Shown: piece after piece, positions 1 through 64,000 of the stretch | Layout: each line of letters begins with the position of its first letter | Numbering within the stretch: position 1 is the stretch's first letter | Source: Geodermatophilus sp. YIM 151500 | GTDB taxonomy: Bacteria > Actinomycetota > Actinomycetes > Mycobacteriales > Geodermatophilaceae | NCBI RefSeq assembly: GCF_025716945.1 | Contig: NZ_JAOVZT010000001.1 | Coordinates: 124,001 to 188,000, forward strand | DNA length: 64,000 nucleotides | Direction: 5' to 3' | Notes under the pieces: generated by a model | Database searches by the model: none | The model's input: the letters and a program-made list of their open reading frames with translations, nothing else | Told to the model about the DNA's origin: nothing | Position numbers and translations under genes: made by a program

Positions 1-227
1 TGGTGGACGACGCCGGCCCGGGCATCCCCGTCCAGGAGCGGAGCCGGGTCTTCGAGCGGTTCGCCCGCGGCAGCGGCAGCATCCGGGTCAGCTCCGAGGG
101 CAGCGGGCTGGGGCTGTCGCTGGTGCAGCGGCACCTGCAGCTGATGCACGGCGAGGTCGCCGTCGAGGACAGCCCGCAGGGCGGCGCGCGGTTCGTCGTC
201 CGGCTGCTCGTCGTGGAGGCCGACTGA
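1..227 (+). CDS. Sensor histidine kinase, C-terminal fragment (partial)
   Basis: The reading frame is open from the window edge, so only the last ~75 residues are present. They carry the end of a HATPase_c domain: the G1 box DDAGPGIP, the F-box FERFARG and the G2 box GSGLGLSLVQRH, then a short tail. This is the ATP-binding half of a membrane or cytosolic two-component kinase; the sensor part and H-box are outside the window, so the stimulus is unknown. The stop overlaps the ATG of the following lipoprotein gene (TGATG), so the two are probably translated together, as in actinobacterial kinase-GerMN lipoprotein pairs. Confidence 0.9.
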   Translation, partial: VDDAGPGIPVQERSRVFERFARGSGSIRVSSEGSGLGLSLVQRHLQLMHGEVAVEDSPQGGARFVVRLLVVEAD

Positions 228-919
228 TGCGCCGGGCCGGGGGCCGGCGGGTCCTGCTCGCGCTGCTGCTGGCGGCGGCCGGCTGCGGCGTGGACCCCGA
301 GCAGGCCCCGGAGGAGATCCAGGTCAGCGCCGTGCCCGACGCCCGGCCGGCACCCGACGGCGCGGCCGGGGGTTCCGAGGTGACGCTGTTCTTCGTCCGC
401 GGGTCGCGGCTGGAGCCGGTCCAGCGGCCGGCCGACCGGGTCGACCGCGAGACCGCGCTCGAGCTGCTGGCCGACGGCCCGACGCCCGCCGAGGTGGCCG
501 CGGGGCTGCGCACGGCGCTGCTCCCCCAGCCCCTCGTGCCCCAGCCGCCCGCCACCGGCGCGGACGCGGTCACGGTGGTGGTCAGCCGGGAGTTCACCGG
601 GGTCGCGGGCGGCGACCAGATGCGCGCGGTCGCCCAGGTCGTCTTCACGGTCACCGAGCTGTCCGGGCCGGAGCAGGTGCGCTTCGCCACCGCCGACGGG
701 CCCGTGGAGGTGCCCACCGACCAGGGGCTCACCGTCGTCCCCGTCGACCGGGACGACTACGCGTCGGTCGCGCCCGTGCCCGCGGCGGCTGCCGCCCCGG
801 TCCCGGGCGACGCCGCCGACGCCGGCCCCCCGCCGCCGGCCGCCCCGCCGGCTGCGCCGGGGTCGACCGGCGGACGCCGGCCCGCGCGGGTGCACAGCCG
901 GCCCGGCAGCCCGGCGTGA
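227..919 (+). CDS. GerMN-domain lipoprotein
   Basis: A 230-residue predicted lipoprotein. The N-terminus is a lipoprotein signal: basic MRRAGGRR, hydrophobic LLALLLAAAG and a lipobox ending at Cys20, so the mature protein should be anchored on the outer face of the membrane. Residues ~45-175 (from VTLFFVRGSRL to GLTVVPVD) fit the GerMN fold found in GerM and in the N-terminal part of LpqB. The last ~50 residues are Pro/Ala-rich and probably disordered. It overlaps the kinase gene by one base and the next gene by four (GTGA), suggesting one operon. A role in modulating the kinase, as LpqB does for MtrB, is inference. Confidence 0.8.
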   Translation: MRRAGGRRVLLALLLAAAGCGVDPEQAPEEIQVSAVPDARPAPDGAAGGSEVTLFFVRGSRLEPVQRPADRVDRETALELLADGPTPAEVAAGLRTALLPQPLVPQPPATGADAVTVVVSREFTGVAGGDQMRAVAQVVFTVTELSGPEQVRFATADGPVEVPTDQGLTVVPVDRDDYASVAPVPAAAAAPVPGDAADAGPPPPAAPPAAPGSTGGRRPARVHSRPGSPA

Positions 920-2325
920 CCGGCCGGCCCGGCACCCCGCCGGTCCTGTGGCTCCGGATCCGCAGCGCCCTCTGGCCCATCCCGCTGCTCGCGGTGGCCA
1001 CGGCGGTGGGCCTGGGCATCCTCCTGCCCGAGCTCGACGGCGTCCTCGTCGGCCCCGACGGCCATCCGCTCGACTTCGTCTTCGGCGGCGGCCCGTCCGC
1101 CGCGCGCGACCTGCTGGCCGCGATCGCCGGCTCCCTCATCTCGGTCACCGGCCTGGTCTTCTCGCTGACCGTGGTCAGCCTCCAGCTGGCCAGCAGCCAG
1201 TACTCGCCCCGGCTGCTGCAGACCTTCGTCAGCGATCCCGTCGTCCAGGCGACGCTGGCGACGCTGGTGGCGACCTTCGTCTACGCCCTCACGGTGCTCC
1301 GCACCGTGCGGACCGAGAGCGCCACCGAGGGCGAGAGCGCCTTCGTCCCGCGCCTGGCGATCACCGTCGCGTACGCGCTGTCGCTGGCCAGCGTCTCGGC
1401 GCTCGTGTACTTCCTCGGCCACCTGGCGCGGTCGCTGCGGGTGGAGGACATGCTGCGCGACGTCCACGACGAGGCCCGCGAGGTCCTCGCCCGCGAGCGG
1501 CCCGGGGACGACGGTCCCCGGCCCGGCCCGTCGGCGTCCGCGTTGCCGGAGGGTCCCCCGACCGTCGTCTGCAGCACCGGCAGCGGCTTCCTCACCGACG
1601 TCGACGAGCCGGACCTCGTCGGCGCGGCCGCCCGGGCCGGTGCCGTCGTGCAGCTGACCGCGCGCATCGGTGACTCGGTGACCGTGGGCGTGCCCGTGGC
1701 GCACGTGTGGTGGCCGGGCACCACGGACGGCGCCGCGGGGGGCACCGCCGACGACACCACGGACCACGCCGCCGGCGACGGCGCGCGGGAGCAGGTCGTG
1801 CGGGCGGTGCAGCGGGCGGCGCGGCTGGGCTTCGAGCGGTCGACCGACCGCGACGTGGCGTACAGCCTGCGCAAGGTCGTCGACATCGCCGTCCGCGCCC
1901 TCTCCCCCGGCATCAACGACCCGACGACCGCGGTGCACGCGCTGTCGCACCTGTCGGCCATGCTCGGCGACCTGCTGGCGGACCCGCTGCGCCCCGTGGA
2001 GCGGTACGACGACGACGGCGTGCTGCGCCTGGTCGTCCCCCGCTGGGACGCCGGTGCACTGCTCGATCTGGCGCTGGAGGAACCGCTGCAGTTCGCCCCC
2101 GGCCAGCCGGCCGTCCTGCGGCGGCTGGCCGCGCTGCTCCGCGAGCTGGCCTGGCGGGCGCCGCGCGGGTCGGTGGACACCCGGCTGCTGGCGCTCCTCG
2201 ACCGGGTGTGCGAGACCGCCCGCGACTCGACCGCCCTCCCCCTCGGTGAGCTGGACGGGTGGCGGCACCGCCTGACCGAGGCGCTGGCCGGCCGGTGGGC
2301 GCCCGAACCACCGGCGCGGAGGTGA
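916..2325 (+). CDS. DUF2254 family membrane protein
   Basis: A 469-residue protein of the DUF2254 family. Four hydrophobic segments occupy roughly residues 12-40, 68-90, 112-130 and 150-172, separated by conserved DUF2254 stretches such as VSLQLASSQYSPRLL. The C-terminal ~270 residues are cytosolic and include the family motif around ALSPGINDPTTA. The GTG start overlaps the preceding stop (GTGA). The function of the family is not established; its members are inner-membrane proteins with a soluble tail. The run after the gene (2326-2516) holds an inverted repeat listed separately. Confidence 0.85.
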   Translation: MTGRPGTPPVLWLRIRSALWPIPLLAVATAVGLGILLPELDGVLVGPDGHPLDFVFGGGPSAARDLLAAIAGSLISVTGLVFSLTVVSLQLASSQYSPRLLQTFVSDPVVQATLATLVATFVYALTVLRTVRTESATEGESAFVPRLAITVAYALSLASVSALVYFLGHLARSLRVEDMLRDVHDEAREVLARERPGDDGPRPGPSASALPEGPPTVVCSTGSGFLTDVDEPDLVGAAARAGAVVQLTARIGDSVTVGVPVAHVWWPGTTDGAAGGTADDTTDHAAGDGAREQVVRAVQRAARLGFERSTDRDVAYSLRKVVDIAVRALSPGINDPTTAVHALSHLSAMLGDLLADPLRPVERYDDDGVLRLVVPRWDAGALLDLALEEPLQFAPGQPAVLRRLAALLRELAWRAPRGSVDTRLLALLDRVCETARDSTALPLGELDGWRHRLTEALAGRWAPEPPARR

Positions 2326-2420
2326 GCCTCCTCGCACACCCCGGACCACCCCGGGAGCGGCGGGGCCGAGGTCACGCCCGCCCCGGGCGGAGGGTCGCCG
2401 GGACACGTCCGCGGCCGGTA

Positions 2421-2436
2421 GCTACTGGCGAGTAGC
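2421..2436. promoter_or_regulatory. Inverted repeat upstream of acyl-CoA dehydrogenase operon
   Basis: GCTACT-GGCG-AGTAGC is a perfect 6-bp inverted repeat with a 4-bp spacer, 80 bp before the first acyl-CoA dehydrogenase start. Its size and symmetry suit a TetR-type operator, a common control for fatty-acyl degradation genes in actinobacteria. No regulator gene lies next to it, so the cognate protein is unknown. Confidence 0.5.
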
Positions 2437-2516
2437 GGATGTGGCATCGTCCGCGGAGTACGACACCGAGTCGGCGGCGCGTCCCTCCGGACGACGCCGC
2501 CGGGGGAAGAGGTCCG

Positions 2517-3692
2517 ATGCGGTTGCAGCTGTCACCGGAGACGGCGGCCTTCCGGGAGGAGATGCGCACCTTCTTCACGACGCAGGTGCCGCAGGAGATC
2601 CGCGACACGGTCGCGGCCCGGCGCCACCTCACCCGGGACCAGTACGTCGAGACCCAGCGCGTCCTCAACGCCGCCGGCCTCGCCGTGCCGCACTGGCCGC
2701 GGGAGTGGGGCGGCCGTGGCTGGACGCCGCTGCAGCGGCACATCTGGCACGAGGAGATGCAGCTGGCCTGCGTGCCGCCGCCGCTGGCGTTCAACGTCAG
2801 CATGGTGGGCCCGGTGATCGCGGCGTTCGGGTCGCAGGAGCAGAAGGAGCGGTTCCTCCCGCCCACGGCCAACCTCGACATCTGGTGGTGCCAGGGCTTC
2901 TCCGAGCCCGACGCCGGCTCCGACCTCGCCTCGCTGCGCACCAGCGCCGTCCGCGACGGCGGCGACTGGGTGGTCAACGGGCAGAAGACCTGGACGACGC
3001 TGGGGCAGTACGCCGACTGGATCTTCTGCCTGGTCCGCACCGACCCGACGGCCGAGAAGAAGCAGCGCGGCATCTCCTTCCTGCTCGTCCCGATGGACGC
3101 CCCCGGCGTCACGCTGAGGCCGATCGAGCTCATCGACGGCGGGCACGAGGTCAACGAGGTCTTCTTCGAGGACGTCCGGGTGCCCGCCGAGAACCTGGTC
3201 GGCGAGGAGAACCGGGGCTGGGACTACGCCAAGTTCCTGCTGGGCAACGAGCGGGTCGGGGTGGCACCGGTCGGCTACACCAAGCGGCTGCTGGCCCAGG
3301 CCAAGCGGCACGCCGCCGAGGTCGAGGTCGATGGGGAGCCGCTGGCGCGGGACCCGCTGCTGGCCGCCCGCATCGCCGAGCTGGAGAACGAGCTGCTCGC
3401 GCTGGAGCTGACCGCGCTGCGGGTGGTGGCGCACTCCGCCGACGGCAAGCCGCACCCCGCGTCGTCGGTGCTCAAGCTGCGCGGCACCGAGCTGCAGCAG
3501 GCGGCGACCGAGCTGGTCGTCGACATCGCGGGGCCGCTGGCGGTGGCCTCCGGTGCCGGCGAGGGCTCCGAGGTGCCCGAGTGGGCGCGGGTGGCCACCC
3601 CGTCGTACCTCAACTACCGCAAGGCCTCCATCTACGGGGGCTCCAACGAGGTGCAGCGCACCATCATCGCCGGTTCGATCCTGGGGTTGTGA
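2517..3692 (+). CDS. Acyl-CoA dehydrogenase, first subunit
   Basis: A 391-residue flavoprotein of the acyl-CoA dehydrogenase (FadE) family, catalysing alpha,beta-desaturation of an acyl-CoA with transfer of electrons to ETF. Visible features are the N-terminal helical domain (LSPETAAFREEMRTFF), the flavin/substrate loop WWCQGFSEPDAGSDLAS and QKTWTT, the ERVGVAPVGY helix and the C-terminal IYGGSNEVQRTIIAG. The position that is a catalytic Glu in MCAD-type enzymes (YEGT) is Gly here, so the base must come from another site, as in IVD-like or heteromeric enzymes. I chose ATG 2517 because homology begins there; an ATG at 2439 only adds unlike sequence. It is coupled to a second dehydrogenase. Confidence 0.9.
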   Translation: MRLQLSPETAAFREEMRTFFTTQVPQEIRDTVAARRHLTRDQYVETQRVLNAAGLAVPHWPREWGGRGWTPLQRHIWHEEMQLACVPPPLAFNVSMVGPVIAAFGSQEQKERFLPPTANLDIWWCQGFSEPDAGSDLASLRTSAVRDGGDWVVNGQKTWTTLGQYADWIFCLVRTDPTAEKKQRGISFLLVPMDAPGVTLRPIELIDGGHEVNEVFFEDVRVPAENLVGEENRGWDYAKFLLGNERVGVAPVGYTKRLLAQAKRHAAEVEVDGEPLARDPLLAARIAELENELLALELTALRVVAHSADGKPHPASSVLKLRGTELQQAATELVVDIAGPLAVASGAGEGSEVPEWARVATPSYLNYRKASIYGGSNEVQRTIIAGSILGL

Positions 3693-3699
3693 GGAACGC

Positions 3700-4857
3700 G
3701 TGGACTTCGACTACGACGACGAACAGGCCGCGCTGCGCGAGGCCGTGAGCGGCCTGCTCGGCCGGGCCTACACCGGCGAGCACCGGCGCACGGTCACCGC
3801 GGCCGAGCCCGGCTTCGACGAGAAGACCTGGGCGCGGCTGGCCGAGATGGGCGTCCTGGGCCTGCCCTTCGCCGAGGACGACGGCGGGATGGGCGCCGGC
3901 CCGGTCGAGGTGGCCATCGTGGCCGAGGAGATCGGCCGGGTCCTCGCGCCCGAGCCGTTCGTCGAGGTCGTCGTGCTGGCCGGTGGCCTGGTCGCGGCCG
4001 TGGGAACCCCGGCGCAGCGCGGCGAGGTGCTGGCGGCGATCGCCGAGGGCGGCTGCGTGGCCGCCGTCGCGCACGCCGAGCCGGGAACCCGGTGGTCGCC
4101 GTCGGCCCGCGACGTGCGGGCCACGCGCGACGGTGACGGGTGGCGGCTCGCCGGCGTCAAGGAGCCGGTCGTGCAGGGGGCGCGCGCCGACCTGCTGGTC
4201 GTCAGCGCGGTGCTGCCCGGCGGTGGCACGGGTCTGTTCCTCGTCCGCCCGGACGCCGAGGGGCCGGCCCGCACCGGCTACCGCACCCACGACGGGGGCC
4301 GGGCGGCACGGATCGAGCTCACCGGCACGCCGGCCGAGCTGCTGGGCGACGACGCGGACGCCGACCGGACGGCCGCGGTGGAACGGGCGCAGGCCGAGGC
4401 CCGGATCGCCTACGGCCACGAGGCGGTCGGGGCGATGGACACCGCGCTGCGGACCACGGCGCAGTACCTGAGGACGCGCAAGCAGTTCGGCGTCCCGCTG
4501 GCCCGGTTCCAGTCGCTGACCTTCCGGACCGCCGACATGTACGTGTCGCTGGAGCTGGCCCGCAGCACCGCCTTGTGGGCGACGCTGGTGCAGGACGCCG
4601 GGGGCGACGTCGTCCGGGCCGCCGACCGCGCCCGGCTGCAGACGAGCCGGGCGGGCCGGCACATCGGTCACGAGGCGATCCAGCTGCACGGCGGCATCGG
4701 CATGACCGCCGAGTACACGATCGGTCACTACACGAGCCGGCTGACGGCCATCGACCACCTGCTGGGCGACGGCGACTTCGCGCTCGCGCGACTGGCGGCC
4801 GTCACCGGCGGCTACGAGACCGTCGACCCCCTGGGCGCCCCCTACACCGGCGGGTAG
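3700..4857 (+). CDS. Acyl-CoA dehydrogenase, second subunit
   Basis: A 385-residue acyl-CoA dehydrogenase-like protein, more divergent than its partner. It starts at GTG 3700 behind a GAGG that overlaps the upstream stop. The helical N-terminus (DFDYDDEQAALREAV), a weak middle beta domain and the C-terminal QLHGGIGMTAEYTIGHY are visible. The middle domain lacks the clear substrate/flavin loops seen in the first subunit. Adjacent unequal acyl-CoA dehydrogenase genes in actinobacteria often form alpha2beta2 heterotetramers, the FadE/ChsE type acting on steroid side chains. I infer the same here, but the substrate cannot be read from sequence. Confidence 0.88.
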   Translation: MDFDYDDEQAALREAVSGLLGRAYTGEHRRTVTAAEPGFDEKTWARLAEMGVLGLPFAEDDGGMGAGPVEVAIVAEEIGRVLAPEPFVEVVVLAGGLVAAVGTPAQRGEVLAAIAEGGCVAAVAHAEPGTRWSPSARDVRATRDGDGWRLAGVKEPVVQGARADLLVVSAVLPGGGTGLFLVRPDAEGPARTGYRTHDGGRAARIELTGTPAELLGDDADADRTAAVERAQAEARIAYGHEAVGAMDTALRTTAQYLRTRKQFGVPLARFQSLTFRTADMYVSLELARSTALWATLVQDAGGDVVRAADRARLQTSRAGRHIGHEAIQLHGGIGMTAEYTIGHYTSRLTAIDHLLGDGDFALARLAAVTGGYETVDPLGAPYTGG

Positions 4858-4870
4858 CGAGGCACGACGG

Positions 4871-4929
4871 CCCACCTGCAGGGTCCCGCCGCGAGCGTGC
4901 GAGTGGCGGGGGGCAGGTGGGTCCTTTCT
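4871..4929. terminator. Bidirectional hairpin terminator
   Basis: An outer stem pairs CCCACCTGC (4871-4879) with GCAGGTGGG (4913-4921), an inner CCCGCC pairs with GGCGGG, and the plus strand continues into TCCTTTCTC. It lies exactly between two convergent genes, the acyl-CoA dehydrogenase and the HDOD gene. Confidence 0.7.
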
Positions 4930-5795
4930 CAGTCGCCGAGGATGGCCCGGCGGAGCTCCTCGGCCTCGGCGCGCACCTGGTAGAGCACCGGCGGGAGATC
5001 CTCGTCCCGCAGCCGGCCGCAGGAGAGCGGTCCGATGGGCAGGGGCTCGTAGCCGGGCTGGGTGAGCCGGGCGGCGGCCTCGAAGCACACCCGCAGCAGG
5101 CCCCCCTCCACCGAGGCCGGGTCGTCCATGCGCTGCATGGGCGCGACCATGCTGTGCGGGAAGCCCCAGGTCTCCAGGGCCACCGCGGTGAGCCGGACGG
5201 CGGAGATGCCGTACCGGCGCACCTCGGCGGCGCGCCGTCCGGCCGCGGTCGGCTGGGCCGCGACCAGCTCGCCGTAACCCTCGGGGTCGTCGTGGTGCAG
5301 CAGGGCGGCGCCGAGCTGGGCGAGCAGCCCGAGGCACAGCGCGTCCGCCGGGCGCTCGCCGAACCGGGTGGCCAGGGTGGAGGCGGTCAGCGCCAGGGTG
5401 GTGGTGACCGTCCAGAAGTCCTCGGGCAGCCGCGACTCGTCGTCGAGGTCGGTCAGCGCCACCGTGGCCATCGTGCGCACCGTCGTGAAGCCGACGACGG
5501 TCACCGCGAACTGCAGCGAGGTCACCCGCCCGCGCATGCCGAAGTAGGCGGAGTTCGCCAGCTTCATGACCCGCCCGGCCAGCGCGACGTCGGAGGCCAG
5601 GATCCGCGAGAGCTCCCGGGCGCTGGCGTCGTCGGAGTTGGCGGCCGACACGACCTGCGCGGCGACGGGCTTCTGCGCGGCCATCGTGTCGATGCTGGCC
5701 AGGACCCGCTCGATGTCGAACGACGGGGCGCTGGTCACGGGCACGGGAGGTCCTCCGGCGGTGTCGACGGGTGCGGGGAAGGGCGGAGCGGTCAT
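4929..5795 (-). CDS. HDOD-domain protein
   Basis: A 288-residue protein with an HDOD domain over about residues 25-225, including VLASIDTMAAQKPVAAQVV and LASDVALAGRVMKLANSAYFG. HDOD domains resemble the HD phosphohydrolase fold but usually lack the metal ligands and act in signalling, often beside cyclic-di-GMP enzymes. The ATG at 5795 overlaps the stop of the GGDEF-EAL gene (ATGA), so this protein is very likely made together with it and may be part of the same output path. Its exact role is unknown. The longer open frame upstream of 5795 is antisense noise. Confidence 0.85.
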   Translation of the reverse strand: MTAPPFPAPVDTAGGPPVPVTSAPSFDIERVLASIDTMAAQKPVAAQVVSAANSDDASARELSRILASDVALAGRVMKLANSAYFGMRGRVTSLQFAVTVVGFTTVRTMATVALTDLDDESRLPEDFWTVTTTLALTASTLATRFGERPADALCLGLLAQLGAALLHHDDPEGYGELVAAQPTAAGRRAAEVRRYGISAVRLTAVALETWGFPHSMVAPMQRMDDPASVEGGLLRVCFEAAARLTQPGYEPLPIGPLSCGRLRDEDLPPVLYQVRAEAEELRRAILGD

Positions 5796-7867
5796 CCCGC
5801 CACCAGCCGGTCGGCGAAGAAGATCCCGGCGTCCCCGCCGCCCATCGGGCGGGCGAGGGCGAAGCCCTGCAGGAAGTCCACGCCCAGCCGGTCCAGCTCG
5901 GCGGCCTGGGCGTCGGTCTCCACGCCCTCGGCGACGGTGCACAGGTCCAGGCTGCGGGCCAGCGCGATGACCGCGGTGGCGATCTCGGCGTGCCCGTCGG
6001 CCAGCTCCGCGACGAACGAGCGGTCGACCTTGAGGCAGTCGACCGGCAGGTGTCGCAGGTAGGCCAGCGACGAGTAGCCGGTGCCGAAGTCGTCGATGGC
6101 CAGCTCCGCGCCGAGCGCGCGCAGCTCGTCGAGCACCCGGCGGGCCAGCAGCGGGTCCTTCATGAGCGCCGACTCGGTGATCTCGACCTGCAGCCGGGCG
6201 GGAGCGAGCGCGTGCCGGTGCAGCGTCGCGGCGACCGCCTCGGGCAGCTGCTCGTCCAGCTGGAGGGCCGAGACGTTGACGTTGACGCGGGCGGGCGCGG
6301 CCGCACCCAGCAGCCGGTCCCACTCGGCCAGCTGGCGGCAGCTCTCGTCGAGCACGAGCGCCCCCAGTCCGCCGATGAGGCCGCTCTCCTCGGCCAGCGC
6401 CACGAAGGTCGCCGGGCTGACCGGGCCCCGCTGGGGGTGGGTCCAGCGGGCCAGCGACTCGACCGCCACCGGGCGGCCGCCGCGCACGGCGAAGATGGGC
6501 TGGTAGGAGAAGCCGATGTCGCGCCGGTCGATGGCGTCGCGCAGGTCCGCGACCAGGCGCAGCTTGTCGCGCGCCTCGGCCCGCCCCTGCTGGTCCAGCA
6601 CGGTGATCCGGGCCTTGCCGCCGGCCTTCGCCTGGTACATGGCGATGTCGCAGTCGCGGACGAGCTCCTCCGCGGCCACGTGGTCGGCGGTCTGCACGGT
6701 GACCCCGACGCTGGCGTGCGGCCGGATGTCCACCCCGCCGAGCCGCACCGGCCGGGCGAGGTCGCCGACGATCCGCTCGGCCAGCGCGACCGCGTCCGGC
6801 TCGGTCACGTCCTCGCAGATCACGACGAACTCGTCGCCGCCGAACCGGGCGACCAGGTCACCGGGGCGCACGGTCGCGCGCAGCCGCGCCGCCACCTCGG
6901 TCAGCAGCTCGTCGCCGGCGGCGTGGCCGAGCGAGTCGTTGACGACCTTGAAGTTGTCGAGGTCGAGGAACAGGCAGGCGAGGCCGCTGGCGCCGGGGAC
7001 GAAGCGGGCGGCGACGTGGTCGGCGAGCCGGGTGCGGTTGGGCAGCCCGGTCAGCGGGTCGTGGGTGGCCTGGTGGGCCAGCCGCTCCTCGAAGGCGAGC
7101 CGTTCGGTGACGTCCTCGATGGTTCCGACGAATCCCGCGCCGATGCCGGGGGTGAACACGTGCGCGAAGCGGATGACCGTCGTCCGGACGGTGCCGTCGT
7201 CCCGCACGAGCCGGGTGCGGGTCTCGGCGTCGTCCCCCTCGAGCGCGTCGGCGACCCGCTCGATCAGCTCGTCGAGGTCGTCGGGGTGGACGCAGGCCAT
7301 CCAGCCGGTGCCGAGCAGTTGCTCGGCCTGCAGCCCGACCAGGCCGCAGAACGCGTCGTTGACGTGGGAGAGCCGCATCCCCTGCTCGGAGAGCAGCGTC
7401 GGGACCGGCGACCGCTCGGTGAGCGTGGTGAAGCGGCGCTCGTGCGCGTCGGCGGTCGCGCGCAGCGCCCGCTCCGAGGCGTTCGCCTCGGCCGGGGTCA
7501 CGCGCAGGGTCCACATCCGCCCGGACGGCGACGGGCTGGCGACGACGGCGGACTCGACCAGCGCGCCGCTGGCGGTGCGGACCGGCAGGCTCATCCGCGC
7601 CGACCGCGCACGACGGAGCAGCAGGGTGAGCTCACCGCCGCGCAGCGTCGGGAACAGCTGCCGCACCGGCAGCCGGCGCAGGTCCTCGAGGGCGTAGCCG
7701 AGCAGGCCTACGGCACCCTCGTTGCCCCAGCACAGCCGGGGGTCCCCGCCGGCGGTCTCGGCCACGAGGATGGCCATCGAGTCGCTCACCGAGGCGCTGT
7801 GGAAGACGGAGGAGACGATGTCGGCCGGCACGCACTCCTCGAGCGGTGCTCCGGGCGCTGCGGTCAC
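5792..7867 (-). CDS. PAS-GGDEF-EAL cyclic-di-GMP enzyme
   Basis: A 691-residue cytosolic protein with an N-terminal PAS-like region (~15-125), a second PAS (~145-260), a GGDEF domain (~265-430) and an EAL domain (~440-690). The GGDEF motif is intact (343-347) and an RxxD inhibitory site, RPGD, stands five residues before it, so diguanylate cyclase activity with product inhibition is expected. The EAL signature reads ESL (470-472), but DDFGTG (592-597), the Asn in NVNVSA, the Glu in EITESA and the Lys in LKVDRSF remain, so phosphodiesterase activity is also possible. There are no membrane segments; the PAS ligand is unknown. Confidence 0.93.
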   Translation of the reverse strand: MTAAPGAPLEECVPADIVSSVFHSASVSDSMAILVAETAGGDPRLCWGNEGAVGLLGYALEDLRRLPVRQLFPTLRGGELTLLLRRARSARMSLPVRTASGALVESAVVASPSPSGRMWTLRVTPAEANASERALRATADAHERRFTTLTERSPVPTLLSEQGMRLSHVNDAFCGLVGLQAEQLLGTGWMACVHPDDLDELIERVADALEGDDAETRTRLVRDDGTVRTTVIRFAHVFTPGIGAGFVGTIEDVTERLAFEERLAHQATHDPLTGLPNRTRLADHVAARFVPGASGLACLFLDLDNFKVVNDSLGHAAGDELLTEVAARLRATVRPGDLVARFGGDEFVVICEDVTEPDAVALAERIVGDLARPVRLGGVDIRPHASVGVTVQTADHVAAEELVRDCDIAMYQAKAGGKARITVLDQQGRAEARDKLRLVADLRDAIDRRDIGFSYQPIFAVRGGRPVAVESLARWTHPQRGPVSPATFVALAEESGLIGGLGALVLDESCRQLAEWDRLLGAAAPARVNVNVSALQLDEQLPEAVAATLHRHALAPARLQVEITESALMKDPLLARRVLDELRALGAELAIDDFGTGYSSLAYLRHLPVDCLKVDRSFVAELADGHAEIATAVIALARSLDLCTVAEGVETDAQAAELDRLGVDFLQGFALARPMGGGDAGIFFADRLVAG

Positions 7868-8195
7868 GGTCCTCCCTCCGCGGCGGATCGGTCGGTGCCC
7901 GGGCCTTCACCCGGACGGCTGACGGGATCTTCGGTCGCGCGAGGGGTGACCTGTCCTCCGCCCGGGCGCTCCGTCATCCGAAGGGGGGATCGCCGGAGGC
8001 TCCCCGCCTCCGGCGGGAAGTGGTCCCGGTCACCGTCGCGGGGGTTCCAGGCCGCCTCCGTGCTCGATAGGCTGGTCGGACGCCGAGCCGTAGCAGCGCG
8101 GTTCGCATCCGACCTCCGCCCGGGCCCGGCGCCGTCCGCGCACCGCCCGCGGCGCTCTTCGCGAGCCTTCCCCGCCACCTCCGGAGCCGCCTCCG
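7868..8195. promoter_or_regulatory. Divergent intergenic region with hairpin
   Basis: This 328-bp gap separates the divergent GGDEF-EAL and MEDS genes and must hold both promoters. A perfect 10-bp inverted repeat (7991-8000 with 8006-8015, loop TCCCC) sits near its centre. As no gene ends here, it is more likely a regulatory element or mRNA-leader hairpin than a terminator. I cannot name a regulator. Confidence 0.45.
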
Positions 8196-9179
8196 ATGAC
8201 CGCACCGGTCGCCGCCCTCCGCCCCACGGACCAGTTCCTGCACGAAGCGTTCCTGTACCGGGACGAATCCGATTTCCTGTCCGGCGTCCTCGCGTTCGTG
8301 CGGGAGGGGCTCGAGCGCGACGAGACGGTGATCGTGGTCGAGCCCCCGGTGCAGATCGACCTGCTGCGCGATGCGCTGGGCGACGACGCGGGAGCCGTCA
8401 GCTTCCACGACATGGTCGAGATCGGCCGCAACCCGGCGCGCATCATCCCCCTGTGGTCGGAGGCGGTCGCCGAGCACGCCGCCGGCGGCCGCGGGCTGCG
8501 CGGGGTCGGCGAGCCGACCTTCGTCGGCCGCCGGTCCCAGGAGCTGGTCGAGTGCCTGCTGCACGAGACCCTGCTCAACAGCACCTTCCAGCCGGGGCCG
8601 CCGTGGCAGCTGCTGTGCCCCTACGACGAACGGCTGCTCCCGGCCACCGTCCGGGACGGCGCGCTGCTGACCCACCCGCTCTGGTCGACGCCGACCGACC
8701 GCGGGTCCAGCGACACCTTCGCCGCGCCGGTGCACACCGCCGACGGCGGCATCGACGCAGCGGATCCCGGGGGCTTCGGGTCCCGCCTGCCGTTGCCGCC
8801 GCCCACCGACGCGGTCATCCGCGGCGAGTTCGGCCCGGACGACGTCGCCGCGGTGCGGCACACCGTCGGCCAGTACGCCCGGTTCTGCGGCCTGCCCGAC
8901 CGGCAGGTGGAGGACCTGCAGGTGGCGGCGGAGGAGCTGGCCACCAACAGCATCCGCCACGGCGGTGGTCGCGGCTCGATCGCGATGTGGCGGGAGCCCG
9001 ACGCGGCCGTCGTCGAGTTCACCGACCGCGGGCAGATGACCGACCCGCTGGGCGGACGGCGCCCACCCGGGCCCGGCGCCCCGGCCACCGGCCTCTACCT
9101 GGTCAACCGGCTCTGCGACCTGGTGCAGGTCCGCAGCAGCGCCGCGGGCACCACGGTGCGCCTCAACACCTGGCTCTGA
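8196..9179 (+). CDS. MEDS sensor with anti-sigma-type ATPase domain
   Basis: A 327-residue protein. The N-terminal ~170 residues (HEAFLYRDESDFLSGVLAFVREG onward) match the MEDS/DcmR sensory domain. The C-terminal ~130 residues are a HATPase_c_2 domain of the RsbW/SpoIIAB type, with N-box EELATNSIRHGG and a short G2 region. There is no H-box, so it is not a classical histidine kinase; it probably binds or phosphorylates an anti-sigma antagonist or another partner. This architecture is common in actinobacteria for sensing small molecules or redox state. The gene stands alone; the partner is not adjacent. Confidence 0.85.
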   Translation: MTAPVAALRPTDQFLHEAFLYRDESDFLSGVLAFVREGLERDETVIVVEPPVQIDLLRDALGDDAGAVSFHDMVEIGRNPARIIPLWSEAVAEHAAGGRGLRGVGEPTFVGRRSQELVECLLHETLLNSTFQPGPPWQLLCPYDERLLPATVRDGALLTHPLWSTPTDRGSSDTFAAPVHTADGGIDAADPGGFGSRLPLPPPTDAVIRGEFGPDDVAAVRHTVGQYARFCGLPDRQVEDLQVAAEELATNSIRHGGGRGSIAMWREPDAAVVEFTDRGQMTDPLGGRRPPGPGAPATGLYLVNRLCDLVQVRSSAAGTTVRLNTWL

Positions 9180-9272
9180 CGAAGTCTCCTACCGCGGTGG
9201 CCGGCGTGCGGTGAAACGAACCGGCCGGCCGGGGGACGACGCACCCATGACGACGACGGTCCCTCCTGAACC

Positions 9273-10187
9273 GTGATCGCGGCGCTGCTGGCCGTCGGCG
9301 CGAGCATCGCCTACGGGGCGAGCGACGTCACCGCCGGCGTGGCGTCCCGGCGCGTCCCGGCCATCGCGATCGCCTGGTGGAGCCACGTCGTCGGCGCCGC
9401 CGGCACGGGCGCCCTCGCGCTCGCCGCTGCCGGCCGGCCGCCCGCGGCCGGGTTGGCGCTCGGCTCGGCGGCGGGCGCGATCGCCGGCGCGGGACTGCTG
9501 GTCTACTACGGCGCGCTGGCCCGCGGGCAGGTGTCCGTGGTGGCCCCGCTGGCCGCCAGCGGCATCGCGGTACCGGTCGTGGTCGGCGCGGTCACCGGCG
9601 CGGCGCCCGGCCCGCTGGGCTGGGCGGGTCTCGCGCTCGCCGCCACCGGCGTCGTCGTGGTGGCCCGTTCGCGGAGCGCGGCCGACGAGCCGAACCCGCC
9701 GTGCCCGGGGGGCCGGCCGGGGTGCCCCGAGGAGGAGGGGGCGCGGGCGCCCAGGCTGCCGCCCGTGCTCGGCGCGCTGCTGGCCGCGGCGGCCTTCGGG
9801 GTGACGTTCGTGCTCATCGACCTGGCCGGACGGGCGGGCGGGGGCGCAGCGGCCGCGAGCCCGCTCTGGACCGCTGCCGGGCTGCAGGCGGGCGGGTTGC
9901 TCGTCCTCGTGCCCGTGCTCCTCGCCGGCCCGGTGCGCCGGGTCGCCGTCCCGCGGGCCGCGCTCCCGCCGCTCGCGCTGACCGCGGTGCTGGTCTCCGC
10001 CGGTGACGTCGCCCTCGCGCTGGCCCTGGGCACCGGCGACCTGGCCACGGTCAGCGTCCTCGGCTCGCTCGACAGCGTGGTCAGCGTGCTGCTGGCGCGC
10101 CTGGTGCTCACCGAGCGGCTGGGCCGCGTGCAGGGCGTCGGCGTGGCCGCCGCCGTGGGGGGCGCCGTGCTGCTCGCCGCCGCGTGA
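9273..10187 (+). CDS. EamA/DMT-family transporter
   Basis: A 304-residue integral membrane protein with about ten hydrophobic helices in two EamA repeats (~2-130 and ~160-303), split by a polar loop around residues 133-160. This is the drug/metabolite transporter superfamily, usually exporters of metabolites or amino acids; the substrate is not readable. The GTG start at 9273 has no strong ribosome site. The gene converges on the DUF4333 gene, with a strong hairpin between them. Confidence 0.85.
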   Translation: MIAALLAVGASIAYGASDVTAGVASRRVPAIAIAWWSHVVGAAGTGALALAAAGRPPAAGLALGSAAGAIAGAGLLVYYGALARGQVSVVAPLAASGIAVPVVVGAVTGAAPGPLGWAGLALAATGVVVVARSRSAADEPNPPCPGGRPGCPEEEGARAPRLPPVLGALLAAAAFGVTFVLIDLAGRAGGGAAAASPLWTAAGLQAGGLLVLVPVLLAGPVRRVAVPRAALPPLALTAVLVSAGDVALALALGTGDLATVSVLGSLDSVVSVLLARLVLTERLGRVQGVGVAAAVGGAVLLAAA

Positions 10188-10249
10188 CCCGCGGTTCGCC
10201 GCCCCGGCGTCGGGCCCGACCCCGGCGCCCTCCAGCCGGGCGGGCGTGC

Positions 10250-10288
10250 GGCGGCGGTGGCACCGGGTCGTCCGGTGCCACCGCCGCC
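10250..10288. terminator. Bidirectional terminator hairpin
   Basis: A 17-bp perfect stem (10250-10266 with 10272-10288) and a 5-nt loop GTCGT lie between two convergent genes, the EamA transporter and the DUF4333 protein. There is no T-tract, as is usual for actinobacterial terminators. Confidence 0.8.
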
Positions 10289-10314
10289 GGTGGGTCGCCC
10301 GGTCGGGCCGCCGC

Positions 10315-11049
10315 TCACAGCACCTCGTACGAGACCGAGCCGTTCGCGTCCACGGTCGCGACGACGTCGACGCTGTCCGAGGCGTCCATGGCGTTGGTCA
10401 CGGTGCAGGTGATCGGCGCGCCGACGCCGTCCACGAGCACGGAGTGGCCCGCCGTGTCGCAGGTGGTGACGACGTCGACGCCGGCCACCTCGGTCCACTC
10501 GGAGGTCAGCGCCGCCTCGACGACGGCGACGTCGACGAAGCTGTTGTCACTGGTGACGAAGACGCTGCCGTCGTCGTCGGTCTGCCTGACGGTGAACGAG
10601 ACCGGCTGGCCCTCCAGCAGCCCCGAACAGGTGAACGTCGCACCCGCCGCCGCCTCGATGTCCGCCGGGCAGGAGACGTCGGTCGGCGCGACACCGGCCT
10701 GCTGCTGCGTCAGCCGCGCGATCTCGCGTTCGGCGTCGGCCGTGTCCAGCACCTTGGTGCCGAAGATCAGGACCGCCCCGACGACGAGGCCGCCGAGCAC
10801 CAGGACGGCGGCGACGGTGGCGCCGATGACGGCCGCGGTGCGCCGGCGCGGCGCCGGCTGCTGTCCGGAGCCGCCTGCCTGGGGGCCGTGGGGAGGGCCG
10901 GCCGGGGGGCCGTAGGGAGGGGTGGCCGGGGAACCGTAGGGCGAGGTGGCCGGGGAACCGTAGGGCGAGGTGGCGCCGCGGGGCGGGACCGGGCCGTGGT
11001 GCGGGGCGGGCGGGCCGAAGGCCGGCGTGGGGTAGGTCTGCTGTGCCAT
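10315..11049 (-). CDS. Membrane-anchored protein with two DUF4333 domains
   Basis: A 244-residue protein. Residues 1-70 are Pro/Gly/Tyr-rich with a repeated SPYGSPAT unit and should be cytosolic. One membrane helix follows (~72-96), then an exported part. DUF4333 is recognisable at ~107-170, with the Cys pair in VSCP and FTCSG. A second, weaker copy occupies ~178-244, with Cys in TTCDTAG and ITCTV. DUF4333 is an actinobacterial secreted or lipoprotein domain of unknown function. The SPYGSPAT repeat is a 24-bp DNA duplication at 10921-10968. The gene is divergent from the sigma factor gene. Confidence 0.8.
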   Translation of the reverse strand: MAQQTYPTPAFGPPAPHHGPVPPRGATSPYGSPATSPYGSPATPPYGPPAGPPHGPQAGGSGQQPAPRRRTAAVIGATVAAVLVLGGLVVGAVLIFGTKVLDTADAEREIARLTQQQAGVAPTDVSCPADIEAAAGATFTCSGLLEGQPVSFTVRQTDDDGSVFVTSDNSFVDVAVVEAALTSEWTEVAGVDVVTTCDTAGHSVLVDGVGAPITCTVTNAMDASDSVDVVATVDANGSVSYEVL

Positions 11050-11362
11050 CGTGGTCCTCCTCGTCGGGTGGGTGAGGACGACGATGGCGCCGACCGCTTC
11101 CGGCCGGCTTGGCGCTGACTAGTGGTGCGCTTGAGACCCCGGTCGCGCCGGTCCCGCGGCCACGCCCACCCTCCGACCCGGCGGGTGACGGGCGCTCCCG
11201 GCGCGGCCCGACCGGGATGGCGACGGCGGACCGCCCGTGCCCGCTGACGGTCCGTGACGACGGCACGGCTCCCGCGGACGACGCGGACGACGGCAGCTGA
11301 CAGCCGGGGCGCCCCTGGCCACACTGTGGCGGGTCAGTGCCGCCGTCGCCGGGAGCAGGCGC
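11050..11362. promoter_or_regulatory. Divergent region before ECF sigma gene
   Basis: This 313-bp gap lies between the DUF4333 and sigma genes. It contains the near-palindrome GCCACA-C-TGTGGC about 40 bp before the sigma start. I see no convincing small gene here; the rest is unremarkable GC-rich sequence. Confidence 0.35.
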
Positions 11363-12097
11363 ATGCGCGACCGACCGGAGCAGGAGGGCGCGGCTCCGAC
11401 CGCCGTCCTGGCCGCGGCCGAGCCCGGGGGCAGTGCTGCGCAGGTGGAGGTGCTGGCACGGCTGGGCAACGGGGACCGCGCCGCCTTCGCCGAGATCGTG
11501 GACGCCTGGTCGCCGGTGATGCTGCGGGTGGCGCTGCTGTACGTCTCGACGCAGGCGACGGCCGAGGAGGTCGTCCAGGAGACCTGGCTCGCGGTCATCC
11601 GCTCCCTCGGGCGCTTCGAGGGCCGGTCGTCGCTGAAGACGTGGGTCTTCCGCATCCTGGAGAACCGCTCGCGCACGCGCGGCCGGCAGGAGGCGCGCAC
11701 GGTGCCGTGGTCGTCGGCCTTCCCGTCCGACGACGGCGAGACAGGAGCCGAGCCGACGGTCGATCCGCGGCGGTTCCGCGGCACGGACGACGCCTACCCC
11801 TGCCACTGGACGCCGGACGGCATGCCGGTCGCCTGGCAGCCGCCGCCGGAGGACGCCGTCATGGCCGCCGAGGTGCGACGGCAGCTGCGCGCGGCCCTCG
11901 ACGAGCTGCCCGTGCGGCAGCGCACCGTCGTCGAGCTGCGTGACGTCCACGGCCTGACGTCGGAGGAGGTCTGCGAGCGCCTCGGCATCAGCCCGGCCAA
12001 CCAGCGGATCCTGCTGCACCGCGGACGCGCCCGGCTGCGGGCCGGCCTGGACGAGGTGTACCGCGGCCGCAGCAGGGAAGGCAGCACAGGTGGTTGA
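11363..12097 (+). CDS. ECF RNA polymerase sigma factor
   Basis: A 244-residue extracytoplasmic-function sigma factor. Region 2 spans ~30-105 (GDRAAFAEIVDAW, ATAEEVVQETWLAVIRSLGRFEGRSSLKTWVFRI). A ~60-residue acidic, Trp/Pro-containing linker follows, and region 4 covers ~170-235 (LDELPVRQRTVVELRDVHGLTSEEVCERLGI). It directs polymerase to stress promoters. The gene overlaps by eight bases a small zinc-finger protein that should be its anti-sigma factor. The inducing signal is unknown, but a soluble zinc anti-sigma suggests a redox-type signal. Confidence 0.92.
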   Translation: MRDRPEQEGAAPTAVLAAAEPGGSAAQVEVLARLGNGDRAAFAEIVDAWSPVMLRVALLYVSTQATAEEVVQETWLAVIRSLGRFEGRSSLKTWVFRILENRSRTRGRQEARTVPWSSAFPSDDGETGAEPTVDPRRFRGTDDAYPCHWTPDGMPVAWQPPPEDAVMAAEVRRQLRAALDELPVRQRTVVELRDVHGLTSEEVCERLGISPANQRILLHRGRARLRAGLDEVYRGRSREGSTGG

Positions 12098-12401
12098 GCA
12101 GCCCGACCGGGTCGAGCCCGACGTCGACGGCGCCTGGTTCGAGGTCGCCTGCCAGGAGTTCGTCGAGCTCGTGACCGACTACCTGGAGGGGGCGCTGCCG
12201 CCGCCGGTGGAGCGGGCCGTCGCCACGCACCTCGCGCTGTGCGACCCCTGCGTCCGGTACCTCGACCAGATCCGGCGGACCACGGCGGCGCTGGGCACGT
12301 TGCCGGCACCGACCCTGGCACCGGCCGTCCGGGCCGAGCTGCTCGACGTGTTCGACCGGCTCCACCCCCGGCCCGGCGACGGCCGTGCCGGCAGCCCGTG
12401 A
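12090..12401 (+). CDS. Zinc-finger anti-sigma factor (zf-HC2)
   Basis: A 103-residue protein with the ZAS pattern: a Cys in ACQEFVELVTDYLEGALPP followed by HLALCDPC (HxxxCxxC), which would bind zinc. There is no membrane helix, so it is a soluble anti-sigma factor. GTG 12090 lies inside the sigma gene, which fits translational coupling and fixed stoichiometry. By analogy with RsrA-type proteins, oxidation of the zinc cysteines may free the sigma factor; this is inference. Confidence 0.88.
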   Translation: MVEQPDRVEPDVDGAWFEVACQEFVELVTDYLEGALPPPVERAVATHLALCDPCVRYLDQIRRTTAALGTLPAPTLAPAVRAELLDVFDRLHPRPGDGRAGSP

Positions 12402-12516
12402 CACGCGCCCGGAACGAGGCTCGCTGCTGACCCGGCGCGGCCGAGCAGGCATGATCGCCTCCTGAGCAGCCGTCCTGCCGGGAGGAGAGCGCCGTGCCGT
12501 TCGGGTCGTCCTCATC

Positions 12517-14100
12517 ATGGGTCGGGTCGCCGTGCTGATCGGGGTCCCCCGCGAGTCGCGGCCCCGCGAGACGCGCGTCGCCGCCACCCCCGCCACGGTG
12601 GAGCGCCTGGCGCGGCTGGGCTACGACGTGGTCGTCGAGTCCGGGGCCGGGGCGCTCAGCAGCTTCCCCGACGCGGCGTACGCCGAGGCCGGCGCGCGCG
12701 TCGGCAGCTGCGCGGAGGCGTGGGCCGCCGACGTCGTCCTGCGGGTCAACGGCCCGACGCCGGAGGAGATCGGCCTGCTGCGCGACGGCGCGACGCTGGT
12801 CGGGCTGCTCGCGCCGGCGCTCGACCCCGACCTGGTCGCGGCGCTCGCCCGGCGGCCGATCACGGCGCTGGCGATGGACGCCGTCCCCCGCATCTCCCGC
12901 GCCCAGTCGCTCGACGTGCTCAGCTCGATGGCCAACATCGCCGGCTACCGGGCGGTGGTCGAGGCGGCGCACACCTTCGGCCGCTTCTTCACCGGCCAGG
13001 TCACCGCCGCCGGCAAGGTGCCGCCGGCCAAGGTGCTGGTCGCCGGCGCCGGCGTCGCCGGGCTGGCCGCCATCGGGGCGGCGAGCAGCCTCGGCGCGAT
13101 CGTGCGGGCCACCGACGTCCGGCCCGAGGTGGCCGAGCAGGTGCGCTCGCTGGGCGGGGAGTACGTCGCCGTCCCGGCGCCCGAGCAGGAGGCGGGCAGC
13201 AGCACCGGCTACGCCACCGAGATGAGCGAGGACTTCAACCGGCGGGCCGCCGAGATGTACGCCGAGCAGGTGGCGGACGTCGACATCGTCATCACCACGG
13301 CGCTGATCCCGGGCCGGCCCGCGCCGCGGCTGATCACCGAGGAGATGGTCGCGTCGATGCGGTCGGGCAGCGTGGTCGTCGACATGGCGGCCGCGCAGGG
13401 CGGCAACGTCGCCGGGTCGGTGCCCGACGAGCTCGTCGTCACCGCCAACGGGGTGTCGATCATCGGCTACACCGACCTGGCCGGGCGGCTGCCGGCGCAG
13501 GCCTCGCAGCTGTACGCCACGAACCTGGTCAACCTGCTGACGCTGCTCACCCCGGGCAAGGACGGCGAGCTGGTGCTCGACCTCGACGACGTCGTCCAGC
13601 GCTCGATGACCGTCGTCCACCGCGGCGAGGTGCTGTGGCCCCCGCCGCCGGTGGCCGTCTCGGCGGCCCCCGCCCCCGCGGTGCGGCCACCCGCCGAGCC
13701 GGCGCCGCCCCCACCACCGCCCCCGCCGGGCCGCCGCGCCGCGCTGGTCGCGGCCGCCGCGGCGGCGCTGTTCCTGGTCACGGCCTTCTCCCCCGGCGAG
13801 CTGATCGGGCACGTCACGGTGTTCGCCCTGGCGATCGTCGTCGGCTTCTACGTCATCGGGGCGGTGCACCACGCGCTGCACACCCCGCTGATGTCGGTGA
13901 CGAACGCGATCAGCGGGATCATCGTGGTCGGCGCGCTGCTGCAGATCGGCACCGGGAGCACGGTGGTGACCGCGCTGGCGTTCGTCGCGGTGCTGGTGGC
14001 CAGCATCAACATCTTCGGTGGCTTCGCGGTGACCCGGCGGATGCTGGGCATGTTCGCCAAGGGCCCGGCGCACGCACCCGGGCGGGGGCGGGGCGCGTGA
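12517..14100 (+). CDS. pntA: NAD(P) transhydrogenase subunit alpha
   Basis: A 527-residue subunit of the proton-translocating transhydrogenase, which drives hydride transfer from NADH to NADP+ with the proton gradient. Residues 1-~375 are the NAD-binding domain I ([17 protein letters not shown], nucleotide loop [35 protein letters not shown]). A Pro-rich linker follows, then three or four membrane helices (~408-510) ending [15 protein letters not shown]. The PntAA and PntAB parts, separate genes in many bacteria, are thus fused as in E. coli. The ATG lies ~30 bases after the only strong GGAGG, so a start at GTG 12532 is possible. Confidence 0.93.
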
Positions 14101-15503
14101 CCGTCACCGGCGCTGCGGCCGCGGCCTACATCGTCGCCGCCCTGCTGTTCATCCTCAGCCTGGCCGGCCTGTCGCGGCACGAGAGCGCCAAGGCCGGCAA
14201 CACGTACGGCATCGCCGGCATGGCGCTCGCGCTGGCCGCGACGATCGCCCTGGCCGCCGACGGCGGCATCGACCCGGCCGGCGCCGGGCTGGTCGCCGTC
14301 GCGGTGGTCGCCGGGGCCGGGATCGGGCTGTGGCGGGCGCGGCGGGTGGCCATGACCGGCATGCCCGAGCTCATCGCCATCCTGCACAGCTTCGTCGGCC
14401 TGGCCGCCGTCCTGGTCGGCTGGAACGGCTACCTGTCGGTCGAGGCCGCCGAGGGCGGTCCGCTGCTCACCGGCGCGGAGGCGGGCATCCACTCGGCGGA
14501 GGTGGCGATCGGCGTCTTCATCGGCGCGGTGACCTTCACCGGCTCGGTCGTCGCCTTCCTGAAGCTGTCGGCCCGGGTGAAGTCCGCGCCGCTGGTGCTG
14601 CCCGGGAAGAACGCGCTCAACCTGGGCGCGCTGGTGGCCTTCGCCGCGCTGACCGTGGTGTTCGTCGTCGAGCCGAACCTGCCCGTGCTGGCCGTGCTCA
14701 CGGCGCTGGCCCTGGCGCTGGGCTGGCACCTGGTGGCCTCGATCGGCGGCGGCGACATGCCGGTGGTCGTCTCGATGCTCAACAGCTACTCCGGCTGGGC
14801 GGCGGCGGCCTCGGGCTTCCTCCTCGGCAACGACCTGCTGATCGTCACCGGTGCCCTGGTCGGCTCCTCCGGTGCCTACCTGAGCTACATCATGTGCCGG
14901 GCGATGAACCGGTCGTTCCTCTCGGTCATCGCCGGTGGCTTCGGCATCGAGGCCGCCTCCTCCGGCGACACCGACTACGGCGAGCACCGGGAGATCGGCG
15001 CCGACGAGGCCGCCGAGCTGCTCGCCGACGCGACCTCGGTGGTCATCACGCCCGGCTACGGCATGGCCGTGGCGCAGGCGCAGTACCCGGTCGCCGAGCT
15101 GGCCCGCCACCTGGTCGAGCGGGGCATCGAGGTGCGCTTCGGCATCCACCCGGTCGCCGGCCGGCTGCCCGGGCACATGAACGTGCTGCTGGCCGAGGCG
15201 AAGGTGCCCTACGACATCGTGCTGGAGATGGACGAGATCAACGACGACTTCCCCAAGACGTCGGTGGTGCTCGTCATCGGCGCGAACGACACGGTCAACC
15301 CGAGCGCCGTCGACGACCCGAGCAGCCCGATCGCCGGGATGCCGGTGCTGCGCGTGTGGGAGGCCGAGCACGTGATCGTCTTCAAGCGGTCGATGGCGGC
15401 CGGGTACGCCGGCGTGCAGAACCCGCTGTTCTTCCGGGAGAACAGCCGGATGCTCTTCGGCGACGCCCGGGAGCGGGTCGAGGACATCCTCAAGGCCCTG
15501 TAG
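14097..15503 (+). CDS. pntB: NAD(P) transhydrogenase subunit beta
   Basis: A 468-residue partner of pntA with about eight or nine membrane helices (1-~285) and the NADP-binding domain III (~290-468). Recognisable stretches are [26 protein letters not shown], the nucleotide loop [39 protein letters not shown] and the end [17 protein letters not shown]. The GTG start overlaps the pntA stop (GTGA). Its stop is 18 bp from the convergent hutI stop. Together the two subunits maintain NADPH supply for biosynthesis and redox defence. Confidence 0.95.
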
Positions 15504-15521
15504 CCCGGGCCGCCACCCCGG

Positions 15522-16679
15522 TCAGACGTCCAGCACCCGGGCCAGCGGCACGCCCGGGCGGTAGGCGAGGTACCGGTAGGACGGCGCCTCGAGCACGGTG
15601 AGGTGGGCCCGCGCCCCCGGGCGCAGCTGCCCGACGTCGTCGCGCCGCAGCGCCGCCGCGCCCCCGGCGGTCGCCGCGAGCACCGCCTCGGCGGGCGTCA
15701 TGCCCATCTCCCGGACGGCGACCGCGATGCAGAACGGCATCGACGAGGTGAAGCAGCTGCCCGGGTTGCAGTCGGTCGCCAGCGCCACCGTGACCCCGGC
15801 GTCCAGCAGGCGCCGCGCGTCCGGGTACGGCGACCGCGTGGAGAACTCGACGCCCGGCAGCAGGGTCGCCACCGTCGTGCCGCCGGCCAGGGCGTCGACG
15901 TCGGCGCCGGTGAGGTGGGTGCAGTGGTCGGCGCTGGCGGCCCCCAGCTCGACGGCGAGCCGGACGCCGGGGCCGGCCGACAGCTGGTTGGCGTGCACGC
16001 GCAGGCCCAGCCCGGCCGCCCGGCCGGCCTCCAGGACCGCCCGCGACGCGTCGCCGTCGAAGGCGTGCGGCGACGCGGGCTCGCAGAAGACGTCGATCCA
16101 GCGGGCCAGCGGCGCGCAGGCGGCCAGCATCGGGCCGGTGACCAGGCGGAGGTAGTCGTCGCGGCGGCCGGCGTGCTCGGCCGGGACGACGTGGGCGCCG
16201 AGGAACGTGGTCTCGCCGGTGACCTCGCCGGCCAGCCGCAGCGCCCGTGCCTCGTCCTCGACCGTCAGGCCGTAGCCGCTCTTGACCTCCAGGCTGGTGG
16301 TGCCCTGCGCGCGGGCCTCGGCCACCAGCGCGGCGAGCCGGCCGCGCAGCTGGTCGTCGCCCGCCGCCCGCGTCGCGGCGACCGTGGACCCGATGCCGCC
16401 GCCGTCGTAGGCGGTGCCGCTCATCCGGGCCTCGAACTCGGCCGACCGGTCGCCGGCGAACACCAGGTGGGTGTGGCTGTCGACGAACCCCGGCAGCACC
16501 GCGCGTCCACCGACGTCGACCCGGCGGTCGGCGTCCGGGGCGGAGCGGGCCGGCCCGAGCCAGGCCACCCGCCCGTCGGCGACGACCAGCGCCGCGTCGG
16601 CGAGCACGCCGAGCGGCCCGTCGCCCCGGCCCGGTTCGCCGGTGACCAGCTCGCCGATACCGGTGACCAGCGTGCTCAC
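15522..16679 (-). CDS. hutI: Imidazolonepropionase
   Basis: A 385-residue amidohydrolase that opens 4-imidazolone-5-propionate to N-formimidoyl-L-glutamate, step three of histidine breakdown. It shows the metal motif [31 protein letters not shown] and the catalytic Asp region ATDCNPGS, at normal family length. GTG 16679 overlaps the hutF stop (GTGA). It is the last gene of the hut operon, so hutF, which uses its product, is translated just before it. Confidence 0.95.
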
Positions 16680-17983
16680 CGGGCCGCCCACAGCGGTGCC
16701 ACGGCCTCGGCGAGCAGCCTTCCGACGTCGCCGAGGCGGTGGCGGCCCTGGTCGACGACCACCCGGCCGTCGACGACCACGGTGCGCACGTCGGAGGCGG
16801 CCGCGGCGAGGACCGCCTGGTCGGGCGCGGTGCCCGCGGTGCGCGGCGACGCCAGGTCCACGGCGACGAGGTCGGCCCGCGCGCCGACCTCGGTCCGGCC
16901 GGCGTCGGGCCAGCCGAGCGCGTCGTGGCCGGTCAGCGCGGCGACGAGCTCGGCCGCGGAGAACCGGCCGCGCTCGCCGCTGCGCAGCCGCTCGTGCCCC
17001 TCGAGCAACCGCACCTCGGCGAACGGGTCGACGACGGCGTGCGAGTCGCTGCCGAGCAGCAGCGCGCACCCGGCGTCGGCCAGCTGCCGGAACGGCCCGA
17101 TGCCGTCGCCGAGGTCGGCCTCGGTGCTCGGGCAGGCGCACACCGCGGTGCCCGACCCGGCCAGCGTGGCGACGTCGTCCGCGGTCAGGTGGATCGCGTG
17201 CACCGCCGTCGTGCCGGGCCCGAGCACCCCCTCCTCGGCCAGCACCGTCGTCGGCGTCGCGCCGTGCACCGACCGGCAGGTGTCGTTCTCGGCCGGCTGC
17301 TCGGACACGTGCACGTGCAGCGGACGGCCGCGGGCGGCAGCGGCGACCGTCGTGAGGTGCTCGCGCGGGACGGCGCGCACCGAGTGGACGGCGGCGCCGA
17401 TCCGCAGACCGGGGCGCTCCCGCAGGCGTTCCACCCGTGCCGCCCAGCGGTCGGGGTCGCCGTCGGAGAACCGCTGCTGCACGGGGTCCAGCTCCCCGCC
17501 GCCGGGCCCGGCGCTGAGGTAGCAGGTGTCGAGCAGGGTCAGCCGGACGCCGGCCTCCGCCGCGGCCTGCACGAGGGCCTCGCCCATGGCGTTCGGGTCG
17601 GCGTAGGGCGTGCCGCCGGCGCCGTGGTGCAGGTAGTGGAACTCGCCGACGCAGGTGGTGCCGGCCAGCGCCATCTCCGCGTACACCGCGCGGGCGAGGG
17701 CGAGGTAGTCGTCCGGGGTGAGCCGGCCGGCAAGGGCGTACATCTGCCCGCGCCAGGCCCAGAAGCTCCCTCCGCCGGGGGTGCGGCCGCGCAGCGCGCG
17801 GTGGAAGGCGTGCGAGTGCCCGTTCGCCAGGCCGGGCAGCACCAGCCCGCCCAGCCGGACGTCGCCGGGCGCGGGCGCGGCACCGGCCGCCACCCCGCTG
17901 ATCCGCCCGTCCGCCACGGCCACCCGCACCGACGCCGCCGCCCCGCCCGACAGCCAGGCGTGCTCGCACCAGTACGTGGTCAC
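16676..17983 (-). CDS. hutF: Formimidoylglutamate deiminase
   Basis: A 435-residue amidohydrolase. It converts N-formimidoyl-L-glutamate to N-formyl-L-glutamate and ammonia, the five-step (Pseudomonas-type) branch of histidine degradation. Metal and active-site motifs are [13 protein letters not shown], the HVHVSEQ strand, HAIHL and LLLGSDSHA. It overlaps hutI and the M20 gene by GTGA on either side. Its presence implies a need for a formylglutamate deformylase, but no hutG of the usual family is nearby; the adjacent M20 hydrolase is the candidate. Confidence 0.93.
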
Positions 17984-19176
17984 GCGAGGGCCTCGACCAC
18001 CGCGGCGAGCGCGGTCACCCCGGCGGCGCAGTCGGCCGGTTCGGCGTGCTCCTCCGGGGAGTGCGAGATCCCGGTCGGGTTGCGGACGAACAGCATCGCG
18101 GTCGGCACGCCGGCGGCCGCGAGGATGCCCGCGTCGTGGCCGGCGCCGGTCGCGAGCACCGGCGCGGGGCGCCCGTCCTCGCCGGCGAGGAGCGCGGCGA
18201 GCCGGTCGCGCAACGCCGGGTCGAACGGGGTGGCCGGCGTCCACGACTCCTCCGCCGGGTCCGCGCCGGCCGCGGCGGCCACGGCGGCGACGACCGCGCG
18301 GACGTCGTCCTCGACCGGGCCGCGGGCGTCCAGCCAGGCGGTGACCTCCGAGGGGATCGCGTTGACCCCGTTCGGCCGCACCCGCAGCCGGCCCACGGTG
18401 GCCAGCGCCCGGTGGCGGGTGGCGGCCGCCCGCGCCTCCAGCACCGCCGCGGCCATCGGCAGCGTCGGGTCGGTGCGGTCGGCCAGCCGGGTCGTGCCGG
18501 CGTGGTCGGCGCGGCCGCGCAGGTCGAGCCGCCAGCGGCCGTGCGGCCAGATCGCCGAGGCCACCCCGACCCGGGCGCCGCCCCCGGACGCCAGGCCGCG
18601 CCCCTGCTCGACGTGCAGTTCGACGAGCGAGCCGACGCGGCGCAGCGCCGCCGGATCGGGGCCCACGGCCGCCGGATCGTGCCCGGCCCGGGCCATCGCG
18701 TCGGCCATGGAGGTGCCGGCGTCGTCGGTCAGCCCGCGGGCGCGGTCGGCGTCGAGGGCGCCGGTGAGCAGCCGCGACCCGGCGCAGGCGACCCCGAAGC
18801 GCGCCCCCTCCTCGTCGGCGAAGCACACCACGGCGACCGGCCGCGACGGCGCCCGCCCGCGGGCCCGCAGCTCGTCCAGCGCGGCGAAGGCCGACACGAT
18901 GCCGAGCGGGCCGTCGAAGGCGCCGCCGTCCGGCACGGAGTCCAGGTGGCTGCCCAGCGCCAGGCCCGGCCCGTCGGCGTCCGGGTCGCCGGCCCAGGCC
19001 CACAGGTTGCCGGCCCGGTCCGGTTCCAGCGCCATGCCGCGGCGGGCCGCCTCACCGCGGAACCACTCGCGCAGTTCGCCGTCGACCGAGGTCCAGGCGA
19101 AGCGGCGGTAGCCGCCGGACGACGGGTCGCGGCCGATGCCGGCGAGGGCGGCCCACATGCCCTCGAACGCGCTCAC
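17980..19176 (-). CDS. M20-family amidohydrolase (allantoate/carbamoyl-amino-acid type)
   Basis: A 398-residue M20/ArgE-like zinc hydrolase of the allantoate amidohydrolase and N-carbamoyl-amino-acid hydrolase branch. Metal-binding motifs are [15 protein letters not shown] (His77, Asp88), [10 protein letters not shown] (Glu122/123), ELHVEQG and the C-terminal HSPEEH. No allantoin genes are near. It lies between hutU and hutF and is coupled to hutF by GTGA. I infer that it removes the formyl group from N-formylglutamate in place of HutG. The GTG at 19176 follows a GGGGGGTGGGG stretch; an ATG six codons in is an alternative start. Confidence 0.88.
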
Positions 19177-19216
19177 GCCCCACCCCCCGCCCGGCGCCCA
19201 CGGCCGGGGGTGCCGG

Positions 19217-20875
19217 TCACGGGAGCTCGCGCATCGGGACGCGCAGGCCGTGCGCGGCGGCCACCCGGGCCGCCTCGTCGTAGCCCGCGTCGGCGTGCCG
19301 CAGGACGCCGGTCGCCGGGTCGTTGCGCAGCACCCGCTCGAGCCTGGCCGCGGCGAGATCGGTGCCGTCGGCGACGGTCACCTGCCCGGCGTGCAGCGAG
19401 CGGCCGATGCCGACGCCGCCGCCGTGGTGGATCGACACCCAGGTCGCCCCGGAGGCGGTGCCGACCAGGGCGTTGAGCAGCGGCCAGTCGGCGATGGCGT
19501 CCGACCCGTCGGCCATGCCCTCGGTCTCCCGGTACGGGGAGGCCACCGAGCCGGTGTCGAGGTGGTCGCGGCCGATGACGATCGGCGCGCTGATCCCGCC
19601 GGCGGCGACCAGCTCGTTGAACCGCAGCCCGGCCCGGTCGCGCTCACCCTGGCCGAGCCAGCAGATCCGGGCGGGCAGACCCTGGAAGGCCACCCGGTCC
19701 TGCGCCGCCCGGATCCAGCGCTGCAGGTGGTCGTCGTCGGGGAAGAGCTCGAGCACGGCCCGGTCGGTGGCCGCGATGTCGGCCGGGTCGCCCGACAGCG
19801 CCACCCACCGGAACGGGCCCTTCCCCTGGCAGAACAGCGGCCGGATGTAGGCCGGCACGAACCCCGGGAAGGCGAACGCCCGCTCGTAGCCGCCCTGCCG
19901 GGCCTCGTCGCGGATGGAGTTGCCGTAGTCGAACACCTCCGCGCCGGCGTCGAGGAAGCCGACCATCGCCTCGACGTGGCGGGCCATCGACTCGCGGGCC
20001 CGGGTGGTGAACTCCTCCGGCTTGGCCTCGGCGTAGTCGCGCCAGTCCGCCACCGGCACGCCGAGCGGCAGGTAGCTCAGCGGGTCGTGCGCGGAGGTCT
20101 GGTCGGTGACGACGTCCACGTCGACGCCCCGGCGCAGCAGCTCGGGCAGCACCTCCGCGCAGTTGCCGACCAGCCCGACCGACAGCGCCCGCCGCCCCTT
20201 CTTCGCGGCCAGGCAGCGGGTCACCGCGTCGGCCAGGTCGCCGGCCACCTCGTCGAGGTACCGGTGCGCGACGCGGCGGTGCAGCCGGTCGGCGTCCACG
20301 TCGACGACCAGGCAGACGCCGCCGTTGAGGACGACGGCCAGCGGCTGGGCGCCGCCCATGCCGCCGCACCCGCCGGTCACCGTCAGCGTCCCGGCGAGCG
20401 ACCCGCCGAACCGCTGCGCGGCGACCGCCGCGAAGGTCTCGTAGGTCCCCTGGAGGATCCCCTGGGTGCCGATGTAGATCCACGACCCGGCGGTCATCTG
20501 GCCGTACATGGTCAGGCCGAGCCGCTCGAGCCGGCGGAATTCCGGCCAGGTGGCCCAGTCGCCGACCAGGTTCGAGTTGGCGATGAGCACCCGCGGCGCC
20601 CACTCGTGCGTGCGCAGCACGCCGACCGGCCGGCCGGACTGCACGAGCATCGTCTCGTCGTCGGCGAGCGTGGTCAGCGTCGCGACCATGGCGTCGAAAC
20701 TGGCCCAGTCGCGGGCCGCCCGGCCCGTGCCGCCGTAGACAACCAGGTCGTCGGGGCGCTCGGCCACCTCCGGATCGAGGTTGTTCTGCAGCATCCGCAG
20801 CGGCGCCTCGGTCTGCCAGCTGCGGGCGGTCCGCGTGGTGCCGCGCGGGGCGCGCACCGGCCGGGCTCCCTCCAT
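19217..20875 (-). CDS. hutU: Urocanate hydratase
   Basis: A 552-residue urocanase that hydrates urocanate to imidazolonepropionate with tightly bound NAD+. Family marks are [30 protein letters not shown], the NAD loop [24 protein letters not shown] and the active-site [10 protein letters not shown] containing the catalytic Cys. Length is normal. It lies 43 bp downstream of hutH and 40 bp ahead of the M20 gene in one operon. Confidence 0.97.
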
Positions 20876-20918
20876 GGCGGCTCCTCCTCGTTCGGGCGAC
20901 CGGCCCGGATCGGTCCGG

Positions 20919-22490
20919 TCAGGTCAGGACGTGCCCCGCCAGCGCGGACTGCGCGGCGGCCACGACGGCGCCGCTGCCGACCAGGCCGACGACGGCCTCG
21001 ATCTCCGGCTCCAGCCGGCGGTCCTCCCCCGGCCCGGGCACGCCCGCGGCGCGGACGGCGTCGCGCACCGCGCCGGTCGCGGGCGCCGGGGTCAGCGGCG
21101 CGCGCAGGTCCAGGGCGCGGGCCGCGGTCAGCACCTCGATCGCCAGGACGCGCGCCAGGCCGTCCACCGCCCGGCGCAGCTTGCGCGCCGCCGCCCAGCC
21201 CATCGACACGTGGTCCTCCTGCATCGCCGACGAGGGGATCGTGTCGACGCTGGCCGGCACCGCGAGCCGCTTCAGCTCGGCGACGACCGCGGCGGCCGTG
21301 TACTGCGCGATCATGTGCCCGGAGTCCACGCCGGCGTCGCCGGCCAGGAACGGCGGGAGGCCGTGGCTGCGGGCGACGTCGAGGAACCGGTCGGTGCGCC
21401 GCTCGCTCATGCCGGCGACGTCGGCGGCGGCGATCGCCAGGAAGTCGAGCACGTAGCCGAGCGGCGCGCCGTGGAAGTTGCCGTTGGACTCGACCCGCCC
21501 GTCCGGGGTCACCACCGGGTTGTCGATCGCCGCGGCCAGCTCCCGCCCGGCGACCGCGGTCGCGTGCGCCACCGTGTCGCGGGCGGCGCCGTGCACCTGC
21601 GGCGCGCAGCGCAGCGAGTAGGCGTCCTGCACGCGGGTGCACTCCGGGCCGCGGTGGCTCGCCATCACCCCGCTGCCGGCGAGGAGGGCGCGCAGGTTCG
21701 CGGCCGCATCGGCCTGGCCCGGGTGCGGCCGCAGCGCGTGCAGGTCGGCGGCGAACACCGCGTCGGTGCCCATCAGCGACTCGACGCTCATCGCCGCGGC
21801 GACGTCGGCGGTGGTGAGCAGCCGGCGCAGGTCGGCCAGCGCCAGCACGAGCATGCCGAGCATCCCGTCGGTGCCGTTGACCAGCGCCAGGCCCTCTTTC
21901 TCGGCCAGCACCACCGGTTCGATGCCGTGCGCGGCCAGGGCGTCCGCGGCGGGCAGCATCCGGCCGTCCCGGTCGCGCACCGCTCCCTCGCCGATCAGGG
22001 CGAGCGCGACGTGCGCCAGCGGCGCCAGGTCGCCGGAGCAGCCGAGCGAGCCGTACTCGCGCACCACCGGGGTCAGCCCGGCGGACAGCAGCGCGGCGTA
22101 CGCCCGCGCCGTCGCCGGTCGGACGCCGGTGCGCCCGGTCGCGAGGGTCGACAGGCGCAGCAGCATCAGCGCCCGGACCACCTCGCCCTCCACCTCCGGT
22201 CCGCTGCCGGCGGCGTGCGAGCGGACCAGGCTGCGCTGCAACCGGGCGCGGCGGTCGACCGGGATGTGCCGGGTGGCCAGGGCACCGAACCCGGTCGAGA
22301 TCCCGTAGTGCGGCCGGTCGTCGGCGGCCAGCGCGTCGACGACCGCCCGGCTGCGCGCGATCTCCGCCAGCGCCTCGTCGGTGAGCCGGACGCCGGCGCC
22401 GTGCCGGGCCACCCGGACGACGTCCGCGGGGTCGAGCGGACCGGTGCCCACCGCGACCTGCCCGCGCTCGTTCCGGACCACGACCGCCAT
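20919..22490 (-). CDS. hutH: Histidine ammonia-lyase
   Basis: A 523-residue lyase that deaminates L-histidine to trans-urocanate, the entry step. The MIO cofactor motif reads [14 protein letters not shown], giving Cys-Ser-Gly at 151-153 instead of the common Ala-Ser-Gly; Ser-Gly, needed for cyclisation, is kept. HYGISTGFG (Tyr62) and [12 protein letters not shown] are also present. It is first in the operon. Its start lies 46 bp from a perfect inverted repeat shared with the divergent IclR gene, which is the likely repressor site. Confidence 0.96.
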
Positions 22491-22535
22491 GCCACACCGT
22501 CCGCGGCCCGGCCACCACGGGGCGGGCGCCGGGAC

Positions 22536-22553
22536 TGTCCGGTATCCCGGACA
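22536..22553. promoter_or_regulatory. Candidate hut operator (IclR-type palindrome)
   Basis: TGTCCGG-TATC-CCGGACA is a perfect 7-bp inverted repeat with a 4-bp spacer, between divergent hutH and the IclR gene. It covers roughly -36 to -19 relative to the proposed leaderless start of the IclR gene (TACGCT at 22560-22565, GTG at 22572). Binding there could control both directions. Confidence 0.7.
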
Positions 22554-22571
22554 TCGCCCTACGCTGGAGCG

Positions 22572-23609
22572 GTGGCAGGCCCGCACGCGCCGGTCCCGCA
22601 GCCCGCGGGCCGGCGCGCGGGCCCGTCCCCCGGCGTGCCGGCCGCCCGGCAGGCGCTGGCGCTGCTGGCCGCGATGGCCCGGCTGCCCGGGCCGGCACCC
22701 GCGGCGGCCCTCGCCCGGGACCTGGGGCTGCCCCGGTCGACCGCGTACGCGCTGCTGGCCGAGCTGGTCGCCGCTGGCCTCGCCGTCCACCTGCCGGAGG
22801 AGCGCCGCTACGGCCTCGGCGTCGGCGCGTTCGAGCTCGGCACCGCCTACCTGCGGCAGGAGCCGCTCGCCCGGCTGGCCCGGCCGGTGCTGCGGCGGCT
22901 GGCCGACGCGGTCGGGCACACCGCGCACCTGTCGGTGCTCCACGGCCGCGAGGTGCTCTACGTGGTCGAGGAGCGCGGAGCGGGCAGGCCGCCGCTGGTC
23001 ACCGACGTCGGCGTGCGGCTGCCCGCGCAGCTGACGGCGAGCGGCCGGGCGGTGCTCGCCCACCTCCCGCCGGCGCACGTGCGCGCGCTGTTCCCGGACG
23101 CGTCGGCGTTCGTCGACCGGCACGGCGCCGGGCCCGCCTCGCTGTCGGAGCTGCGCCGCGCCCTGTCCACCGTCCGGCAGGCCGGCTGGGCCACCGAGGA
23201 CGGCGAGGTGACACCCGGCTTCGCCTCGGTGGCCGCGGCGGTCCGGGACCACACCGGCCGGCCGGTCGCCGGCCTGGCCGTGACCTTCCCGTCGCCGGAG
23301 GTCGACGCGCCCGGGCGCGGCCGGCTGGCCTCCGCGGCCGGCCGGGCGGCGGCGGAGCTCACCCGGCGGCTGGGCGGCCGGCCGCCCAGCGCGGACGGCG
23401 TGCCCCACCCGCAGGTGCAGCAGCTCCGGCACGACGCTCACGGCGTCCCCGCTCCCCCGTCGACCGGGTCGACCGCCACGCCGGGCCGCTCCCGCCAGAA
23501 CGTCGCGTCGCGGGTGCGCCACCAGAGCATCACCACCAGGCCCACGACGAAGATCGCGACGCCGATGACCAGCGGCGGGCCGACGCCGAGCCAGGCCTGG
23601 CCGGTGTAG
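22572..23609 (+). CDS. IclR-family regulator of the hut operon
   Basis: A 345-residue frame with an N-terminal winged helix (ALALLAAMARLPGPAPAAALARDLGLPRSTAYALLAEL) and the IclR effector domain (~85-250). It is divergent from hutH and is the probable hut repressor, with urocanate or another intermediate as the expected ligand. A TACGCT box seven bases before GTG 22572 suggests a leaderless mRNA. The recognisable domain ends near residue 265, but no stop appears until 23609, so the last ~60-80 residues run antisense through the end of the permease gene. The tail may be disordered, or the frame may have lost its stop. Confidence 0.85.
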   Translation: MAGPHAPVPQPAGRRAGPSPGVPAARQALALLAAMARLPGPAPAAALARDLGLPRSTAYALLAELVAAGLAVHLPEERRYGLGVGAFELGTAYLRQEPLARLARPVLRRLADAVGHTAHLSVLHGREVLYVVEERGAGRPPLVTDVGVRLPAQLTASGRAVLAHLPPAHVRALFPDASAFVDRHGAGPASLSELRRALSTVRQAGWATEDGEVTPGFASVAAAVRDHTGRPVAGLAVTFPSPEVDAPGRGRLASAAGRAAAELTRRLGGRPPSADGVPHPQVQQLRHDAHGVPAPPSTGSTATPGRSRQNVASRVRHQSITTRPTTKIATPMTSGGPTPSQAWPV

Positions 23610-24949
23610 GAGTTCTCCGGATCGGCGAGGTCGCGCACCGACAGCACCAGCAGCCAGACCAGCAGCAGCGCGCCCACGACCGGCCCGAGACCGACCAGCA
23701 GGAAGGTGGAGACGCTCCGGGTGAGCCGCCGCCGGTGGTAGACGGCGCAGGCGATGCCGGTGAGCGCGTAGTAGGACGCGATGAGCAGCGACAGCGCGGT
23801 CAGCGAGTCGAACAGCGCGTTCTCGCTGATCAGGCTCACCAGGACGTACCACCCGATGGCGATCCCGGCGACCCACCAGGTGGAGACGTCCGGGGTCCGG
23901 AACCGCGGGTGGATGCGCCCGAAGCGACGCGGCAGCGCCGCCCGCCGCGCCATCGACAGCCCGGTCCGCGACGCCGGGATGATCGTCGTCTGCGTCGAGG
24001 CGATCGCCGACGTCGCGACGGCGAGCAGCACGATCCAGTCCCAGCCGCCCAGCACGTCGCCGGACAGGATGGCGAAGACCGCCTCCTCCTCGTCGGCGTT
24101 CTCGGCGAGGAAATCCGTGCCGGCGTACGCGACGACGGCGTAGGCGACGCCGACGTAGGTGACCAGCAGGACGACGGTCGAGACGATGGCGGCCCGGCCG
24201 GGTGCGGAGGCGGGGTCGCGGGTCTCCTCGGTGAGGTTGACCGCCGACTCCCACCCCCAGTAGGCGAACACGCCGAGCAGCAGGCCGTTGGTCAGCGCCG
24301 CCCCGCCCTCGCCGAAGGGGTCGAGCCAGCCGAGGGAGGGGGTCAGCCCGCCGAGGGGGCTGTCGCCGGAGACGCCGCGCGCGATCGCGACGACGGCGAA
24401 CACGAGCAGCGCTGCTGTCTGGGCGATGACCAGGAAGTCCTGCAGCCGCGCGGACAGCTCGGTGCCGAGCACGCACAGCATCGTCATCAGCAGGACGAGC
24501 AGCACCGACAGGACGAGGACGACCGGCTTCGAGCCGGTCCAGTCGTCGAGGCCGACGAGGTCGAGGGTGAAGACGACGCCGACCTCGGCCAGCGAGCCGA
24601 CGACCAGGATGCCGGTCATGGCGATGGCCCAGCCGGCCAGCCAGCCGGCCCACGGGCCCATGGCGCGGGTGACCCAGGAGAACGTGGTGCCGCAGTCCTG
24701 GTCGACCTCGTTGAGGAAGTGGAACGCCGAGGCGATGAGCAGCATCGGCACGAAGGAGGCGAGCAGCACCCCCGGCGCATGCACGCCGACCAGCGCGACG
24801 ACCGCGCCGATGATCGCGGCCAGCGAGTACGCCGGCGAGGTGGCCGCCAGGCCGATGACGAGGGCGTCGAGGAAGCCGATCGCGCCGGGAAGCAGGCGCG
24901 GCTCGACGGCCTCCGACGGTGCGGACGCACCGCCACGGTCCCCGCTCAT
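23438..24949 (-). CDS. APC-family amino-acid permease
   Basis: A 503-residue transporter with about twelve hydrophobic helices. It opens with the APC pattern LPGAIGFLDALVIGLAATSPAYSLA and carries DQDCGTTFSWVTRAMGPW and GWESAVNLTEETRDP, typical of amino-acid/polyamine/organocation carriers. Position beside hut suggests uptake of histidine or a related amine, but it is convergent with the regulator and not in the operon, so this is only a guess. ATG 24949 (MSGDRGG) was chosen because upstream residues are Arg-rich and unlike the family. The last 172 bp overlap the IclR reading frame on the other strand. Confidence 0.88.
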   Translation of the reverse strand: MSGDRGGASAPSEAVEPRLLPGAIGFLDALVIGLAATSPAYSLAAIIGAVVALVGVHAPGVLLASFVPMLLIASAFHFLNEVDQDCGTTFSWVTRAMGPWAGWLAGWAIAMTGILVVGSLAEVGVVFTLDLVGLDDWTGSKPVVLVLSVLLVLLMTMLCVLGTELSARLQDFLVIAQTAALLVFAVVAIARGVSGDSPLGGLTPSLGWLDPFGEGGAALTNGLLLGVFAYWGWESAVNLTEETRDPASAPGRAAIVSTVVLLVTYVGVAYAVVAYAGTDFLAENADEEEAVFAILSGDVLGGWDWIVLLAVATSAIASTQTTIIPASRTGLSMARRAALPRRFGRIHPRFRTPDVSTWWVAGIAIGWYVLVSLISENALFDSLTALSLLIASYYALTGIACAVYHRRRLTRSVSTFLLVGLGPVVGALLLVWLLVLSVRDLADPENSYTGQAWLGVGPPLVIGVAIFVVGLVVMLWWRTRDATFWRERPGVAVDPVDGGAGTP

Positions 24950-25137
24950 GCGACGGTCAACGTAGCGGACCGGCCGACCGGCGACGTCGGCGCCAGGGCG
25001 GCCGGTCGGCGACCGGACCCGACGTCCCGGCGTCACCCCGCGGTCGCGCACGGGCACGCCGCGCAGCCCGGTGCCACGAGACGCACCGCGACCGTGATAC
25101 TGACCGGACGACGACCGACGACGGAGCGGAGTTGAGC

Positions 25138-25956
25138 GTGGACAAGGTGGTCCGGAGCACCACGGACGCGGTGGCCGACATCGCCGACGGGATGACCCTC
25201 GCGGTGGGCGGCTTCGGGTTGTGCGGGGTGCCGATCAAGCTCATCGACGCGCTCCTGGAGCAGGGCGCGTCGGGGTTGACGACGATCTCGAACAACTGCG
25301 GGGTCGACGACCAGGCGTTGGGCGTGCTCCTGTACGCCGGCCGCATCCGGCGCACGGTCAGCTCCTTCGTCGGCGGCAACAAGGAGCTCGCCCGGCTGTA
25401 CCTGTCCGGCGAGATGGAGGTCGAACTGGTCCCGCAGGGCACGCTGGCCGAGCGGCTGCGCGCCGGCGGTGCCGGCATCCCCGCCTTCTACACCCCCACG
25501 GGTGTCGGCACGATGGTCGCCGAGGGCGGCATCCCGGTGCGCTACAACTCCGAGGGCGACGTCGTGGAGGTGAGCCGGCCCAAGGAGGTGCGGGTCTTCG
25601 ACGACGTGCAGTACGTGCTCGAGACCGCGCTGACCGCCGACTTCGCGCTCGTCCGCGCGGAGGTCGGCGACCGGCACGGCAACCTGCGCTTCCACGAGTC
25701 GGCCCGCAACTTCAACCCGCTGGCCGGCATGGCCGGGCGGATCACCGTCGCCGAGGTCGAGCAGCTGGTCGAGCCGGGCGAGATCCGCCCGGAGGACGTG
25801 CACCTCCCCGGGATCTTCGTCGACCGCGTCGTGGTGGTCGGCACCGAGGGGAAGAACATCGAGCGGCGCACCACGCGCCCCCGGCAGCAGGCCGGCGCGC
25901 CGGCCGCCGCCGGCACCGATGGGGTCGTCGACCCGAACGGAGGGACCCGGTCCTGA
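25138..25956 (+). CDS. pcaI: 3-oxoacid CoA-transferase subunit A (probable 3-oxoadipate CoA-transferase)
   Basis: A 272-residue alpha subunit of a class I CoA-transferase, with the Gly-rich [46 protein letters not shown] and FYTPTGVGT. The family transfers CoA from succinyl-CoA to a 3-oxoacid. Next to pcaHGBDC the natural substrate is 3-oxoadipate, though an acetoacetate enzyme (ScoA) looks the same by sequence. GTG 25138 has GGAG six bases before it; TTG 25132 is an alternative. It overlaps the B subunit gene by one base. Confidence 0.88.
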
Positions 25957-26624
25957 TGGCGCTCACCCGCGACCAGCTCGCCGCCCGCGTCGCCCAGGAC
26001 CTGGAGGACGGGCAGTACGTCAACCTGGGCATCGGCATGCCGACGCTGGTGCCGAACTTCGTGCCCGACGACGTCCACGTGGTGCTGCACTCCGAGAACG
26101 GGATCCTCGGGGTGGGCCCCTACCCGTTCGAGGGCGAGGAGGACCCGGATCTGATCAACGCCGGCAAGGAGACGGTGACCATCCTGCCCGGGGCCAGCTT
26201 CTTCGACTCGTCGATGAGCTTCGGCATGATCCGCGGCCAGCACCTCGACCTCGCCGTCCTCGGGGCGATGCAGGTCAACCCCCGCGGCGACCTGGCCAAC
26301 TGGCTCATCCCCGGCAAGATGGTCAACGGCATGGGCGGGGCGATGGACCTCGTGCACGGCGCCCGCAAGGTGATCGTGATGATGGAGCACGTCGCCCGCG
26401 ACGGCTCGCACAAGATCGTCGAGGAGTGCACCCTGCCGCTGACCGGGAAGGCCTGCGTCAACCGGATCATCACCGACCTGGCCGTCGTCGACGTCACCGA
26501 GGACGGGCTGGTCCTCCGCGAGGTCGCCCCGGGCGTCAGCCCGGAGGAGGTCGTCGAGAAGACCGGTGCCCCGCTGACCGTGCCGGACGACGTCCCCGAG
26601 ATGCGGCTGCCCGTCGGCGTCTGA
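25956..26624 (+). CDS. pcaJ: 3-oxoacid CoA-transferase subunit B
   Basis: A 222-residue beta subunit. It has [13 protein letters not shown], the [10 protein letters not shown] motif with the catalytic Glu (Glu47) that forms the CoA thioester, [19 protein letters not shown] and the Gly-rich GMGGAMDLV. With the A subunit it would activate 3-oxoadipate to 3-oxoadipyl-CoA. It is joined to subunit A by TGATG. The thiolase PcaF, needed next, is not in the window. Confidence 0.9.
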
Positions 26625-26691
26625 CACCGACGACCGCGCACCCCGCCACCGGGCCCGTCCGGGAGCGAGGCGGCGGGGCACACTCGGAGGT

Positions 26692-27090
26692 GTGCTGGTG
26701 CTGGCCTCCGCCGTCGCGGCGCTGCACTTCGCCCTGGTGCTCTTCGTGCTCACCGGGTCGTTGGTGGCGCTGCGGTGGCCGCGGCTGCTGTGCCTGCACG
26801 CGCCCGTCGCGCTGGTCGTCCTGGCCGTCAACCTGGCCGGGGAGCCGTGCCCGCTGACGGTGTGGGAGCTCGATCTGCGAGCGGCGGCCGGCGCACCCCT
26901 CTACCCGGACGGATTCATCGACCACTACTTCCTCGACCCCTTCGGCGCCGACGTGCACACGACCGCCGCCCAGATCGGCATCTACGCCGTGGCGCTCACC
27001 CCGAACCTGGTCGGCTACGCGTTGCACGCCGTCCGTGCCGTCCGCACCGCCCCTCGGAGCGGCGACCCGGAACGCAGCGCCTCCGCGTGA
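26692..27090 (+). CDS. DUF2784 membrane protein
   Basis: A 132-residue protein with three or four hydrophobic helices and the DUF2784 signature EPCPLTVWELDLR followed by YPDGFIDHYFLDPFGADVH. The function of the family is unknown. Its GTG start is seven bases after a GGGGCACACTC box like that before pobA, suggesting a leaderless transcript and its own promoter. It is unlikely to be part of the pca pathway. Confidence 0.8.
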   Translation: MLVLASAVAALHFALVLFVLTGSLVALRWPRLLCLHAPVALVVLAVNLAGEPCPLTVWELDLRAAAGAPLYPDGFIDHYFLDPFGADVHTTAAQIGIYAVALTPNLVGYALHAVRAVRTAPRSGDPERSASA

Positions 27091-27105
27091 GCGGAGCGCC
27101 GCCTG

Positions 27106-27124
27106 CCCCGGCCGACGGCCGGGG
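27106..27124. terminator. Bidirectional terminator hairpin
   Basis: CCCCGGCC-GAC-GGCCGGGG, an 8-bp perfect stem with a 3-nt loop, lies between convergent stops and directly abuts the pcaC stop codon. Confidence 0.7.
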
Positions 27125-27523
27125 TCAGCCGCCGCGGAGCTCGGCGAGGATCGGGCCGGCGACCTTGAAGGCATGGTTGGCCGCGGGAACTCCGGCGTAG
27201 ACCGCCGCGTGCTGCAGCACCTCGGCGATCTCGTCGTCGGTCAGGCCGTTGTTCTTGGCGGCGCGCACGTGCAGGGCGAACTCGTCCCAGTGCCGCAGCG
27301 CGATGGTGATCGAGAGCGTCATCAGGCTGCGGTCGCGGCGGGACAGGCCCGGCCGCTGCCACAGGTCCCCCCACGCGGTGCGGGTGATGAAGTCCTGGAA
27401 GTCGGCGGTGAACGGCGTCGTACCGGCGACGGCCCGGTCGACCCACGCGTCGCCGAGCACCTCGCGGCGCGTGCGCATGCCCGCCTCGCGGCGGGCGTCG
27501 TCGGTCGTCGGCCGGTCGGTCAC
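27125..27523 (-). CDS. pcaC: 4-carboxymuconolactone decarboxylase
   Basis: A 132-residue single-domain CMD/AhpD-fold enzyme that decarboxylates 4-carboxymuconolactone to 3-oxoadipate enol-lactone. It shows GDAWVDRA, DFQDFITRTAWGDLWQRPGLSRRDRSLMTLSI, the HWDEFALHVRAAKNNGLT helix and EVLQHAAVYAGVPAANHAF. It is separate from PcaD here, whereas many actinobacteria have a fused PcaL. The GTG overlaps the pcaD stop (GTGA). It is the last gene of the pcaHGBDC operon. Confidence 0.95.
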   Translation of the reverse strand: MTDRPTTDDARREAGMRTRREVLGDAWVDRAVAGTTPFTADFQDFITRTAWGDLWQRPGLSRRDRSLMTLSITIALRHWDEFALHVRAAKNNGLTDDEIAEVLQHAAVYAGVPAANHAFKVAGPILAELRGG

Positions 27524-28350
27524 GCCGATCCCTCTGTGGCACCCGTGCGGCCGGGTCCTGCCGCTGTACCGGTGCGGCCGGGTCCTGCCAGGTCGAGGTG
27601 GGCGAGCAGCGCGCCGGTCACCTCCAGCGGGCGTTCCAGGTTGGCCAGGTGGGCCCCCGGGCTGACGGTGAGCAGCTCGGCGCCGGGGATCCCGTCGGCG
27701 ATGGCCTTCTGGTGCTCCGGCGGCAGCGCCGGGTCCTCGGCCCCGGAGATCACCAGGGTAGGCGCGGTGATCCGGCCGAGGTCCTCGCGCAGGTCCATCG
27801 CGGCCACGACCTCGCAGCACGCCGCGTAGCCGTCGTCGTCGGCCGCCGCGATCATCCCCTCGAGCCGGGCGACGAGCTCGGGCCGACCGGCGGCGAAGGA
27901 CGGGGTGAGCCAGCGGCTCACCACCGTCGGGGCCAGGGCGGCCGTGCCGCCGCTGCGCGCGGCGGCCGCGCGGTCGAGGAAGCCCTGCGCATCGGTCTTC
28001 GCCGACGTGCAGAGGACTGCGAGCCGGTCGACCCGGCCGGGATCCCGGGCGGCCAGCCGCATCGCGGTCATGCCGCCGAGCGACAGCCCGACCACGTGCG
28101 CCCGCCGGGCGCCCACCTCGTCCAGCAGCGCGAGGAGGTCGTCGGTCAGGTCGTCGAGGGTGTACGGCCCGTCCGGCGCCGGCGAGTCGCCGTGCCCCCG
28201 GGTGTCGTAGGTGATCACCCGGTACCGCTCGGCCAGCGGCGGGACCTGCGGATCCCACATGCCGCGGGTGGCCCCGAGCGAGTTGGACAGGACGACGACC
28301 GGCGCGCCGGCCGGCCCGTCGACGGTGTAGGAGACGGCGACCGCGCTCAT
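27520..28350 (-). CDS. pcaD: 3-oxoadipate enol-lactonase
   Basis: A 276-residue alpha/beta hydrolase. The nucleophile is Ser90 in GLSLGG, the acid is probably the Asp in GAEDPALP and the base His is in PGAHLANLERP. It hydrolyses 3-oxoadipate enol-lactone to 3-oxoadipate. It overlaps pcaB (ATGA) and pcaC (GTGA). The final ~15 residues are Gly/Thr-rich and extend past the usual family end. Confidence 0.92.
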   Translation of the reverse strand: MSAVAVSYTVDGPAGAPVVVLSNSLGATRGMWDPQVPPLAERYRVITYDTRGHGDSPAPDGPYTLDDLTDDLLALLDEVGARRAHVVGLSLGGMTAMRLAARDPGRVDRLAVLCTSAKTDAQGFLDRAAAARSGGTAALAPTVVSRWLTPSFAAGRPELVARLEGMIAAADDDGYAACCEVVAAMDLREDLGRITAPTLVISGAEDPALPPEHQKAIADGIPGAELLTVSPGAHLANLERPLEVTGALLAHLDLAGPGRTGTAAGPGRTGATEGSA

Positions 28351-29669
28351 GGCTCTCCGTGGACGACTCGGACGTGCTCGGACAGGACGGCGTCGACCTG
28401 GGCGGCTGCCTCGCCGAGGTCGGGCGCGACGGGCAGGGACGCCGGGTCGAGGCCGGTGCGCTCCGCGAGGACCGTAACCAGCGGGCGCCCGTCCGACTGC
28501 GCCGTCCGCACCGCCTCGGCCACCGCCTCGTGGGCCGGACCGCGTCCCAGCGTCCCGGCCAGCGCCTCGGTCGCGGCCGAGGCGAGCTGCGGCCCGGCCG
28601 CGGCGGTGACCGTCGCGGCCATGCGCGCGGGATCCACCCGCAGCGAGTCCAGCGACTCCGCGAGCCAGGCGGCGGCGGAACCGACCGTGCGCAGCAGCTC
28701 GGTCAGCGCCGGCCACTCGCTGTGCCACGCACCGGCGGCGCGCTCGTGCTCCTGCTCCATGGCGGTCAGCAGCGTGGCCACCAGTCCCGGGGCGCGGCGG
28801 GCGCAGGCCCGCGCGGAGATCGCCGCGACCGGGTTCTGCTTGTGCGGCATCGCCGACGAGCCGCCGCGCCCTCCGCCCACCTCGGCCACCTCGGCGACCT
28901 CGGACTGGGCGAGCAGGACGACGTCGACGGCGATGGTCGCCACGACACCGGCGACCGCGCCGAGCAGACCGGCGAGGTCGGCGATCGGCAGCCGCACCGT
29001 GTGCCAGGCGACCGGCGTGGTCTCCAGGTCCAGTTCCTCGGCCAGCGCCGCGCGCAGCGCGACCCCGGACCCGCGGCTGCCCGCGAGGGTGCCGACCGCC
29101 CCGCCGTACTGCACCGGGAGCGCGGCCCGCACCTCGGCTCCCCGCTCGCGGACGGCGTCCAGCCCCGCCGCCCAGCCGGCGGCCTTGAGACCGAACGTCG
29201 TCGGCAGCGCCTGCTGCATGAGCGTGCGCCCCATGACGACGTCGTCGCGGTGCCGCTCGGCCAGGCCGGCCGCGGTGTCCGCGGCGCCGCGGAGCAACGC
29301 GTCGAGCCGCTCGAGCGCGGTGCGCGCCACGAGCACGAGCGCGGTGTCGAGCACGTCCTGGCTGGTCGCGCCGACGTGGACGGCGACGGAGTCGCGCGGG
29401 CCCACGGCGTCCCGGAGCACCGTGACCAGCGGGGGAACCGGGTTGCCGGCGTCCGCGGCGCGGGCCACGACCGTGGCCAGGTCCAGACCGGCCGGATCGG
29501 CGCAGGCGCCGGTGACGGCGTCGGCGGCGGTGGCCGGCACCAGCCCGAGGCGGGCGGCGGCCCGGGCGAGGGCCGCCTCGACCTCCAGCATCGCGCGCAG
29601 CCACGCCTCGTCGGTGACGGCCGCGGTCACCGGGCCGCGCGCGAAGGTCCCGTCGAACAGGCCGGTCAC
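28347..29669 (-). CDS. pcaB: 3-carboxy-cis,cis-muconate cycloisomerase
   Basis: A 440-residue member of the fumarase/aspartase superfamily that cyclises 3-carboxymuconate to 4-carboxymuconolactone. It has the superfamily signature GSSAMPHKQNP, VHVGATSQDVLDTA and MGRTLMQQALPTTFG. The GTG start overlaps no gene but lies 23 bp after pcaG, and its stop overlaps pcaD (ATGA). Confidence 0.93.
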   Translation of the reverse strand: MTGLFDGTFARGPVTAAVTDEAWLRAMLEVEAALARAAARLGLVPATAADAVTGACADPAGLDLATVVARAADAGNPVPPLVTVLRDAVGPRDSVAVHVGATSQDVLDTALVLVARTALERLDALLRGAADTAAGLAERHRDDVVMGRTLMQQALPTTFGLKAAGWAAGLDAVRERGAEVRAALPVQYGGAVGTLAGSRGSGVALRAALAEELDLETTPVAWHTVRLPIADLAGLLGAVAGVVATIAVDVVLLAQSEVAEVAEVGGGRGGSSAMPHKQNPVAAISARACARRAPGLVATLLTAMEQEHERAAGAWHSEWPALTELLRTVGSAAAWLAESLDSLRVDPARMAATVTAAAGPQLASAATEALAGTLGRGPAHEAVAEAVRTAQSDGRPLVTVLAERTGLDPASLPVAPDLGEAAAQVDAVLSEHVRVVHGEP

Positions 29670-29692
29670 CCGCCCGATCCTGCCCGACCCGC

Positions 29693-30250
29693 TCAGAGCG
29701 CGAAGAAGACGGTCTCGCCGTCCCCCTGCAGCCGGATGTCGAGCCGGTAGCCGTCATCCGTGGGCTGCGCGATCAGCGTGCCGCGCCGGTCGGCCGGGAC
29801 CGAGCGCAGCACCGGGTCCTCCGCGTTGGCCTCGGCCTCGTCGGCGAAGTAGATCCGGGTCACCACCCGGTCGAGCAGACCGCGCGCGAAGACCGAGACG
29901 TCGACGTGCGGCGCCTGCAGCCCGCCCTCACCGTCGGGCACCCGGCCCGGCTTGAGCGTGCAGACCGCGTACTCCCCGCTGTCGGTGTGCGACCGGCCGA
30001 AGCCGCGGAAGCCGGGGCGCGCCCGGGCCCCCCGCGGGTCGTCGGGGTGGTCGAAGCGCCCGTCCGGGTCGGCCTGCCAGGTCTCGACCATCGCGTCCGG
30101 CACGACCTCGCCGGCGCCGTCGAGCACCCGACCCCGCAGCCAGATGGCGCCGGGCGTGCCGGGCTCGACGGCGGAGGGACCGTCGTCCCACGTGAGCCCG
30201 ATCGCCAGGTACGGGCCGACGGTCGCGCTCGGCGTCGTCCGCGCGCTCAC
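29693..30250 (-). CDS. pcaG: Protocatechuate 3,4-dioxygenase alpha subunit
   Basis: A 185-residue alpha subunit of the intradiol dioxygenase, starting TPSATVGPYLAIGL and containing the repeated jelly-roll motifs GRVLDGAGEVVPDAMVETWQADPDGRF and APHVDVSVFARGLLDRVVTRIYF. As is normal for alpha subunits, the iron ligands found in PcaH are missing. It pairs with PcaH to cleave protocatechuate. The GTG start overlaps the stop of a 27-codon reading frame that fills the gap to pcaH. Confidence 0.94.
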   Translation of the reverse strand: MSARTTPSATVGPYLAIGLTWDDGPSAVEPGTPGAIWLRGRVLDGAGEVVPDAMVETWQADPDGRFDHPDDPRGARARPGFRGFGRSHTDSGEYAVCTLKPGRVPDGEGGLQAPHVDVSVFARGLLDRVVTRIYFADEAEANAEDPVLRSVPADRRGTLIAQPTDDGYRLDIRLQGDGETVFFAL

Positions 30251-30330
30251 GCGACACCGTCCCGCGTGGTTCCGGCCTCGATCCGCTCCTCGGTCGCTGG
30301 CGCTCCCTGCGATGCTCCCTCGGCCGTCAT
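30247..30330 (-). CDS. 27-residue reading frame bridging pcaH and pcaG
   Basis: This small frame begins with an ATG that overlaps the pcaH stop (TGATG) and ends in a TGA that overlaps the pcaG start (GTGA), so ribosomes could pass from pcaH to pcaG without release. The product begins MTAEGASQGAP and ends TTRDGVA, acidic and hydrophilic, with no recognisable domain. The 3' end TGTCGCGTGA repeats the last bases of pcaH. It may be a coupling relay, a real micro-protein or chance. Confidence 0.4.
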   Translation of the reverse strand: MTAEGASQGAPATEERIEAGTTRDGVA

Positions 30331-31076
30331 CACGCGACATCCCCGTCGTCGTCGGACTCGAACGGCGTCTGGCCGCTCCCCCGCAGCACGATGTCCCACG
30401 AGAACGCCAGCGCCCAGTTGTCCTGGGTCTGCTCGTAGTCGAAGCGGCTGATCGCCAGGTGCCGGGCGCTCCCCGGGATCGCGCCGAAGATCGGGTCCTG
30501 GAAGAACAGCGGGTCGTCCGGGAAGTACATCTGGGTGACCAGGCGCTGGGTGAACGCGCGCCCGAACAGCGAGAAGTGGATGTGCGCGGGGCGCCAGGCG
30601 TTGTGGTGGTTGCCCCAGGGGTAGGCACCGGGCTTGATCGTGGTGAACCGGTAGCGGCCCTGGCCGTCGGTGATCGTCCGGCCGAGGCCGGTGAAGTTCG
30701 GATCCAGCGGCGACGGCCAGTTGTCGACGACGTGGCGGTAGCGGCCGCCGGCGTTGGCCTGCCAGATCTCCACCAGGGTGTCGGGGACCGGGCGGCCGTC
30801 GCCGTCGAGGACGCGGCCGTGCACGATGATCCGCTGCCCCTGGGGCTCGCCCTCGTGCTGGCGGGTCAGGTCGGCGTCGGCCGCGGTGACCCGCCCCTCC
30901 CCCAGCAGCGGTCCGGTCACCTCGGTCAGCCGCTGGGGCAGGTCGACCGGCGCGAGGAGCGGCGCCCGGGAGGCGGTGCTGCGGTAGTCGGGGAAGCCGA
31001 CGGGGGTCAGGGCCTCGGCACCCGGGCGGGGATAGCGCGGGAGGACCAGACCGCTCGGGGTCGTCATGCCGGTCAT
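30330..31076 (-). CDS. pcaH: Protocatechuate 3,4-dioxygenase beta subunit
   Basis: A 248-residue catalytic subunit that cleaves protocatechuate between its hydroxyls to 3-carboxy-cis,cis-muconate using Fe(III) and O2. The four iron ligands of the family are visible with the expected spacing: Tyr113, Tyr152 (GAYPW), His165 and His167 (RPAHIHF). It is first in the pcaHGBDC operon. A 17-bp inverted repeat lies 45 bp upstream of its ATG. A second ATG three codons in is an alternative start. Confidence 0.96.
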   Translation of the reverse strand: MTGMTTPSGLVLPRYPRPGAEALTPVGFPDYRSTASRAPLLAPVDLPQRLTEVTGPLLGEGRVTAADADLTRQHEGEPQGQRIIVHGRVLDGDGRPVPDTLVEIWQANAGGRYRHVVDNWPSPLDPNFTGLGRTITDGQGRYRFTTIKPGAYPWGNHHNAWRPAHIHFSLFGRAFTQRLVTQMYFPDDPLFFQDPIFGAIPGSARHLAISRFDYEQTQDNWALAFSWDIVLRGSGQTPFESDDDGDVA

Positions 31077-31120
31077 GGCGGCGACGCTAGGGCCGGAGCA
31101 CGACCTGGACCAAGACCGTC

Positions 31121-31137
31121 CTTCCGCTGACCGGAAG
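31121..31137. promoter_or_regulatory. Candidate pca operator upstream of pcaH
   Basis: CTTCCG-CTGAC-CGGAAG is a perfect 6-bp inverted repeat with a 5-bp spacer, 45-61 bp before the pcaH start. It is a plausible site for the IclR (36590) or TetR (31907) regulator of the cluster; which one is not decidable from sequence. Confidence 0.5.
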
Positions 31138-31140
31138 CCT

Positions 31141-31178
31141 CGTCGGGACGCCGGGCGTCGGGACGCCGGGCGTCGGGG
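31141..31178. repeat. 15-bp tandem repeat, about 2.5 copies
   Basis: The unit CGTCGGGACGCCGGG occurs at 31141-31155 and 31156-31170, followed by a partial third copy. It lies between the pcaH promoter and the TetR stop; no function is evident. Confidence 0.75.
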
Positions 31179-31211
31179 GGGCAGGGCCGCACGGCGCCGC
31201 CGGGTGGGGGG

Positions 31212-31907
31212 TCAGCCCGCGGTGAGGTAGGCGACGACGAGGTCGCCCAGCATCCGGCGCTGCTGGTCGCGGCGCCCGGGGTCGAGCATGTCCCGGCCGA
31301 AGAGCGCGCGCCAGGTGTACCGGTTGGCGGTCCGGTAGATGCAGAAGCCGCTGATCAGCTGGTGCACGTCGAGCGCGTCGACGTCGTCCCGGAAGGTCCC
31401 GGCGGCCCGGCCCCGGGCCAGGATGGTCCCGAGGACGTCGAGCGCGGGGGTGTTCAGCGTCGACAGGCGCTCGGAACGCGCGATGTGCTCGGCCCGGTGG
31501 ATGTTCTCGATGCTGACCAGCCGGATGAAGTCGGGATGGGCCTCGTGGTGGTCGAAGGTCAGCGCGCACACCGCGCGGATGGCCTCCACCGGGTCGAGGT
31601 GCTCGACGTCGAGCCGCTGCTCCAGGCCGCGGATCCGGCTGTAGGCCCGTTCCAGGACGGCGACGTAGAGCTGCTCCTTACCGCCGAAGTAGTAGTAGAT
31701 CATCCGCTTGGTCGTGCTGGTCTTGGCCGCGATCTCGTCGACGCGGGCACCGGCGTACCCGCGGTCGGCGAACTCGCTGGTGGCCACGTCGAGGATCTCG
31801 GCGCGGGTGCGCTCGGCGTCGCGGTGGCGCTCCGCGATCGGACCGGCCGCCCGGGCACCCGGGCGTTCGGGGGCCGGCAGCGGTGCCGGCAGGGCGGACG
31901 ACGACAC
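31212..31907 (-). CDS. TetR-family regulator
   Basis: A 231-residue repressor with a TetR helix-turn-helix at ~33-80 (AEILDVATSEFADRGYAGARVDEIAAKTSTTKRMIYYYF) and an all-helical ligand domain. It lies between the MFS carrier and pcaH, so it probably controls shikimate/protocatechuate genes. A strong AGGAGG is nine bases before GTG 31907; GTG 31913 is too close to it. The divergent carrier/dehydrogenase promoter 1.7 kb away holds two copies of a candidate operator. Confidence 0.88.
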   Translation of the reverse strand: MSSSALPAPLPAPERPGARAAGPIAERHRDAERTRAEILDVATSEFADRGYAGARVDEIAAKTSTTKRMIYYYFGGKEQLYVAVLERAYSRIRGLEQRLDVEHLDPVEAIRAVCALTFDHHEAHPDFIRLVSIENIHRAEHIARSERLSTLNTPALDVLGTILARGRAAGTFRDDVDALDVHQLISGFCIYRTANRYTWRALFGRDMLDPGRRDQQRRMLGDLVVAYLTAG

Positions 31908-31955
31908 GACCACGAGCCTCCTCGACGACGGTTGACCGCTCCCGAGCGTAGGGCG

Positions 31956-31993
31956 CCGCCGGCCGGGCCGACCGGGGTCGGCCCGGCCGGCGG
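31956..31993 (-). terminator. Strong hairpin after MFS gene
   Basis: A 17-bp perfect stem (31956-31972 with 31977-31993, loop CGGG) lies between the MFS carrier stop and the TetR start, both on the minus strand. It should end or reduce carrier transcripts before they enter the regulator gene. Confidence 0.75.
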
Positions 31994-32053
31994 GACCGGG
32001 GTGGGCGGCTCGGGCCGCCACGCGGACGCGCCCGGGGGCGGGCGCGGACGCGC

Positions 32054-33448
32054 TCAGGCGCCGGAGCGGATGCGCTCGTACTCCTCGCGCGGCACCTCGA
32101 CCGCGTCGTCGCGACCCAGGTCGTTCATGTGCACCCGGTAGGTCTCCCGGGCCGACCAGGCCGACAGCGCGGCGATGATCCCGATGCCGAAGGTGATGCC
32201 GCCGACGATCAGCGGCACGTTCGACCCGCCCGGCGCCACGATGGCGTAGAGGGTGGGCAGGAAGGCGGTGATCATCGTGCCCAGGTTCTGCGAGACCGCG
32301 AAGGCGGTGACGCGGGTCCGGGTGGGGAACAGCTCCTGGTAGAAGGCGGGGAAGACCGCGTTGTAGCCCTGGTAGACGACGCCCCACATGAGGATGGCCA
32401 GGACGAAGGCCAGCCCGACGGAGCCCTGGCTGATGGCCCAGAGGTAGGCGAACGACAGCGCCGTCGACCCCAGCGCCCCGACGATGATGCACGGCCGGCG
32501 CCCGATGCGGTCGGACAGGTTGCCCACGAAGGGGATCAGCAGCACGGCGACCGCGTTGCCCACCACGGAGATCCATAGGTAGGTCGCGGTGCTGAAGCCG
32601 ATGCCGTACTCCTCCTCGTTGGTCGCGTAGGCGGCACCGAAGACGGTGGTCGCCACCGGCACGGCGTTCATCAGCGCCATGAGGACCACGCGGAGCATGT
32701 CCCTGCCGCTCTCGCGCACCGCCTGGACGATCGGCGCCTTGGGCACCTCGCCGTGCGCGGCCTCCTCCTGGAACACCGGGGTCTCGTCGACCCGGCGCCG
32801 GATCACGTACCCGGCGACCACCACGAGGGCGGACAGCAGGAACGGGATGCGCCAGCCCCACGACTGGAACGCCGCCTCGGGCAGCGCGACCGACAGCGGC
32901 AGGAACACCGCGGCCGCGAGGATCTGCCCGGCCTGCACGCCCTGCAGCGTGAAGCTGGCGTAGTAGCCGCGCCGGCCGAAGGGGGCGTGCTCGACGATCA
33001 TCGCGCTGGCGCCGGAGATCTCCCCGCCGACCGCGAAGCCCTGCACCAGGCGCAGCACCACCAGGAGCGCCGGTGCCAGCAGCCCCACCTGCTGGTAGGT
33101 GGGCAGCAACGCGACCAGGAAGGTGGAGACGCCCATCAGCAGCATGCACAGCACGAGCACGTTCTTGCGGCCGTGGGTGTCACCCCAGTGACCCAGCACG
33201 AACGCCCCGATCGGCCGGGCGACGTAGCCCACGCCGAAGGTGGCCAGCGACGCGATGATCGCCACCTGCGGGTCGCTCTCCGCGAAGAAGATCGTCGGGA
33301 ACACCAGCGCGGCGGCCTGCGCGTAGATGAAGAAGTCGTAGTACTCCAGTGCGCTGCCCATCCAGCCGCTGGCCGCGGCCTTCCTGGGTGACTTGCGGAA
33401 TTCTTCGGGCTCGTGCGAGCCGGAGGGCTCGACCACGGCGTCACGCAT
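32054..33448 (-). CDS. MFS metabolite:H+ symporter (shikimate-type carrier)
   Basis: A 464-residue transporter with twelve predicted helices. MHS-family marks are ASGWMGSALEYYDFFIYAQAAALVFP, GYVARPIGAFVLGHWGDTHGRKN, RLVQGFAVGGEISGASAMIVEHAP and NLSDRIGRRP. This is the ShiA/KgtP/proline-betaine group. Placed divergently from the shikimate dehydrogenase and dehydratase genes, it most likely imports shikimate, quinate or dehydroshikimate. AGGAGG stands five bases before the ATG. Confidence 0.9.
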   Translation of the reverse strand: MRDAVVEPSGSHEPEEFRKSPRKAAASGWMGSALEYYDFFIYAQAAALVFPTIFFAESDPQVAIIASLATFGVGYVARPIGAFVLGHWGDTHGRKNVLVLCMLLMGVSTFLVALLPTYQQVGLLAPALLVVLRLVQGFAVGGEISGASAMIVEHAPFGRRGYYASFTLQGVQAGQILAAAVFLPLSVALPEAAFQSWGWRIPFLLSALVVVAGYVIRRRVDETPVFQEEAAHGEVPKAPIVQAVRESGRDMLRVVLMALMNAVPVATTVFGAAYATNEEEYGIGFSTATYLWISVVGNAVAVLLIPFVGNLSDRIGRRPCIIVGALGSTALSFAYLWAISQGSVGLAFVLAILMWGVVYQGYNAVFPAFYQELFPTRTRVTAFAVSQNLGTMITAFLPTLYAIVAPGGSNVPLIVGGITFGIGIIAALSAWSARETYRVHMNDLGRDDAVEVPREEYERIRSGA

Positions 33449-33767
33449 GGGTCCTCCTCGGACGGGTGGTGCCCGCTGGGCGCGGACAGCGGTGCGGAGT
33501 GCCGTCGACGGAGGGTCGGCGGCGGTTCGACGGGCGCTCGTCGCGCCGGGAAAGCGGTGTCCGGGCCGGCCGGCTGTGACCGGGGACACGACGGGACTGT
33601 AGCGGCGATCACTGCGTGGATGAACTAGTTCGTACATTACTGTGACGCACCTCACGGCGTCAACCGGTCGCGAGCGGCGATTCCCCCGCCACCCCTAGCG
33701 CGGGCACCGCACCGTGTGGTCTGCTGCACATGAACTCACCAGTTGGTACATACGACGGGAGAGGCCC
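33449..33767. promoter_or_regulatory. Divergent promoter with two copies of a candidate operator
   Basis: ACTAGTTCGTACAT (33624-33637) and ACCAGTTGGTACAT (33738-33751) are direct copies matching at 12 of 14 bases. The first extends into the palindrome GAACTAGTTC (33622-33631). Each overlaps a plausible -10 region, one for the carrier and one for the dehydrogenase. The rest of the 319-bp gap shows nothing else. The TetR protein at 31907 or the IclR at 36590 is the likely binder. Confidence 0.6.
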
Positions 33768-34658
33768 ATGACCTCCGGCTCGCACTCGTTCCTCGTCGGC
33801 CTGCTCGGCACCGGCATCGGCCCCTCGCTGACCCCGCCGATGCACGAGCGCGAGGCCGACGAGCTGGGCCTGCGCTACCTGTACCGGCGCCTGGACCTCG
33901 ACCGGCTCGGCCTCCCGGCCGGCGCGGTCGGCGAGGTCGTGGCCGCGGCCCGGCTGGTCGGGTACGACGGGCTGAACGTCACCCACCCGTGCAAGCAGCT
34001 GGTCATCGAGCACCTGGACGAGCTGTCGCCCGACGCGCGGGCGCTGGGCGCGGTCAACACGGTCGTCTTCCGCGACGGGCGGGCGATCGGGCACAACACC
34101 GACTGGTCCGGCTTCGCCCGCGCCTTCGACCGCGAGCTGTCCGACGTCCGGCTGGACGGCGTCGTCCTGCTCGGTGCGGGCGGCGCCGGCTCCGCCGTCG
34201 GCCACGCGCTGCTGACCCTCGGCGTCCGGCGGCTCACGGTCCTCGACGTCGACGGCGCGCGCGCCGAGGCGCTGGCGGGCTCCCTCGGGGAGCGCTTCGG
34301 CACCGATCGCGTCGTCGGCCGCCCGGCGGCCGAGCTGCCCGCCCGCCTCGCGGGAGCCGACGGGCTGGTCCACGCCACCCCGACGGGCATGGCCGAGCAC
34401 CCCGGTCTCCCGGTGGACGAGGCGCTGCTGCGCCCGGACCTCTGGGTGGCCGACATCGTGTACCGGCCGCTGCAGACGCAGCTGGTCCGCACCGCGCGCG
34501 GTCGGGGCTGCCGGGTCATGGACGGCGGCGGCATGGCCGTCTTCCAGGCCGTCGACGCCTTCCGCCTCTTCACCGGCGTGGATCCACGACCCGAGCGGAT
34601 GCTGGCCCACTTCACGACGCTGGTGGAGGAGACGGGTCGTGGCGTCCGCGTCGGCTGA
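33768..34658 (+). CDS. qsuD: Shikimate/quinate dehydrogenase (catabolic type)
   Basis: A 296-residue AroE-fold enzyme with the substrate motif GLNVTHPCKQ (catalytic Lys), GHNTDWSGF and the nucleotide loop GAGGAGSAVGHALL. After the second strand comes LDVD, an Asp that favours NAD+ over NADP+, which fits a catabolic role (shikimate to dehydroshikimate, quinate to dehydroquinate). GGGAGAGG lies four bases before ATG 33768. It overlaps the dehydratase gene by 20 bases. Confidence 0.9.
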   Translation: MTSGSHSFLVGLLGTGIGPSLTPPMHEREADELGLRYLYRRLDLDRLGLPAGAVGEVVAAARLVGYDGLNVTHPCKQLVIEHLDELSPDARALGAVNTVVFRDGRAIGHNTDWSGFARAFDRELSDVRLDGVVLLGAGGAGSAVGHALLTLGVRRLTVLDVDGARAEALAGSLGERFGTDRVVGRPAAELPARLAGADGLVHATPTGMAEHPGLPVDEALLRPDLWVADIVYRPLQTQLVRTARGRGCRVMDGGGMAVFQAVDAFRLFTGVDPRPERMLAHFTTLVEETGRGVRVG

Positions 34659-36537
34659 CGAGGCTCCCCGCCCTCCTCGCCCGGGACGGGGTGCGGGCCG
34701 GGGCCGCCGGACGATCGCGACCGTCTGCCTCTCGGGCACCCTCGAGGACAAGCTCGCCGCGGCCGCGGGCGCGGGCTTCGACGGCATCGAGCTCTTCGAG
34801 CCGGACCTGATCGCCTCGCCCTGGTCACCGGCCGAGGTGGCGGCCCGGTGCGCCGACCTCGGCCTGTCGATCGACCTCTACCAACCCTTCCGCGACCTCG
34901 ACTCGACCGATCCGGACCGCTTCCGCCGCAACCTGCGGCGGCTGGAGCGCAAGCTCGACGTCATGGCGCGGCTGGGCACGGACACCGTGCTGGTCTGCTC
35001 GTCCGTCGCCCCCGACGCCGTCGCCGACCTCGACCGGCTGGCCGAGCAGCTCGCCGCGGCCGCCTCGCCGGCCGCCGACCGGGGCGTGCGCATCGCCTAC
35101 GAGGCGCTCGCCTGGGGACGGCACGTCTCCACCTGGGACGCGTCGTGGGAGGCGGTCCGGCGGGCCGGCTCCTCCGCCGTGGGCCTGTGCCTGGACAGCT
35201 TCCACGTGCTCTCCCGCCGGGGCGACCCGGCCGGTTTCCCGGCCGTCCCGGGCGAGCGCATCTTCTTCCTCCAGCTGGCCGACGCACCCCAGCTGCAGAT
35301 GGACGTGCTGCAGTGGAGCCGGCACCACCGGCTCTTCCCGGGCCAGGGCGCCTTCGACCTCCCCCGCTTCCTCGACGGCGTGCTCGCCGCCGGGTACACC
35401 GGTCCCCTGTCGCTGGAGGTCTTCAACGACGTGTTCCGGCAGTCCGACCCGGCACGGACGGCCGTCGACGCCATGCGCTCGCTGCTGTGGCTCGAGGAGG
35501 CGCACGCCCGCACCTCCCCCGGCGCCGGCCACCCGCCGACGGCGCCGGCGCTGACCGGGCACGCCTTCACCGAGCTGGCCGTCGACGGCGTCTCGGGGCC
35601 GCGGGTGGCCGGCACGCTGCGGTCGCTGGGGTTCGCGCACACCGGCCAGCACCGCTCCAAGCCGGTGCAGCTCTGGCAGCAGGGCCAGGCCCGGGTCCTG
35701 CTCAACGCGGCGGTCGTCGACCCCGGCGGCCCGGACGTCGCCAGCGTCGCCGCGCTCGGGCTGGAGAGCGAGGACCCGGCCAGCTCGGCCGCCCGCGCCG
35801 AGGCGTTCCGGGCGCCGGTGCTGCCGCGCACGCGGGGCACGGCGGAGGCCGAGCTGTCCGCGATCGCCGCGCCGGACGGCACCCAGGTGTTCTTCACGCG
35901 GACCGGCCCCGGCGGTTGGCCCGCCGACTTCCTGCCCACGGGCGAGGCGGTCTCCCCGGGTGCCGGGTTGCTCGCCGTCGACCACGTCGGGCTCACCCAG
36001 CCCTTCGACTCCTTCGACGAGGCCGCGCTCTTCTACCACGCCGTGCTGGGCCTGGAGCTCTCCGCGGTCACCGAGGTGGCCGCCCCGTTCGGGCTGGTCC
36101 GGACGCGGGCCGTGACCGGCGCCGACCGCCGGGTGCGGCTGGCCCTGAGCGTCGCCGCGCTGCGCCGGGGCGGCTGGACCCCCGGCGTCCCCGATCCCCA
36201 GTACGTCGCCTTCGCCACCGACGACATCGTGGAGTCGGCGCGGCGGCTGCGCGCCGCCGGGGCGCCGCTGCTCGACATCCCCGCCAACTACGCCGACGAC
36301 GTCGAGGCCCGCTTCGACCTGCCGCCGGACCTCCTCGCCGCGGTCCGCGAGCACGGGCTGATGTACGAGGAGGACGACCGGGGCGGCTACCTCCACCTCG
36401 CCACGGAGGTGCTCGGCGGCCGGGTCTTCTTCGAGGTGGTGCAGCGGCTCGGCGGTCACGACGGGTACGGGACGACGGACGCCCCGGTGCGGATGGCGGC
36501 GCACCGGCGCGCGCGGCGGCGCGCGGCCACCGGCTGA
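34639..36537 (+). CDS. qsuB: 3-dehydroshikimate dehydratase (fused to HPPD-like domain)
   Basis: A 632-residue enzyme that dehydrates 3-dehydroshikimate to protocatechuate. The N-terminal TIM barrel (~25-285, sugar-phosphate isomerase/AP-endonuclease fold) shows the metal ligands Glu155 (YEALAWG), Asp186 (CLDSFHV), Gln212 (FLQLADAP) and Glu260 (LSLEVFND). Their spacing of 31, 26 and 48 is as I recall for bacterial QuiC. The C-terminal ~300 residues are a vicinal-oxygen-chelate/HPPD-like domain (VDHVGLTQP, GGRVFFEVVQR), as in QsuB. This links shikimate use to pcaHG. Confidence 0.92.
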   Translation: MASASADEAPRPPRPGRGAGRGRRTIATVCLSGTLEDKLAAAAGAGFDGIELFEPDLIASPWSPAEVAARCADLGLSIDLYQPFRDLDSTDPDRFRRNLRRLERKLDVMARLGTDTVLVCSSVAPDAVADLDRLAEQLAAAASPAADRGVRIAYEALAWGRHVSTWDASWEAVRRAGSSAVGLCLDSFHVLSRRGDPAGFPAVPGERIFFLQLADAPQLQMDVLQWSRHHRLFPGQGAFDLPRFLDGVLAAGYTGPLSLEVFNDVFRQSDPARTAVDAMRSLLWLEEAHARTSPGAGHPPTAPALTGHAFTELAVDGVSGPRVAGTLRSLGFAHTGQHRSKPVQLWQQGQARVLLNAAVVDPGGPDVASVAALGLESEDPASSAARAEAFRAPVLPRTRGTAEAELSAIAAPDGTQVFFTRTGPGGWPADFLPTGEAVSPGAGLLAVDHVGLTQPFDSFDEAALFYHAVLGLELSAVTEVAAPFGLVRTRAVTGADRRVRLALSVAALRRGGWTPGVPDPQYVAFATDDIVESARRLRAAGAPLLDIPANYADDVEARFDLPPDLLAAVREHGLMYEEDDRGGYLHLATEVLGGRVFFEVVQRLGGHDGYGTTDAPVRMAAHRRARRRAATG

Positions 36538-36589
36538 GCGCCGCGACCCCGGCCCGTACCGGGTCCCGCGACCGCACGAGGAGGACGGT

Positions 36590-37369
36590 GTGGCAGGAGG
36601 CGACGGCACGACCGGCCGGGCGGTGACCGCGCGCGCGCTCGGCGTCCTCGACGCCTTCGACGCCGGGGCGCCCCGGCTGACCCTCACCGAGATCGCCGAG
36701 CGCTCCGGCACGCCGCTGACCACCACGCACCGGATCCTCGCCGCGCTCACCGAGTGGGGGGCGCTGGTGCGCCGCTCCGACGGCCGCTACGAGATCGGCC
36801 GCAAGCTGTGGGACCTGGGACTGCTGGCGCCGGTCGAGGCCGAGCTGCGGGTGGTGGCCACGCCCTTCCTCATGGACGTGCACACCGCCACCCGCGACAC
36901 GGTGCACCTCGCCGTCCGCGACGGCCGGTCGGCCCTGTACGTCGAGCGGATCTCCGGCCGCGAGTCGGTGCCCGTGGTCAGCCAGGTGGGCAGCCGACTG
37001 CCGCTGCACGCCACCGGGGTCGGGAAGGTGCTGCTGGCGGCCGCGCCGGACGACGTCGTCGAGGAGGTCCTGCGCTCGGCGACCCGGCAGACCCGGCACA
37101 CCGTCGTCGACCCGGCCCGGCTGCGGCGGGAGATCACCGACGTCCGGCGGCGCGGCTTCGCCCGCACCTCGGAGGAGATGACGCTCGGGGCGTCCTCGGT
37201 CGCCGTGCCGGTGCGCGTGCCCCGCCCCTCGGGCACCGACGTCGTGGCCGCCGCGCTGGGCATCGTCGTCCCGAGCTCGCGGCGCGACACCGCCCGGCTC
37301 GTGCCGGTGCTCGAGGTGGCCGCCCGGAGCATCGGCCGCGAGCTCGCCCGCACCCGCGACTTCCGCTGA
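36590..37369 (+). CDS. IclR-family regulator (PcaR/PobR type)
   Basis: A 259-residue regulator with a winged helix at ~10-70 (ALGVLDAFDAGAPRLTLTEIAERSGTPLTTTHRILAAL) and an IclR effector domain (~85-255: VHLAVRDGRSALYVERISG, LPLHATGVGKVLLA). The IclR family controls protocatechuate and 4-hydroxybenzoate genes in many bacteria, so it probably senses one of these here, most likely as an activator or dual regulator. GAGGAGG precedes GTG 36590. It lies directly before pobA. Confidence 0.9.
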   Translation: MAGGDGTTGRAVTARALGVLDAFDAGAPRLTLTEIAERSGTPLTTTHRILAALTEWGALVRRSDGRYEIGRKLWDLGLLAPVEAELRVVATPFLMDVHTATRDTVHLAVRDGRSALYVERISGRESVPVVSQVGSRLPLHATGVGKVLLAAAPDDVVEEVLRSATRQTRHTVVDPARLRREITDVRRRGFARTSEEMTLGASSVAVPVRVPRPSGTDVVAAALGIVVPSSRRDTARLVPVLEVAARSIGRELARTRDFR

Positions 37370-37418
37370 CCGGGAGCGAGCGGTTCGTCCCCGCCGTGAT
37401 CGGGGGCACACTCCCCCC

Positions 37419-38591
37419 GTGCGTACCCAGGTGGGCATCATCGGCGCCGGCCCGGCCGGCCTCCTGCTCTCGCGGTTGCTGTGGCTGCAGGGCATCGACT
37501 CGGTCGTGCTGGAGAACCGCTCCCGCGACTACGTGGAGGCGCGGATCCGCGCCGGCATCCTCGAACAGCACACCGTCGACACCCTGACCGCCGCCGGGGT
37601 CGGCGACCGGCTGCGCCGGGAGGGGCTGGAGCACTCCGGCATCTACCTGCAGCACCCGGGCACGCGGCACAAGCTGGACTTCCCGTCGCTGTGCGGCCGC
37701 TCCGTGTGGGTGTACGGCCAGACCGAGGTGACCAAGGACCTGATCCGGGCCCAGCTGGACGGCGGTCCGCCGCTGCTGTTCGAGGTCTCGGACGTGGTGC
37801 CGGAGGACGTCGACGGCGACAGCCCGCGCGTCCGGTTCACCGGCGCCGACGGCACGCCGCAGGTGCTCGAGTGCGAGGTGGTCGCCGGCACCGACGGCTT
37901 CCACGGCGTCTCGCGGCCCACGGTCGTCGCCGGGACCGACAGCCGCACGTGGGAGCGGGTCTACCCCTTCGCCTGGCTCGGCATCCTGGCCGAGGCGCCC
38001 CCGGCGACCGACGAGCTGATCTACGCGTGGCACCCCGAGGGCTTCGCGCTGCACTCGATGCGCTCGCCGTCGATCTCGCGGCTGTACCTGCAGGTCTCGC
38101 CCGACGAACGGATCGACGACTGGTCCGACGACCGCATCTGGGCGAACCTGGCGACCCGCTTCGCGCTGGAGGGCTGGTCGCTGAACACCGGCCGGGTGAT
38201 CGAGAAGTCGGTGCTGCCGATGCGCTCGTTCGTCAGCGCGCCGATGCGCCGCGGGCGGCTGTTCCTCGCCGGCGACGCCGCGCACATCGTGCCGCCGACC
38301 GGCGCGAAGGGGCTGAACCTGGCGGTGGCCGACGTGACCCTGCTGGCGACGGCGCTGGTGCGGCTGCTGCAGGAGAAGGAGAGCGACCTGGTCGACGCCT
38401 ACTCCGACACCGCGCTGCGCCGGGTCTGGCGGTGCACGCACTTCTCCTGGTGGATGACGTCGATGCTGCACCGCCACGGCGACGACTTCGACGCCCGGCT
38501 GCAGCTCTCGCAGCTGGAGCGGGTGTGCGCGTCCGAGCCCGCGCAGCGCGAGCTGGCGGAGAACTACACCGGGCTGCCGATCGGGTCGTGA
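37419..38591 (+). CDS. pobA: 4-hydroxybenzoate 3-monooxygenase
   Basis: A 390-residue flavoprotein that hydroxylates 4-hydroxybenzoate to protocatechuate with NAD(P)H and O2. It has the FAD loop GIIGAGPAGLLLSRLL, RAGILEQHTVDTL, GTDGFHGVSR and GDAAHIVPPTGAKGLNLAVAD. No ribosome site precedes the GTG. Instead GGGGCACACTC with the CACACT six bases before the start suggests a leaderless mRNA, and a GGGGG/CCCCC hairpin could form over it. The stop overlaps the next gene (GTGA). Confidence 0.95.
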   Translation: MRTQVGIIGAGPAGLLLSRLLWLQGIDSVVLENRSRDYVEARIRAGILEQHTVDTLTAAGVGDRLRREGLEHSGIYLQHPGTRHKLDFPSLCGRSVWVYGQTEVTKDLIRAQLDGGPPLLFEVSDVVPEDVDGDSPRVRFTGADGTPQVLECEVVAGTDGFHGVSRPTVVAGTDSRTWERVYPFAWLGILAEAPPATDELIYAWHPEGFALHSMRSPSISRLYLQVSPDERIDDWSDDRIWANLATRFALEGWSLNTGRVIEKSVLPMRSFVSAPMRRGRLFLAGDAAHIVPPTGAKGLNLAVADVTLLATALVRLLQEKESDLVDAYSDTALRRVWRCTHFSWWMTSMLHRHGDDFDARLQLSQLERVCASEPAQRELAENYTGLPIGS

Positions 38592-39178
38592 CGGTGGCGA
38601 CCGGCGCCTCCGGGGTCGACGTCGTCCCGGCGACGGCGGACCGCTGGGCCGACGTGGTCGCGGTGTTCGCGGGGCCCGGCGACCCCGGCCGGTGCTGGTG
38701 CCAGTGGTTCCTCCGCGGGGCGGTCGCCGACCGCGCGCACGCCGACGCCAACCGGGCGGCGCTGCGGACGCAGCTCGACGCCGGGTCCCCCGGGGTGCTC
38801 GGCTACCTGGACGGCGTCCCGAGCGGGTGGTGCGCCGTCGCGCCGCGTCCGGGGTACACGCGGCTGACCCGCTCGCCGCTGCTCACGGAGGACTCCGGGC
38901 TCGCCGATCCCGCCGTCTGGTCGGTGACCTGCTTCGTCGTCCGCCGTCCCGCGCGCCGGCAGGGCCTGTCGGCGGAGCTGCTCGCCGGCGCGGTCGACCT
39001 GGCACGGCGGGGCGGGGCGGCGGTGGTCGAGGGCTATCCGGTCGACCCCGCCGTCCGCCGTCCGGCATCGGCGGCCGAGCTGTACCACGGGGTGCTGCCG
39101 GTGTTCCTGCGCGCCGGCTTCACCGAGGTGGCCCGGCCGCAGCCCGCGCGGCCCGTCGTCCGGCTGGCGGTGGGCTAG
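38588..39178 (+). CDS. GNAT-family acetyltransferase
   Basis: A 196-residue protein with an acetyltransferase core: WSVTCFVVRRPARRQGLSAELLAGAVDLARRGGAAVVEGYPVD covers strand 4 and the acetyl-CoA loop (RRQGLS). The N-terminus has CWCQWFLRG, a form seen in a GNAT subgroup of unknown substrate. It is coupled to pobA by GTGA, but no pathway link is evident. It ends with TAG inside CTAG, the same four bases that give the stop of the convergent hydrolase. Confidence 0.78.
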   Translation: MTVATGASGVDVVPATADRWADVVAVFAGPGDPGRCWCQWFLRGAVADRAHADANRAALRTQLDAGSPGVLGYLDGVPSGWCAVAPRPGYTRLTRSPLLTEDSGLADPAVWSVTCFVVRRPARRQGLSAELLAGAVDLARRGGAAVVEGYPVDPAVRRPASAAELYHGVLPVFLRAGFTEVARPQPARPVVRLAVG

Positions 39179-40332
39179 AGGCAGTCGTGGACGGCGGCCC
39201 AGAACGCGTCGGGGCCGTCGTCCGGGCCGCCCATGAGGCGCTGGGTGAGCAGGACGCCGACGAGGCCGTGCGCCGGGTCGACCCAGGCCGAGGTACCGGT
39301 GCCGCCGTCCCAGCCCCAGCGGCCGGGCGTCGCCCAGGGCCGCCGCCCCTCGCCGTCGGCCTCGACGGTGACGCCGACCTGGAGACCCCAGGAGATGCCG
39401 GGGCCGAGGAAGTCCTGCGCCGGCGCGCGCTGCTCGGGTGCCAGAGCGTCGGTGGTCATCAGCGCCACCGACGACGGGCCCAGCACGGGTGACCCGCCGT
39501 CGGCGAGGGCGCACAGAAAGGCGAGGACGTCGGGGGCGGTGGAGACGAGCCCGGCGGCCAGCCCGGCGAACGCCGGCGGGCGGGCGAACCGCCCGCCGGG
39601 CGGGTCGAGGAGGGCGAGACCGTCGTCGGTGGGCGCGTACTGGGTGGCGAGCCGGGCGGGATCGGCGGTGAAGCCGGTGCCGTGCAGCTGCAGCGGCCCG
39701 GTGACGCGCTCGGCCAGCAGGTCGGGCAGCGGCCGCCCGGTGGCCCGGGCCAGCAGGACGGACAGGACGTCGGTGCTGGTGTGGTAGAGCCACCGCTCGC
39801 CGGGCCGGGCGGCGAGCGGCAGCCCGCCGAGGCGGCGCAGGTACTCGTCGGGCGGCACGGTCGGGGGGAAGGGACCGGGGCTCAGCCCTCGCTCGTCCAT
39901 GGCGACGGCGAGCGGCGAGTCGTCCCAGAGGCCGCCGAAGCCGGCCGTGCTCGTCAACAGGTGGCGCACGGTGATCGGCTCGTCGACGGGGCGCGTGTCG
40001 GTGAGGTCGGCGCCCGGGGCGGAGAGCACGCGTGCATCGGCCAGCTCGGGCAGCCAGCGGTCGACCGGGTCGTCGAGGCCGAGTGCGCCGTGCTCGACGA
40101 GGGACAGCGTCAGCGCACCGGCGAACGGCTTGGACACCGAGGCGAGGCGGAACTGCGTGCCCGCCCGCATCGGCGCGTCGGCGTCGAGGTGCGGTCGGCC
40201 GCCGGTGAGCACCTCGGCGCGGCCGGCGTAACGGACGGCGGCCACGAAGCCGGGCACCCGGCCCTCGTCGACCTGCCGCTGGAGGGCGGCCTGCACGGGC
40301 GCGAAACGGTCGGTGGTCGTGCGGGACTCCAT
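39175..40332 (-). CDS. Serine hydrolase, class C beta-lactamase fold
   Basis: A 385-residue protein of the beta-lactamase/penicillin-binding class C family. The SxxK motif is SVSK (Ser65, Lys68), the second motif appears as LYHTSTD with Tyr, and the hydrophobic LTSTAGFGG follows. It has no signal peptide, so it is cytosolic and more likely an esterase or peptidase than an antibiotic-resistance enzyme. It is divergent from the HNH gene. Confidence 0.85.
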   Translation of the reverse strand: MESRTTTDRFAPVQAALQRQVDEGRVPGFVAAVRYAGRAEVLTGGRPHLDADAPMRAGTQFRLASVSKPFAGALTLSLVEHGALGLDDPVDRWLPELADARVLSAPGADLTDTRPVDEPITVRHLLTSTAGFGGLWDDSPLAVAMDERGLSPGPFPPTVPPDEYLRRLGGLPLAARPGERWLYHTSTDVLSVLLARATGRPLPDLLAERVTGPLQLHGTGFTADPARLATQYAPTDDGLALLDPPGGRFARPPAFAGLAAGLVSTAPDVLAFLCALADGGSPVLGPSSVALMTTDALAPEQRAPAQDFLGPGISWGLQVGVTVEADGEGRRPWATPGRWGWDGGTGTSAWVDPAHGLVGVLLTQRLMGGPDDGPDAFWAAVHDCL

Positions 40333-40499
40333 GTCGCTCAGACGCCCGCGGCCGTCCGGACTCATCGCCGGCCCCCTCCGGGCGCCCGGCCCTGCCGTAC
40401 GGCTGGACCTGTTCGGCTGGGCTCCGCCTCGGCGGAGAACCGTCGGCGACGAGGATCCGGCCTCGTCGGTCCAGGAATTGTCAGAGCCCTGGTGTTCAC

Positions 40500-40515
40500 T
40501 CGTACACGTGTTCGA
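40500..40515. promoter_or_regulatory. SOS-box-like palindrome over HNH gene start
   Basis: TCGTACACGTGTTCGA differs by one base from the symmetric form of the actinobacterial LexA site TCGAAC-N4-GTTCGA. It covers the GTG start (40508-40510). A TTGTCA (-35-like) stands at 40478-40483, so LexA bound here would block the promoter or start region. Confidence 0.6.
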
Positions 40516-42274
40516 CGGCGGTGGGTTCGGGGTCGGTCTGGCCGTCGCCGAGCTGCGCCCGGTCGAGTGGAACGTGCCCGCCGGGTACGGCCCCGACGCG
40601 CTGCCGGCAGGCGTGGTGGCGCGGCCGTCCCGACTGGCGGAGATCCTGCCCCCGGCCGCGCGCAGCGATGCCGGTATCGCCGCCGAGCTGGGCCGGCTGG
40701 TCGAGCTGGAGGCGCGGCTGGCCGCGTACCGGGTGGAGCTGATCGCCGAGCTGGCCACCCGCCGCCCGGCCGACCTGGACCCTCCACCGGGCACGCCCGG
40801 CGCGGCCAGCCCGGCGAGCAGGTCCGACGGGCCGGCCGCGCCGGCCGGGGTCAGCGAGTTCTTCGCCGACGAGCTGGCTCTCGCGCTGTCCTGCTCCCGC
40901 ACCGCGGCGACCGTGGCCGCCGGGCAGGCGCTGCTGCTGGCCGACGCGCTGCCGGCCACGAAGGCCGCGCTGGCGGACGGGACGCTGGACTGGCCGCGGG
41001 CCCGCGGCATCGCCGAGGAGCTCCGACTGGCCACGGTGCACACCACGCCGGGGGTGCTGGCCGGGATCGAGGCCGCCGTGCTGCCCACGGCGGCCGACCG
41101 TTCGGTGCGCAGCCTGCGGGCCGCGGTGCGGGCCGAGCTGCTGCGCTCCGACGCGGCCGCCGCCGACGCCCGCCGGGCCGCCGCGCAGCGCCACGACACC
41201 GACGTGCGGGTGGAGCAGCTGCCCGACGGGATGGCCGAGCTGTCCGCCGTCCTCCCGCTGGAGGCCGCCCAGGCCTGCCGGGAGGTGCTGGACACGCACG
41301 CGAGGTGGGTCCGCGACGACGGTGACGAGCGACCGCTCGGAACGCTCCGCGCCGCCGCGCTGTGCGACCTGCTCCTGCGCCCTTGGGACACGAGCCGCCC
41401 GCCGGTCACCGCCGCGCTGACCGTGCTCGCTCCGCTGGACACCTTGGCGGCCGCTGCCGTGGCCCCTGACGCGGCCGGGGGCACCGGCACCGGCTTCTTC
41501 CCCGCCGTCCGGCTCGCGTCGGCCCTGGGGCCCGCCGGCCTGGCGTCCGACGGAGGGCTCGCCGGGTGGGGCTACCGGGTGCCCGAGCCTGCCCGGCCGG
41601 GCGGGCAGCCGATCACCGCCGCCCACCTGCGCACCCTTCTCGAACGGATCGAGGCGCTGTGCCCCGGCGGGTTGCAGGCCCCGCCCGGCGGCACCCTGCA
41701 CATCGGCATCACCGACCCGGCCACCGGCGAGTTGCGCGCGGTGCTCACCCGCGCCCAGCTCCAGCTGCTGGCCGCCCGCGGTTGCCCGGCGCATCCCGGC
41801 ACCACCGGCTACGACGGCCCCAGCCCCGACGGCGGCGAGCCGGTCGCCTGCCGCTGCCCGCTCGTCGACCGGCCGCCGGCCGTCGACCGCTACCGGCCCT
41901 CCGCGGCCCAGCGCCGCTTCGTGACTACGCGCGACCGGCACTGCCGCCATCCCGGCTGCGCCAACCGCGCCGGCTGGGCCGACATCGACCACGTCGTCCC
42001 GCACGCCGAGGGCGGGGCGACCGACTGCGCCAACCTGTGCTGCCTGTGCCGGCGGCACCACCGGCTCAAGACCCACGCCCGCGGCTGGACCTACACCCTC
42101 ACCGCCGAGGGCCTGTTGACCGTCACCAGCCCCTCGGGGGTCACCCGCACCACCCGACCCCCGGGCTGGCGCCACCTCCCCCACGCCGAGCTGGACGTGC
42201 CGCCCGACCTGGGGCCGGCCGCCGCACCGGCTCGCACGGCGGCCGCGCCCGTCGATGATCCGCCGCCCTTCTGA
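40508..42274 (+). CDS. DUF222/13E12-family HNH endonuclease
   Basis: A 588-residue protein with an N-terminal DUF222 (13E12) domain (~30-400) and a C-terminal HNH nuclease: DRHCRHPGC, DIDHVVPHAEGG and NLCCLCRRHHRLKTH, giving the Cys pairs and His residues for zinc and catalysis. The family is repeated many times in actinobacterial genomes and its natural target is unknown. I chose GTG 40508 because VFDGGGFGVGLAVAELRPVEW matches the family start; a longer frame from 40313 adds unlike residues. Control by LexA is suggested by the SOS-like box over the start. Confidence 0.88.
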   Translation: MFDGGGFGVGLAVAELRPVEWNVPAGYGPDALPAGVVARPSRLAEILPPAARSDAGIAAELGRLVELEARLAAYRVELIAELATRRPADLDPPPGTPGAASPASRSDGPAAPAGVSEFFADELALALSCSRTAATVAAGQALLLADALPATKAALADGTLDWPRARGIAEELRLATVHTTPGVLAGIEAAVLPTAADRSVRSLRAAVRAELLRSDAAAADARRAAAQRHDTDVRVEQLPDGMAELSAVLPLEAAQACREVLDTHARWVRDDGDERPLGTLRAAALCDLLLRPWDTSRPPVTAALTVLAPLDTLAAAAVAPDAAGGTGTGFFPAVRLASALGPAGLASDGGLAGWGYRVPEPARPGGQPITAAHLRTLLERIEALCPGGLQAPPGGTLHIGITDPATGELRAVLTRAQLQLLAARGCPAHPGTTGYDGPSPDGGEPVACRCPLVDRPPAVDRYRPSAAQRRFVTTRDRHCRHPGCANRAGWADIDHVVPHAEGGATDCANLCCLCRRHHRLKTHARGWTYTLTAEGLLTVTSPSGVTRTTRPPGWRHLPHAELDVPPDLGPAAAPARTAAAPVDDPPPF

Positions 42275-42457
42275 CCCGCTCCCCGGACCAGCCCCTCTCC
42301 CGCCCGGTTGCGCCCCGGGCCGGTTGCACCCCAGACCAGGAGCTCGGTCGCCAGGCCCGCCCCGCCCGCCCCGACCCAGGTGGGCGGTCCGGGCCTGCCC
42401 GGGTGCCGCCGCGTCGGCAGAGGGGCGACCCGCTGCTGCGGTGCCTCACGGGCACGG

Positions 42458-43456
42458 TCAGGTGTGCAGCACCGCGGCTCCGCTGAAGCGACCGGAGGCC
42501 AGGTCGGCCAGCGCGGCGGGAGCCTCGTCCATGGGATAGGGCACCGTCCGTGCCCGCACGCCGAGGCGGGCCGCCAGGCGGAGGAACTCCTCGCCGTCCT
42601 GCCGGGTGTTCGCGGTGACGCTGCGCAGCCGCCGCTCGCCGAACAGCTCGCCGGCGTAGTCCAGCGACGGGATGGCCGACAGCCAGATGCCGGCCACCGC
42701 GAGCGTGGCGCCGCGATCCAGGGCCCGCAGCGCCAGGGGCACCAGACCACCCGCGGGCGCGAACAGGATGGCCCCGTCGAGCGGCTCCGGAGGCAGGTCC
42801 TCCGCGCTCCCCACCGAGTCCGCGCCGAGCTCCGCGGCCAGCCGCCGGTTCGCCTCCCCGCGGGTCAGCACGTGCACCCGCAGGCCCTGCGCGAGGGCGA
42901 CCTGCGCGGTGAGGTGCGCGCTCCCGCCGAAGCCGTAGATGCCCAGCGCTCCGCCCGGTGGCACCGCGGCGCACCGCAGCGCGCGGTACCCGATGATCCC
43001 CGCGCACAGCAGCGGCGCGGCCTCCTCGTCTTCCACGCCGTCCGGCAGGCGATAGGCGTACCGCTCGTCGACGAGGCAGGCCTCGGCGTACCCGCCGTCG
43101 ACGTCCCAGCCGGTGAACACCGGCCGCTCGCACAGGTTCTCCTCACCGCGCCGGCAGAACCGGCAGCTGCCGTCGGTGCCGCCGAGCCACGCGACGCCGA
43201 CCCGGTCGCCGACGGCGAACCGGCCGACGCCCGACCCGACGGCCTGCACGACACCGACGACCTCGTGCCCCGGCACCACGGCCGCCCGACGGGGCGGCAG
43301 ATCACCCTCGGCGAGGTGCAGGTCGGTGCGGCACACCCCGCAGCAGCTCACCCGCACCAGCAGCGCCCGCGGGCCGGGCACCGGCTCGGGACGCTCGACC
43401 CGCCGCAGCGGCCCGTCGCCGATCGGGCCGGGCACCTCGACCACCCAGGCACGCAT
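42458..43456 (-). CDS. Zinc-type alcohol dehydrogenase (MDR family)
   Basis: A 332-residue medium-chain dehydrogenase with CCGVCRTDLH and GHEVVG for the catalytic zinc and a Rossmann loop GIYGFGGSAH. The structural zinc loop reads TDGSCRFCRRGEENLC, where the first of the usual four Cys appears as Asp, so that site may be weakened. It is 23 bp downstream of the two-domain stress protein, suggesting co-transcription with the dormancy-type genes. A 183-bp gap with no clear gene separates it from the HNH gene. Confidence 0.88.
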   Translation of the reverse strand: MRAWVVEVPGPIGDGPLRRVERPEPVPGPRALLVRVSCCGVCRTDLHLAEGDLPPRRAAVVPGHEVVGVVQAVGSGVGRFAVGDRVGVAWLGGTDGSCRFCRRGEENLCERPVFTGWDVDGGYAEACLVDERYAYRLPDGVEDEEAAPLLCAGIIGYRALRCAAVPPGGALGIYGFGGSAHLTAQVALAQGLRVHVLTRGEANRRLAAELGADSVGSAEDLPPEPLDGAILFAPAGGLVPLALRALDRGATLAVAGIWLSAIPSLDYAGELFGERRLRSVTANTRQDGEEFLRLAARLGVRARTVPYPMDEAPAALADLASGRFSGAAVLHT

Positions 43457-43479
43457 CCGACGGCTCCCGGGGAGGCCGG

Positions 43480-44502
43480 TCAGGCGCGTGCGGCGGCCGA
43501 CCCGGCCCGCTCCGCCGGGACGCCCCGGTCCGCCGACGAGTGCAGCACCATGACCGGGCAGGGGGCGTGGACGACGCACAGCAGCGCCACCGAGCCGAGC
43601 AGCAGCCCCGGCAACGTCCCGTGCCCGCGGTTGCCCACGACGAGCAGCGCCGCGTCCGCCGCCTCGTCGACCAGGACCGCGGCCGGGCGGCCCTCCACCG
43701 CCGTGAAGTCGACGCGCGGTCCCGTCTCGCCGCCCTCCCCGAGCAGCCGCTCGCCCAGCACCTCGGCCGCCGCCTCGCGCGCCTGCCGCAGCGCCACGTC
43801 CCGCACCCGGGCCGTCGACTCGGCAGTGGCGGTGCCGAGGTCGGTCCAGTGCTCCGCCGGCTCCAGGACCACCACCACCCGCAGGTCGGTGCCGAGCAGC
43901 GTCGCCTCGTCGACCGCGGCGAGGAGCGCGGACCGGGCCGCCGCCGAGCCGTCGAACCCGATCACGACGGCGCGCCGCCCGCCGGGCAGCACGGCGCGGT
44001 CCGGGTGGACGACGACCACCCGGCCGCGGGAATGCATGACGCAGCGCAGCGACACCGAGCCGAGCACGGCGCCCCGGACGGCCCCCCGCCCGCGGCTGCC
44101 CACGACCAGCACGTCGTCCGGTCCGGCGGCCGCGACGAGGTGGTCTGCCGGTGCGCCACCGACGACGACGACGTCGACCGGGACGACCGGCACGCCGGGC
44201 ACGCCGGCCAGGGCGGGGTCGCCGCGGACCTCGTCGACCAGGGCCCGCGCCTGCGTCGTCGCCAGGTCGCGGACGGCGTCCAGCCGGTGCCGATCGGCCA
44301 GGTAGGCGTCCGTCCAGTAGAAGTCGACGGGGTAGGCGGTGACGACGTCGAGGGGGACGCCGCGGTGGGCGGCCTCCGCCAGCGCCCACACCAGCGCGGC
44401 CCGCGCGCCGTCGGAGGCGTCGACGCCCACGACGACGCGACCGCGCCCGGCCCCGTACGGACGGCCCGCGACTCCGTCGAGCGTCGTGGTCGGCGTGCCC
44501 AT
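43480..44502 (-). CDS. Universal stress protein, two domains
   Basis: A 340-residue tandem USP. Each half carries the ATP-binding pattern G-2X-G-9X-G-S: GSRGRGAVRGAVLGSVSL and GNRGHGTLPGLLLGSVAL. The first half has TAYPVDFYWTDAY, similar to the stress protein at 46499, so they are related copies. GGAGG lies before the ATG. Tandem USPs of this type are abundant in the DosR regulon of mycobacteria. It is divergent from the Acg-like gene and first in an operon with the alcohol dehydrogenase. Confidence 0.92.
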   Translation of the reverse strand: MGTPTTTLDGVAGRPYGAGRGRVVVGVDASDGARAALVWALAEAAHRGVPLDVVTAYPVDFYWTDAYLADRHRLDAVRDLATTQARALVDEVRGDPALAGVPGVPVVPVDVVVVGGAPADHLVAAAGPDDVLVVGSRGRGAVRGAVLGSVSLRCVMHSRGRVVVVHPDRAVLPGGRRAVVIGFDGSAAARSALLAAVDEATLLGTDLRVVVVLEPAEHWTDLGTATAESTARVRDVALRQAREAAAEVLGERLLGEGGETGPRVDFTAVEGRPAAVLVDEAADAALLVVGNRGHGTLPGLLLGSVALLCVVHAPCPVMVLHSSADRGVPAERAGSAAARA

Positions 44503-44728
44503 GATGCGTCCTCCGCCCTCCAGGCCGGCCTGCCGCCGGTACCGGAGCCGAGCCTGCCGGGGGCGATCCCTCTCCGCGGCGGCACGACGTCCCGGGCGCC
44601 CGGGCACTTGGTCACGTCCTGCGCGGCGCAACCGGTGACCTTCGCCCCGCGGACAGGGACCGTCGGCGGGCGCGGCGGCGGGGTCCTCCGGGAGACGCTC
44701 GACCGGACGACCCGTACGAGGAGGACCG

Positions 44729-45850
44729 ATGTCACCGGCCACGTCCCCCGCGCACTCCGACGAGATGCGCACCCATGCCCTCGAGCATTCCATCGACCGG
44801 GCCCTGCTCGCGCCGTCCGTGCACAACACCCAACCGTGGATCGTGGAACTGGCCCGCGACTCGGTCGCCCTGCGGGCGGACCGGAGCCGTCAGCTCACCG
44901 TCATCGACCCGCACGGCCGCGAGTTGCTGATCAGCGGAGGCGCCGCCCTGCTGAACCTGCGCGCGGCGCTGGCCGACCGGAATTGGGCGATACAGGTCGA
45001 CCGGCTGCCCGACCCGGACGACCCGGACCTGCTCGCCGTCGTCCGGCCGGTGGAGGGCTCCGCGGACGGTGAGCTCGCGGTGCTCGCCCCCGCGATCGAC
45101 CGGCGGCGCACCAACCGACGCCGCTTCTGCTCAGATCCCGTGCCGGACGAGGTCGTGGACCGCCTGAGCCGGGTGGCGGCCGCGGAGGACGCCGACCTCG
45201 TGCCCGTGGTGCGCGAGGAGGACCGCCGGCTGGTCGCCCGGCTGACACAGCAGGCCGACGAGGCGCAGAACGCCGATCCGGCCTACCGGGCCGAGATCCG
45301 CCGCTGGACCAACCGCTCCCCGGAGGACCGGGACGGCGTGCAGGCGGCGGCGGTGCCGCACGTCGACGGCAGCGCGCACGACGACCTGCCGCTGCGCGAC
45401 TTCGACAGCGCCGGCGCGGGGATGCTGCCGCCCGACACCCACTCGACGTCCGACCAGACGCTGCTCCTCCTCGCGACCCGCACCGACGACCCGCTCGCCT
45501 GGTTGCGCACCGGCGAGGCGATGGAGCGCCTGCTGCTCGAGCTGACCCGGCTCGACTGGGCCGCCAGCCCCATCACCCAGGCCGTCGAGGTGCCGCTGAC
45601 GCGCTCGCAGCTGCGGTCGGCGCTGACCTGGGGCGCCCACCCGCAGGTGCTGCTCCGCATCGGCCGGGCCGCGGCCACGACACCCAGTCCCCGCCGCCGC
45701 CGCGACGACATGGTGACGGGCAGCACCCGCCCGCCGGAGCCGATGACCCGGCACGTCCGGCCGTCACCGGTGGGCTGGCCCCCGTCGTCCCGGGAGCGGA
45801 ACGAACCCCGGCCCGTCCCGGACGGGCGCGGGGGCACCGTCTGGATCTGA
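44729..45850 (+). CDS. Acg-like nitroreductase-family protein
   Basis: A 373-residue protein of the Acg group (Rv2032/Rv3131 type) in the FMN nitroreductase superfamily. Marks are ALLAPSVHNTQPWIVE, LLISGGAALLNLRAAL, RRTNRRRFCSDPVPDEV and DQTLLLLATRTDDPLAWLRTGEAMERLLLE. Mycobacterial Acg proteins belong to the DosR regulon and are thought to sequester flavin instead of reducing nitro compounds. GAGGAGG lies before the ATG. The last ~50 residues are Arg/Pro-rich and not family-like. It is followed five bases later by the Rv1733c-like gene. Confidence 0.9.
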   Translation: MSPATSPAHSDEMRTHALEHSIDRALLAPSVHNTQPWIVELARDSVALRADRSRQLTVIDPHGRELLISGGAALLNLRAALADRNWAIQVDRLPDPDDPDLLAVVRPVEGSADGELAVLAPAIDRRRTNRRRFCSDPVPDEVVDRLSRVAAAEDADLVPVVREEDRRLVARLTQQADEAQNADPAYRAEIRRWTNRSPEDRDGVQAAAVPHVDGSAHDDLPLRDFDSAGAGMLPPDTHSTSDQTLLLLATRTDDPLAWLRTGEAMERLLLELTRLDWAASPITQAVEVPLTRSQLRSALTWGAHPQVLLRIGRAAATTPSPRRRRDDMVTGSTRPPEPMTRHVRPSPVGWPPSSRERNEPRPVPDGRGGTVWI

Positions 45851-45855
45851 GCGCT

Positions 45856-46446
45856 GTGGACGGCGACCCGCCCGCCGCGGGGTCGGCACGCCGCCGCCCG
45901 GAGTCCGGCGCCCGCGCCTCGAGCCGCAGCACCGACCGCATCCAGCGAGTCTCCCGGGTGATCGCCGTGCTGCTGGCGATGGTGGCCGTCCCTGTCGGGG
46001 TGTCGGCGAGCAGCACCACGGCCGAGCGGCTCACCACGGCGGCCGAGGAGTACCGGGCCGAGCACGAACGGCGCCCCGCCGTCCTGCTCGAGCCTGCCGT
46101 CGGGAAGGTCACCGCCGCCAACGGGTGGGTGCCCGCCACCGCGACGTGGACGGTCGGGTTCGGACCGCCCCGGGAGGGCACCGTGTACGCCCCCGTCGGC
46201 AGCCGGCCCGGCGACACCGTGGAGGTGTGGATGACCCGCTCGGGCGAGCCCGTCGCCCCGCCGCCCCGGCCGCGTGACATCACCGGCCGCGCCGTCGTCC
46301 AGGGCGTCTTCACCGCGCTCGGCGTGATGGCCGCGGCCGTGGTCGCACACCTGCTGGTCTGCCTGCTCCTCGACCGGATCCGCATGCTGCAGTGGGGCGG
46401 CGAGTGGTCGACGGTCGAACCCCGGTGGTCCGACCGCCGCCCCTGA
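45856..46446 (+). CDS. Rv1733c-like membrane protein
   Basis: A 196-residue protein with a basic N-terminus, a membrane helix (~31-52, VIAVLLAMVAVPVGVSAS), a ~100-residue loop outside the membrane (WTVGFGPPREGTVYAPV, VEVWMTRSGE) and a second helix (~150-175). This layout and the wording of the loop match Rv1733c, a DosR-regulon protein of unknown function. It is the second gene of an operon with the Acg homologue. Confidence 0.75.
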   Translation: MDGDPPAAGSARRRPESGARASSRSTDRIQRVSRVIAVLLAMVAVPVGVSASSTTAERLTTAAEEYRAEHERRPAVLLEPAVGKVTAANGWVPATATWTVGFGPPREGTVYAPVGSRPGDTVEVWMTRSGEPVAPPPRPRDITGRAVVQGVFTALGVMAAAVVAHLLVCLLLDRIRMLQWGGEWSTVEPRWSDRRP

Positions 46447-46498
46447 CGACTCCCGACCGACGGTCGCGTCCCTTCCCCCACGCCGGCCGTCCGTCGGG

Positions 46499-47047
46499 TC
46501 ACACGCTGGCCGTCACCGCCCCGCCGGACCGGGCCGCCTCCGCCGCTCGCAGGCCCGCGTGCACGGTGAGCACCGGGCACGGCGCGTGCATCACGCAGTT
46601 CAGCGCCACCGACCCGAGGGCGGCGCTGCGCAGGGCACCGCGGCCGCGGCTGCCGACCACCAGCAGATCGGCCCCCTCGGCGCGGTCGAGGAGGGCCTGC
46701 ACCGCCGGGCCGGCGGTGACGACGACGTCCACCCGCGGCCCGCTGCGACCGTCGCCGGGGACCTCCCGGACGACCCCGTCAACGAGCCGCCGGGTCCGTT
46801 CCTCGGTCAGGGCGCGCAGCTGGTCGACCGGGGGGTTGACGACCGGGTAGACGCCCATCCAGTACAGCTGGACGTCGTAGGCGGCGACCACCTCCAGATC
46901 CGCTCCGCGCGAGTGCGCGGTCCGCAGGGCGTGGGCCAGGGCCGCACGCGAGCCGGCGGATCCGTCCACGCCGACCACGATCCTGGGTCGCCGGCTCCCG
47001 GTCGCGGGTTCCCGCCGGCCGCCCTGCGGTTCGTCCCCGACGGCCAT
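46499..47047 (-). CDS. Universal stress protein
   Basis: A 182-residue single-domain USP with the ATP pattern GSRGRGALRSAALGSVAL and the loop VAAYDVQLYWMGVYPVVNPP. It is close in that loop to the first half of the protein at 43480. A perfect DosR-type core palindrome stands 100 bp before the start. GGAGGAGG precedes the ATG. Function: nucleotide-binding stress regulator, probably in hypoxia or stationary phase. Confidence 0.9.
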   Translation of the reverse strand: MAVGDEPQGGRREPATGSRRPRIVVGVDGSAGSRAALAHALRTAHSRGADLEVVAAYDVQLYWMGVYPVVNPPVDQLRALTEERTRRLVDGVVREVPGDGRSGPRVDVVVTAGPAVQALLDRAEGADLLVVGSRGRGALRSAALGSVALNCVMHAPCPVLTVHAGLRAAEAARSGGAVTASV

Positions 47048-47146
47048 GGCGCCTCCTCCTCCGTGCGCCGCTCCGGTGGCGGCACCTGCACCCGAGCCTG
47101 GCGGCCGTCGCGCCCCGCCGTCACCGGCCGAGCGGCTCCCTCGGGG

Positions 47147-47160
47147 GGGACGGAGGTCCC
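47147..47160. promoter_or_regulatory. DosR-type box GGGAC-N4-GTCCC
   Basis: GGGACGGAGGTCCC is a perfect match to the DosR core GGGAC-N4-GTCCC, 100 bp upstream of the universal stress gene that starts at 47047. Confidence 0.75.
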
Positions 47161-47177
47161 GAGCTCGGGCCGGGGTG

Positions 47178-47711
47178 TCAGGTGCGTCGCACCTCTCCCT
47201 GCGGCGGTGTCCTCCCGTGCGGGAGGGCCTCCTGCCGCACCACGGTGACCGGGCAGTGGGCGTGCCGCACGCACTGCTCGCTGACCGAGCCCAGCAGCAA
47301 CCCGGTGAATCCGCCGTGCCCGCGGGCCCCGACCACCATGAGGTCGGCCCGGTGCGATGACTCGATCAGCCCGCGCGCGGCGGCGGCGTGCACCGTCCAG
47401 CACCGCACCTTCACCGTGTCGGGCACGCCCACCGCGGCCACGTGCGCGCACAGCTCGTCGTGGACCGCCCGCTCGAAGTCCTCGATCGGCGGGACGTAGC
47501 CGGGCGCCCAGCTCCGTGGCCGCGGCGCGGAGGTCATCGACCACGCCCGGACCACGTGCAGCCCGAACCCGGCCCGCTCGGCCAGGCGGGCGGCCCAGGC
47601 CAGCGCGACCTGCGCGCCCTCCGAGCCGTCGTGCGCGACGAGGATCCCCCCGTCGACGTCGGCCACCCGGCGCACGTCGGTGTTCCCGGCCGTCCCCGTG
47701 ACGTCGTCCAT
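47178..47711 (-). CDS. Universal stress protein
   Basis: A 177-residue USP with the ATP pattern GARGHGGFTGLLLGSVSE. A stretch RAWSMTSAPRPRSWAPGYVPP is almost the same as in the protein at 53881, marking the two as a recent duplicate pair distinct from the 43480/46499 pair. ATG 47711 follows GGAGGAAGG. The longer upstream frame is not USP-like. A DosR-type box lies 71 bp upstream. Confidence 0.9.
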   Translation of the reverse strand: MDDVTGTAGNTDVRRVADVDGGILVAHDGSEGAQVALAWAARLAERAGFGLHVVRAWSMTSAPRPRSWAPGYVPPIEDFERAVHDELCAHVAAVGVPDTVKVRCWTVHAAAARGLIESSHRADLMVVGARGHGGFTGLLLGSVSEQCVRHAHCPVTVVRQEALPHGRTPPQGEVRRT

Positions 47712-47781
47712 CGGACCTTCCTCCCCCGCCCGGCCCTGCGGGCGCACTCCCGACCCTGCCTCGGGCGAGGTGCGCAGGTCA

Positions 47782-47795
47782 GGGACCATCGGCCC
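47782..47795. promoter_or_regulatory. DosR/OsdR-type box
   Basis: GGGACCATCGGCCC fits the relaxed form GGGnC-N4-GnCCC. It lies between the divergent stress gene (start 47711) and P-type ATPase gene (start 47954), 71 bp from the former. Confidence 0.65.
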
Positions 47796-47904
47796 CGGAT
47801 GGCGGGACCATGGCGCCCGGTTCCCGCGCGCCCGGGCGGTGACGAGCCAGCCGGGCGGGACGGACAGGACGGGCGGGACGGAGGGACGGACGGCCGACCA
47901 GGGT

Positions 47905-47918
47905 GGGCCCATCGGCCC
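47905..47918. promoter_or_regulatory. OsdR-type box before P-type ATPase gene
   Basis: GGGCCCATCGGCCC fits GGGnC-N4-GnCCC and differs at one base from the OsdR consensus GGGCCGATCGGCCC that I recall for Streptomyces coelicolor. It ends 35 bp before the ATPase start. Confidence 0.7.
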
Positions 47919-47953
47919 TACGGGCGGGCAACCGTGCGGGATGGACTCGGCGG

Positions 47954-50812
47954 ATGGAGACCGTGCCCGTGGACGCGCCCCGCGGTGCCGAGCACAGCCT
48001 GGCGCTGTCCGAGGTGCTCGTCCTGCTCGACAGCGACCCGGTCGCGGGTCTGACGCAGCACGAGGCCGCCGAGCGGCACCACCGGTACGGCCCCAACGCG
48101 TTGCCGACGACCGCCGGCGCCGGCCCCCTGACGCGGCTGCTGCGGCAGCTGCGCAGCCCGCTCGTCGTCGTCCTGCTCGTCGCCGGCGCGGTGACGGCCG
48201 TCCTCGGTGAGACCGTCGACTCCGCGGTCATCTTCGGCGTCGTCGTCGTCAACACGATCGTCGGCTACGTGCAGGAGTCGCGGGCCGAGGCGGCGATGGA
48301 CGCGCTCCGCCGGATGGTCCGCACCCGGGCCCGCGTCGTCCGGGACGGACGGGCGCACGACGTGCCCTCCGAGGACCTCGTCCCCGGCGACCTGGTCGTC
48401 CTCCAGGAAGGCGACCGGGTGCCCGCCGACCTGCGCCTGGTCCGGGAGGACGAGCTGCGGGTCGACGAGTCGGCCCTGACCGGCGAATCCCTGCCCGTCG
48501 ACAAGGACGAGGTCGCGCTGCCCCGGGCGACCCAGGTCGCCGACCGGCGCAACATGCTGTACTCCGGGACGACGGTCACCAGCGGATCGGGAGCCGGGGT
48601 CGTCCTCCGCACCGGCGCGGAGACCGAGCTCGGGGAGATCCACCGGCTGGTCGGCAGCGCGGAGGCGCTGGAGACCCCGCTGACGCGCAAGCTGGCCCGG
48701 TTCAGCCGCTTCCTGACCGTGGCGATCCTCGTGCTGGCCGCAGGCACCTTCGCCGTGGGCCTGGCCCGCGGACTGCCCCCGGTGGAGATCTTCACCGCGG
48801 CTGTGGCCCTGGCCGTCGGCGCCATCCCCGAAGGCCTGCCCGCCGCCATCACCATCACGCTGGCCATCGGCATGACCCGGATGGCGCGGCGCCGGGCGGT
48901 CATCCGCCGGCTCCCGGCGGTGGAGACCCTGGGCAGCGTCACCGTCATCTGCTCGGACAAGACCGGCACGCTCACCGAGAACCGGATGACCGTGCGCGCG
49001 ATCTGGACGCCGCACGCCGTCTACGAGGTGAGCGGCCCGGGCCGCGGGCTGGACGGCGACGTGCGCGACGCTGCCGGCGGCCCGGCCAACCTCGCTGCGG
49101 ACGCCGCGCTGCGCTGGTGCCTGACCGCCGGCGCGGCGTGCACGGACTCGACCCTGTCCGTCCGCGACGGCCGCCTCACCGTGACGGGCGACCCGACCGA
49201 GGGCGCCATGCTCGTGGCCGCCCGCAAGGCTGGCCTCCCGGAGGGAGGCGGGGTGCCGGCCCGCACCGGCAGCCTGCCGTTCACCTCGGCACGGCGGTAC
49301 ATGGCCACGAGCCACCCCGGCACGGACGACGGCTCGCGCGTTCTGCTGGTCAAGGGCGCGGTGGAGCGGGTGCTCGAGCTCAGCGGGCGCGAGCTCGCGG
49401 CCGACGGCTCCGTCCGCCCGCTGCGGCGCGACCGCGTGCTGGCCGCCGCCGAGCGGCTGGCGGCCGACGGCCTGCGGGTGCTCGCCACCGCGATGCGCTC
49501 CGAGGACGACGGCGGCCCCGACGGCGACTCCCGCGGCGCGCCCGAGGAGGAGAGCCTGCCCGGCACGCTGGTGTTCACCGGTCTGCAGGCCATGTGGGAC
49601 CCGCCGCGGGCGGAGGCCGTCGACGCCGTCCGGGCCTGCGTCTCGGCCGGGATCACGGTCACGATGATCACCGGCGACCACGCCGCGACCGCGACCGCGA
49701 TCGCCGCCCGCCTGGGCCTGCTGGACCAGCGACCCTCCCGCGAGGGGGCGGCGAGTGACGGCCTCGTGCTGACCGGCGCCGACCTGGCCGCGCTGCCCCG
49801 CGACGCCTACGCCGACGCCGTGGCGCGCGCGGCGGTCTTCGCCCGCGTCTCGCCCGAGCAGAAGCTGACCCTCGTGCGCGCCCTGCAGGCGCGGGGCGCG
49901 GTGGTCGCGATGACCGGCGACGGGGTCAACGACGCGCCGGCCCTGCGCCAGGCCGACATCGGCATCGCCATGGGGCGCAGCGGCACCGAGGTCGCCAAGG
50001 ACGCCGGTGACATGGTGCTCACCGACGACGACTTCAGCAGCATCGAGGCCGCCGTCGAAGAGGGCCGCGGCGTCTTCGACAACCTCACGAAGTTCATCGC
50101 GTGGACCCTGCCCACGAACATGGGAGAAGGGTTCGTCATCCTCGTCGCCATCGCGCTCGGGACGACACTGCCGATCCTCCCGACGCAGATCCTGTGGATC
50201 AACATGACCACCGCGGTGCTGCTCGGGCTGACGCTCGCCTTCGAGCCGAAGGAACACGACGTCATGCGGCGCCCGCCCCGCCCACCCGCGCGCCCGCTGC
50301 TCACCGGCGAGCTGCTCGGGCGGGTCCTGCTCGTCTCGGCGCTGCTGGTCGGCGCGGCGTGGGTGCTGTTCCGGTGGGAGCTGGCCGCCGGGGCGAGCAC
50401 CGCGGAGGCGCGGACGGCGGCGGTGAACCTCTTCGTCGCCGTCGAGATCGCCTACCTGTTCAGCTGCCGGACGCTGCACCGCGGAGCCGCCCGGCCGGGT
50501 CTGCTCGCCAACCGCTGGATCGTGGGAGGCGTGCTGATCCAGGTGGCCGCCCAGCTGGCCCTGACCTACCTACCGGCGATGAACGACCTGTTCCGCACGA
50601 GTCCGCTCGACGTCGCCGCGTGGTCGCGCATCCTGCTGCTCACCGCCGCCGTGGCCGCCGTCGTCGCCGTCGAGAAGCGATGGCGACGTCACCGGTCCGA
50701 CGGGCCCGACCGGTCCCCGCGCAGCGGCACGACCGCACCGTGGCCGCGCAGCGGCACGACCGCACCGTGGCGACGCAGCGGTCACTCCGTCCCGGCCGGG
50801 CCTCGGGACTGA
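47954..50812 (+). CDS. Cation-transporting P-type ATPase (CtpF-like, P2)
   Basis: A 952-residue type II P-ATPase. The actuator loop is DESALTGESLPVDK, the phosphorylation motif CSDKTGTLTENR places Asp335, and the hinge reads TGDGVNDAPAL. The M4 stretch GAIPEGLPAAI is of the calcium/sodium pump type. It resembles CtpF (Rv1997) of the DosR regulon; the ion may be Ca2+ or another cation. ATG 47954 begins the cytosolic N-domain. The C-terminus carries a duplicated SGTTAPW unit from a 27-bp repeat. Two DosR-type boxes lie in the upstream gap. Confidence 0.92.
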   Translation: METVPVDAPRGAEHSLALSEVLVLLDSDPVAGLTQHEAAERHHRYGPNALPTTAGAGPLTRLLRQLRSPLVVVLLVAGAVTAVLGETVDSAVIFGVVVVNTIVGYVQESRAEAAMDALRRMVRTRARVVRDGRAHDVPSEDLVPGDLVVLQEGDRVPADLRLVREDELRVDESALTGESLPVDKDEVALPRATQVADRRNMLYSGTTVTSGSGAGVVLRTGAETELGEIHRLVGSAEALETPLTRKLARFSRFLTVAILVLAAGTFAVGLARGLPPVEIFTAAVALAVGAIPEGLPAAITITLAIGMTRMARRRAVIRRLPAVETLGSVTVICSDKTGTLTENRMTVRAIWTPHAVYEVSGPGRGLDGDVRDAAGGPANLAADAALRWCLTAGAACTDSTLSVRDGRLTVTGDPTEGAMLVAARKAGLPEGGGVPARTGSLPFTSARRYMATSHPGTDDGSRVLLVKGAVERVLELSGRELAADGSVRPLRRDRVLAAAERLAADGLRVLATAMRSEDDGGPDGDSRGAPEEESLPGTLVFTGLQAMWDPPRAEAVDAVRACVSAGITVTMITGDHAATATAIAARLGLLDQRPSREGAASDGLVLTGADLAALPRDAYADAVARAAVFARVSPEQKLTLVRALQARGAVVAMTGDGVNDAPALRQADIGIAMGRSGTEVAKDAGDMVLTDDDFSSIEAAVEEGRGVFDNLTKFIAWTLPTNMGEGFVILVAIALGTTLPILPTQILWINMTTAVLLGLTLAFEPKEHDVMRRPPRPPARPLLTGELLGRVLLVSALLVGAAWVLFRWELAAGASTAEARTAAVNLFVAVEIAYLFSCRTLHRGAARPGLLANRWIVGGVLIQVAAQLALTYLPAMNDLFRTSPLDVAAWSRILLLTAAVAAVVAVEKRWRRHRSDGPDRSPRSGTTAPWPRSGTTAPWRRSGHSVPAGPRD
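50717..50770. repeat. 27-bp tandem duplication in ATPase 3' end
   Basis: Two in-frame copies of a 27-bp unit give PRSGTTAPW twice near the C-terminus of the P-type ATPase, followed by a degenerate partial copy. In-frame repeats at a C-terminal tail are likely slippage products. Confidence 0.8.
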
Positions 50813-51258
50813 CCTCCGGACGACGGGTCGCGCCGCACGAGGTCGCCCACCGCCTCCTCCAGCCGCGCCCAGGTCGCGCTCCACTCCACGAGCGGGTCGA
50901 GGATGCGCTCGAACACGGCCAGCTGCTGGTCGAAGGCCTCGAGCTGCTCCTTCATGGCATCGATCTGCCGGCGCTGGGCGGACACGGCCGAGGCGATCGC
51001 CTGCAGCTGCGCCGCCGACAGCGCGCCGGGCGGCTGGGGCAGCGCCGGCAGGGACAGCCGCGTCGGGACGGCGCCGGCCACGCTGCGAGCCCGCTCGGTG
51101 AACCCGCGCAGCTGCTGCACGAACTCGTCGATCGACCGGCCCACCAGACCGCCCGGACCCCCGAGTCCGCCGGCACCGGTGCCGGCGGCACCACCGAGGT
51201 CACCCGCGCCGCCGTCGGCACCCGTTCCCGTGTCGCGCTCCTGCCCGGATCCGGTCAT
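50782..51258 (-). CDS. Small protein with amphipathic/coiled-coil C-half, unknown function
   Basis: A 158-residue protein. The first ~40 residues are Gly/Ala-rich. Then comes RSIDEFVQQLRGFTERARSVAG and a long helix, ~87-145 (LSAAQLQAIASAVSAQRRQIDAMKEQLEAFDQQLAVFERILDPLVEW), that should form a coiled coil. I do not recognise the family; phasin-like or polymer-associated helical proteins are possible. The 3' end overlaps the ATPase gene on the other strand by 31 bases. A box matching the DosR form at all but one core base lies at 51285-51298, 27 bp upstream. Confidence 0.65.
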   Translation of the reverse strand: MTGSGQERDTGTGADGGAGDLGGAAGTGAGGLGGPGGLVGRSIDEFVQQLRGFTERARSVAGAVPTRLSLPALPQPPGALSAAQLQAIASAVSAQRRQIDAMKEQLEAFDQQLAVFERILDPLVEWSATWARLEEAVGDLVRRDPSSGGQSRGPAGTE

Positions 51259-51314
51259 CGCCGCTCCCTCCGCTCGCCGTGCCCGGGACGGTATGCCCGC
51301 GCACGGCCTGGGCA

Positions 51315-51710
51315 TCACTCCCGGACGTCGGCCGGACCGTCGGTCAGCGGCAACCCGGCGGCGATCCATGCCGCCACCCCGCCGTCGAGGTCGGTGGCGC
51401 GGCGCAACCCGACCGCCCGCAGCGAGGCCGCCGCCAGGCTCGAGCTGTAGCCGTGCCGGCAGACGACCACCACCTCCAGGTCGTAGCCGGTGGCCTCGGG
51501 GATGCGGTACGGGCTCGCCGGGTCCAGCCGCCACTCGAGCACCGTGCGGTCGATGACCACCGCGCCGGGGAGTTCCCCCTGGGCCCGGCGCTGGCTCTCC
51601 GTCCGCGTGTCGACCACGAGCGCTCCGCGGGCGGCGGCCTCGACGACCTCGGCCGGCGACAGGCGACGCACACCGCGGCGGCTGGCGGCCAGCACCTCGT
51701 CGACGCCCAC
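51315..51710 (-). CDS. Rhodanese-domain sulfurtransferase
   Basis: A 131-residue single-domain rhodanese, with SPAEVVEAAARGALVVDTRTESQRRAQGELPGA, the active-site loop CRHGYSSSLAA (Cys84) and LDGGVAAWIAAGLPL. The Cys would carry persulfide for transfer to cyanide or another acceptor. It starts at GTG 51710, divergent from the VOC gene. It may serve sulfide or redox balance in the stress island; this is inference. Confidence 0.88.
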   Translation of the reverse strand: MGVDEVLAASRRGVRRLSPAEVVEAAARGALVVDTRTESQRRAQGELPGAVVIDRTVLEWRLDPASPYRIPEATGYDLEVVVVCRHGYSSSLAAASLRAVGLRRATDLDGGVAAWIAAGLPLTDGPADVRE

Positions 51711-51743
51711 GCCCCGAGCCTGCCACCCGCCCACCGGGAGAGG

Positions 51744-52136
51744 ATGCCGGTCGTGGACGTGCTCTCCAGCCGCGTGCTGCTGCGACCGGTCGACCCGGCG
51801 CGCAGCCGCGCGTTCTACCGGGACGTGCTCGGCCTGGCGGTGCACCGGGAGTTCGGCCCGCCCGACGACCCGGGGTTGGTCTTCTTCGTCGGCAACGGGT
51901 TGCTCGAGGTGTCCGGGCGGGCGGCCGAGCCGCCGCGCGGCCTCGCCCTCTGGCTGCAGGTGCGCGACCTCGCGGCCGAGCACGCGCGGCTGGCGGCCGC
52001 CGGGGTGGACGTGCTCGTCCCGCCGCGCCGGCAGCCGTGGGGGCTGCTCGAGATGGAGGTCGCCGATCCGGACGGCGTCCACCTCGTGCTGGTCGAGGTG
52101 CCGGCGGACCACCCGCTCCGCCGCGACCAGCGCTGA
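51744..52136 (+). CDS. Glyoxalase/VOC-family protein
   Basis: A 130-residue vicinal-oxygen-chelate protein with two betaalphabetabetabeta units: VLLRPVDPARSRAFYRDVLGLAVHREFG and the C-terminal WGLLEMEVADPDGVHLVLVEV. Members include dioxygenases, glyoxalases and resistance proteins; the substrate is unknown. GGGAGAGG is just before the ATG. It lies convergent with the transglycosylase gene. Confidence 0.83.
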   Translation: MPVVDVLSSRVLLRPVDPARSRAFYRDVLGLAVHREFGPPDDPGLVFFVGNGLLEVSGRAAEPPRGLALWLQVRDLAAEHARLAAAGVDVLVPPRRQPWGLLEMEVADPDGVHLVLVEVPADHPLRRDQR

Positions 52137-52164
52137 CCGGCGGGTCGGCGGCCACCGGCGGGGA

Positions 52165-52896
52165 TCAGTACCAGTTCTTCGCCTGCGAGTGCTTCCACGC
52201 GGCGCACGGGCTGCCGTACCGCTCCTCGATGTAGACGAGGCCGGCGTCGATCTGCCGGTAGCCGTCGGAGGTCTTGCCGATGCCCGTCCCGGCCCAGGTG
52301 CTGTCCAGGAACTGCGGGATCCCGTACGCGGAGCTGGTCGGGTTCTGCGCGTCGGGGTTCCAGCCGCTCTCCTTGCCCCACAGGTTCTCCAGGCAGGAGA
52401 ACTGCGCGCCGTCGCCGCCGAGCTCGCCCAGGGCGTACTCCTTGAACGACCCCTTGGTGGCCGGCCTCGCCGCGGCCCGGGCGGCCTCCTCGGCGGCCTT
52501 CCGCGCGGCCTCCTCGGCGGCCGTGCGCGCGGCCTCCTCGGCCGCGCGCCGCTCGAGCTCGAGCCGGTCGGCCTCGGCCTGTGCCGCGGCGGCGGCGTCC
52601 TGCTCGGCGGCCCGCTCGCTGCGGCTGGCGGCCAGCTGCTCCAGCGGCGCCAGCTGCTCCGCGAGGGGCGCGGGCGCGGGCGCCGCGGCGGAGACGCCGA
52701 GCTGCTCGGCGACGCTCACCGGCTCGACGGTGGTCGCCTCGGCGTGGGCCACCGGCTCACCACCGGTGACGACGGCGACCAGCACCGCCCCGGCGCTGGC
52801 GACGCCGAGGTACAGCCCGGGACGCCGGACGGACGCCGGCGGGCGGCGGCGGGACGAGGACGTGCGGGCACTACGACGAGGCGTGCGCGGGCTCAT
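52165..52896 (-). CDS. Secreted lytic transglycosylase (SLT/Rpf-like)
   Basis: A 243-residue exported protein. A basic start and hydrophobic stretch (~27-52) form the signal or anchor. An Ala/Glu-rich coiled coil follows (~90-145), then an SLT-type lysozyme fold (~150-243) with the catalytic Glu176 in WGKESGWNP and AYGIPQFLDSTWAG. It cleaves peptidoglycan and so helps growth, division or resuscitation. It has a 5' leader with a cyclic-di-AMP riboswitch. A GGAGGTG stands just before the ATG. Confidence 0.92.
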   Translation of the reverse strand: MSPRTPRRSARTSSSRRRPPASVRRPGLYLGVASAGAVLVAVVTGGEPVAHAEATTVEPVSVAEQLGVSAAAPAPAPLAEQLAPLEQLAASRSERAAEQDAAAAAQAEADRLELERRAAEEAARTAAEEAARKAAEEAARAAARPATKGSFKEYALGELGGDGAQFSCLENLWGKESGWNPDAQNPTSSAYGIPQFLDSTWAGTGIGKTSDGYRQIDAGLVYIEERYGSPCAAWKHSQAKNWY

Positions 52897-52921
52897 GGAG
52901 GAGGTGCGTCCGATTCTTCCG

Positions 52922-53080
52922 TCGAGCCGCCTACCGGGTTAGCTGACGGGTTCGGGCGGGAAGATGGCCCTACCGGTCCGGCGATCCGGACCCGATTCAC
53001 CCCAGTGCTGCGGTGGGTCCCCGGCTCGCGACGGCGGTCGCGACTCGGCGGCGCCCGGCGGCTCCCCTGGTTGGGGCGGT
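52922..53080 (-). ncRNA. ydaO-type cyclic-di-AMP riboswitch
   Basis: The minus-strand leader contains the conserved ydaO/yuaA blocks in order: GCCGCCGAG, GGGGACCCACCG, GGGGTGAATCGG (52992-53003), CTTCCCGCCCGAACCCG, GTCAGCTAACC (52937-52947) and GTAGGCGG (52927-52934). This RNA binds cyclic-di-AMP and normally turns off cell-wall hydrolase and osmolyte genes, and in actinobacteria it often precedes rpf-like genes. The 3' end is about 25 bases before the transglycosylase ATG. Confidence 0.92.
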
Positions 53081-53103
53081 GACGACCGGCCGGACGGCGA
53101 CAC

Positions 53104-53131
53104 GGTATACACCGTTACCGTCCCGTGACAA
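53104..53131 (-). promoter_or_regulatory. Promoter of riboswitch-transglycosylase transcript
   Basis: On the minus strand TTGTCA (53126-53131) and TATACC (53104-53109) are separated by 16 bases, close to the vegetative -35/-10 form. The start would fall near 53097, about 15-20 bases before the riboswitch. The -10 lies in CGGTATACACCG, an imperfect palindrome that could take a regulator. Confidence 0.6.
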
Positions 53132-53188
53132 TCCGGTGGGCGACATCCGGTGGCGTGACACGCGTTACGGATGGGGCGGCGCGGGAGC

Positions 53189-53836
53189 TCAGGGCACGCG
53201 CCAGACCGTCGTCCGCCGGGTGCCCGGGCCCTCGGTCTCCGGCACGTCGTAGGCACCCACCGCGACCAGCCGGTCCTGCGGCAGGTAGGGCCGGCCGGGG
53301 TCGCCGACCAGCACCTCGCTCCCCCGGGCGCGGGCGGCGGTGAGGAAGGGCCACACCCGCTCGGTCATCCCGCGGTCGTAGCAGACGTCGCCGGCGAGCA
53401 CGACGTCGACGTCCGGCGGCTCGTCGCCCAGGACGTCCCCCACGACGCGGATGGGGCCGGCGCCGTTCAACTCGGCGTTGAGCGCGATCGCCGTGACGCC
53501 GAAGCGGTCGACCTCGCTGGCCACCACCTCGCGCGCACCGGCCGCGGCGGCGGCCACGGCGACCAGCCCGCTGCCCGACCCGAGGTCGAGCACCCGGCGA
53601 TCGGCGACGACGTCCGGCGCGTCGAGCACGTGCCGGGCCAGCGCCTGGCCACCCGGCCAGGCGGCGGCCCAGAACGGCGGTTCCTCCCCGGCTCCGCCGC
53701 CCTCGGCCTCCATCGCCTCCCAGAGCGCGACGACGTCGGCCGCCACGAGCAGCCGGACCTCCGGCACGAGGGAGGGCCGGGCCGGCCGGGTGTGCGACCG
53801 GACGAACCCGGCCGGGGCGGGACGGGGGACGTGCAC
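53189..53836 (-). CDS. Class I SAM-dependent methyltransferase
   Basis: A 215-residue methyltransferase of the METTL20/nicotinamide-N-methyltransferase-like type, with FVRSHTRPARPSLVPEVRL, PPFWAAAWPGGQALARHVLD, the SAM loop VLDLGSGSGLVAVAAAAAGA and DVVLAGDVCYD. Bacterial relatives include lysine methyltransferases acting on ETF-beta or ribosomal protein. The substrate is not known here. Start GTG 53836 is chosen because homology begins shortly after. Confidence 0.85.
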   Translation of the reverse strand: MHVPRPAPAGFVRSHTRPARPSLVPEVRLLVAADVVALWEAMEAEGGGAGEEPPFWAAAWPGGQALARHVLDAPDVVADRRVLDLGSGSGLVAVAAAAAGAREVVASEVDRFGVTAIALNAELNGAGPIRVVGDVLGDEPPDVDVVLAGDVCYDRGMTERVWPFLTAARARGSEVLVGDPGRPYLPQDRLVAVGAYDVPETEGPGTRRTTVWRVP

Positions 53837-53880
53837 CCCACCGAGTCCACCGCGCCGCCCCGGGCGGCGCGAGACGGCCC

Positions 53881-54390
53881 TCAGGATCGACGACCGACGG
53901 GGGCGCCGCCGAGCGAGGCGCCCGTCCCGGTCCGGACGACGGTCACCGGGCACGGCGCGTGGTGCACGCACTGGTCGCTGACCGAGCCGAGGAGCAGCCC
54001 GCCGAAGCCGCCCCGGCCCCGCGCGCCCACGACCAGCAGATCGGCGCCCGCGGCGGCCTCGATCAGCCCGCGGGCGGGCGACCGGTGCACGACGTGGCAG
54101 TGGACGGTCACGCCCGGGTCCAGGCCGGCCGAGGCCACGTGCCGGCGCAGCTCCTCGTGCACGGCCCCGGCCCAGTCGGCCATCGGTGGCACATAACCGG
54201 TCGACCAGCTGCTCGGCCGGGGTGCGCTCGTCATGCTCCACGCGCGCAGCACGTGCACCTCCAGACCGGCCCGGCCGGCCAGCGCGGCCGCCCACCGGAG
54301 CGCGTGCTGGGCGCACTCCGAGCCGTCGTGCCCGACGAGGACCCCGCCGGGGATCGACACCGTCTCGACCGCGCCCTCGACCTCGTCCAC
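53881..54390 (-). CDS. Universal stress protein
   Basis: A 169-residue USP with ATP pattern GARGRGGFGGLLLGSVSD. The RAWSMTSAPRPSSWSTGYVPP stretch makes it a close duplicate of the protein at 47178. GTG 54390 lies behind AGGAAGG. The upstream gap has a GGGCCCGCGCGCCC (54452-54465) one base off the DosR-type form; this may be chance in GC-rich DNA. Confidence 0.9.
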   Translation of the reverse strand: MDEVEGAVETVSIPGGVLVGHDGSECAQHALRWAAALAGRAGLEVHVLRAWSMTSAPRPSSWSTGYVPPMADWAGAVHEELRRHVASAGLDPGVTVHCHVVHRSPARGLIEAAAGADLLVVGARGRGGFGGLLLGSVSDQCVHHAPCPVTVVRTGTGASLGGAPVGRRS

Positions 54391-54520
54391 CCGTGTCCCC
54401 TTCCTCGCTGTCCGCCGTGTCCAGGCTGCACCGTCGCCGTCCGCCCGGGAAGGGCCCGCGCGCCCGGGAGCGGGGCCCCGGGTGCCCGCACCGGCGCGCC
54501 GACGGAACCGGCCGCGCCCG

Positions 54521-55414
54521 TCAGGCGGGCAGCGGCTGGGTGGTCACCGGGTTCCCCAGGTCGGCCACGATGTTGGGCTCGTCGGGCACCAGCTCGTCGA
54601 GCGACCGCAGCGCCTCGGCGATCTGACCGGTCAGCCGGTGCAGGCAGCCGGCGGCCTCCTCCCGCTGGCGGCGCAGGTCGGCCACCTCCGCCTCGAGGGC
54701 GGCGAGCCGGGCCGCGGCGGCCTCCTCGGCGGCTGCGGACGCCGCCCGGGCCTCGGCCTCCAGGCGAGCCATCCGCTCGGCGGTCTCCAGCGCCGCGCGG
54801 GTCCGCTCCTCGGCGGCGGCCACGTCCAGGCGCCGTCGCTCCTCGGCGGCGGCCGCGTCCAGCCGGTGGCGCTCGGCCGCGGCGTCCGCGAGCAGGCGCT
54901 GCGCGTCCTCCCGTGCGTGCCGCAGGGCGTCGGCCGCGGCCGACCGGTCGCGGACGGCTTCCCGGCGCGCCGCCGCGGCGGCGGCGATCAGGTCGCCGAC
55001 GTTGCGGAGCCGGGCCTCGGCCTCGAGCCGGGCACCGGCGACCGTGCGCGCCGCCTCCGCCTCGGCCGCGGCGAGGACCGACCGGACCCCCTGGTCGTAG
55101 GCCGTCCGGTACCGCGCCAGCTCCGCGGCGCAGGTCCGGAAGCGGCGGAGCAGCCGGGTGCGCTCGCGCCGCAGCGCGACCAGCTCCGCCTCCGCCGACT
55201 CCACGTAGGCGTCCACGGCGAGCCGGTCGTAGCCCGGGAAGGTCACCCGGAACTCCGGTCCGGCGCCGAGCAGGGCGGCGAGCTCGGTGGAGTCCGCCCC
55301 CTTCCGCAGGACCGGGTCGGGCGCCGCTCCCGCTCCGTCCGCCGGCCGCTCGCCGGTTCCGTCGTCCTCGCGTCGGACGTCGTCGGTCCCGGCGTCCTCG
55401 GCACGCCCGGTCAT
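54521..55414 (-). CDS. DivIVA-like coiled-coil protein
   Basis: A 297-residue, Ala/Glu/Arg-rich protein. An acidic N-terminal segment (1-50) leads to FPGYDRLAVDAYVESAEAELVALRRE, the GYDR-VD-YV motif of DivIVA/Wag31 proteins. A long coiled coil follows (~70-265) with many AEER and AEAE repeats. Such proteins assemble at curved membranes or act as scaffolds for growth and division. It ends with a short non-helical tail. The link to the stress island is unknown. Confidence 0.75.
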   Translation of the reverse strand: MTGRAEDAGTDDVRREDDGTGERPADGAGAAPDPVLRKGADSTELAALLGAGPEFRVTFPGYDRLAVDAYVESAEAELVALRRERTRLLRRFRTCAAELARYRTAYDQGVRSVLAAAEAEAARTVAGARLEAEARLRNVGDLIAAAAAARREAVRDRSAAADALRHAREDAQRLLADAAAERHRLDAAAAEERRRLDVAAAEERTRAALETAERMARLEAEARAASAAAEEAAAARLAALEAEVADLRRQREEAAGCLHRLTGQIAEALRSLDELVPDEPNIVADLGNPVTTQPLPA

Positions 55415-55580
55415 CGTCCCCCCTCGTCGAGCACGCCGGTGGGCGCCGTCGGTGGCGCGGCCGGTCCTCTTCTCTGCTGGAACGTTCGCATCCCCCCGGG
55501 CCGGCGGCTACACCGGCTCCCCTTCGGTGGTCGACGGAACGGTGTCGTCCGGCTCGGCGCACCCGCAAGGCCACCGTGCG

Positions 55581-57233
55581 TCACGGGCGGGGTGCGGACG
55601 TGCCCTGGACGGCCCGGTGCGGGTGGTCTCGACAGGGGTTCCGTGCCATCCGGTCCGCCTCCGTGTGCGACGTGGAGCTCTGTGGCGGGACGCTGGCAGA
55701 CGGTCGCTCGGGACCCGCGGCTCCCGGCCCGGGCGTGGCGCACGGTCCCGGCGTAGGACCGCGCTCCGTGGTCGCCACGTCACCACCGGTCGACGCGACC
55801 GTGCGGCTGGACGTGTCGGGCACTCCCTGGCGGCCGCCGTGGTCCGCGGCGGACCGCGCCCCGCCGCGCACCGGTGCGTGCACCGCCAGCTCCTCGTCCA
55901 GCGCGTGGGCCAGCACGGAGAGGTCGGGCACCGCGTCGGCGTCGGCGGCCACCGTCATGGTGAGCGTGCCGGCGTAGGAGAGGGCCAGGAAGGAGACGGT
56001 CACGTTGCCGGTCTCGCCGTTGGCGAGCGGGACGACGGCCGACACGGGCGCGCCGGCGAGCGACATCGGCGCGCCCGGTCCCGGGACGTTGCTCAGCAGG
56101 GTGTGGAAGCGGTGCTGGCGGGCCTGGTACCAGCGGTAGCCGCCGAGTGCGGCCATGGCCCGGAACGCGGGACCCAGGAGTGTGATCACCGACGGCCCGG
56201 CCGCGGCGGAGCGGGCGCGCCGGACGGTCCCGGCGACCCGCCGGAGACGCTCGACGGGGTCGGGCACGGCGGGGACGGCCACGACCAGCGGGGTGGCCGC
56301 GTTGCCGGACCCGTCGTCCCCGCCGGCCCGGCTGCCGACCATGACGCACACGAGAAGCGGGTCGACCGGCTCCCCGCGGTGCGCGAGGAGGGTGGACAGG
56401 GCGCCGGCGACCGCGGCGAGGAGGACGTCGTTGACGGTGCCGCCGCACCGGTGCCCCGCTGCCCGCAGCCCGGCCAGGTCGGCCCGGACGACGGCGAACC
56501 GGCGGCGGGGTCCGGTCGGGGCGAGCAGGGAGCAGGAGGCGGCCGGCCGGGGGTGCACGCCGCCGCCGGCACGCAGCGCCCGGCGCAGGGCGGTCCGGGT
56601 GCCGCGGATCCGCTGCACCGCGTGCAGGCGCTCGCGCCAGGCATCGGAGACCAGACGCCCGTACGTGGGCGGCGGCGTGCGCCGGGGTGGTGACGACGGT
56701 CGCTCCGCCGCCGCTGCATCGGCGAGCCGGTGCAGCACGCCCACCCCGCGCAGACCGTCCAGCACGGCGTGGTGGAGGACGACGACCAGCGCGACCCGCT
56801 CGCCGCCCGGCCCGATCAGCCAGGTGGCCGACCACAGCGGCCGGTCCCGCGGCAGCGGCTCGGTGACCAGGTCCGCGGCGAGCGCGAGGAGCGCCTCCTC
56901 GTCCGCGGGATGCGGGCAGACCCTCCGGCGGACGTGCCGGGCCGGATCGACGGCCGGGTCATCGAGCCAGATCGGCTGCCCGCCGCCGAGAGGGACCCGG
57001 ACGATCCGCTGACGCAGCCGCGGCACGGCCGAGATCCGTTCGGCCAGGAGCCGGTCGGCGGTGCCCGGGTCGAGCGGGGGCCCGTCACCGAGGAGGAGCA
57101 GCGCGCCGATCTGCTGTCGCAGCCGGCCGGAGTCCGAGGCCAGCATCGCCAGGTCCGCCTGGCTCACCCGGTCGACCGCCGCGCCGGGGAGCCGGGTCAC
57201 CGGCCGTCGCCCCGGCGAGGGACCGGGCGTCAT
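55581..57233 (-). CDS. WS/DGAT-family acyltransferase
   Basis: A 550-residue wax-ester synthase/diacylglycerol acyltransferase. The active motif is HHAVLDG (His154, His155, Asp159), and NVPGPGAPMSLAGAPVSAVVPLANGETGNVTVSFLALSYAGTL-type motifs lie in the C-terminal half. It makes triacylglycerol or wax esters for storage in non-growing cells; Tgs1 (Rv3130c) of the DosR regulon is the known counterpart. The last ~80 residues are low-complexity and extend past the usual end. It overlaps the small membrane gene upstream (ATGA). Confidence 0.92.
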   Translation of the reverse strand: MTPGPSPGRRPVTRLPGAAVDRVSQADLAMLASDSGRLRQQIGALLLLGDGPPLDPGTADRLLAERISAVPRLRQRIVRVPLGGGQPIWLDDPAVDPARHVRRRVCPHPADEEALLALAADLVTEPLPRDRPLWSATWLIGPGGERVALVVVLHHAVLDGLRGVGVLHRLADAAAAERPSSPPRRTPPPTYGRLVSDAWRERLHAVQRIRGTRTALRRALRAGGGVHPRPAASCSLLAPTGPRRRFAVVRADLAGLRAAGHRCGGTVNDVLLAAVAGALSTLLAHRGEPVDPLLVCVMVGSRAGGDDGSGNAATPLVVAVPAVPDPVERLRRVAGTVRRARSAAAGPSVITLLGPAFRAMAALGGYRWYQARQHRFHTLLSNVPGPGAPMSLAGAPVSAVVPLANGETGNVTVSFLALSYAGTLTMTVAADADAVPDLSVLAHALDEELAVHAPVRGGARSAADHGGRQGVPDTSSRTVASTGGDVATTERGPTPGPCATPGPGAAGPERPSASVPPQSSTSHTEADRMARNPCRDHPHRAVQGTSAPRP

Positions 57234-57565
57234 CGCCGCGGATCCCCCGTCCGCGTCGTCGCGCCCGCGGTGACGGTGCCGCCGGGGCGCCCGGCGCCCG
57301 CGGCGGTCTCCCATGATCGGGGGTGGTGGCCCAGGCGGCCGCGAGTGAGGGCCACGAGAACCGCAGCGGCGGTGAGTAGCACGCCGGCCGATCCCCCGAC
57401 GCCGAGGACGGCGGGCGCCCACAGGGTCCACGAGATGCCGTAGGCGAGGAGCACGAAGGCGGCCAGCGGGTGCCGCGCCACCCACGCGGCACCGCGCGAC
57501 CGGACGCTGGAGGTTGCCGGGCCGTCGGCGGCGTCGGTCATCGGGTCGGTCATCGGGTCGGTCAT
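57230..57565 (-). CDS. Small membrane protein, possible CPBP-protease remnant
   Basis: A 111-residue protein with MTDPMTDPMTD at the start and two hydrophobic helices (~32-52 and ~56-72). The stretch ARHPLAAFVLLAYGISWTLWAPAVLG resembles the first helix of CPBP-family intramembrane proteases, but the catalytic helices are absent, so it may be a remnant or an independent small protein. It is locked between two genes by ATGA overlaps. Three in-frame ATGs come from a 12-bp repeat. Confidence 0.6.
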   Translation of the reverse strand: MTDPMTDPMTDAADGPATSSVRSRGAAWVARHPLAAFVLLAYGISWTLWAPAVLGVGGSAGVLLTAAAVLVALTRGRLGHHPRSWETAAGAGRPGGTVTAGATTRTGDPRR

Positions 57566-57569
57566 CGGG
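57534..57569. repeat. 12-bp triplicate carrying the start codon
   Basis: TCGGTCATCGGG occurs three times in a row; each copy carries one ATG (minus strand) in frame with the small membrane gene, and the first ATG overlaps the stop of the upstream gene. Change of copy number would alter only the N-terminus. Confidence 0.85.
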
Positions 57570-59067
57570 GAGCGCCGGGCGCGGACGTCCTCACCGCCTG
57601 GCCGGCTCCAGCCCTGGGCGGCAGCGGGCTGCCGTGGGCGGGAACGGTGTCGGAGGGCGGTCGCCGGTGGGCACGGTGCACCGCGAGGGCCACCAGCAGC
57701 GCACCGGCGACCAGCAGGACGGCGCCGCCCGCGAGCAGGCCGACGGCCAGCGAGGTCAGCCCCGGCACGGTGGCCGCGGCGCGCGTCTCCACCGCCAGCC
57801 CGGCCCCGCCGTCGGCCCGCATGACGACCGCCGTCCAGGACCCGTCGGCGGGAGCCCAGTCGAGCACCTGGGTGCCGGGACCGGTAGCCGACGCCGTCCA
57901 GATGTCCGCCTCCTCCGGTGGCACCCCGGGCGCGCCGCCCGGAACGTCCGTCGCGTTCGCCCCGCCCTGCGGGTCCCGACCGAGGTCGTGCAGGATGCGG
58001 TGCTCCACGCCGGCCAGGTAGCGGTCGACCGCGGCGCTCCGCGCGATCCCGATGAACAGCTCGGTGGCGGGGTCGGTCGCGGTCGCCTGCAGCCGGGCGT
58101 CACCCAGGAACCGGTCGAGCACCCACTGCTCCCCGCCGGTGTCGAGCCGCATGCTGTCGCTGGCGAGCGCGTACCCGTCGGTGCGCAGCTCGGCCGCGGG
58201 GGTCCACAGGTATCCGTCCACGCGCTGCGTCTGGTCGGCCCGGAGCAGCCCGCCGCCGGCGGCGAGCGGGCCGGTGGCGGCGAGGAGCAGCAGCGAGCCG
58301 ATCACGACGACCGCCACGCGGCCCGCCGTCCAGGTGCTCGGGCGTGCATCGGCCGGCGGCACGGTGGGCGCCGGCCCCCCGGGCACCGACCCGGGGTCCG
58401 CGCCGCCCATGTCCAGCCGGAACGGCGGATACCGGTCGGTCATCAGGCCGGCGTACGCCGCGACCCGCAGCACCCAGCGGTCCATGCCCATGACGAAGTC
58501 GTAGAGCGGCTGCGGGTAGCGGCCGGTGAACAGCAGCACGACGGCGGCGATGAGCACGAGGAGGCCGACCAGGCCCCCCGCCGCCCAGCCCGAGTCCCAG
58601 CCCTGCTCCGCAGCGGGTCCGGTGCTCAGCCACACGCCACCGCCGACGAAGACCGCGAGCACCAGGTAGTGCGGGATGGTCAGCAGCCACCACTTCACCA
58701 GGACGAGCCCGCGGGACAGCCGCTCCGGGTAGGCCACGTCGAGGCCGGCCGGGTAATCGGGGACGTCCGCGAGGGTGAAGGGCGGGTAGCGGTCGGTGCC
58801 CAGGGCACCGTAGCCGTAGTAGTGGACCCGCCAGCTCCAGCGCAGCACCCCGACGTTGAAGTCGAACAGCGCCCTCGGGTAGCGGGCGGTGACGAGGATG
58901 GCGAAGAAGGCGACGACGCCCAGCACGGTGAAGGCCAGCCACAGGAAGGCCAGCACCACGAAGTGCGGGATCAGCAACAGCCACTTCACCAGCCACAGGC
59001 CACGGGAGAGCCCCGCGTCCAGGTGTGCGTCGACGCGCACGGGATAGGGCTCGCGGGCTCGGGTCAC
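57562..59067 (-). CDS. Membrane protein with two DUF4389 domains
   Basis: A 501-residue protein. Two DUF4389 units lie at ~20-100 and ~115-210, each with the family pattern SRGLWLVKWLLLIPHFVVL, RYPRALFDFNVGVLRW and DRYPPF. A further membrane helix follows at ~235-260, then an exported ~150-residue domain (VDGYLWTPAAELRTDGYALASDSMRLD) and a final helix (~455-480). The function is unknown. AGGAG is seven bases before GTG 59067. A DosR-type box lies upstream. Confidence 0.82.
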   Translation of the reverse strand: MTRAREPYPVRVDAHLDAGLSRGLWLVKWLLLIPHFVVLAFLWLAFTVLGVVAFFAILVTARYPRALFDFNVGVLRWSWRVHYYGYGALGTDRYPPFTLADVPDYPAGLDVAYPERLSRGLVLVKWWLLTIPHYLVLAVFVGGGVWLSTGPAAEQGWDSGWAAGGLVGLLVLIAAVVLLFTGRYPQPLYDFVMGMDRWVLRVAAYAGLMTDRYPPFRLDMGGADPGSVPGGPAPTVPPADARPSTWTAGRVAVVVIGSLLLLAATGPLAAGGGLLRADQTQRVDGYLWTPAAELRTDGYALASDSMRLDTGGEQWVLDRFLGDARLQATATDPATELFIGIARSAAVDRYLAGVEHRILHDLGRDPQGGANATDVPGGAPGVPPEEADIWTASATGPGTQVLDWAPADGSWTAVVMRADGGAGLAVETRAAATVPGLTSLAVGLLAGGAVLLVAGALLVALAVHRAHRRPPSDTVPAHGSPLPPRAGAGQAVRTSAPGAPR

Positions 59068-59218
59068 GACGTTCTCCTCGTCCTGTGACGGCCGGACGAC
59101 CCGAGGCTGTCGTGAGGACCCGGCGGTCGACACGGCCCAAGGTCGGACCCGCCCGGGACCTCCGTCGCCGGCGGGACGGCGGACGCGCAGCGGACCAGGC
59201 GGCACCCGGTCGTCCGGT

Positions 59219-59232
59219 AGGACGAACGTCCC
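59219..59232. promoter_or_regulatory. DosR-type box in divergent promoter
   Basis: AGGACGAACGTCCC matches GGGAC-N4-GTCCC at nine of ten core bases. It lies between the DUF4389 operon (start 59067) and the CBS gene (start 59313), about 81 bp from the latter. A weaker GGGACCTCCGTCGC is at 59155-59168. Confidence 0.65.
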
Positions 59233-59312
59233 ACCGGCCAGCGTCCGCCGACCCTGCGCCCGGAGGCGCCCACGGTCCTACGGTCGCCACACGGAGAGCC
59301 GGGGAGGGTGCC

Positions 59313-59989
59313 GTGCAGGCGAGGGACGTCATGACCCGTGCGGTCGTCACGGTGGGGCCGGAGACGTCGGCGAAGTACGCCGCTGAGGTGATGGCCGAGC
59401 ACGGCTTCGCCGCGCTGCCCATCGTCGACGACGAGGACAGGCTGGTCGGCATCGTCGCGGAGGCCGACGTGCTGCGGCGGCGCGTGCCCGAGGATCCGCG
59501 GTTGCACCTGCGCCGCCACACCGGGGCGGGGCCGGTTCCGCCGCTGCGCGTCGGCCGGCTGATGACCACCGACGTCCGCACCGTCGACGCCGCGGCCGAC
59601 GTCGCCGACATCGCCCGGATCCTCGTCGACGGCGGGCTGCGCAGCGCGCCGGTGCTGGAGCACGGCCGGCTGGTCGGCATCGTCAGCCGGCGCGACCTGC
59701 TGACCACCCTGGTGCGCCCCGACGAGCGGCTGCGCGACGAATTGCTCGGGCTGGTCGAGGGCTACACCGGCGAGCCCGGCGCCGTCGACGTGTCGGTGTC
59801 GGAGGGCGTCGCCACCATCCGCCGGCTGCGAGGGGTGGCCGACCCCTCGGCGGAGGCCGAGCAACGCGCGTTCGAGGAGCTCGGCCGCACGGTCGGCGGC
59901 GTGGTCGCAGTGCACGTCGCGGCCGATCCCGGTACAGCGCCGACCGGCACGACCCCGGCCCGGACGACCACGACCTCTGGAGGACGACG

Positions 59990-59993
<4 letters not shown>
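59313..59993 (+). CDS. CBS-domain and BON-domain protein
   Basis: A 226-residue protein with two CBS domains (~1-55, ~75-130; VMTRAVVTVGPETSAKYAAEVMAEHGFAALPIVDDE and LMTTDVRTVDAAADVADIARILVDGGLRSAPVL) and a C-terminal BON domain (~150-210, VDVSVSEGVATIRRLRGVADPSAEAEQRAFEELGRTVGGVVAVHV). CBS pairs bind adenosyl ligands. The layout recalls Hrp1 (Rv2626c) with an added BON. GGGGAGGG precedes GTG 59313. It overlaps the flavodoxin gene (GTGA) and lies downstream of a DosR-type box. Confidence 0.9.
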
Positions 59994-62906
<2,913 letters not shown>

Positions 62907-62952
62907 TCCGCCTCCCTCCCGAAGCGCACGGCTCGCTCGCCCTCGTACCAGC

Positions 62953-63366
62953 GTGCTGCTCGCCGCGACCGACGAAGGCCGCGACGACCACGAGGACGCC
63001 GCCGCATCGCTCGACGCGTGGCCGTCCTCCGGCGTGGTGCTCTACACCAGCGGGCAGATCCTCCGCGAGTACCTGGCCGTGGCCACGCGCCCGGTCGAGC
63101 GCAACGGGCTGGGAATGGCGCGGCCGGCCGCCGTCGCGAACGTCCGAGCGCTTCGCGCGCGCCTGCACCTGTTGGCCGAAGACGAGAGGGTGAGCGAGCG
63201 CCTGCTCGCGCTGCTCGACGCGGTCGAGTGCACGGGCACACGAGTCCGTGACGCGAACGTGGTCGCCACGATGCTCGTCCACGGCGTCGACACCGTCGTC
63301 ACCAGCAACATCGACGATTCCACGAGGTTCGACGACCACGTGCAGGTGGTCACTCCGCGCCGCTAG
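62953..63366 (+). pseudogene. PIN-domain (VapC-type) toxin remnant
   Basis: A 137-residue frame that begins inside a PIN domain: VLLAATDEGRDDHEDA corresponds to residues just after the first catalytic Asp of VapC. In the frame upstream the expected DTSVLL reads RTSVLL, so that Asp is absent. Later acidic residues (LREYLAVATRP, VRDANVVATML, SNIDDSTRF) are kept. No antitoxin gene precedes it; devS ends 46 bp upstream. It is most likely an N-terminally lost toxin. Confidence 0.7.
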
Positions 63367-63389
63367 GGACGGTGCCGAACCTGCGTCGG

Positions 63390-64000
63390 TCAGCGCCGCG
63401 ACGACGGCGGTGCCGATCGAAGTTCGGTGGCGAGCACGGCGGCCTGCGTGCGCCGCTCCAGCCCCAGCTTGGCCAGCAGGTGGGAGACGTAGTTCTTCAC
63501 CGTCTTCTCCGCCAGGAACATGCGCTCGCCGATCTGCCGGTTGGTCAGCCCCTCGCCGATGAGCGCGAGCACCGTGCGCTCCTGGTCGGTCAGCCCCGCG
63601 ACCGGACCGGCCGGTTCGGCGGCCCGCCGCATCCGCTCGAGGACGGCGGTGGTCGCGGTCGGATCGAGCAGCGAACCACCGGCAGCGACGGTGCGGACGG
63701 CGGTGACCAGGTCCTGGCCCAGGATCTGCTTGAGCAGGTAGCCCGATGCACCGGCCATGATCGCCTCGAACAGCGCCTCGTCGTCGCTGTAGCTGGTCAG
63801 CATGATCACCTTCAGCTCGGGCAGGCGGGAGCGCAGCTCGCGGCAGACGCTCACACCGTCGCCGTCGGGAAGGCGGACGTCGAGGATCGCGACGTCGGGA
63901 CGCAGCGCCGGCCCTCGGGCCAGCGCCTCGGCGGCGTTCTTCGCCTCCCCCACCACGGCGAGGGCCGGGTCGCTCTCCAGCACGTCGGCCACGCCGCGCC
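63390..64000 (-). CDS. devR: DevR/DosR-like response regulator (partial)
   Basis: A NarL/FixJ-type regulator whose first ~20 residues lie beyond the window. Visible are the receiver with [12 protein letters not shown] (phospho-Asp), [26 protein letters not shown], and the Lux[62 protein letters not shown], very close to mycobacterial DevR. The apparent GTG start at 63992 is internal. It is convergent with the plus-strand devS and PIN genes, so its promoter lies past the edge. It should bind the GGGnC-N4-GnCCC boxes in this island. Confidence 0.93.

Follow-up and report, generated by a model that had tools for sequence, protein, structure and literature searches.

A predicted c-di-AMP riboswitch and a candidate MtrA-type promoter box ahead of a cell wall hydrolase gene in Geodermatophilus

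In the window (the whole 64 kb stretch of DNA analysed here, from Geodermatophilus sp. YIM 151500), a cell wall hydrolase gene on the minus strand is preceded by a riboswitch of the RF00379 (ydaO-yuaA) class. We consider it probable that this element is a c-di-AMP OFF riboswitch with a ribosome-blocking pseudoknot, and that a response regulator, most likely MtrA, acts at its promoter. The riboswitch belongs to a known class and extends a known regulon by one actinobacterial wall hydrolase; the family-wide pairing of the c-di-AMP riboswitch with an MtrA-type box seems to be unreported in the literature searched. The features concerned are:

43480-47912 and 53881-63992: DosR-like gene set, on both sides of the hydrolase gene
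52165-52896, minus strand: SLT/lysozyme-like wall hydrolase of 243 aa with an N-terminal hydrophobic segment (PF01464, NF052397)
52912-53052, minus strand: c-di-AMP riboswitch aptamer, from P1 to the pseudoknot tail (RF00379 match and reading of ortholog leaders)
52915-52920, minus strand: 3' tail half of the predicted pseudoknot, GGAAGA, near the ribosome-binding site (covariation and sequence)
52926-52931, minus strand: P1 3' strand, GGCGGC (ortholog leaders and sequence reading)
52959-52964, minus strand: P6 loop half of the predicted pseudoknot, UCUUCC, 6 bp with 52920-52915 (covariation)
53026-53043, minus strand: P2 hairpin, UCGCGAC-CGCC-GUCGCGA, a perfect 7-bp stem (sequence and minimum-energy fold)
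53047-53052, minus strand: P1 5' strand, GCCGCC, present in most ortholog leaders, in a register unlike that of the Rfam alignment
53102-53107, minus strand: -10-like element TACCGT (TANNNT); TANNNT follows the box by 5 or 6 nt at 64 of 85 sense family sites
53114-53129, minus strand: candidate MtrA-type box GTCAC-n6-GTAAC, given weight by the family comparison
53126-53131, minus strand: -35-like hexamer TTGTCA; TT precedes the GTNAC half-site at 67 of 85 sense family sites
53189-53848, minus strand: methyltransferase-like gene, start uncertain; a constant neighbour of the hydrolase, with weak methyltransferase matches below cut-offs

A cmscan search with Rfam gathering scores returned a single RF00379 match in the window, at 53046-52912 (minus strand), with 69.3 bits and an E-value of 5.3e-14; the gathering cut-off is 38 bits, and the match spans the model from 1 to 134 of 134. 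The first-pass annotation had proposed the riboswitch and had named this covariance-model comparison in advance, and the score confirms it; its statement that the ydaO blocks are legible on the minus strand also stands, as core letters, P1, P2 and pseudoknot all read as intact. The span it gave, 52922-53131, holds the promoter, the leader and most of the aptamer, and leaves the 3' half of the pseudoknot (52920-52915) just outside. Read by eye, P1 is formed by complementary strands of 6 nt, GCCGCC at 53052-53047 with GGCGGC at 52931-52926, and the P6 stem by GGGC at 52970-52967 with GCCC at 52957-52954 (minus strand). This reading of P1, taken from the ortholog leaders, sets the 5' edge of the aptamer about 6 nt ahead of the edge given by Rfam. 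The Rfam alignment sets P1 inside the P2 loop and needs deletions in P2, a placement we take for a register slip rather than a defect of the RNA. The minimum-energy fold of the leader was no more stable than those of shuffled sequences (z 0.10). The genome encodes a DAC domain of the DisA type (PF02457, 95.8 bits against a cut-off of 27), and the aptamer is predicted to bind c-di-AMP.

The tail GGAAGA lies 19-24 nt upstream of the ATG, within the ribosome-binding stretch or immediately 5' of it; that stretch reads GGAAGAAACGGAG in the leaders of many orthologs. An earlier comparison of loop and tail over 160 unique rows gave a mean of 5.18 pairs against 4.91 for shuffled tails (highest of 300 shuffles, 5.02); because that set included loci found with a DNA pattern that partly fixes the loop, and so was biased, the test was redone on covariance-model matches (135 loci, 7 of them missed by the regular expression). 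Here 103 unique rows gave a mean of 5.44 pairs against 5.03 (highest of 1000 shuffles, 5.21). With 23 representatives of distinct loops the mean was 5.26 consecutive Watson-Crick pairs, against 4.38 with shuffled tails, and none of 1000 shuffles reached that value, the highest being 4.87. Loop and tail covary in the family, for example as UCGCG/CGCGA, CCGAUCG/CGAUCGG and CUUCCAC/GUGGAAG; in three representatives (L006, L018, L030) the longest pairing is instead in or on the P1 strand, and in some it is just 4 bp long.

This pairing of P6 loop and tail suggests that c-di-AMP would block translation. The reading that fits best is a translational OFF switch, because the tail is near the ribosome-binding stretch and no terminator-like site was found in 52000-53400; both the direction and the mechanism are what we infer from this layout. 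Translational control is less clean for the window gene itself, because its Shine-Dalgarno sequence is weak (GGAC, 11 nt 5' of the ATG) and an anti-Shine-Dalgarno-like run, CCUCCUCC, lies between GGAC and ATG at 52897-52904, where CGGAG and a GC-rich spacer stand in the leaders of many orthologs. An anti-P1 platform, in which GGCGGC would pair with a downstream GCCGCC, occurs in some orthologs only and is absent from the window; this candidate was dropped.

The hydrolase open reading frame starts 18 nt past the pseudoknot tail. Its product matches the aggregation-promoting factor C-terminal-like domain clearly (NF052397, 96.4 bits, cut-off 40) and the SLT domain marginally (PF01464, 21.4 bits, cut-off 21.3), which supports the earlier claim of a cell wall hydrolase gene downstream of the riboswitch, with the activity itself predicted; a search of PDB sequences gave no match at E 0.01. 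By eye, three parts can be told apart in the protein: a hydrophobic stretch at the N-terminus, a linker rich in Ala and Glu, and a lysozyme-like domain at the C-terminus. Glu176 in GKESGWNP would be the candidate catalytic residue.

Within the same genome there are five RF00379 places over the cut-off, and all five stand before wall hydrolase genes: one SLT, one M23, two NlpC/P60 (in one of these a PcsB-like coiled coil matches below its cut-off) and one encoding a PF06737 transglycosylase-like protein with LysM, which we take to be of the Rpf type. The class is carried by 110 of 112 Geodermatophilaceae genomes, by 91 of 118 genomes in the class sample and by 22 of 119 in the phylum sample. 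The hydrolase had matches in 107 of the 112 family genomes at 1e-10, its own included, and an aptamer is found upstream of it at 19 of the 20 best loci (again including its own) and at 8 of the next 10. For nine high-scoring family loci (L007-L010, L012, L015, L016, L022, L026), the downstream sequence did not match any of the genome's five hydrolase types.

The leader is preceded by TTGTCACGGGACGGTAACGGTGTATACCGT. A scan for the strict sigma-70 consensus over 52000-53400 reported nothing; the family comparison nonetheless supports TTGTCA and TACCGT, and with them the promoter that the first-pass annotation had placed just upstream of the riboswitch, TATACC at 53109-53104 (minus strand) being an alternative -10-like element. 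The promoter contains a direct repeat of GTnAC half-sites, GTCACGGGACGGTAAC. GTCACn6GTAAC is the window's one exact GTNACn6GTNAC, against 0.66 expected by chance, and because one exact site is about what chance allows, the weight of the box rests on comparison. The sample for this was 135 loci (5 from the genome itself, the 30 best, and 100 further ones from the top of the listed family matches), of which 5 were left out as incomplete or not oriented; 128 leaders remained after removal of duplicates. GTNACn6RTNAC is present in 98 of these 128 c-di-AMP riboswitch leaders, against a mean of 0.68 and a maximum of 3 in dinucleotide shuffles, counts that are not independent since the leaders are related by descent. 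When the leaders were cut differently the box was found in 96 of 127, and for SLT-type leaders the count was 23 of 27 (shuffle mean 0.175). Spacers of 3-5 and 7-9 nt gave 0 to 6 sites in the same 128 leaders, and none of 29 TPP riboswitch leaders of the family has the motif. A slightly wider stretch of the sampled leaders holds 85 sense-oriented sites and 13 on the other strand only.

The box precedes SLT, M23 and RipA-like NlpC genes, and is less frequent among the best-scoring aptamers: 12 of the 30 complete loci among the top-scoring L001-L035 have it (SLT 3/5, M23 7/12, RipA-like NlpC 2/2, short NlpC 0/1, Rpf-type 0/1, no hydrolase type matched 0/9). It is absent from three of the five riboswitch leaders of the genome and from 4 of the 27 SLT-type leaders. 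Leaders from outside the family seldom have it: 2 of 29 in the phylum sample and, with two loci already counted there excluded, 4 of 28 in the class sample. The box is therefore either a trait of this family or takes another form in other groups. A genome-wide count gave 68 occurrences of the strict pattern; reversed, the pattern was found 7 times.

An MtrA ortholog is encoded in the genome, scoring 377 bits with NF040689 (cut-off 300). Binding of MtrA at the candidate box, and the sign of its effect, can be proposed from the site: lying across the -35, the box would permit activation or repression, and we lean towards repression. For S. venezuelae, the part of the source available to us interprets a site at position -34 of mtrA as activating. 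As a separate observation, an MtrA-like OmpR-type regulator with 273.6 bits, below the cut-off of 300, is encoded some 1.4 kb to the left of the window (G000:C11:121944-122600). A further observation concerns a hydrolase paralog in contig C33 (locus L066, G000:C33:359500-363500), upstream of which there is a box, GTCACGACTGCATAAC, and leader-like sequence with no RF00379 match; a gene resembling it in G015 (C23) does have a riboswitch upstream, and the C33 paralog seems to have lost the aptamer and retained the promoter box.

Several other explanations bear on parts of this reading. The box may belong to another OmpR/PhoB-type regulator (it may suit GlnR or PhoP too) or be a mere extended promoter feature, a possibility we take seriously while doubting it. 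NF040689 has 32 matches in the genome, of which one is over the cut-off; the box overlaps the -35 and stands in nearly fixed phase with TANNNT; and a relaxed form of the box was not found in the 500 nt 5' of the mtrA match, which is unhelpful to MtrA. Against this, the two half-sites, the exact 6-nt spacer and the lack of the motif in TPP leaders fit the published MtrA site, described in the accessible portions of the sources as a direct repeat of GTnAC-like half-sites (PMC13189361, PMC6265350, PMC5650626). For the riboswitch, bound c-di-AMP might instead act on transcription, causing early termination without a canonical terminator. An actinobacterial precedent exists in S. coelicolor rpfA, whose transcription is reported to end early (PMC10117811, with discussion in PMC9960051, both as partly available), but the interval 52000-53400 holds no terminator-like site and the 18 nt from tail to ATG leave little room for a separate platform, and we think transcriptional action rather unlikely. 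That the aptamer has decayed or no longer switches is hardly credible: the deletions that the Rfam alignment requires in P2 and the weak Shine-Dalgarno sequence could be read that way, but the core, both stems and the pseudoknot are intact, and the C33 paralog, with its box kept, illustrates what loss may look like.

The first-pass annotation had further set the riboswitch within a dormancy island and taken that position to link regrowth with dormancy. The island is a fair reading, as the window holds a DosR-type set (Usp, Acg-like nitroreductase, Rv1733c family, WS/DGAT, CBS, GAF kinase and LuxR regulator) that flanks the hydrolase on both sides; the link is not supported by gene order in relatives or by a search for palindromes. 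Gene order was read in 19 regions around the 19 best orthologs outside the genome itself, 4 of them shorter than 20 kb (contig ends). The methyltransferase gene was near the hydrolase in all 19, and at 9 of 10 further loci (the exception is a piece of 1,881 bases), whereas nine dormancy-type proteins of the window (P-ATPase, Acg-like nitroreductase, Rv1733c-like, DUF4389, CBS, flavodoxin, GAF kinase, LuxR regulator and ADH) had no match in these regions at 1e-8. In 8 of the 19 regions Usp genes do lie at 4 to 7 kb from the hydrolase, and one region, that of G108, has a WS/DGAT gene about 9 kb off. The DosR-like block of G108 stands together, about 9 to 26 kb from the hydrolase and with no hydrolase match inside; G084 has the block about 210 kb away, and G079 about 390 kb away on the assumption of a circular record. 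The Acg-like protein had matched 9 of 15 genomes, its own included; the block was read in these three relatives, the other five having weaker matches. Because of these distances we see island and hydrolase as units that adjoin here and in G108 and are apart in G084 and G079; the hydrolase is probably a separate unit, with the dormancy genes just neighbours. GGGACn4GTCCC, which we take to be the DosR-type palindrome consensus, was not found with up to one mismatch within 3 kb of the hydrolase, nor anywhere from 48.6 to 59.1 kb, although the site of the host regulator may differ, and the window as a whole has 9 such palindromes against 11.7 by chance. It is therefore very unlikely that the hydrolase is a working part of the island, co-regulated with it for resuscitation, even with MtrA tied to dormancy and resuscitation in M. 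tuberculosis (PMC11215152, in its available part). Three observations on the surroundings may be recorded: two Usp genes have a perfect GGGACn4GTCCC between them, at 47147-47160, in a window whose count is not above chance; a DivIVA-like protein (20.4 bits, cut-off 28) is encoded at 54521-55414 beside a Usp gene; and in 7 of the 19 ortholog regions a match to this DivIVA-like protein and a Usp match occur together near the hydrolase.

For the c-di-AMP OFF switch that we favour, the following course may be proposed. Transcription would start near 53095, as placed from the promoter, and would be set by a response regulator, most likely MtrA and more likely a repressor, on GTCACn6GTAAC across the -35/-10 spacer. 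At high levels of DisA-made c-di-AMP the aptamer would be locked, with P1 and the UCUUCC/GGAAGA pseudoknot stabilised; the pseudoknot would then block ribosome loading and the hydrolase would not be made. A drop in c-di-AMP would free the tail GGAAGA and allow the hydrolase to be made.

The literature searched yielded no paper on a Geodermatophilaceae riboswitch, and in it, as far as the available text of the sources goes, double control by MtrA and a c-di-AMP riboswitch was found only for C. glutamicum nlpC. We suggest, tentatively and with slightly more doubt than confidence, that wall hydrolases of the Geodermatophilaceae are under a fixed two-layer module of MtrA and c-di-AMP, in which the box would govern transcription and the riboswitch pseudoknot translation. 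If so, two envelope or turgor signals must agree before autolysins are made, and the layers could be lost separately (compare the C33 paralog, which has a box and no recognisable aptamer). The family is known from deserts and stone; if MtrA binds, two osmotic or envelope signals would converge on the same enzymes, which would offer a testable model for the restraint of autolysins in drying and rewetting.

Wall hydrolases under ydaO control are described for Streptomyces, with seven in S. coelicolor and six in S. venezuelae in the accessible part of PMC10117811; rpfA of S. coelicolor is an Rpf gene, whereas the window gene encodes a protein of the SLT/AggPromo_Cterm type. For C. glutamicum cg2402 (nlpC), the available text of PMC9960051 describes translational OFF control by c-di-AMP with no canonical terminator and with transcript levels alike, proposes a CUCC/GGAG pseudoknot at the ribosome-binding site, and gives MtrA as a repressor at the same promoter as the riboswitch. 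To the extent of that text, the window resembles nlpC in its proposed OFF switch, the absence of a terminator, the ribosome-site pseudoknot and the MtrA-type promoter site; in contrast to nlpC, an NlpC/P60 peptidase gene at one locus, box and switch recur here family-wide and with at least three hydrolase types. The 108-nt sequence of the ydaO crystal structures 4QLM and 4QLN is printed in RNA-Puzzles III, the available part of which mentions a pseudoknot (PMC5393176), and by our own reading its loop CUCCUUCG can pair with its tail CGAAGGAG at the matching place, although that RNA is an isolated aptamer construct, unlike the gene leader here. In mycobacteria the targets of MtrA include ripA and rpf genes, according to the excerpts available (PMC13189361, PMC6265350, PMC5650626). 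With the MtrA regulon of Mycobacterium, Streptomyces and Corynebacterium, as partly documented in these sources, the candidate box appears to share a direct repeat of GTnAC-like half-sites; unlike in that regulon, it stands here in nearly fixed phase with a -10-like element.
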